From: Opitutaceae bacterium
GTDB taxonomy: Bacteria > Verrucomicrobiota > Verrucomicrobiia > Opitutales > Opitutaceae
DNA: 35,360 nucleotides
Reading direction: 5' to 3'
Assembly (NCBI GenBank): GCA_027482905.1
Contig: JAIXVP010000049.1
Location: forward strand, 1-35,360
Shown: one piece after another, positions 1 through 35,360 of the stretch
How positions within the stretch are numbered: position 1 is the stretch's first letter
Layout: each line of letters opens with the position of its first letter
The notes under the pieces: model-generated
Databases searched by the model: none
Told to the model about the DNA's origin: nothing
What the model saw: the letters and a program-made list of their open reading frames with translations, nothing else
Translations under genes and position numbers: made by a program

Positions 1-1
1 C

Positions 2-1216
2 ATGCGCGGGATCGAGGGCGAGGCCTCCGCAGATACCGCCGGACTGCCATCGCCCAACTACACCACCCGCATGCTGGTGTTCGTTGCCGGCGCGACCATG
101 AACATCCTCTTCGCCTTCGCCCTCGCCACCATCCTCTGGCAGGTCGGGCTCCCCGCCAACGCCGACACCCAGCGCGCCAAGATCGGCCACGTCGCCCCCA
201 CCCTCACGCTGCCCGACGGCCGCGTCGTTCCCAGCCCCGCCGCCGAGGCCGGCCTGCGCCCGGGCGACACCATCGCCGCGATCGACGGACACCCCGTCGC
301 CACCTGGGACGAGATGCGCCAGATCCTCTTCACCGGCGATGGCCGCACCGCCGACGGCCGCCCCCAGGCCCTGCTGACCATCCGGCGCGACGCCGAAACT
401 CTCATCCTCGCCGCCAAGCCCGTTCTCGCCGGCGACGAGCAGATGCGGATGCTCGGCGTCTCGCCCTACCAGGAGTTGAAAATCGCCGAAGTCGCCCCCG
501 ATTCCCTCGGCGCAAAGGCCGGCGTCCAGACCGGCGACCTCGTGCGCCGCATCGACGACCTCGCCATCACAAGCTTCGCCACCTACGCCGCCGCCCTCGA
601 GGCCCGCCCCACCCCGCCGAGCACCCTGGTGGTCGAGCGCGCCGGCGCCGCCGTGACGCTCACCATTCCGCCCCGCCCCGACGCCGCCCGCGCCGCCGAG
701 CTCGGCCTCGGTTTCGACCCCGAGCTCGTGCTCATCCACCCGACCCCGTGGAAACAGGTTTCCGACACCGCCCGCATGACCGCGCGCACCTTCTGGAGCC
801 TGCTCAACCGCGACAGCGACGTCGGCATCTCCAAACTCAGCGGCCCCATCGGCATCGCCCGCGTCTTCCACATCACCGCCCAGGCGGACATCCGCTACGT
901 CTTGTGGTTCACCATCCTGGTCAACGTGAACCTCGCCATCTTTAACCTCCTGCCCCTGCCGGTGCTCGACGGCGGCCACATGCTCTTCGCCACCATCGGC
1001 CGCCTGCGCGGCCGCGCCCTGCCGGCGACCTTTATCCAGAACGTCCAGGGCGCCTTCGTGGTCGCGCTGCTCTCGATGATGCTCTACGTGAGTTTCTTCG
1101 ACGTCCGCCGCATCGCCCGCTCCGGCCGCGAGGACGATCCCACCGCCGCTCCGGCGGCAACCGCGCCCAGTCCGGCGGCTCCGACCGCCGCGCCCGCTCC
1201 CGCCCCGGCGAAGTAA
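2..1216 (+). CDS. rseP: RseP-like site-2 intramembrane metalloprotease, 5' truncated by the window edge
   Basis: RseP-type M50 proteases cut transmembrane anti-sigma factors and leftover signal peptides in the inner membrane. The visible 404 residues lack the N-terminal HExxH zinc helix, so the true start lies upstream and the ATG at 2 is probably internal. What remains is a hydrophobic segment at about residues 24-51, two PDZ domains at about 60-140 and 147-225, and the second metal-ligand motif VLDGGH at residues 321-326 (Asp323). The last membrane segment follows at about 345-365. The tail is a low-complexity Ala/Pro/Thr stretch of about 30 residues. In many bacteria dxr lies just upstream of this gene, which cannot be checked here. 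No U-tract terminator is visible after the TAA stop. Confidence 0.93.
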   Translation: MRGIEGEASADTAGLPSPNYTTRMLVFVAGATMNILFAFALATILWQVGLPANADTQRAKIGHVAPTLTLPDGRVVPSPAAEAGLRPGDTIAAIDGHPVATWDEMRQILFTGDGRTADGRPQALLTIRRDAETLILAAKPVLAGDEQMRMLGVSPYQELKIAEVAPDSLGAKAGVQTGDLVRRIDDLAITSFATYAAALEARPTPPSTLVVERAGAAVTLTIPPRPDAARAAELGLGFDPELVLIHPTPWKQVSDTARMTARTFWSLLNRDSDVGISKLSGPIGIARVFHITAQADIRYVLWFTILVNVNLAIFNLLPLPVLDGGHMLFATIGRLRGRALPATFIQNVQGAFVVALLSMMLYVSFFDVRRIARSGREDDPTAAPAATAPSPAAPTAAPAPAPAK

Positions 1217-1639
1217 ACCGCGCGGAGGGCCGCCAAAACTCAGGCGGGGCAAACGCCGCTCGTCGCTCCGCCACGTGGCCGGCGCCGGCGCGACGCATCG
1301 CGGCCTTCCACGACCGGCGGCGATCAGGCTTCGGGGTTGCTGCAGTTTGACTGTAAGATCCATGCCGGCGTTTACGCGGGAAACACCATCGCTACTTTAC
1401 GTTAGCAGCACGGGTTATGACCCCCTCGAAACTCGTGCGTCCATTGTTCCCCGCCCCATCCACCCCTCTCCGCGCCAGCGGCCTGGTCCGCGCGGCCGAT
1501 CCACCCCGCCCGATCGTCAGCCAAGATTTGCCCTCTCCTGCCCCCGCACATGAGCACCCTTTCGGGCCGCCACCACCCTGAGTCGTTACGATTTTCGGGC
1601 AATCGTGCGACCCGCCTATAAACCCAAACAAACACCCCA
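1217..1639. other. 423-base gene-free stretch upstream of the beta-helix gene
   Basis: No convincing gene lies here; short reading frames in this stretch have Arg/Pro-rich shadow-like compositions. It holds a 12-base perfect palindrome (GCCGGCGCCGGC, 1278-1289) and an isolated TTGACT at 1347-1352 with no good partner -10. From about 1345 to 1640 it is visibly less GC-rich than the flanking genes. It probably carries the 3' end of the rseP transcript and the promoter or leader of the gene at 1640. I found no tRNA and no riboswitch I could name. Confidence 0.5.
1594..1622 (+). promoter_or_regulatory. Possible promoter for the beta-helix gene
   Basis: TATAAA at 1617-1622 is a good -10 match. 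The hexamer 17 bases upstream (1594-1599, TTCGGG) matches -35 poorly. Transcription would begin close to 1629, leaving a leader of about 10 bases before the ATG at 1640. The leader is A/C-rich and has no Shine-Dalgarno motif. This is a motif guess only. Confidence 0.3.
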
Positions 1640-2602
1640 ATGAACACCAAGCACACCGGCTCCGTCGCTCTCCTGACGGGTCTTCTAGCCCTGCAGTCCA
1701 GCCTCGCGCCGACCGCATTCGCCGCCACCGCCGAAGTCACCAAAAGCGGCAGCAACTACATCGTGAGGGTCGACGGCGTGCAAACGCTCTCGACCACGAG
1801 CTACCTCGCGGCGCTGCAAAACGCCGCCGGCACCGGCAACCGCGTGATGAACATCCGCACCTCCGGCAGCTGGAACGGCGAGGTCCGGCTCCGCGCCACC
1901 TCGAGCTTCAACTACCTGACCTCAACCTACTCCGACATCGCCGGGTCCACCGCGATCTACAGCTACAAGTCGGCCGGCATCCAGATCAACGGCGCCAAGC
2001 TCAGCGGATCTCCGGGCATCGCGATCCGCCTCAGCAGCTGCGCGTCGCCCCGGATAACCAACTGCGACATCGACGCCCGCAACGGCGCCGTGTCCGTGCT
2101 CTACCGCATCGACTCCGAAGGCAGCACCCGCACCACCGGTCTCTACGCGCGCAACGTCAACTCGCGCAACACCGCGAGCGGCGGCGACCGTCAGGGTTTT
2201 GAAACCTACTCGATCGACAACTACGACCTCAGCGACATGAAAGCCACCAGCGTGGCCGGCTGCGGCGTGCTGATCAACGACGGGCGCAACGGCACGATCG
2301 GCACGACGAACACGAACACCTGCGGCAAAGGCACGACCTACGCCGGTCTGCGCTGGGCGAACAACAGCAGCGGCGCGACCACGTCGTCGGCCACGGATGC
2401 CGGCTCGGCCCGCGGCATCTTCATCCTGAACTCCACCGGGGTGACGATCAACAACGCCAACGTCAGCAGCAACCCGGTCGACAGCATCTGGATTCAGAAC
2501 GGCAGCAACAACCGCGTGCTGGCCGGCACGGCGCGCGGACCAAAACGCCCGGTGATCACCACCTCCCCGGGGAGCTCGATCAACGTCGCCTACACGCCCT
2601 GA
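1640..2602 (+). CDS. Secreted right-handed beta-helix-like protein, function unknown
   Basis: The 320-residue product starts with a clear Sec signal peptide: basic MNTKH, a hydrophobic core, and a probable cleavage at AFA-A near residue 30. The mature part is rich in Asn, Ser, Thr and Gly, with repeated short strand-like runs such as ITNCDIDARNG and VTINNANVSSN. This pattern is typical of parallel beta-helix (pectate-lyase-like) folds. I see no recognisable catalytic Asp or Lys cluster, so enzymatic activity is not claimed; it could be a polysaccharide-binding or surface protein. The gene stands alone between a gene-free stretch and a strong terminator, so it is probably monocistronic. It is less GC-rich than its neighbours, partly because of Asn/Thr/Ser codons. 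The start is fixed by the signal peptide. Confidence 0.75.
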   Translation: MNTKHTGSVALLTGLLALQSSLAPTAFAATAEVTKSGSNYIVRVDGVQTLSTTSYLAALQNAAGTGNRVMNIRTSGSWNGEVRLRATSSFNYLTSTYSDIAGSTAIYSYKSAGIQINGAKLSGSPGIAIRLSSCASPRITNCDIDARNGAVSVLYRIDSEGSTRTTGLYARNVNSRNTASGGDRQGFETYSIDNYDLSDMKATSVAGCGVLINDGRNGTIGTTNTNTCGKGTTYAGLRWANNSSGATTSSATDAGSARGIFILNSTGVTINNANVSSNPVDSIWIQNGSNNRVLAGTARGPKRPVITTSPGSSINVAYTP

Positions 2603-2633
2603 GGCCCGGCCTCGCGCTCGCACCGTCCCATCG

Positions 2634-2670
2634 CCGCCCTCCGCGCCACCCTGCGGCGGGCGGTTTTTTT
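2634..2670 (+). terminator. Rho-independent terminator after the beta-helix gene
   Basis: CCGCCC at 2634-2639 pairs with GGGCGG at 2658-2663, and CCGC (2641-2644) with GCGG (2653-2656) extends the stem inside. Seven T residues follow directly at 2664-2670. It lies about 30 bases after the stop codon and is the only textbook terminator in the window. Confidence 0.85.
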
Positions 2671-2755
2671 GCGCCCTTCTTAAGCCTTCAACGGCGCCAG
2701 CCGCCCCGCCCTCCTCCGCGCACATCCCCGTCGCCCGGTAACTCTTCCCGTCGCC

Positions 2756-5053
2756 ATGAAATTCTCCCGTCTGATCGCCCCCGTCGTGTTCCTCGCGGCG
2801 GGAACCGCCGCCGGTTACTGGATCGGCGCCGGCTCCGGCCCCGCCGCCCGTTTCTCCGTGAAACCGCTGGCGCCGGCGGGCCCGGCCGAGCGCGCCCGAC
2901 TCGCGGCCCGATCCGGATTGGTCCCGGGCGCGCTGTCGCCAATCCCGGGCACAACCACGACGTATGACCATATCCAAAGCGGAATCTGGAAAAACACCCG
3001 GGCTTCGCGCGCCGCGTTGGAAGCCCTCTCCGGCGCGGCCCTCGGGGAAATGGCCGCCGCGCTCGCGGACCCCTTGGCGCATCCCTACCAAACCCAGTTC
3101 CGGCGCGCCTTTTTCTCCGTCTGGGCCGCCAAAGATCCCGCCGCCGCGCTCGCCTTCGTGGAGGGCCGGCGCTCGTCCGCGATGAAGGAAGAGATGCGGT
3201 CCGCCGCCCTGCAGGGCTGGGCGGAGACGGACTTGAACTCGTTTCTCGGCTGGATCGACCAACAACCCGGCGGAACGGTGCGGAACGAAGCCGTGCGCAT
3301 CGCCATCCCGGGGCTGGCGGACACGGATCCGCAGGCCGCCCTGGCGCTTACCGGCAAACTCCCGCTGCAGTTCCGGGGTTCCGCGTGCACGGATATCTTT
3401 TCGTCCTGGGTTCTGGTCGACCCGGCGGCGGCCTGCGCGGCGCTCGCGACCGTCGATCTTCCCCAACGGGAAAAAACCCAGGTGCAGGCCGCCCTGGCGG
3501 CCGGCTGGGCCGTGTCGGACCCGAAATCCGCCGTCGCCTGGGCCTCGACCCTGCCGGCCGGGCCCCAACGCTTCGAGACCTTGTCCACCCTGGCCTCGGT
3601 CTGGGCCGAGCACGACCCGGATGCGGCGGCCCGCTTTGCCCAAGCCCTCCCGCCCGGAGCGGAACAGGATCGCTTCTTCGCCGCCGTGGTGGGCGGCTGG
3701 CCGCAGGATCGCATCGGCGAGGCCTTCGACTTCGCGGGCCGGATCGCGGACCCGATGCAGCGCGACGGCCTCTCGATCGCCGCGATGGAAGCCTGGGGAC
3801 GCGCCGACCCCGACGCGGCGTTGCGACGCATCCGCGAGCTGCCGCCGGGGCCGTTCCGCAACCGCGCGGCGGAGGCGCTCGCGATGCAGATGTCCGCGGC
3901 CGACCCGGAGGCGGCGCTCCAGCTCGCCGTATCCGAAATCCGCGACGCGAAGGCGCGGGCCGACGCCATCCACGCGGCCGTCGACGGCCTCGCCCGGCGC
4001 GACCCGGCGATGGCCGTGGCGCTCGTCTCCAGCCTGCCCCCCGGCCAGGAACGTTCCGACGCGATCCTCGCGACCTGCCGGACACTCTCCGATATCGACC
4101 CCGCGATGGGCCAGACCCTGCTCGACCTGCTTCCGCCCGGCTCCGATCGCACCGACGCCGTGATCAACCTCGCCATGGGGATGGCGGCGCACGACCCCGA
4201 GGCGGCCAAAACATGGGCGATGCAACTGCCGGAGGGGAGCGCCCGCACCGAGTCCCTTCTCATCGTCTCCGGCAGCCTGATCGAACTCGATCCGGCCGCC
4301 GCAGCGCGCTGGGCCGCGACGCTCACCGACGCCGACGGCCGGTCCCGGGTGCAGGAGCGCATCGCGAGCGAGTGGGCCCAACGCGACCCCCAGGGCGCGA
4401 TCGCCTGGATGCGCGGTCTCACCGATCCGGACCTGAAACAGCACGCGCTGGCCTCCGCGGTCGAGGCGCTCGCCTACACCGACCCCCGGGAAGGACTACG
4501 GCTCGTGCTCACCGAGGGCGGCAAGGACAACGCGCAACTGGGCCTCGCGTTGGGCGCCCTGGTAAAACAGTGGAGCGAGCACGACCTCGACCAAGCCATC
4601 GCCGCCGCCGATACCTTGCCGTCGGAGGACCTGCGCTCGACCTACGTGGGACACCTGTTGGAGCAGGTCGCCAACACCGATCCACGCCGCGCGGTCGACC
4701 TCCTGCAACGTTTCGACACGGTCCCGCTGGACGTGGACATGGTCGGGAATGTGGTCACCAACTGGGCGCGCAAAGACCCCGAGGCGGCCGCCCGCTGGGT
4801 GGGCGGCTTCGAGGATGCGTCCCTCCGCTCGTTCGCGACGCAATCCGTGCTCCAGGAATGGGCGCTGCAGGCACCGCGCGCGGCGGGCGATTTCATCTCC
4901 CGCCTGCCCACGGACGCCGGCAAAGACCGCCTGATGGCGGATTTCGTCGCCCGGATCGCGCAGGACCACGCCCGGCTCGCGGTCCCCTATGCCCGAAGCA
5001 TCACCGATCCGATCCTGCGCGAAGAAGCGCTCCGCCGCCTCGGCCGCAACTGA
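2756..5053 (+). CDS. Membrane-anchored DP-repeat helical superhelix protein
   Basis: The 765-residue protein has an N-terminal hydrophobic segment at about residues 6-26 (signal anchor or uncleaved signal) and a short linker. The rest, from about residue 80 to the end, is built from about twenty degenerate units of some 33 residues. The unit consensus is roughly DP-x-A-A-x-x-W/A-A-x-x-L-P-x-G-x-x-R, then a second helix ending in W-A. Each unit would form a helical hairpin, as in HEAT or TPR-like solenoids, which suggests a protein-binding scaffold in the periplasm. I recall such proteins as common unnamed hypotheticals in Verrucomicrobiota but cannot give a function. No catalytic motif is visible. 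There is no Shine-Dalgarno motif before the ATG, which follows CGCC. A long open frame on the opposite strand is a GC-rich shadow. Confidence 0.85.
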   Translation: MKFSRLIAPVVFLAAGTAAGYWIGAGSGPAARFSVKPLAPAGPAERARLAARSGLVPGALSPIPGTTTTYDHIQSGIWKNTRASRAALEALSGAALGEMAAALADPLAHPYQTQFRRAFFSVWAAKDPAAALAFVEGRRSSAMKEEMRSAALQGWAETDLNSFLGWIDQQPGGTVRNEAVRIAIPGLADTDPQAALALTGKLPLQFRGSACTDIFSSWVLVDPAAACAALATVDLPQREKTQVQAALAAGWAVSDPKSAVAWASTLPAGPQRFETLSTLASVWAEHDPDAAARFAQALPPGAEQDRFFAAVVGGWPQDRIGEAFDFAGRIADPMQRDGLSIAAMEAWGRADPDAALRRIRELPPGPFRNRAAEALAMQMSAADPEAALQLAVSEIRDAKARADAIHAAVDGLARRDPAMAVALVSSLPPGQERSDAILATCRTLSDIDPAMGQTLLDLLPPGSDRTDAVINLAMGMAAHDPEAAKTWAMQLPEGSARTESLLIVSGSLIELDPAAAARWAATLTDADGRSRVQERIASEWAQRDPQGAIAWMRGLTDPDLKQHALASAVEALAYTDPREGLRLVLTEGGKDNAQLGLALGALVKQWSEHDLDQAIAAADTLPSEDLRSTYVGHLLEQVANTDPRRAVDLLQRFDTVPLDVDMVGNVVTNWARKDPEAAARWVGGFEDASLRSFATQSVLQEWALQAPRAAGDFISRLPTDAGKDRLMADFVARIAQDHARLAVPYARSITDPILREEALRRLGRN

Positions 5054-5076
5054 CTCCCATACCGTTTACACGTCAA

Positions 5077-5105
5077 AGCAGGTCTGTTTGGTCGACTGAC
5101 CTGCT
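5077..5105. terminator. Hairpin between convergent genes, possible bidirectional terminator
   Basis: AGCAGGTC at 5077-5084 pairs perfectly with GACCTGCT at 5098-5105 around a 13-base loop. It sits in the 70-base gap between the stops of two convergent genes. Neither side has a true U-tract: the plus strand continues GAAAAGG, and the minus strand continues with a short TTGACG. It may be a weak or factor-assisted terminator. Confidence 0.45.
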
Positions 5106-5123
5106 GAAAAGGTCCGGCCCGCC

Positions 5124-6365
5124 TCAGTCCCGGATCAGATTCGACGCGAACTGGAAGGCCAGGAAACCGACGAAAAACAGGGCCAGCAAGGCCCCCGCGT
5201 CTTCGCCGCCGGCGAAGGCCAGACCGAAGGCGCCAAAGGCCAGCGCGGCGAGCGCCGCCGTCGCCCAGCCGAGGATCTTGCGGCCGCGCGGGCCGGGCCG
5301 CGAGACGGTCGCCGCCACGCAGACCGAGAGCACCGCCGCCACGATCATCGCCTGGATCGAGGCGTAATGCGGCGCCACCACCCACCACGCCGCCGCCAGC
5401 GCGATGAGCGCCACGGACGCCCCGAACCAGTTGGTCCCGACTCGCTCGCGCCGCGACAGCACATAGCGGCCGTGCCGGTCGAGCCGCAGCAGAAGGTTGA
5501 ACATCGGCACCGCCGTCCACGTCAGGTAGACGAAGGCGTAGAAAAGAATCAGCAGCGGCCAGAGCAGCGCGCCGGCGGCCGGCTGGCTTTCGGCCAGCCC
5601 GCGCACCACGCGCTGGCCGAAAAAGGTCACGATCACGAAGGCCCACTGCACCCGTCCGCTCTGGCGGCCCATCCAGAGAAAATAGGCGAGCATGCCGCGA
5701 TAGACCGGGTTGCGGGCCTTGAGCGCCTCCAGCATGCCCTCACGCGCCGACTCGAAGTCCGGCCGCAGGCGCAGGGCCTCGCGGAAGTGTTCCTGCGCGC
5801 GCCGCGCGTCTCCGCGGTGCAGCTGGGTCCAGCCCTGGGTGGCATGGCTATAGGCGTCGTCCGGCGCCTGCTCGAGGGTGCGCGCGCCGACCGCGTCGGC
5901 CTCGTCGGCGCGGCCCAGCCGGGTGAGCGCGGTGGCGCGTAGGTTCTGCGCGAATACGTTGGCGGCGTTCAGCCGCAGGGCCGCCTCGGTGTCGGCCAGC
6001 GCGCCGGCCCAGTCGCGCAGGGCCAGCCGCACCGCCGCCCGCTGGGCGTGGAACTCGTCGGCGTCCGGCGCGAGGCGGAGCGCCTGCTCGACCGCCGCAA
6101 GGGCGTCCTTTGGCCGACCGAGCCGCAGCAGCACGTGGGCCCGCACGTGGTGGACAAAAGCCCAGTCCGGCGCCGCCGCCACCGCCGCGTCGGCCGGCTC
6201 GAGCGCCTCGGCCTCGCGGTTCTGGTCGACCCGCGCGCGCGCCAGCAGGGTCAGGGCGAGCGGATCGCCCGGGTCCTGCGCGAGCGCCAGGCCGGCCTCC
6301 TTCTCGGCGTCGACCGGCCGCGATTGGGCGAGAAGCAACTCGGCGCGGGAGTGGTGGGGCGTCAT
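5124..6365 (-). CDS. TPR-repeat protein with C-terminal membrane domain
   Basis: The 413-residue protein begins with about six tetratricopeptide-like units (about residues 5-215), with typical A-L-A and A-L-x-L-x-P spacing. They are followed by about five hydrophobic segments between residues 250 and 410. The TPR part probably faces the cytoplasm as a docking surface, with the rest in the inner membrane. Its ATG at 6365 lies four bases after the TGA of the upstream TPR-AAA+ gene, so the two are almost surely co-translated and probably act together. No enzymatic motif is visible. Function is unknown; a membrane receptor for the ATPase or an assembly factor is a reasonable inference. Confidence 0.82.
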   Translation of the reverse strand: MTPHHSRAELLLAQSRPVDAEKEAGLALAQDPGDPLALTLLARARVDQNREAEALEPADAAVAAAPDWAFVHHVRAHVLLRLGRPKDALAAVEQALRLAPDADEFHAQRAAVRLALRDWAGALADTEAALRLNAANVFAQNLRATALTRLGRADEADAVGARTLEQAPDDAYSHATQGWTQLHRGDARRAQEHFREALRLRPDFESAREGMLEALKARNPVYRGMLAYFLWMGRQSGRVQWAFVIVTFFGQRVVRGLAESQPAAGALLWPLLILFYAFVYLTWTAVPMFNLLLRLDRHGRYVLSRRERVGTNWFGASVALIALAAAWWVVAPHYASIQAMIVAAVLSVCVAATVSRPGPRGRKILGWATAALAALAFGAFGLAFAGGEDAGALLALFFVGFLAFQFASNLIRD

Positions 6366-6369
6366 CGGC

Positions 6370-7821
6370 TCAGGGCTTGGCGATCTTCAGGTATTCGAGG
6401 ACGTCGTCGTAGAGGCCGCTCTGGTTGGCGTAGAGGGCGTAGTTGCGGGCGTTCTCGAACCAGTCGCGGGTGGTCGGGCGGTGTCTTTTGGCGGCGTCGA
6501 GCAGGTCGCGCGTCGTCAGCGGCGCGAGTTTGCCCGACTTCATGGCGGCGCGGAGTTTCTCCTCCACCGCGAGATCGACCAGCGCGCGCAGATCGGCGCC
6601 GGAGAAGGCGTCGGTCTTTTTCGCGACCGCCTCGGCGTCGACGTCGGCGGCGGGTTTGCCCTTGAGCAGGATGCGCAGGATCTCGGCGCGCGCGGTCTGG
6701 TCGGGCGGGGCGACGAAGAGGATGCGGTCGAAGCGACCGGGGCGGCGGAAGGCCGGATCGAGGTGCCAGGGGGCGTTGGTCGCGGCGAGGATGAGCACGC
6801 CTTCGTTGGTCGCCTGCACGCCGTCGAGCTCGTTGAGGAACTGGTTGATCAGGTGGCGGCCGCCGGACTTGAGCATGTCGGTGCGGTTAGCGCCGAGGGC
6901 GTCGACCTCGTCGAAGAACAACACGCAGGGCCGGTGCGAGCGGGCCTGCTCGAAGAGGGCGTGGAGGTTGCGCTCGCTCTGGCCGATCCACATGTCGAGC
7001 ACGTCGCTGATGCCGACCGCGATGAAGGCCGCGCGGACCTCGCCGGCGGTGGCGCGGGCGAGGTGGGTCTTGCCGCAGCCGGGCGGCCCGTAGAGCAGGA
7101 TGCCCCCGCCGGTCTTTTTGCCGTAGGCGGCGAACATCTCCGGGTGCTGGAGCGGGAGAATGATCTTCATCCGGATGTCCTCCTTCATCTTCTCCATGCC
7201 GCCGAGGTCGGCGAAGGTCACCCGCGGGCGCTCCACCTCGGCCGCGTCGCGCGCCGGCGGCAAATCGCCGGCCGGCAGGCGTTCGCGTTTTTCGGCGTCA
7301 TCCTCGTCGGCGGCGGACGAAAATTCCGGCGGCGCCTCGGGCGGAGGCGGCGGGGCCGGGCGCTCCGCCGGCTTGGGCGCAAGCGCGGGCGCGGCGGGCA
7401 GATGACCCGCGAGCTCCTCCTCGAGGTGCGCATCCGCGACCGGCGGCCGGGCCGAACGCGCGCGTTGATAGAGTCGCGCCGCCAGCCGGGGCTCGCCGGC
7501 CTTCAGGGCGAGCCGCGTATGCAGCAACAGCGCCCGCCCGGACGCGTTCTCCGGCGCGGTCAGACCCTCGACCACCACGAGCGCGGCGGAGTGTTTGCCC
7601 AAGTGGTAAAACGCGTGCGCCAGCCCGAGCTTCGCCTCGGCATCGCCGGGCGCAAGGGCGAGGGCGCGCTTGTAGAGCGCCTCCGCCTCGGCGAAGCCGC
7701 CCAGGCCGAGCACATGGCCCGCCACGTGGACGAGCAGGGGCGCGTTGTCCGGGCTGAGCCGGAGCGCCTCGCGCAGGGCGGCGGGGACGAGCTCCGAGGA
7801 GAGGGGATCTTCGGCGGACAT
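6370..7821 (-). CDS. TPR-AAA+ ATPase of the CDC48/SpoVK-like type
   Basis: The 483-residue protein has an N-terminal TPR-like region (about residues 10-125), an acidic, Pro/Ala-rich linker (about 135-195), and one AAA+ module. Walker A is GPPGCGKT at 245-252 and Walker B is the FFDEVD run with Asp304-Glu305. A sensor-1/SRH region follows (AATNAPWHLDPAFRRPGRFDR), with arginine-finger candidates. A C-terminal lid begins after KTDAFSGADL. Such ATPases form hexamers that remodel or unfold proteins. The start was set at the ATG at 7821, because upstream in-frame sequence (to 7905) does not look like protein. It is coupled to the downstream TPR membrane protein by a four-base spacer. The substrate is unknown. 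Confidence 0.88.
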   Translation of the reverse strand: MSAEDPLSSELVPAALREALRLSPDNAPLLVHVAGHVLGLGGFAEAEALYKRALALAPGDAEAKLGLAHAFYHLGKHSAALVVVEGLTAPENASGRALLLHTRLALKAGEPRLAARLYQRARSARPPVADAHLEEELAGHLPAAPALAPKPAERPAPPPPPEAPPEFSSAADEDDAEKRERLPAGDLPPARDAAEVERPRVTFADLGGMEKMKEDIRMKIILPLQHPEMFAAYGKKTGGGILLYGPPGCGKTHLARATAGEVRAAFIAVGISDVLDMWIGQSERNLHALFEQARSHRPCVLFFDEVDALGANRTDMLKSGGRHLINQFLNELDGVQATNEGVLILAATNAPWHLDPAFRRPGRFDRILFVAPPDQTARAEILRILLKGKPAADVDAEAVAKKTDAFSGADLRALVDLAVEEKLRAAMKSGKLAPLTTRDLLDAAKRHRPTTRDWFENARNYALYANQSGLYDDVLEYLKIAKP

Positions 7822-7940
7822 GGGCGCCCAGTAAACCCCGCCCGCTCCGACCGAGTCGAGCGACAAGCGGCCCGCCCCACGGTAACGCGACGGCGGCGGT
7901 TTCATTTGCCCGCCGCGCCCGACCGGCGCTGAGTGGGCGC

Positions 7941-8558
7941 ATGGAAATCGATCTGCGGGCGCTGCCCGCCCGCGACGCCTACGGCTGGATGTCCTCGCTC
8001 ATCACCCCGCGCCCCATCGCCTGGGTTTCGACCCTCGACGCCGCCGGTCGGTCCAACCTCGCCCCGTTCTCCTTTTTCAACGGCGTGACCGCCAACCCGC
8101 CTACGCTGCTGTTCGTCCCGGTCAACCTCCGCGACGGTTCAAAAAAGGACACCGTCCTCAACCTCGAGGAGATCCCGGAGTGCGTCGTGCACATCGTGCC
8201 CCGCGCCCTCGCCGACCAGATGAACGCCTGCGCCGCCCGCCTGCCGCGCGGCGAGAGCGAGTTCGCCGCCTTTGGCATCGAGCCCGCGCCCAGCCTGGTG
8301 GTGCGCCCCCCGCGCGTCGCCGCCGCGCCCGCCGCCTTCGAGTGCCGCGTCCGCCAGATCGTGCCGGTCGGCGACGGCCCGCTCGCCGCCCACATCGTGA
8401 TCGCCGACATCCTCCGCCTGCACGTGCGCGACGACATCCTCGGCCCGGACGGCGCGGTCGACCCCGCCAAGCTCGACGCCGTCGGCCGCCTCGGCGGCGA
8501 GAGCTACGTCACCACCCGCGAACGTTTCGAACTCGAACGCCCGGACCGCGCCCGCTGA
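7941..8558 (+). CDS. Flavin reductase-like domain protein (FMN-binding split barrel)
   Basis: The 205-residue protein matches the flavin reductase/DIM6-NTAB family, small dimeric FMN-binding oxidoreductases. Recognisable elements are the N-terminal LITPRPIAWVST run, then NLAPFSFFNGVTANPPTLLF, and KKDTVLNLEE, which together form the FMN site. The length is normal for the flavoredoxin-like branch. The substrate cannot be told from the sequence. It heads a plus-strand run and its TGA is two bases before the ATG of the GH50-like gene, which implies co-transcription. The divergent gap to the AAA+ gene is 119 bases and presumably holds both promoters. Confidence 0.87.
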   Translation: MEIDLRALPARDAYGWMSSLITPRPIAWVSTLDAAGRSNLAPFSFFNGVTANPPTLLFVPVNLRDGSKKDTVLNLEEIPECVVHIVPRALADQMNACAARLPRGESEFAAFGIEPAPSLVVRPPRVAAAPAAFECRVRQIVPVGDGPLAAHIVIADILRLHVRDDILGPDGAVDPAKLDAVGRLGGESYVTTRERFELERPDRAR

Positions 8559-8560
8559 CC

Positions 8561-9856
8561 ATGCCCCGTCCCGTCCCTCGCACCGGCCCCCTTTTCTCCG
8601 ATTTCAAAACCGCCTCCTTGCGCGGGGCGCCCGGGTTTTTCCGCCTCGGGCAGACCACCGCGAACGTCTGGTGGCTGCTCACCCCCGAGGACGAACCCGT
8701 GCTGCTGCGCGCCGTCGCCGGGGTGAACCGCCACGGCCGTGCCGGTCCCCCGCCCGTGCGGCGCAGCGCCTACGCCCGCACCATCGAGAGCCTCTACGAT
8801 CCCGCCGCGCCCGCCGCCTGGGAAAAAAGCACCGCCGCCCGCCTGCACGCCTGGGGCGTCGACACCGTCGGGCCCTGGACCGACCCCGGTCTGGTCGATC
8901 GCGGTTTCTACTTCACCATGCCGGCCGATTTTGTGCGCGCCGCCATCCCCACCCTTCACGGACCCGGGGTGCGTTTGCCGGATGTCTTCGACCCGCGCTG
9001 GCCCGATGCCGCCGCCGCGCACGCCGCCGCCGTCGCCGCGCCGTGGCACGGCCGCCGCGAGCTGGTCGGCTGGTTCACCGACGACGCCCTCGGCTGGGGC
9101 GAATCGGCTGAAAACCCGATTCCCCTGCTCCAAAGCTGCCTCAGCCTCGAACCCGCCTTCGCCGCCCACCACGCCGCGTGGGAATTCGTGCTAGCCAGCC
9201 ACGGCGGCACCCTGGAGGCCCTAGCCCGCCGCTGGGGCCTGAACCTCGTCCACCGCGAACACCTCCGCCAACTGACGCGCGAGGATCGCCCCATTGCCCA
9301 CCCCGCCTTCGCCGCCGACGCCCGCGCCTTCGCCCAGGAATTTGCCCGCCGCTATTTCTCCGCCACCGCCCGCGCCCTGCGCGCCGCCGACCCCGGCCGT
9401 CTCGTGCTCGGCTGCCGCTTCGCCGCCCCGCCCCCGCCCGGCGTGCGCGAGACCTGCGCCTGGCCCGACCTCGACGCGGTATCCTGGCGGCTGCGCGCCG
9501 GCGAAAAATTCACCGTCCAGGCCGATGCCGCCGCCGGCGCGATGCCGCAATGGATCACCGGCGGCGGCCTCGGCCACGCCGACTTCCGCCGCCTGCCCGT
9601 GCGCGACGGCACCGGCCCCACCCGCCTCGAACGCCTGCTCCGCGCCGGCCGCGAGGGCCTGGTCGCCGCGTGCCGCGACCCCCGCACCGTGGGCATCGAG
9701 TGGGCCCACTGGGCCGACGGCGGCGACGACGCCCCGCCCTTCGGCGCCGGCCTGGTCCACGCCGACGACCACGAGGCCGTCGAACACACCGAACTCCTCG
9801 CCCACCTCCACGCCCGCGCCCGCCGCTTGCACGGAGACGCGGAAAGAAGTCGGTGA
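8561..9856 (+). CDS. GH50 (agarase)-like protein lacking the expected acid/base Glu
   Basis: The 431-residue protein resembles beta-agarase/GH50 TIM-barrel proteins. The evidence is GFFRLGQ plus WWLLTP near the N-terminus, HAWGVDTVGPWTDP, GWFTDDALGWG at residues 170-180, a long helical insert, LVLGCRFA, and GIEWAHWADG with Glu380. In agarases the equivalent of residues 173-176 is usually DNE with a catalytic Glu; here it reads T-D-D-A (residues 173-176). The protein has no signal peptide and is shorter than typical agarases. It may be an inactive homologue or act on a different substrate in the cytoplasm. The start at 8561 is close to the preceding stop and matches the family N-terminus. Assignment is from recalled motifs. 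Confidence 0.65.
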   Translation: MPRPVPRTGPLFSDFKTASLRGAPGFFRLGQTTANVWWLLTPEDEPVLLRAVAGVNRHGRAGPPPVRRSAYARTIESLYDPAAPAAWEKSTAARLHAWGVDTVGPWTDPGLVDRGFYFTMPADFVRAAIPTLHGPGVRLPDVFDPRWPDAAAAHAAAVAAPWHGRRELVGWFTDDALGWGESAENPIPLLQSCLSLEPAFAAHHAAWEFVLASHGGTLEALARRWGLNLVHREHLRQLTREDRPIAHPAFAADARAFAQEFARRYFSATARALRAADPGRLVLGCRFAAPPPPGVRETCAWPDLDAVSWRLRAGEKFTVQADAAAGAMPQWITGGGLGHADFRRLPVRDGTGPTRLERLLRAGREGLVAACRDPRTVGIEWAHWADGGDDAPPFGAGLVHADDHEAVEHTELLAHLHARARRLHGDAERSR

Positions 9857-9862
9857 AGAAGA

Positions 9863-9897
9863 AGTCAGGAGTCAGGAGTCAGAATTCAGGAGTCAGC
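9863..9897. repeat. Five tandem heptamers, left arm of an inverted repeat
   Basis: Units are AGTCAGG, AGTCAGG, AGTCAGA, ATTCAGG and AGTCAGC, in perfect seven-base phase. The block begins seven bases after the stop of the GH50-like gene. Bases 9872-9896 match the reverse complement of 9968-9992 at 24 of 25 positions. Confidence 0.9.
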
Positions 9898-9936
9898 ATC
9901 GAACCTCGCACCCACTACCGCCTAACCGCATCCCGA

Positions 9937-9999
9937 CTTCCCTCTTCCGCCTTCCGCCTTCTCACTCCTGACTTCTGAATTCTGACTCCTGATTTCTTT
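9937..9999. repeat. Nine tandem heptamers, containing the right arm of the inverted repeat
   Basis: Seven-base units run without a phase break: CTTCCCT, CTTCCGC, CTTCCGC, CTTCTCA, CTCCTGA, CTTCTGA, ATTCTGA, CTCCTGA, TTTCTTT. The first half is a CTTCCGC type and the second half is the complement of the AGTCAGG type in the left block. The block ends nine bases before the apt start codon. As RNA, 9872-9896 and 9968-9992 could form a 25-bp stem with one G-U pair and a 71-base loop. The resemblance is to the short tandemly repeated heptanucleotides described in cyanobacteria. Confidence 0.88.
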
Positions 10000-10008
10000 C
10001 CAGCAACC

Positions 10009-10560
10009 ATGCCCCACCTCGACCCCGCCGCCACCATCAAGGAACGCATCCGCACCGTGCGCGACTGGCCCATCCCCGGCGTCAATTTCCGCGACGTCAC
10101 CACCCTCTTCCACGACCCCGAGGCCTTCCGCATCCTCGTCGAGACCATCGCGTGGGACGCCACCCGCCAGGGCGTGAACCTCATCGCCGCCGTGGACGCG
10201 CGCGGCTTCATCCTCGGCGGCGCCCTCGCCTACCAGCTCCACCGCCCGTTCATGCTCGTGCGCAAAAAGGGCAAGCTCCCCTTCCGCACCGTCGGCGCCG
10301 ACTACGCCCTCGAATACGGGAGCGCCTCGATCGAGATCCACGCCGACGCCTGCAAAGCCGGCGACCGCGTCCTGATCGTGGACGACCTCATCGCCACCGG
10401 CGGCACCGTGCTCGCCGCCGCCGGCCTTATCCGTTCCCTCGGCGCGGAGGTCGTGGGCGTCGCCGCCATCATCGACCTGCCCGAACTCGGCGGCTCCGCC
10501 CGCCTCCGCGCCGCCGGCCTCGACGTCCGCGCGGTCTGCAGCTTCACCGAGACCGAGTAA
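10009..10560 (+). CDS. apt: Adenine phosphoribosyltransferase
   Basis: This enzyme salvages adenine to AMP using PRPP in the cytoplasm. The 183-residue length is normal. The N-terminal IRTVRDWPIPGVNFRDVTTL stretch and the AVDARGFILGGALA segment are hallmarks of the family. The PRPP-binding motif VLIVDDLIATGGTV has its acidic pair at Asp125-Asp126. The start codon follows directly after the heptamer repeat region and shows no Shine-Dalgarno motif. Any promoter must therefore lie in or before the repeats, or the gene is read through from upstream. Confidence 0.96.
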   Translation: MPHLDPAATIKERIRTVRDWPIPGVNFRDVTTLFHDPEAFRILVETIAWDATRQGVNLIAAVDARGFILGGALAYQLHRPFMLVRKKGKLPFRTVGADYALEYGSASIEIHADACKAGDRVLIVDDLIATGGTVLAAAGLIRSLGAEVVGVAAIIDLPELGGSARLRAAGLDVRAVCSFTETE

Positions 10561-10584
10561 ACCCTCTCGCCTGCCTCGCCCGCC

Positions 10585-11568
10585 ATGCCGCTAACCGTCT
10601 GGACCAACACCGCGCTCGCGCCCGCCGCCCAAGCCCGCCTGGCAGATACCCTCGCCGCCGCCGGCCATCGTCTCGTCGTCTCCACCCAGGCCTCCGCCTC
10701 GGTGCTCGCGGCCGCCGGCGACGACCCCGCCCTCGCCGAGGCCGACGTCGCCTTCGGCCAGCCCGACGCCGACGCCTGCCGGCGCCACGCCCGCCTGCGC
10801 TGGATCGCCCTCACCTCCGCCGGCTACACCCGCTACGACAACGAGGAAACCTTCGACGCCCTCCGCGCCCGCCGCGCCGTCCTCACCAACGCCTCCTCCG
10901 TCTTCGCCGAGCCCTGCGCGCAACACCTGCTCGCCATGATGCTCGGCCTCGCCCGCCGCCTGCCCGACTCGCTCGACGAACAGCGCGGCGCGCGCGGCTG
11001 GAGATACTTCGAACACCGCGCCGCCTCCCGGCTGCTGACCGGCCAGACCGTCCTGCTTCTTGGATACGGCGCCATCGCCAAACGCCTGGTCGAGCTGCTC
11101 GCCCCTTTCCGCATGCGGATCTACGCCCTGCGCCGCCGCGTTTACAGCGAAGCCGGCGTGCACGTGATCGCGGAGGAAAAACTCTCCGCCGTCCTCCCGC
11201 TGGCCGACCACCTGGTCGACATCCTGCCGGAAAACCCCGCCACCCACCGCTACGTCAACGCCCGCCGCCTCGCGCTGCTGAAACCCGGCGCGTTTTTCTA
11301 CAACATCGGCCGCGGCCCGACCGTGGACGAAACCGCCTTGGTCGAGGCCCTCGAAGCCGGCCGCCTGGGCGGCGCCTACCTCGACGTCTTCGCCACCGAG
11401 CCGCTCCCGCCCTCCAGCCCGCTCTGGACCACGCGCAATTGCTACGTGACCCCGCACACCGGCGGCGGCCGCACCGACCAGGACGACGCGCTGGTGGATA
11501 TGTTCCTGGGCAACTTGTCCAAGTTCACCGCCGGCGACCTGGCCGGCATGGGCGACCGCGTGGTCTGA
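10585..11568 (+). CDS. D-isomer-specific 2-hydroxyacid dehydrogenase
   Basis: The 327-residue protein has the two-domain formate/glycerate dehydrogenase-like fold and should reduce or oxidise a 2-keto/2-hydroxy acid with NAD(P)H. The nucleotide-binding loop is GYGAIAKRL, starting at Gly160. NIGRGPTVDETAL carries the expected catalytic Arg, the FATEPLP segment carries the expected catalytic Glu, and TPHTGGG carries His291. The substrate (glyoxylate, hydroxypyruvate or phosphoglycerate) cannot be decided. It lies 24 bases after apt and six bases before the DTW-domain gene. Confidence 0.9.
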   Translation: MPLTVWTNTALAPAAQARLADTLAAAGHRLVVSTQASASVLAAAGDDPALAEADVAFGQPDADACRRHARLRWIALTSAGYTRYDNEETFDALRARRAVLTNASSVFAEPCAQHLLAMMLGLARRLPDSLDEQRGARGWRYFEHRAASRLLTGQTVLLLGYGAIAKRLVELLAPFRMRIYALRRRVYSEAGVHVIAEEKLSAVLPLADHLVDILPENPATHRYVNARRLALLKPGAFFYNIGRGPTVDETALVEALEAGRLGGAYLDVFATEPLPPSSPLWTTRNCYVTPHTGGGRTDQDDALVDMFLGNLSKFTAGDLAGMGDRVV

Positions 11569-11574
11569 GCCGCC

Positions 11575-12285
11575 ATGGCCCGGAGCGTCGTTCTGCAAGG
11601 CACCGACCGCTGCCCGCGTTGCGAGCTGCCGCCGCGTTGGTGCATCTGTTCCGCCCAGCGCGCCGAGCCCTGTCCCGTCCGCGTGGATGTTCTCCAGCAC
11701 GTGCTCGAAGCCCATCGGCCCTCCAGCACCGGCAACCTCATCCCGCGCGTGGTCGCCGGCGCCCGGGTGTTTCCCTACCGCCGCGAACGCCCGCTGGTCC
11801 GCGCCGAGTTCTCGCGGCCCGACATCGACGAACTCTGGATCCTCCACCCGCACGGCGAGGAACCACCCGCCGCCCCGCCGCCGGCCGACCGCATCCAGGT
11901 TCTGTTGCTCGACGCCAGCTGGGCCCAGGCCGGCGGCATGCTGGCGCAGGTGCAGGACTGGGGCCGCCGCGTGCGCCTGCCCATGGCCGGCACCAGCCGC
12001 TACGCCCTGCGCGCCCAGAACGGCTCCGACCGCTTCTCGTCCTTCGAGGCCCTGCTCTTCCTCCTCGAAGCCCTCGGCCACGCCGCCGCCGCCGCGCCGC
12101 TGCGTCTCCAATTCGAGCTGCACGTCTACGCCGGCCTGTGCTCGCGCGGCCGCAAGGCCGAGGCCGAGGCCTACCTCGCCGATTCACCCGTCGCGGACGC
12201 CTTCCCCGAACTGCTCGCGGAGTTCGCTCGTAAACGCCCCAACCCCGGCGCGAAACGCGAGCCCCGGGGCGCGGGACCTGCTTGA
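11575..12285 (+). CDS. DTW-domain protein, probable tRNA-uridine aminocarboxypropyltransferase (TapT type)
   Basis: DTW-domain enzymes transfer the aminocarboxypropyl group of SAM to uridine in tRNA (acp3U at position 47 in E. coli). The 236-residue protein has the N-terminal Cys cluster C13-x2-C16-x6-C23-x-C25, then ELWILHPHGEE, and the signature LLDASW at Asp113-Trp116, where the usual Thr is Ser. The SRYALRAQNGSDRFSSFEA segment corresponds to the conserved substrate/SAM region. The C-terminal tail of about 20 residues is basic and low in complexity. Specificity within the family is inferred. Confidence 0.87.
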   Translation: MARSVVLQGTDRCPRCELPPRWCICSAQRAEPCPVRVDVLQHVLEAHRPSSTGNLIPRVVAGARVFPYRRERPLVRAEFSRPDIDELWILHPHGEEPPAAPPPADRIQVLLLDASWAQAGGMLAQVQDWGRRVRLPMAGTSRYALRAQNGSDRFSSFEALLFLLEALGHAAAAAPLRLQFELHVYAGLCSRGRKAEAEAYLADSPVADAFPELLAEFARKRPNPGAKREPRGAGPA

Positions 12286-12300
12286 TTCCGAAGAAACCCG

Positions 12301-13284
12301 ATGACCCCCTCCGACCTTCCCCCTGGCCCGGCCGGCCGCCTCGTCGCCCACCACAAGATGGCCCTCATCCCGGACGAAGGCGCGTGGTGCGCGCTCAACT
12401 ACGTCAGCCCCGACCGCCTGGAAAACGCCGCCCTGCCCGCGCGCTACGCCGGCACGGGCCCGCGCCCGGTGGGCAGCGCGATCTACTCCTTGGTCACGCG
12501 CACGGATTTCTCCGCCCTGCACCGCCTGCGCACTGACGAAACCTGGCACTTTCACGCCGGCGATCCGGCCGAGTTGCTCCTGCTCCACCCCGACGGCCGC
12601 GCCGAAGTCGTAGCCTTCGGCCCCGACTCCCTCGGCGATCAGCGCCCGCAGGTGACGGTGCCCGCCGGCACTTGGATGGGCGCACGACCGGCCCGGGACC
12701 ATGCCGAGGCCTACACGTTTTTCGGCTGCACCCTCGCGCCGGGCTTCGATTACGGCGACTACGAGCCCGGCTACCGAGACGAGCTCCAGTCCGCCTATCC
12801 CGCGCAGACCACGTTGATCGCGGCCCTCACCCGCCCGCCGTTCTTCCACCGCCCGACCGTCGCGCCCGCGGCCGCGCCCGCCGTGGGGATCGCCCCGGCG
12901 AGCGCCGGCCGCGTTTTCGATTCCGGCGAACTCTCCGCCCTCGCCCTCGGGCCCGGCGTCGAGGTGACCGAGCTGATCGGACGTCTTGCGCCCGCCCGCA
13001 ACGAGGCGCTGAGCTGCGCGCGTTTCCGCCTCGCGGCGGGGGCGAGCAGCGGTTCCAGCCGCTACCTCGGCTCGGACGAATATTTTTTCATCCTCAGCGG
13101 CACCGGCCGCATGACCCTCGCGGCCGGCGTGTCGTCGGTCGGCCCCGGCTCCGTGGTGGTGATCCCGCGCGGCGAACCCCATGCGCTGGTCGCCGACGCA
13201 TCGGGTCCGCTGGAGTTTCTCACCCTGCTCGCGCCCGCCTTCAACCCGAGCCATTACAGTCCCGAAACGCCCTCCTCCGCATGA
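12301..13284 (+). CDS. DUF985 (cupin_5)-cupin_2 fusion protein
   Basis: The 327-residue protein joins two cupin barrels. The N-terminal half (about residues 10-165) is DUF985-like, with GSAIYSLVTRTDFSALHRLRTDETWHFHAGDP and FFGCTLAPGFDYGDYE. The C-terminal half (about 215-315) is a simple cupin with SSRYLGSDEYFFILSGTGRM and PRGEPHAL. DUF985 proteins are mostly uncharacterised, and some bind small ligands without metal. The second barrel has only part of the usual His/Glu set, so metal binding is uncertain. The stop overlaps the next start as ATGA, giving translational coupling to the secreted hydrolase. Confidence 0.82.
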   Translation: MTPSDLPPGPAGRLVAHHKMALIPDEGAWCALNYVSPDRLENAALPARYAGTGPRPVGSAIYSLVTRTDFSALHRLRTDETWHFHAGDPAELLLLHPDGRAEVVAFGPDSLGDQRPQVTVPAGTWMGARPARDHAEAYTFFGCTLAPGFDYGDYEPGYRDELQSAYPAQTTLIAALTRPPFFHRPTVAPAAAPAVGIAPASAGRVFDSGELSALALGPGVEVTELIGRLAPARNEALSCARFRLAAGASSGSSRYLGSDEYFFILSGTGRMTLAAGVSSVGPGSVVVIPRGEPHALVADASGPLEFLTLLAPAFNPSHYSPETPSSA

Positions 13285-14126
13285 AATCCCGCTCCTGCCT
13301 TTTCCTCCTCGGTCTATTCCTGACCGGCCTTTTCGCCCGCGCGGCGGAAACCCGGATCGAGCTCGGCGGCGAACTCAACGCCCGCTGGCTCACGCCCGAC
13401 GCCGGTTGGTCCGGCCGCGCCGTGCTCATCCTGCACGGTTTCGCCAGCGACAGCGAGGGCCCGGCGGATTCGCAACGCCGGCTGGCCGAGGCGCTCGCCG
13501 CGCGCGGCATCGCTTCGCTGCGCGTGAACTTTCACGGCGAGGGCGATTCCGCCCGCACCGCCATCGAGTCGACCTTCGACGGCCGCCTTGCCGACACCGA
13601 AACGGCCCGGACCTGGGTGCTCGCGCAACCCGGCGTGGATGCGACGCGAATGGGCGTCTTTGGCTGGAGCCTCGGCGGCGCCACCGCCCTCGGCTCGGCC
13701 GGCGCGCATCCGGACTGGTTTCGGGCCATGGTCCTCTGGTCCAGCGTTACCGGCGACGCCCACGCGGCCCTGACCGGCGGCTCGCTCGCCGCCGCCGCCG
13801 CGCAAGCCGAGGCCACCGGGACCGGCACCTGCGAAATCGTCGGTTGGAAAACCGTCACGCTGCGGCGCGCGTTTTTCGAGAGCTTTCGGGGCGTGGACCT
13901 CGACGCCGCCCTCGCCCGCCACGCGGGCAAATTCCTGAGCGTGCGCGGCTCGGCCGACTACCTTCCCCGGCGCGAGGCGGAGATTCTGGAGCTCGCGAAA
14001 GGCCGCCCCGCCGAGGCCGTGCTGATCGGCGGCGCCGACCACATTTTCAACGTGTTTGATCCCGCTGCGGGCCACTTCGACCACGCCGTGCGTGTGACGG
14101 TCGACTGGCTCGACCGGGAGCTGTGA
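13281..14126 (+). CDS. Secreted alpha/beta hydrolase (esterase/dienelactone hydrolase-like)
   Basis: The 281-residue protein has a Sec signal peptide (basic MKSR, hydrophobic LFLLGLFLTGLFA, cut near ARA-AE) and should act in the periplasm or outside. The fold markers are VLILHGFASDSEG (oxyanion loop), the nucleophile elbow GWSLGG with Ser130, RGSADYL, which may carry the acid, and GADHIFN with His254. The substrate is unknown; carbohydrate-ester or lipid-like esters are possible. The start is chosen from the signal peptide and the 4-base ATGA overlap with the cupin gene. Its TGA abuts the stop of the convergent membrane protein with no spacer, so no terminator fits between them. Confidence 0.87.
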   Translation: MKSRSCLFLLGLFLTGLFARAAETRIELGGELNARWLTPDAGWSGRAVLILHGFASDSEGPADSQRRLAEALAARGIASLRVNFHGEGDSARTAIESTFDGRLADTETARTWVLAQPGVDATRMGVFGWSLGGATALGSAGAHPDWFRAMVLWSSVTGDAHAALTGGSLAAAAAQAEATGTGTCEIVGWKTVTLRRAFFESFRGVDLDAALARHAGKFLSVRGSADYLPRREAEILELAKGRPAEAVLIGGADHIFNVFDPAAGHFDHAVRVTVDWLDREL

Positions 14127-14441
14127 TCACCAGTGGTGGTCCGGCCGCTCTCGGGTGAGCAGGATCCAGAGCCGGGCGAGAAACCAGCCGGGCGCGAGCA
14201 GCAGAACAAACAAGCGTAGAGCGAAGAATCCCAGCGCGGCGACCAGCGCGAGCCGCCCGCCCGGCCCGGGCGAGAGAATCGCTTCGAGCAACGACAAACG
14301 CACGAGCACGAAGCTCGCCGCGAAGTGCAGCGCATACATCGCGGCCAGCTCCAGCGCGATGCGTCCCGCCGTCGGGGCGGGTCGCGCCAGGCGGCGCTCC
14401 CACGCCCTCAGCCACCAGGGTTTCTGCGCGTTGGTCTTCAT
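14127..14441 (-). CDS. Small membrane protein (104 aa), function unknown
   Basis: The start ATG at 14441 overlaps the stop of the upstream gene by four bases (ATGA). The product has two or more hydrophobic segments (about residues 28-50 and 60-90) and basic, Trp-rich ends. It is probably an inner-membrane protein and the last gene of the lacZ-aroE operon. I do not recognise a family. The stop codon directly touches the stop of the convergent alpha/beta hydrolase gene at 14126. Confidence 0.7.
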   Translation of the reverse strand: MKTNAQKPWWLRAWERRLARPAPTAGRIALELAAMYALHFAASFVLVRLSLLEAILSPGPGGRLALVAALGFFALRLFVLLLAPGWFLARLWILLTRERPDHHW

Positions 14442-15637
14442 GGGGCCTCGGGGCGGGCGGTGCACATCGCCAGCATGATCGCGTTGCCCAGCGGTCCGCC
14501 GGTGGCAAAAACGCGCCGGTCGCCGCGCGCGACGGGCGTGCCCACCAGGTGGGCGGTGCGGTAGAGCGAGACGAAAAGTCGCCGGTCGCCGAAGGCCCGC
14601 GCCCCGCCGAGGGCGAAGCCGGTCGCGGACGGGCTGACCCCGAAAATCAAGGGACCGGAGTCGATGTCGCCGCCGCCCGGCGCCACCGAGCCGATATGGT
14701 ATTCGTTGAGGTAGCCGAAGCCCCAGAACGAGTCCGCGCAGCGGTCGCGCGCGGCGGCGAACAGGACGCCCGACACGTCGCGCTCGCCGTAGGAGAGGAG
14801 AAAGGCCGCCAGCGCGGTCCCGCTGGCCCGGGCGGCGTCGGCCGGCTCGCCGTCTCGGGGATTGATGGCCTGGTAAAGCAGGCCGGAGCGCGGATCCAGC
14901 CAAGCGATACGGAAACGCGCGAGGGCCGCAGGCGCCACCGCCGAGTAGTCCGCGCCGGTGGTGCGGGCGTGAAGGAGCAGGGAGCCGAGCACGGCCGCGT
15001 TGTCCACCGGGTAGGCTTCGAGTGGATACGTTTCCAGGATGCCGTGACGGCTCGCCTGCAGGCGGCGGGCGAGGGCGGCGGAGATGCGGTCATTGAGCTC
15101 GGCGAAACGTGATTCCGGCACGACCCGACGATGCAGGGAAAGAGCGAGGTTGAGGTAACCTAGGTAGGCCGCGTGGCCCTTCGCGCCGTCGAGCGTGGCG
15201 AGCGGATCCTCCCGCCAGCGGGCGGCGTCGAAGGCCCGCACCCGCTCGGAGAGCAGCTCGTCGATGGCACGTTCGGCGACCGGCAGAAACTCGGCCCGGC
15301 GCGCCGGTTGCTCAAGGCAGACCTGGAGCAGTCCGAGCGCCGACATCTGGTAGGTGCCGAAGAGCCACTCGTTTTTGAACAGGTCGCCCTGAGCGGAGAG
15401 ATCCTCCGCCTTCACGCCGGCCTCCACGCTGGCAACCACGGTCCGGGCGTGGGCGAGGACCAGCCCCTCGTCGTTCGCCAGCCAGCGGGCCGCGTCGCGA
15501 CCGCACCAGGCGCGCGGCAGAGTCATGGCCGTGACCAGGATAAGGAGCAAGGCCACCGGCCAGCGCACCCACCAACGCGAATACTCCTCCGGCAGGCGCA
15601 GGGCGGCGATGCGGCGAATGAGAACGCGGTGGGGCAT
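14438..15637 (-). CDS. Membrane-anchored protein, possible alpha/alpha-barrel enzyme, unrecognised
   Basis: The 399-residue protein has an N-terminal transmembrane anchor (about residues 22-43) with the rest probably periplasmic. The body is helical and shows conserved-looking blocks: FGTYQMSALGLLQ, KGHAAYLGYLNLALSLHR, YPVDNAAVLGSLLLH and DSFWGFGYLNEY. Repeated paired helices of this kind suggest an (alpha/alpha)-barrel, and it faintly recalls the linalool dehydratase/isomerase-type barrel, but I cannot confirm a family. The start at 15637 is set by the anchor; longer frames upstream are arginine-rich shadow. It lies 17 bases after aroE and is coupled to the next small membrane gene. Confidence 0.75.
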   Translation of the reverse strand: MPHRVLIRRIAALRLPEEYSRWWVRWPVALLLILVTAMTLPRAWCGRDAARWLANDEGLVLAHARTVVASVEAGVKAEDLSAQGDLFKNEWLFGTYQMSALGLLQVCLEQPARRAEFLPVAERAIDELLSERVRAFDAARWREDPLATLDGAKGHAAYLGYLNLALSLHRRVVPESRFAELNDRISAALARRLQASRHGILETYPLEAYPVDNAAVLGSLLLHARTTGADYSAVAPAALARFRIAWLDPRSGLLYQAINPRDGEPADAARASGTALAAFLLSYGERDVSGVLFAAARDRCADSFWGFGYLNEYHIGSVAPGGGDIDSGPLIFGVSPSATGFALGGARAFGDRRLFVSLYRTAHLVGTPVARGDRRVFATGGPLGNAIMLAMCTARPEAP

Positions 15638-15654
15638 GGCGGGGCCGGTCTCGG

Positions 15655-21592
<5,938 letters not shown>

Positions 21593-21605
21593 TACGCGGC
21601 GACCC

Positions 21606-22553
21606 ATGCTGCCCGGCTACTGGACCCTGCTCGGTTTGGTGCTGCCCGTCTTCGCGGTGATCGCGGCAGGGGCGGGGGCGCGCAGGGCCGGCTGGCTGCG
21701 CGCGGAGGCGGACGAGAGCCTGCTGAAGCTGGTGGTCAACCTGCTCTACCCCTGCCTGATCTTCAGCCACGTGCTGGGCAACGCCGCCCTGCGCGCGCCG
21801 GGCAACCTCCTCGCCGGGCCCCTCCTGGGCTTCGTGACCATGGCCGGCGGAATCGTGCTCGCCTACTGGGTCGCGAAGAAGGCCGGCTTCGCGGTGGGCG
21901 GCGGCCTGCGCACCTTCGCCTTCAGCGTCGGGATTTTTAACTACGGCTACATGGCGATCCCGCTGGTCGAAGCGCTCTTCGGCCGGGAGACGCTGGGCGT
22001 GCTGTTCGTGTTCAACGTCGGCTGCGAGGCGGCGATCTGGACGGTGGGCATCCTCATGCTGGCCGGCATGCCGGTGCGGACGGGCTGGCGGCGCGCGCTC
22101 AACCCGCCGGTCTACGCCCTGGCGGCGGCGGTCGCGCTGAATCTCGGCGGGGCCGCCGCTTGGCTGCCGCCCGTGGTGCTGGAATCCATCCGCATGATCG
22201 GCGTGTGCGCGGTGCCGGTGGGTTTGCTGGTCATCGGCGCGACCCTGGTGGAGTTTCTCGCCGAGCCCCGGACGCTGGTGGACCGCAAGGTCACCCCGCT
22301 GGCCTGCGTCCTGCGGCTCGGGTTGATCCCGCTGGCGATGCTGGGCGCGGCCGCGCTCCTGCCTATCCCGCGCGAGTTGAAACAGGTGCTGGTGGTGCAG
22401 GCCGCGATGCCGGCCGGCATCCTGCCCATCGTGATCGCCAAACACCACGGCGGCCGCCCGCTGACCGCCGTGCAGGTGGTGCTGGGCACGACGGCGGTGG
22501 GCCTCTTCGTCGTGCCGCTGTGGTTGAAACTCGGCCTGCGCTGGATCGGCTGA
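21606..22553 (+). CDS. AEC-family (auxin efflux carrier-like) transporter
   Basis: The 315-residue integral membrane protein has about ten hydrophobic segments and the AEC layout of two five-helix halves. Typical stretches are LVVNLLYPCLIFSHVLGN in the first half and VVQAAMPAGILPIVIAKHHGG in the second. Bacterial members move organic anions such as malate or other small solutes by secondary transport; the substrate here is unknown. It follows rny closely and converges on glgA with a 16-base gap. Confidence 0.9.
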   Translation: MLPGYWTLLGLVLPVFAVIAAGAGARRAGWLRAEADESLLKLVVNLLYPCLIFSHVLGNAALRAPGNLLAGPLLGFVTMAGGIVLAYWVAKKAGFAVGGGLRTFAFSVGIFNYGYMAIPLVEALFGRETLGVLFVFNVGCEAAIWTVGILMLAGMPVRTGWRRALNPPVYALAAAVALNLGGAAAWLPPVVLESIRMIGVCAVPVGLLVIGATLVEFLAEPRTLVDRKVTPLACVLRLGLIPLAMLGAAALLPIPRELKQVLVVQAAMPAGILPIVIAKHHGGRPLTAVQVVLGTTAVGLFVVPLWLKLGLRWIG

Positions 22554-22569
22554 ACCGGGGCCAAACGCC

Positions 22570-24048
22570 TCAACCCGCCGCGCGCCGGGCCGCGACCGCC
22601 CAGCCGTAGAGTTCCTCGAAGCGCCGCGCGTTCGGCCCCCAGGAGAAATCGCGGTCCATGCCGCGCAGGCGCATGGCGTGGAGTTCTTCGGGCCGGTCGT
22701 AGTAGGTCGCGCAGGCCCAGCCGACGGTGTTGTAGAGGGCGGGGGCGGTGGCGTCGTGGAAACGGAAGCCGGTGCCCTCGCCCTTGCCCTCGACGTATTG
22801 GTCGACGGTGTCGAGCAGGCCGCCGGTGGCGCGCACCAGCGGCGAGGTGCCGTAACGCATCGCATACATCTGGGTCAGGCCGCAGGGCTCGGCCCGGCTC
22901 GGCATCAGGAAAAAATCGGACCCGCCCTGGATGAGGTGGGCGAGGGCGTTGTCGTAACCGACGTGCACGCCGACGCGGCCGGGGTAGTTCTCCGCCGCCC
23001 AGCGGAAGGTCTGCTCCAGCCCGGGGTCGCCCGCGCCGAGGAACGCGAACTGCACGTGCATGCGGTCGAGGATGTGGGGCAGCGCCTCGGCGACGAGATC
23101 GAGGCCCTTTTGCGCGGCGAAACGCGAGACCACGCCGAAGACCGCGATGTGCGGATCGGCGTCGAGGCCGAGGCGCTCCTGCAGGGCGAGCTTGGCGGCC
23201 TTCTTGCCCACCGTGAGCGACCGCTGGTCGTAGGGGCGCGGGAGAAAGCGGTCCATGGCCGGATTCCAGACCGCGGCGTCGATACCGTTGAGAATGCCGA
23301 CGAGATCGGCGGAGCGGAAACGCAGGACGGCGTCGAGCCCGTGACCGCCGGCGGGGGTTTTGATCTCCTCGGCGTAGGTGGGGCTGACGGTGGTGAGCTT
23401 GGTCGCGTGGTAGAGCCCGGCCTTGAGCTGGTTGACCGCCCCTCCGCTCTCGGTGCTGTCGGAACGAAATTCGCCCGGCGGGATGTGCGCGAAATCGAGC
23501 ACGCGGCGGTCGGCGTAGCCCTGGTGTTCAAGATTGTGAACCGTGAAGACCGAGGCCACGCCGCCAAGCGGGGTGTGGCGCAAGGTGGTGTTGAGCAAAA
23601 CCGGCAGCAGACCCGTGGTCCAATCGTGGGCGTGGGCGACGTCGGGAATCCAGCCGAGCTGGAGACAGAGGTTCAACGCGCCTCGGCAGAGAAAGGCGAA
23701 GCGCAGGTCGTTGTCGACGTGGTTCCCCCAGGGCCCGGCGTAGACCTCGGGCCGGCCGAACAGCCCCTCGTGTTCCAACGCGTAGACCGGCACGCGCGAA
23801 TCGGGCAGCACGCTCTCCCAGGTGCGGGCCCAGTGGGCCGAGGCGCCGACGTCGACCCCGAGCGGATCGGGCCGCGCGCGCCAGGACGAATCGAGCCGCA
23901 AACCACCGTAGGCCGGGAAGACGACGCGCACATCGTGGCCGAGGGCGGCGAGGGCCTTGGGCAGGGAGCCGACCATGTCGGCCAAGCCCCCCACTTTGAC
24001 AAACGGTTCAACCTCGGGCGAAACGAAGAGGATTTTGAGTGGAGCCAC
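22570..24048 (-). CDS. glgA: Glycogen synthase (ADP-glucose, GT5)
   Basis: GlgA extends alpha-1,4-glucan chains from ADP-glucose. The 492-residue protein starts with the GT5 hallmark: ILFVSPEVEPFVKVGGLADM, with the nucleotide-sugar-binding KVGGL at 18-22. HAHDWTTGLLP and the C-terminal PSRAEPCGLTQMYAMRYGT segment with its acid residues are also typical. The start codon is GTG at 24048, set by the family N-terminus. The gene lies 150 bases downstream of the HPF gene and may have its own promoter. Storage-polymer synthesis fits next to PPK2-type polyphosphate metabolism at the window end only loosely. Confidence 0.94.
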   Translation of the reverse strand: MAPLKILFVSPEVEPFVKVGGLADMVGSLPKALAALGHDVRVVFPAYGGLRLDSSWRARPDPLGVDVGASAHWARTWESVLPDSRVPVYALEHEGLFGRPEVYAGPWGNHVDNDLRFAFLCRGALNLCLQLGWIPDVAHAHDWTTGLLPVLLNTTLRHTPLGGVASVFTVHNLEHQGYADRRVLDFAHIPPGEFRSDSTESGGAVNQLKAGLYHATKLTTVSPTYAEEIKTPAGGHGLDAVLRFRSADLVGILNGIDAAVWNPAMDRFLPRPYDQRSLTVGKKAAKLALQERLGLDADPHIAVFGVVSRFAAQKGLDLVAEALPHILDRMHVQFAFLGAGDPGLEQTFRWAAENYPGRVGVHVGYDNALAHLIQGGSDFFLMPSRAEPCGLTQMYAMRYGTSPLVRATGGLLDTVDQYVEGKGEGTGFRFHDATAPALYNTVGWACATYYDRPEELHAMRLRGMDRDFSWGPNARRFEELYGWAVAARRAAG

Positions 24049-24170
24049 GGTCGGTCAAAAAGTCGTGAGCCGGGCCGGGCGCCGAGCAAAAACCATCCGT
24101 TTGCGTATTTAGTCGCAGAACGCCCCCGCGCGACGGCGCCAACGGCCGGCGGCGGGGATGGGCAGAGGGA

Positions 24171-24188
24171 CGCGGCGCGACCGCCGCG
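24171..24188 (-). terminator. GC-rich hairpin after the HPF gene
   Basis: CGCGGCG (24171-24177) pairs with CGCCGCG (24182-24188) across a 4-base loop, 11 bases beyond the HPF stop codon. No U-tract follows on the minus strand, so it may be a weak terminator or a processing stem separating HPF from glgA. Confidence 0.4.
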
Positions 24189-24199
24189 GGGGACCGAGC

Positions 24200-24577
24200 T
24201 CAGCCGCCGGCGGCGGCGACTTTGTCCCGGCGATGTCGGCGTTTGCCGGCCAACGCGTCCCGCCGTGCCAGGAGGCGGTCGAGCTTATCCATCAGCAGGT
24301 CGGCGGCCTTGTAGGCGTCCTCGGCCGCGACGGACGCGATCAAGTCGGGCCCGCCGATCTCGATGTGGCCCTTGGCGACGAAGACGTCGCGGCCGCGGGT
24401 GAGATCATGGTCGAGGTCGATGCGGATGCGATCGATCCGGGGCTCGTGGCGCAAGAGCCGGGCGGCCTTGGTCGAGAGCGCCGCGCGCATGGCGGGCGTG
24501 AGGCTGAGATGGATGCCGCGAAACAAAAGTCGCGGATCGGCGGAGGCGGGAGCGGGACGGGATTCGTTGGTGATCAT
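24200..24577 (-). CDS. Short HPF/RaiA-type ribosome hibernation factor
   Basis: The 125-residue protein matches the S30AE/sigma-54-modulation family, which binds the 30S decoding region and silences ribosomes in starvation. Family features are the LSLTPAMRAALSTKAARL helix, RIDLDHDLTRG, the strand KGHIEIGGPDLIA, and EDAYKAADLLMDKLDRLLARRDA with its basic tail. The C-terminal dimerisation domain of long HPF is absent, so it is a short form. The first 15 residues are an unusual extension. It lies 78 bases after pyrE in the same direction. Confidence 0.87.
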   Translation of the reverse strand: MITNESRPAPASADPRLLFRGIHLSLTPAMRAALSTKAARLLRHEPRIDRIRIDLDHDLTRGRDVFVAKGHIEIGGPDLIASVAAEDAYKAADLLMDKLDRLLARRDALAGKRRHRRDKVAAAGG

Positions 24578-24655
24578 GGCACCGGTTCCGACCGCCTTCG
24601 CGACGGACGGTGGCCTACAAAACCCCGCCGCGATTGGAGGACGGCCCGCTCGCGC

Positions 24656-25234
24656 TCAGCTGCCGGGTTTCTCGACCGGCAGGGCGGCGAGCTCGGGCGG
24701 GACCTGGTCGGCCGGGAAGGTCGGGAAGCTCAATTCGAGCAGCGAAAGCGCGGGCACATCGAAGCGCGTCGCGCCGGCGCTGCGGTCCACCAGCATCGCC
24801 ACCGCCACGGCGTGGCCACCGCCGGCGCGCACAATCTCCAGCGCCTCCAGCACCCGGCCGCCGCGCGTGACCACGTCCTCGACCACCAAGACGCGCTCGC
24901 CGGGGGCGAACTTGAAACCCCGCCGCAACACGAGTCGGTCGTTTTCCTTCTCGGCGAAGATGTAGCGTGCGCCGGCCTGGCGGGCGACCTCCTGGCCGAT
25001 GACCACGCCGCCCATGGCCGGGGCGAGCACGGTGGTGAAACCGAGGTCGCCGGAGGCGCGCAGCTTGGCCAGCAAGAGCTCGGCCAGCCGCGTGACCGCG
25101 CCCATGTCCTGGCAGACCTGCGCGCATTGGAAGTAGTGCCCGCTGTGCAGCCCGGAACGGAGCACGAAGTGGCCGCGCAGCAGGGCGCGGGTGCGGGTGA
25201 AGATATCGAGAATCTCTTGTTGGGAGGCGTCCAT
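24656..25234 (-). CDS. pyrE: Orotate phosphoribosyltransferase
   Basis: PyrE converts orotate and PRPP to OMP in pyrimidine synthesis. The 192-residue protein has LRSGLHSGHYFQCAQV near the N-terminus, LAPAMGGVVIGQEVA, RYIFAEKEND and the PRPP motif VLVVEDVVTRGG with Glu119-Asp120. RGG in place of the more common TAG or TTG is a mild variation. The ATG at 25234 is preferred over the in-frame codon at 25276, because the family N-terminus begins there and the extra residues look random. Divergent spacing to the HTH-MBL gene is 80 bases. Confidence 0.93.
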   Translation of the reverse strand: MDASQQEILDIFTRTRALLRGHFVLRSGLHSGHYFQCAQVCQDMGAVTRLAELLLAKLRASGDLGFTTVLAPAMGGVVIGQEVARQAGARYIFAEKENDRLVLRRGFKFAPGERVLVVEDVVTRGGRVLEALEIVRAGGGHAVAVAMLVDRSAGATRFDVPALSLLELSFPTFPADQVPPELAALPVEKPGS

Positions 25235-25314
25235 GGCGCGCACGGTGCCGGGCCGGCGGGACGAAATCGAAACCAAAGTTTGAGCCCGGGGCGCGCAGCG
25301 GATTCGCTGACGGC

Positions 25315-26175
25315 ATGGTCATCGAACAGGCACCCTTGGAGGACGAGCTGGGCGACGTCCTGGAAAAGGGCCTCGCGCACGCCGGCCTGAACCCGGACAG
25401 CCTCGGCGCGCGCGCGGGCGTGTCCGCCGAACGGATACGCGATGCGATCGACTACCGTTACGACTTCACCCCGGATGAAATCGACCGCCTCGCCGCCGCG
25501 CTGGGCCTCAACCCGGCCGGCCTGCGCGAGCTGGCCGGCGGGCGCTACCCGCTGCCGCGCATCCAGGGTCTGGCGTTTTGCCTCCACGCCCTGCGCTCGC
25601 CCCACGGGCTGGGCACGGCCAACGCCTACCTGGTGGGCGACTGCCGGGGCGGACCCGGGGTGCTCTTCGACACGGGCCCGGACCCGGCGCGGCTGCGCCG
25701 CATGTGGCCGGCGGGCGTGCCCGGGGCGGCGGCGGTCTTCCTCACCCACGACGAGACCGAGCACACCGGCGGCCTGGCCGAGGTGCGGCGCATCTCCGGC
25801 CCCGTCCCGGTCTTCGCCCCGGCCGGCGCGCGGGTGCCCGGCGCGACCGGCATCGGCGACGGGGCGCGGATGGAGAGCGCGGGCTACCGCATCGAAACGC
25901 TCGCGACGCCCGGCCACGCCGAGGCGCACAACGCCTACCTGGTGCGCGCCCCGGGCGCGGCCCACGCGGCGCCCTTGCTCATCGGCGGCGACCTGCTCTT
26001 CGCCGGCTCGGTCGGCGGGGCCTACTTCTGCGGCCGGCGCCTGCGCGAACAGGTGGCGCGGGTGTTGCGCGATCTGCCGCCCGAGACGGTGGTGGCGCCC
26101 GGCCACGGGCCGCTCACCACCATCGGCCACGAACGGGAACACAACCCTTTCGCCCTCCTCGCCGCCGCGCGATGA
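25315..26175 (+). CDS. HTH-metallo-beta-lactamase fold fusion with altered metal motif
   Basis: The 286-residue protein combines an N-terminal XRE/Cro-like helix-turn-helix (about residues 8-68) with a glyoxalase II-like MBL fold (about 85-275). The usual THxHxDH motif reads T144-H145-D-E147-T-E149-H150, so the second His and the Asp are both Glu. Other ligands are kept: His201 in TPGHAEAHN, Asp226 in IGGDLLF and His264 in PGHGP. The fold may bind metal differently or have lost hydrolase activity. The HTH may sense a thioester or other small molecule, but this is inference. It diverges from pyrE and converges on the lytic transglycosylase gene, with a 7-base gap. Confidence 0.82.
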   Translation: MVIEQAPLEDELGDVLEKGLAHAGLNPDSLGARAGVSAERIRDAIDYRYDFTPDEIDRLAAALGLNPAGLRELAGGRYPLPRIQGLAFCLHALRSPHGLGTANAYLVGDCRGGPGVLFDTGPDPARLRRMWPAGVPGAAAVFLTHDETEHTGGLAEVRRISGPVPVFAPAGARVPGATGIGDGARMESAGYRIETLATPGHAEAHNAYLVRAPGAAHAAPLLIGGDLLFAGSVGGAYFCGRRLREQVARVLRDLPPETVVAPGHGPLTTIGHEREHNPFALLAAAR

Positions 26176-26182
26176 CGCCGGT

Positions 26183-27169
26183 TCAACGCAATCCCGGCGC
26201 GGCGAGGGTGCCGGGGTCGACGCCTTCGCGCACCCGCACCGTCGCGAGGACTTTCGGCACGTAGAGCCGCGTTTCGGACGGTAGCCGCCCGACGATGCCG
26301 GCGAAATCCTTCGCGCCCTCCGCCTCCAGCGTCCGCGCGACCCGGCCCTCGCCCGCGTTGTAGGCCGCCAACGCCAGCGGCCAGTCGCCGAAACGAGCGT
26401 GGAGCTTGCGGAGATAGCTCGCCGCCGCCCGCGCGCTGCGGGCGGGCTCGGTGCGCTGGTCGAAGGGAAGCAGCGACAGGCCCAGGGCGCGCGCCGTGCC
26501 CGGCATGAGTTGAAACAAACCTTTCGCTCCCGCCGGACTGACCGCCCGGGGATTAAAGCCGCTCTCGACCTCCGCCAGCCAGGCCAGCGCCACCGGCACG
26601 CCCTCGACCGCGAAAGCCGCCTTCACCACCGGCAGCAGCGCCTCCGCCCGTTCGGGCGGACGCCGGTTCGCGAGCCGCGTCTGCCACAGTTCATAAAACG
26701 GCACGACGGACGGCTTGGGACGCCCGGGTGGCGGCGGCGGCGTGGGAACAGGCACGGGGCCGGGGGTCGGCACGGGTGGCGTCGGCGGAGCGGCGAGCGC
26801 CTCGCCCGCCGCCTCCATTTCGTCCAGCCGCTCGCCCGCCCATTCCGCGTAGTCGGCGAATTCCGGCAGCCCGCGGATCGCGGCCAGCGCCGCCCGCGTT
26901 TCGGGCGCGTGGGCCGCGTAAGCCGCCAAATCCCCGTCGCGCCCCGCCGCCGCGATCCGATCCAGCCACACGGTCATCTCCTCGGCCGAAACCAACTCGT
27001 ATTCGGCCTTCACGGCGGCCGGCGCGTGTTGGTCCCACAGCTCCTGCGCCAACGCGTGCAACTCGCCCGCCGCGGCCGAAGACGGCGCTTCCGCCGCCCG
27101 CGTCGAGTCGACGACGAAGGTCGCCAAACCCGCCCAAACCCAGCGCCGCAGCATCCGCAAAACGTTCAT
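26183..27169 (-). CDS. Secreted lytic transglycosylase (SLT domain)
   Basis: The 328-residue protein would cleave peptidoglycan between MurNAc and GlcNAc in the periplasm. It has a signal peptide ([19 protein letters not shown], cut near TRA-AE), a helical N-terminal region, a Pro-rich linker (about residues 125-160), and an SLT/goose-lysozyme-like domain to the end. The catalytic Glu202 lies in [17 protein letters not shown], followed by [17 protein letters not shown] and AYNAGEGRV. The ATG at 27169 is chosen over the longer in-frame start at 27205, which would spoil the signal peptide. It lies 67 bases after the propeller gene in the same direction. Confidence 0.9.
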
Positions 27170-27236
27170 GCGGAAAACAAAAGCGCCACTCCAGCCGAAG
27201 CACAAGCTCCGCCGCCGCGAGCCCCGAACACGCGAC

Positions 27237-30200
27237 TTATTCGGTCGCGGGCGGCAAGACTTCGACGCCGAAATCGCCGCAGGGCACCACCCAGCCGCCC
27301 GCCGCCGTCGGATTCACCCGGTCGAGCGAAAAACCCGCCGGCAAGGTCCACTCGCGCGTGGCCCCCGTTCCGGTCGCGGGCGCCTCGAACAACCGCTTCC
27401 AATCCGCGCCCAGCAAGCGGCCGCCCGCTACCTCCAGGGCCGCCGGATTCCAACCGAACCGCAGCGGCGCCAAGGCCTCGAAACGTCCGTCGTCGGTCAC
27501 CCGCAGGCCGGCGACACCCGCTCCGGTCGCATACCACAGGCTGCGCTCCGCCGCCGCGCTCGCACCGGCCGCGGACACCGTCGTTTCGGCCACCTGAAAA
27601 GCGTCCAAACCGTCGTAGACGCAGGCCTGCAGGGCCGGGCCCGCGCCGCCCGCCCCGTCGGTCCGGGTGAAGAAAAGAAACCCGGCGCGAGAGACCTCAG
27701 GCACCGCGATCAGGGACCCCGGCAAATCCACCGGCGCACCCGCCTTGGCCGCGCCGACCTCCGGAACGGTCACCACGCACAGCGCGTGGTTCAAACCTTC
27801 CGAGGACCCGCCCTTCACGGGCTTGTCCACCGGACTCCACCGATCCAGACCGAGCACCACGAGGCCGTCGCCCGCCGCCTTCAGCTCGCTCGCGTTGACC
27901 GCGTCGGTCGCCAAGGGCAGCCACTGCGCCGGCCCCGGCGCGGACGGATCGGTGACGTCAAAAACCAACAGGCCGGGTTTGTCGTCGAGGTTGAACCAAC
28001 CCCCGTCCCAAACCGGCGCGATCGACGAACGCGGACGATTGGACCGCACGGCGAAACCCACCACCGGATCGTTGATGAAAACGGGGCCGCCATACCAACC
28101 CCAGGAACTCGCCTCGAGAACCACCGACGGCCGCGTCGCCCGGGGCCAGAGCAGGCGACCGACGCGGCTGGCGCCGCTCGCGCCCGCATCCCACTCGGTG
28201 GTGCCGAGGAGCTTGAGGTCGGCCGGATCGGCCGCGTCGTAAACATCGAGGTGCAGACGCCCGACCGGCACGGCCCAGTAGCGCAGGTAAATCCCGTCGT
28301 CGGCCGCGTCGCTCGTCTCGCGCAGCACGTAGAAACGTCCGTCGCGCAACGCGGTGTCGTGCACGTAGCCGAGCGGCAGATCGAGCTCGGCGAGCAGGGC
28401 GTCCGGATCGGCCAGGGTGGAGGTGCGGGCGGCGGGATATCCCTGGTCCCAGGCTCCGCCGGTCTCGACCGCGAGCAGTTTGTCACCGACGGGCAGGGCG
28501 TGGTTGACCGGCCAGGCCAGAAGGATGTCCGCCAGCGTCGCGGGCGCATCGCGGTCCGCGATGTCGGCCGTCGCGAGCGTGCGCTGCGAAAGGGTCACGA
28601 CCGCGTCCTCGACCAGCGCCGCGCGCCGCGCCTCGAAACGACCGGGGATGATGCCGCGCAACCGCAGATCGCGGGCGGACAGATCGACGTCGATCAGGCG
28701 CACGCCTTGCTCGCGGGTCTCGCCGGCCCACGCGTAGCCGTTCACCGGCACCAGGGCGAGACCGGCCTCGGGGATGAGCTTGAGCGCCTGCGGATCCCAG
28801 TTCGCCTCGCTGTAGCCGGAGCCCTCGGTGAGGGCGAGACGGCGCAGCAGACTCGGCGCGGCGGGATCGGAAACATCAAAGAGCGAAGCCGTGACCGCGC
28901 CCGCATCCCAGCCCACCGAGAAGAGCATGTCGCCCAGGGGTTCCAAATGGGTCGACCAACCGGGCACGTCGAGCTGACCCGCCACCACGGGCGCGGCCGG
29001 ATCACCGAGGTCGATGACAAAGAGCGGGTCCTTCTGGAAAAATGTGACGATATAGGCCTTGTCGCCCGCGAAACGTGTCGCGTGCAGCGATTCGCCCCGC
29101 GCGAGCTCGAGCTGGCCCAGCCGCGCGCCGGCGTCGTCGGCACCGGCGGCGGAGAAATTCTCCAGCCGCGTCACCAGGCCGCCGGGCCCCCACTGCTGCG
29201 CGATGGTGGTGAGAACGCCGTCGCGCCACTGGATCTTGTAGGCGTCGTTCAACCACCCCTGCACCGCGACCGGCGCGGCGGTGAGGGCGGTCAGGCCGGA
29301 TTCCTCCAGCCGGTAGGCGCCGACCTCGGAGCGATCCCAGGCACCCGGCGGCGTCATCGCGACCGCCAGCCAGTTCGCGCCGGCCGCCAGGGTGGCGAAG
29401 CGCCCGACCAGGCTGATCTCGGCGCCGGACCGTGGCGCGGTCTCTCCGTCGGCGGGCCAGAACCACTCGGCCAGCTTCACGCCGTCGGCGTTGTCATCCA
29501 GGCATAAGAAAAGCCGCCGACCGACCAGCCGGCTGTCCACCGGACGACCCGGCACGTCGACCGCTTGCAAGGTGCGGATCGCGCCGGCCTCGACCCGCAC
29601 CGACTGAAGCCGCGTCGTTTGGGCGCCATTCGCGTCCGTCACCGTCTCGACCAAAAGCACATCCTGAAACCCCTCCGCCGAGGGCAGCAGGTAGAGATCC
29701 TGGCCCGCCGCCGGCAGACGCAGGCTGGCGATGAGGCGGGGCGCTTCCGGTCGGGCGAGGTCGATGACCTGGAGGCCGCGAAACTGGTTGAAAAAATAGG
29801 CCGTGGTCCCGGCGAGCTTCCAAATGTCGGCCTCGGCCGGCGCCTCCGGCTGCGCCGCGTCGTCCGCTTTGGGCATCACCGCGACGACGCCCGCGTAGGC
29901 CATGTCCAAAAAGGAGGCCCGCAAGCCGCCCGACACCACCCGGCTCGGTCCGAACGTGCTCTTGCCCTGATAAAACACCTTCGGAAACCGCGTTTGCTCG
30001 GGGTTGCGCACATTGACGCTGACCCGAAACTTCGTGTTTCGCCCGGCCGGTGGCAGCCGCATCGTCATCGCCCCCGGCGCGGCCGGGATCGTGCGGACCT
30101 TGACCCACCTGCCCCCGGCCGCGGCACGTTGCAGCGTGAGCGAAGTCGTGCCTTCGGGCAAAGTCACCCGCCCGGTGACCCGGTTGGCCGCCACCGTGAC

Positions 30201-30314
30201 CGGCATCACCACCTCCGCCGCCCGCACCAGGCCGCCCGTCCCCGCGCAGAACAGGATCAACGCCAACCAGCCGCGCGCCGCCAACAACCGGGTTCGGGGT
30301 AAAAGAAAACGCAT
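27237..30314 (-). CDS. Secreted beta-propeller protein of the PF09826 type
   Basis: The 1025-residue protein has a signal peptide ([22 protein letters not shown], cut near VRA-AE), a short all-beta N-terminal region (about 35-115), and a large domain related to the WD40-like secreted propellers of family PF09826. The strongest hallmark is [17 protein letters not shown] followed by [19 protein letters not shown] and [12 protein letters not shown]. Repeated IDL-x-x-P-x-x-P and FDVSDP blades are visible along the chain. Such proteins are outside the cell or membrane-attached and mostly of unknown role. It precedes the lytic transglycosylase gene, a hint of a cell-envelope job only. Confidence 0.88.
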
Positions 30315-30341
30315 GGCGATGGCCTAGCCTTCGGTCGTTGC

Positions 30342-30368
30342 GCCGGCAAGCCCGCACCCGTTGCCGGC
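30342..30368. promoter_or_regulatory. Inverted repeat in the propeller-miaB divergent gap
   Basis: GCCGGCAA (30342-30349) is complementary to TTGCCGGC (30361-30368) with an 11-base loop. It lies between the two divergent start codons (30314 and 30445), where operator or leader elements are expected. Function is unproven. Confidence 0.35.
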
Positions 30369-30444
30369 AAACACGCACGCACCCCGCCCGGCTTTCGCCA
30401 TTGCCGCCCGTCCCCCGCGCCTGCTTGGCTCCGCGTTTCCCGGA

Positions 30445-31836
30445 ATGAACCGCGTCCACATCAAGACCTACGGTTGCCAGATGAACGAACGCGACAGCGA
30501 GGCGGTCGCGGCCATGCTGCGCGCCCGCGGCTACCGCATCGTCGCCGACGAGGACGCCTGCGACATCCTCCTGCTCAATACCTGCTCGGTCCGCGACGCC
30601 GCCGAACAAAAGGCCCTCGGCAAGGCCGGCTACCTCTCGCAGCGCAAAAAACACCAGCCCGACTTCGTGCTCGGGATCCTCGGCTGCATGGCCCAGAACC
30701 GCGGCGCCGAGATCCTCGAACGCCTGCCCGACGTCGACCTGATCATCGGCACGCAAAAATTTCACCAGGTCCCCGGTTACCTGGACAACATCCGCGCCGC
30801 CCGCGAGGCCGGCCTGCCCATCGGCGCCGGCATCGTGGACATCGCCGAGGAGGCCGGCTCGCAAAACACGATCAAGGACCACCTCCTCTCCGAGTCCGAA
30901 TCGACGCTCGACGGCGCCGACGCGGCGCCCGCCCAGGTCTCCGCCTTCGTTTCCATCCAGCAGGGCTGCAACATGGATTGCGCCTTCTGCATCGTGCCCA
31001 AAACCCGCGGCGACGAACGCTCGCGGCCGATGGACGACATCGTCGCGGAGTGCGCCGCCCTCGCCGCGCGCGGCGTGCGCGAGATCACCCTGCTGGGCCA
31101 GATCGTCACCTCCTACGGCCGCCGCGATTACGCGCACACCGACGGCGTCTCGCCTTTCGTCCAGCTGATCGAGCGCATCCACGCCATCGAGGGCGTCGCG
31201 CGCATCCGCTTCACCTCGCCGCATCCGCGCGGCTTCAAGCAGGACCTGGTCGAGGCCTACGCCCGCCTGCCCAAGCTCTGCCCCTACGTGCACCTGCCGC
31301 TCCAGAGCGGGAGCAACCGCATCCTGAAGGCGATGAACCGCCCGTATTCGCGCGACCGTTACAAGGAGATCGTGGACGCCCTCCGCGCCGCCCGCCCCGG
31401 CATGTATTTCTCCACCGACGTGATCGTGGGCTTCCCCGGCGAGACCGAGGAGGAGTTCCGCCAGACCCGCGAGCTGTTCGAGGCGTGCGACTACGACATG
31501 GCCTACATCTTCAAGTATTCCATCCGCTCCGGCACCCCGGCCGCCGAGCTCGGCGACCAGATCCCCGACGAGGTGAAGGAAAGCCGCAACCAGGAGCTGC
31601 TGGACGTGCTGCGCCGCAATTCCGAGCGCCGCACCGCCACCCTGGTCGGCACGGTCGAGGAGGTGCTGGTCGAGGGCCCGGACAAGACCGGCAAACGCCA
31701 CACCGGCCGCACCCCCGGCAACCGCGTGTGCATCTTCGACGCCAGCCCCCGCCTGGTCGGCCAGCTCGTGCCGCTCCGCATCACCCGCGCCAGCGTGAGC
31801 ACCCTGTATGGCGACCTCGTCCTGTCCGAGGTCTGA
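30445..31836 (+). CDS. miaB: tRNA-2-methylthio-N6-dimethylallyladenosine synthase
   Basis: MiaB is a radical-SAM enzyme that adds a methylthio group to i6A37 of tRNA. The 463-residue protein has the three cluster cysteines of the N-terminal domain (C11 in YGCQMN, C47 in NTCSVRD, C81 in GCMAQ) and the radical-SAM triad C175-x3-C179-x2-C182 in QQGCNMDCAFC. It also has PRTRG-like KTRGDERSRP, LPLQSGSN, TDVIVGFPGET and a C-terminal TRAM domain. The NTCSVRD form fits MiaB rather than RimO or MtaB. The ATG at 30445 is fixed by the family N-terminus. Some in-frame sequence upstream (from 30361) is non-coding in character. Confidence 0.96.
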   Translation: MNRVHIKTYGCQMNERDSEAVAAMLRARGYRIVADEDACDILLLNTCSVRDAAEQKALGKAGYLSQRKKHQPDFVLGILGCMAQNRGAEILERLPDVDLIIGTQKFHQVPGYLDNIRAAREAGLPIGAGIVDIAEEAGSQNTIKDHLLSESESTLDGADAAPAQVSAFVSIQQGCNMDCAFCIVPKTRGDERSRPMDDIVAECAALAARGVREITLLGQIVTSYGRRDYAHTDGVSPFVQLIERIHAIEGVARIRFTSPHPRGFKQDLVEAYARLPKLCPYVHLPLQSGSNRILKAMNRPYSRDRYKEIVDALRAARPGMYFSTDVIVGFPGETEEEFRQTRELFEACDYDMAYIFKYSIRSGTPAAELGDQIPDEVKESRNQELLDVLRRNSERRTATLVGTVEEVLVEGPDKTGKRHTGRTPGNRVCIFDASPRLVGQLVPLRITRASVSTLYGDLVLSEV

Positions 31837-31855
31837 TTCCCGCCCTTCCAGCCTT

Positions 31856-31920
31856 CCACATTCCGCTCCTCTCCGATTTCAGCTTTCCGCTTTTCCGCTT
31901 TCCGCTTTCCGCTTTTTCCG
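31856..31920. repeat. CTTTCCG-type tandem repeats before the membrane-protein gene
   Basis: The clear part is 31883-31920, with CTTTCCG, CTTTTCCG, CTTTCCG, CTTTCCG and CTTTTTCCG ending exactly at the ATG at 31921. Upstream to about 31856 the sequence is pyrimidine-rich and degenerate. It resembles the CTTCCGC heptamers at 9937-9957. No Shine-Dalgarno motif is present for the following gene. Confidence 0.85.
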
Positions 31921-32460
31921 ATGTCCCTCCTTCTCGCCCAGCTCCTCGTCGGCCTCGCCCTGCTCGCCCTGGGCGGAGCGCTCGCCGCCGACACCCCGCT
32001 GATACGCGCCGGCCTGCGCGCCCTGCCGCGCTCCTCCGCCGCCGCCTACGTGCTCTTCGGCGGCGCGGCGGCGTGGTTCGTCTTCCTCGTCTACAACATG
32101 TCCGACGCGGACCTGATCGTGCCCGCCCCGAAGAGCTACTACGCCGCCGCCTTCGCGATCCTCGCCGTGCTGGCGTTTTTTAACGTCGCCGAGTTCCTCG
32201 CCGTGCGCGGTCTCGCCGCCCTCATTCTCATCGCCGCCGGCCCCCTGCTCGCGGCCGGTTTCGGCCACTACGGCCTCGCCCTCGTCTACAAGGTCGCCGT
32301 CTACCTCGCCCTCACCGCCGCGCTCTGGCTGGCGGGCCAGCCCTGGCGCCTGCGCGATGCGATAGACTGGCTGCAACGCGTGCCCGGCCGCGCCCGCCGG
32401 GTCGGCGCCGCCTTCGCCGCCTGCGGGCTGGTCGTCGTAGGCGTGGCCTTCGCCGCCTGA
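31921..32460 (+). CDS. Small integral membrane protein (179 aa), function unknown
   Basis: The product has about five hydrophobic segments (near residues 4-24, 42-60, 70-87, 93-110 and 115-135, with a possible sixth at the C-terminus), joined by short loops. No known motif is visible. It lies between miaB and gmk in the same direction and ends 14 bases before gmk. The start follows directly after pyrimidine-rich tandem repeats, so either transcription reads through from miaB or a promoter lies inside the repeats. Confidence 0.78.
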   Translation: MSLLLAQLLVGLALLALGGALAADTPLIRAGLRALPRSSAAAYVLFGGAAAWFVFLVYNMSDADLIVPAPKSYYAAAFAILAVLAFFNVAEFLAVRGLAALILIAAGPLLAAGFGHYGLALVYKVAVYLALTAALWLAGQPWRLRDAIDWLQRVPGRARRVGAAFAACGLVVVGVAFAA

Positions 32461-32474
32461 TCCCCGCGCCCGCC

Positions 32475-33089
32475 ATGCCCGACCCGCTTCCAACCGCCCC
32501 CGTCCTGCTCGTGCTCGCCGGCCCCGCCGGCTCCGGCAAGACCACCCTCTGCGAGCGCCTCGTCGCCGAGGTGCCCGGCTTCACCCGCGTGGTCACCAGC
32601 ACCACCCGCGACCCCCGCCCCGGCGAGGTGAACGGCGTCCACTACCACTTTTTCACCCCGGCCGAGTTCGACGCGCGCATCGCCGCCGGCGCCTTCCTCG
32701 AATGGGCCTGGGTGCATAAAAAGAACCGCTACGGCACCCTCGCCTCGTCCGTGCGCGATCCCCTCGCCGCCGGCCGCAGCCTGGTGATCAACGTCGACGT
32801 GCAGGGCGTGGAGAACTTCCGACGCGCCGCCGCCGCCGACCCCGTCCTGGCCCGCCACCTCGCGACCGTCTTTATCGACGTGCCCATCCCCGAGCTGCGT
32901 ATCCGCCTCGGCGGCCGCGGCGAGAGCGAGGCCGAGATCGCCCACCGCATGGCGACCGCCGAGCTGGAGCTGCGCGAACGCGACAAGTTCGACCACGTCA
33001 TCACCAGCCGCGACCGGGAATCCGACTTCGCCGCCCTTGTCGACATCTGGCACCGCGTCGCCGCCCGGGTGGCCGCCACGCCGGCTTGA
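32475..33089 (+). CDS. gmk: Guanylate kinase
   Basis: Gmk phosphorylates GMP to GDP with ATP. The 204-residue protein has the P-loop GPAGSGKTT at 16-24 (Lys22), the GMP-binding TSTTRDPRPGEVNGVHYHF stretch, FLEWAWVHKKNRYGT, and INVDVQGVENF. The length and order are standard. It follows the small membrane protein by 14 bases and ends 68 bases before the convergent GH28 gene. Confidence 0.95.
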   Translation: MPDPLPTAPVLLVLAGPAGSGKTTLCERLVAEVPGFTRVVTSTTRDPRPGEVNGVHYHFFTPAEFDARIAAGAFLEWAWVHKKNRYGTLASSVRDPLAAGRSLVINVDVQGVENFRRAAAADPVLARHLATVFIDVPIPELRIRLGGRGESEAEIAHRMATAELELRERDKFDHVITSRDRESDFAALVDIWHRVAARVAATPA

Positions 33090-33127
33090 TGGCGAACCGG
33101 GCCTTGGACGGATAGGCGTCCCAGGCG

Positions 33128-33144
33128 GGCCGGTTGATCCGGCC
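33128..33144. terminator. GC hairpin between gmk and the GH28 gene
   Basis: GGCCGG (33128-33133) pairs with CCGGCC (33139-33144) around TTGAT, in the 68-base convergent gap. There is no U-tract on either side, so intrinsic termination is doubtful. Confidence 0.35.
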
Positions 33145-33157
33145 GAAGCGACCGGGT

Positions 33158-34843
33158 TCAGAATTCCGCCCGCTCGACCTTGCCGAGGCGCCGGTCCTCG
33201 CGGCCCTCGCAGTCGCGCAGCGTCACGCCCTCGACGTGTTTGAAGACGAACTCCGCCCCGCCGTCGCGCCGCCCGCCGGCCACGGCGTCGAAGACCAGCC
33301 CGGTCGCATGCTCGGCCACCACCGCCGGCCGAGCGTCGGGTCGCAGGGTCTCGAACCGCACATCCTCCACCCGCAGGCCCTTCACGTGGCGGACATACAG
33401 CCCGTGCGCCGGGGTGACGCCAAACATCGACGGCTCCGGGTAGGCGGCCTCGTTCTCCGGCAGCTCCCGCGCCGCCTGCTCGGCCGTGCCCCCGCCCGCC
33501 GCGACGACGCGGATATGGCTGAGGCTCACGTCCTCGATCTCATGCCCCGCCAGCCCGGCGAGGATGGAGGCGAAGTTCGGATCGGCGTCGTAGACGGTGA
33601 TGTTGCTCAGGCGGATGCGGCGCATGCCGCCGATGGTCGCGCCGTCGGGACCGCGCATGCGTCGGCCCACCCGCAGGAAAATCGGCGCGGTCGTGATCTC
33701 GCGCATCACCAGATCGCTGATGTTCACATCCTCCAGCACCCCGCCGTCCACCGTCTCGAGCGCGATGCCGCGGCTGCGCTCGAAGACGCAGTTGCTGATC
33801 GTGATGTTGCGGAAACCGCCGTTGGACTCGGTGCCGAACTTGATCCGCCCGGTCACGCGGTCGCGATCGGGCGCGAACTCCTGGGTGCGGCCGCGTGTGC
33901 CGTCGAGCAGGGTGCCGGGATCGAAGCCGCTGACCTGGCAGTTGGTGATCACGACGTTCTCGGTCGCGCGGGCGAACCCGAGCCCGAAGGAACTCTTGAG
34001 CACGATGGCGTCGTCGTTGGGCGTGTTGACCGCGCAGTTGGCGATGCGCACGTGGCGGCAGGCGTCGATGTCGAAGCCGTCGCGGTTGGTGTCCACCGTG
34101 ACGTTGTCGATCAGAAGATTGTCCACCCCGGTGGCGAGAAGGGCGAAATGGCCGCCGTTGAGGATGGTGAAATCGCGCAGGACGACGTTGCGGCAGAGTT
34201 TGAGCGCGAGGGCCTTGTTGCCCTCGCCGACCATGGCGGCGAACTCGTCCCGCCCCTTGGCCTTGCCCTCCGGATCGACCGCGCGGGCGGCGTCGGCGGC
34301 GTCCTTGAGCGTGGTCGGGGTGTCGCCGGGCTTTTCCACCCTACGCGGACCGGGGCCGCGGCGGGTCAGGCCGGCGCCGTCGATGCGCCCGGGGCCGGTG
34401 ATGGCGATGTTTTCCAGGTTCTCGCCCCAGAGCAGGCTGTTGCGCCAGTGGCTGTGCCCAAAATCCTGATACATATCCCAGATGTTGGGCTCGGGGTCGT
34501 CGTAGGCGCCGAAACCGGGCGCGGGCGTCGCCGCGCGCAGCACCGCGCCCGCCTCGAGCCGCAGGGCCACGTGGCTGCGCAGGCGAAGGGAAAACGAGAG
34601 GTAGACCCCGGCCGGCAGCACCACCGTGCCGCCGCCCTCGGCCGCCGCCGCGTCGAGCGCGCGCTGGATGGCGGCGGTGTCGAGCGCGCGGCCGTCGCCC
34701 ACCGCCCCGAGCGCCCGCACGTCGTGCTCCCGCGCCGTCGCCGCGCCGAGGGCGGCCAGACAGGCGAAGAGGAGACGACCGATCCGGCCGGAGAGACGGG
34801 GACGCGCGGATGCGCGGACGGACAAAACAAGGGGTTGGGGCAT
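33158..34843 (-). CDS. Secreted GH28 polygalacturonase-like enzyme
   Basis: The 561-residue protein has a signal peptide (hydrophobic core near LLFACLAALGA, cut near TA-REH) and a right-handed beta-helix typical of GH28 pectin hydrolases. Catalytic markers are N253-R-D255 in DTNRDGFDID and Asp277-Asp278 in NTPNDDAIVLKS. RIKFGTESNGG provides the RIK motif. The usual GHG segment is replaced by GFDPGTLLDGT, as I recall for a bacterial GH28 subgroup. The substrate is likely a galacturonan or rhamnogalacturonan. A Shine-Dalgarno-like GGTGAG sits just before the ATG. It diverges from the PPK2 gene across 158 bases. Confidence 0.92.
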   Translation of the reverse strand: MPQPLVLSVRASARPRLSGRIGRLLFACLAALGAATAREHDVRALGAVGDGRALDTAAIQRALDAAAAEGGGTVVLPAGVYLSFSLRLRSHVALRLEAGAVLRAATPAPGFGAYDDPEPNIWDMYQDFGHSHWRNSLLWGENLENIAITGPGRIDGAGLTRRGPGPRRVEKPGDTPTTLKDAADAARAVDPEGKAKGRDEFAAMVGEGNKALALKLCRNVVLRDFTILNGGHFALLATGVDNLLIDNVTVDTNRDGFDIDACRHVRIANCAVNTPNDDAIVLKSSFGLGFARATENVVITNCQVSGFDPGTLLDGTRGRTQEFAPDRDRVTGRIKFGTESNGGFRNITISNCVFERSRGIALETVDGGVLEDVNISDLVMREITTAPIFLRVGRRMRGPDGATIGGMRRIRLSNITVYDADPNFASILAGLAGHEIEDVSLSHIRVVAAGGGTAEQAARELPENEAAYPEPSMFGVTPAHGLYVRHVKGLRVEDVRFETLRPDARPAVVAEHATGLVFDAVAGGRRDGGAEFVFKHVEGVTLRDCEGREDRRLGKVERAEF

Positions 34844-35001
34844 GCTCTCACCCTGATCGGATCACCCGCCCGGCCAAGCCCGGCCGTTTCGGACCGTTCG
34901 ATCCGCCCGCGCGCGACTTTTTTCCGACCGGATCGGTTTAAGCCTTTCGCCGGCCCGCCGCCGGCGTTTCGCTCCCCGGGCCGTCCCACCGCGATCACCC
35001 C
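34844..35001. promoter_or_regulatory. Divergent intergenic region of GH28 and PPK2 genes
   Basis: These 158 bases must carry both promoters. A T-rich patch (TTTTTT near 34918-34924) followed by CCGACCGGATCGG and TTTAAG (34937-34942) is the most promoter-like part. Two GATC-containing partial inverted repeats (near 34854-34862 and 34899-34904) are present. No confident -35/-10 pair was found. Confidence 0.35.
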
Positions 35002-35360
35002 ATGCCCACCGCGAAAAAGCCGAGCCGCCCCCGGTCCATCCCCGTCAAGGCCCCCTCCGCCGCCCGCCCCCGCTCCGCCCGCGCCCGTCGGGAGCTCGCC
35101 GACCGCATCCCCCGCAAAACCTACGACGTCCGCACCGCCCGCCTGCGCGAGCGCCTGGTCGATCTGCAAATCGAGCTGAAGGAACAACCCTTCCGCGTCC
35201 TCCTCATCGTCGCGGGCGTGGCCGGCGCCGGCCGCGGCGACGTGTTGAACACCCTCGGCGGCTGGCTCGACCCGCGCGGCGTCGAGACCTTCTCCTTCAC
35301 CGATCCCACCGACGACGAACGCCGCCGGCCTTTTCTCTGGCGCTTCTGGCGCAGCCTCCC
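35002..35360 (+). CDS. PPK2-family polyphosphate:AMP phosphotransferase, 3' truncated by the window edge
   Basis: The visible 119 residues include a basic N-terminal tail and the first part of a PPK2 module: RERLVDLQIELKEQPFRVLLIVAG, then GVAGAGRGD at residues 72-80, GGWLDPRGVETFSF and RRPFLWRFWRSLP. The last two blocks are typical of two-module polyphosphate:AMP phosphotransferases, which make ADP from AMP and polyphosphate. The P-loop is altered: the usual Asp and Lys are Ala74 and Arg78, so this first module is probably not catalytic. In known two-module enzymes the second module does the work, which lies outside the window. The start at 35002 is the only good ATG before the conserved region. 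Confidence 0.85.
   Translation, partial: MPTAKKPSRPRSIPVKAPSAARPRSARARRELADRIPRKTYDVRTARLRERLVDLQIELKEQPFRVLLIVAGVAGAGRGDVLNTLGGWLDPRGVETFSFTDPTDDERRRPFLWRFWRSL

Follow-up and report, generated by a model that had tools for sequence, protein, structure and literature searches.

For decades, tandem repeats with a heptamer unit have been recorded in bacteria with no mechanism to explain them, and the class is poorly known. The foldback elements of Drosophila carry inverted arms of short direct repeats around unrelated middles. Described bacterial heptanucleotide repeats include the Calothrix repeats, GGGAATC of Xanthomonas and GGGGA(C/T)T of Nostoc, in a paper stating that no detailed literature on heptamer repeats existed (PMC4692102). 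In parallel, TAACTGA direct repeats have been described in Beggiatoaceae, Cyanobacteria and Bacteroidetes, where MacGregor discussed S1, cold-shock proteins and CsrA as proteins that might read the repeats before start codons (PMC4679880), and the intergenic REP, BIME and REPIN elements bear GTAG or CGTC tags (PMC3733652, PMC3116915).

We analyzed a stretch of 35,360 nucleotides (the window) from a draft Opitutaceae genome (Verrucomicrobiota; 4.35 Mb, 457 contigs, 86.85% complete, 4.84% contaminated), in which the gap before apt is occupied by two facing arrays of heptads. Genes were called with a simple hexamer gene finder and the gaps were then scanned for tandem arrays; all results rest on draft assemblies and these simple gene calls. 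Judged from sequence comparison, the apt element is, on balance, probably one member of a dispersed class of foldback-like, non-coding intergenic repeats, built of two facing degenerate 7-bp arrays around a spacer.

Anatomy of the element before apt

A sequence-only reading of the window had described phased heptads forming an inverted repeat just before apt, and this observation is real, correct in every detail and far beyond chance. Direct reading gives five stop-side heptads at 9863-9897 (AGTCAGG, AGTCAGG, AGTCAGA, ATTCAGG, AGTCAGC) and nine start-side heptads (CTTCCCT, CTTCCGC, CTTCCGC, CTTCTCA, CTCCTGA, CTTCTGA, ATTCTGA, CTCCTGA, TTTCTTT), in exact 7-nt phase with no break inside either array, and both arrays are also found by Tandem Repeats Finder. 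The two halves of the inverted repeat (Table 1) are complementary at 24 of 25 positions, the sole exception being a G-T (G-U) pair; nine bases separate the end of the start-side array from the apt start codon, and the paired element fills the gap between the two genes. The spacer has no further copy in the window's genome. The element fits no known RNA family, Rfam giving no match above the gathering score in the window.

The second heptad array of the window ends about 5 nt 5' of a start codon (gene at 31921); its unit type is unlike that of the apt element, yet it has the same position relative to the start and lies on the same strand.

Table 1. Coordinates of the apt element, its neighboring genes and the second heptad array in the window
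Feature	Position	Strand	Remarks
Upstream gene, 431 aa	8561..9856	+	no Pfam or NCBIfam match
Intergenic gap filled by paired element	9857..10008	+	upstream TGA 9854-9856, apt ATG 10009
Stop-side arm: five AGTCAGR/ATTCAGG heptads and outer end	9860..9897	+	purine-rich in sense
Left half of 24/25 inverted repeat	9872..9896	+	
Spacer between arms	9898..9936	.	
Start-side arm: nine MTYCNNN heptads (CTTCCGC type, then CTTCTGA/CTCCTGA/ATTCTGA type)	9937..9999	+	pyrimidine-rich in sense
Right half of 24/25 inverted repeat	9968..9992	+	
apt, adenine phosphoribosyltransferase	10009..10560	+	TIGR01090 and NF002634 above cut-off
Second heptad array, CTTTCCG/CTTTCAG	31872..31922	+	

A repeat class with a seven-base period

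In 557 kb of the window's genome, about one eighth of the total, chosen regardless of repeats and with the window included, gaps contained 2, 1, 16, 2, 3, 0, 0 and 0 tandem arrays at periods 5 to 12, against at most 0.5 arrays per period in local shuffles. The excess at period 7 excludes chance, and by proportion the whole genome would hold about 125 heptad arrays. A relative (G016) gave 22 arrays at period 7, 11 at period 8 and 0-4 at the other periods from 4 to 13, in stretches partly picked around known matches. The search of the genome and its relatives that the sequence-only reading had proposed supports a repeat family: TCAGRAK arrays occupy about 15 loci here (none for a reversed-pattern control). 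They were found in 21 of the 57 genomes covered by the relatives search, a count that includes the window's own genome, and they also occur in many phyla. Further unit types in the window's genome include CTTTCCG, CTAGRAK, CTCCCCG, CATTGGT and more.

The typical copy reads (G)GAAGAAGTCAGRAKTCAG, spacer, CTGAMTYCTGACTTCTTCC, with outer ends of the form (G)GAAGAAGTCAG, so laid out that facing arrays of a degenerate 7-bp unit flank a spacer of about 40-90 nt. The arrays consist of 7-bp tandem units, dispersed and intergenic, as in heptanucleotide tandem repeats, and the inverted arms are composed of short direct repeats, as in foldback elements. The unit reads MTYCTGA on the pyrimidine strand; among 60 units from the window's genome, departures from the commonest base numbered 18, 1, 32, 0, 1, 3 and 2 at the seven positions (chi-square p = 1.7e-21), and variation is thus limited to two positions. 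Start-side units from a broader sample (the apt gap, its relatives and contig C99) fit MTYCNNN, and since CTTCCGC and CTTCTGA both do so, they can share one phase. Both arms use a single unit dialect in all pairs seen, though a genome holds several dialects.

Whole-element searches of the window's genome return arms only, with spacers unrelated between elements, and multiple near-identical full-length copies at unrelated sites, as expected of miniature inverted-repeat transposable elements (MITEs), were not found there. Nor did the window's genome yield a terminal inverted repeat (TIR) beyond the heptads, a target duplication or a mobilizer. A literature search with the element's long unit strings found no match, and the listing for AGTCAGG was uninformative.

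Two early ideas were dropped: that stop-side arms never stand alone, as a larger sample shows several solitary ones, and that the units serve to place stop codons in all frames, a property that the CTTCCGC and ATTTTCG dialects do not share. One AGTCAGG array lies within a predicted long ORF (L051 14721-14752). Composite inverted elements with CACGAAG motifs at 8-10-nt spacing occupy further gaps (L047 8867-8988 and 11238-11327); other inverted pairs with this motif spacing (CACGGAG, CACGGAT, CACGAAG) and GTAG-type pairs occupy gaps both here and in relatives.

Inward polarity and spread across phyla

Among 289 Verrucomicrobiota genomes, the facing TCAGRAK pattern gave 48 matches in 16 genomes, some of them neighboring registers of one element, and the outward pattern gave a single match. 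The viral contigs of IMG/VR, which may be host DNA, contained 20 inward stretches and no outward one. A scan of the GTDB collection found at least 120 facing-pair loci in other genomes, against an estimated chance number of about 0.004; it used the facing-pair pattern alone and is therefore uninformative on polarity. Phycisphaerae, Gemmataceae, Deltaproteobacteria, Kiritimatiellota, Nostoc, Acidobacteria, Firmicutes and others are among the GTDB matches listed. The inverted pair in one phase, which the sequence-only reading had called unusual, turns out to be a standard architecture: the apt element belongs to a dispersed repeat class, among whose copies it is ordinary, and is not a unique structure.

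Inward neighbors lay less than 150 nt apart in 159 of 162 cases at pattern-selected loci. No transposase gene was found between inward arrays, and an autonomous element with an internal gene was rejected, the only wide inward pair enclosing a doubtful ORF. In a Phycisphaerae MAG (L071, L077, L080, L108, L109), pairs have an inner stem of the CAGTGGAAAG..CTTTCCACTGAC type in common, and several lie directly beside CGCGGCCNNCGGCCGCG palindromes.

Mobilization by a Y1 (RAYT/TnpA-REP) transposase was likewise rejected for want of an association: no TCAG arrays were present at the Y1 loci examined, and G031 has arrays and no Y1 match. The arrays also show no short hairpin flanked by a GTAG or CGTC tag. 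G016 carries GTAG-type REP pairs (GTAGGGGCGCACCTTGCGTGCGCCCT, GGTAGGGCGAACCGTCCCGGTGAGCCG) together with an ATTTTCG heptad family with related spacers (L260-L279). A relative of the same genus (G010, C1:723729-725730) has three consecutive Y1 transposase genes whose equal 836 bp spacing and equal scores suggest a tandem triplication.

A heptad pair carried by a MITE

One relative, G147, shows a pair inside a mobile element. A 136-bp query around one of its pairs gave 42 matches, of which 12 span almost the whole length at 82-100%, and the aligned copies define a sharp-ended element of 161-196 bp with the TIR GAGGCKCTTGCAAAACC and the TCAG pair and spacer inside. Six of the seven independent insertions with heptads are bordered by exact 4-bp target duplications, counting two loci with shared flanks once and excluding one compound call. 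TIRs, target duplications and multiple near-identical full-length copies mark these elements as MITEs.

The genome has 153 TIR sites. Between two TIRs some 1.6 kb from each other lies the gene of a 396-aa transposase that scores above cut-off for DUF772 and DDE_Tnp_1; the models closest to it, IS1182 and IS5, score below their cut-offs. This IS1182/IS5-like element (L488 1501-3017; G147 C20:3695-5315) has the TIR GAGGCTCTTGCAAAACC, and many MITEs have the same ends. Other G147 MITEs with this TIR are without heptads; the heptad pair is therefore cargo, and its movement is explained by the TIRs, not the heptads. The left arrays of the copies differ by -14 and +21 nt, with few indels elsewhere in the element. 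Such pairs can thus be transported whole, and their arrays grow or shrink by complete heptads; what moves pairs in the window's genome is not shown by the G147 data.

Turnover at orthologous gaps

The gap before apt carries degenerate heptads on both sides in G014 and on the start side only in G011 and G009; other species have other heptads there or none. The start-side heptads align in phase over these three genomes and the window's own, and the spacer shows sequence similarity at the orthologous gap in the closest relatives only. In G005, G007 and G003 (L195, L198, L199), the palindrome GTAACCTATTAGGTTAC or a close form stands once or twice 5' of apt, where the window's genome has heptads.

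At junction C350, the window's genome carries a TCAGRAK pair, G014 a CACGGAG pair, and G011 and G002 CACGGAT pairs, with abutting genes in G003, G005 and G007 and a short remnant also among the sister species. At junction C80, relatives of the TCAGRAK-bearing window genome have CTGARAC, TTATGAT or GATGGAC heptads, or a short plain gap. Sister species having different elements or none at C350 and C80, these sites are evidently reused by different elements. The idea that the spacer is ancestral gap sequence across different-dialect species was set aside: no significant spacer similarity was seen between such species at C350 or C80, in a test made weak by one cross-locus control that scored equally high, and only the close apt relatives align.

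Stem, operator or leader

Folded in silico as RNA, the apt gap forms a stem of roughly 34 bp (-53.4 kcal/mol, z = -5.9) ending about 12 nt 5' of the AUG, which would suit an inverted pair selected as an intergenic mRNA stem, be it a terminator, an RNase III site or a translational coupling switch. The left arm of an element, however, matches its own right arm no better than those of other elements (15.0 against 16.2, p = 0.88), and the same holds in a Phycisphaerae genome (20.2 against 21.0, p = 0.75); the 24/25 match therefore needs only a shared unit dialect, and on these tests a selected stem was rejected as the main explanation. Outward pairs would fold equally well but hardly occur, and the polarity therefore needs more than pairing to explain it; G011 and G009 retain the start-side array alone at apt. 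A selected stem is thus very unlikely: the hairpin that a read-through transcript would form is probably incidental, nothing shows selection on pairing itself, and an mRNA switch role is not supported. Of the three mechanisms first offered, an mRNA stem, a protein-binding array and a selfish repeat, the last, understood as a dispersed repeat, fits best, while the stem forms on paper with arms that are not specifically matched. Double-stranded DNA binding, with the element as an operator array for a transcription factor regulating apt, would agree with the conserved unit positions and phase, but the same units also precede unrelated genes, follow stop codons and occur in convergent gaps and within at least one predicted ORF, and a 7-bp period fails to keep sites on one face of the helix; we consider an operator extremely unlikely.

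The start-side array offers more to a binding protein. Three genomes have few Shine-Dalgarno (SD)-like cores before their starts (0.05, 0.05 and 0.05, against 0.09, 0.12 and 0.06 in a control stretch), and pyrimidines increase towards the ATG in the same genomes. Read in sense, all 22 of 22 arrays nearest a start are rich in pyrimidines (baseline 0.69) and 11 of 13 nearest a stop are rich in purines (baseline 0.38), in a set that includes contigs chosen for TCAG arrays; start-side arms read NNNCTGA in sense, mostly within 30 nt of the start. The array could then be a selected leader, an MTYCNNN track taking up one OB-fold protein (a cold-shock protein or ribosomal protein S1) per unit, in which bound proteins would aid initiation without an SD site and the stop-side arm may gate it. 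Besides the scarce SD-like cores and the strand bias, the confinement of unit variation to two positions, the different unit types of sister species at the same start-side site and the heptads kept at apt in four species argue for a leader, as does CspB, which PMC4679880 cites as binding heptamer repeats with one protein per unit. Against it, the ATTTTCG family of G016 places its purine strand next to starts, and cross-phylum pairs also lie between convergent genes and further from starts. A selected leader is accordingly judged doubtful, though a protein-binding role of the arrays is possible, with S1 and cold-shock proteins as the candidates that would suit a pyrimidine-rich array. A further reading, a seven-nucleotide MTYCNNN beat before starts that is read by a protein in SD-less bacteria, with lineages repeatedly evolving or importing new dialects that keep the beat and the facing arm as a removable cover, seems quite unlikely.

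A dispersed repeat best accommodates what was observed: dominance of period 7, near-exclusive inward polarity, two-position variation, element turnover at orthologous gaps, and in G147 both MITE cargo and copy change in multiples of seven. Unrelated spacers and arms-only recovery are odd for units copied whole. Copies would spread as units by a non-autonomous route, sometimes inside MITEs, and then settle in gaps; unit-wise gain, loss and exchange would maintain each genome's dialect, and the strand next to starts would be filtered because these organisms use pyrimidine-rich leaders without SD sites. The strand bias may reflect such a filter on tolerated insertion sites, or function; array position next to starts and variation at fixed unit positions suggest some function, and the best reading is an element tolerated or mildly useful before SD-less starts.

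Comparison with known systems

To a class long noted without a mechanism, the present analysis adds rules: period 7 over other periods, inward pairing, units free to vary at two positions, strand bias at starts, dialect turnover and, in one genome, a MITE-borne pair. Should a protein read the start-side beat, this would amount to a leader signal of a new kind; otherwise the class would be an overlooked dispersed element shaping gaps and leaders across many phyla.

The apt element shares inverted arms of short direct repeats and unrelated middles with the Drosophila foldback elements, but is far smaller, and there is no evidence of a common origin. Like REP, BIME and REPIN elements, the pairs are intergenic and inverted, with variable spacers and mostly one orientation, and GTAG-type pairs are present in G016; here, however, there is no GTAG or CGTC tag, the arms are tandem heptads and not hairpins, and the examined Y1 loci lack TCAG arrays. 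The TCAG pair of G147 sits inside an IS5/IS1182-type MITE with TIR and 4-bp target duplications, whereas the apt element is without such a TIR and no target duplication was seen. The start-side arms resemble the TAACTGA repeats in their forward orientation near start codons, but their units are MTYCTGA and CTTCCGC, not TAACTGA, and facing double arrays are common here, with a pair inside a MITE in one relative. The heptanucleotide repeats of cyanobacteria and other bacteria likewise consist of tandem 7-bp units, intergenic, dispersed and beside genes of mixed function; the arrays described here differ from them in forming inward-facing inverted pairs of degenerate units.
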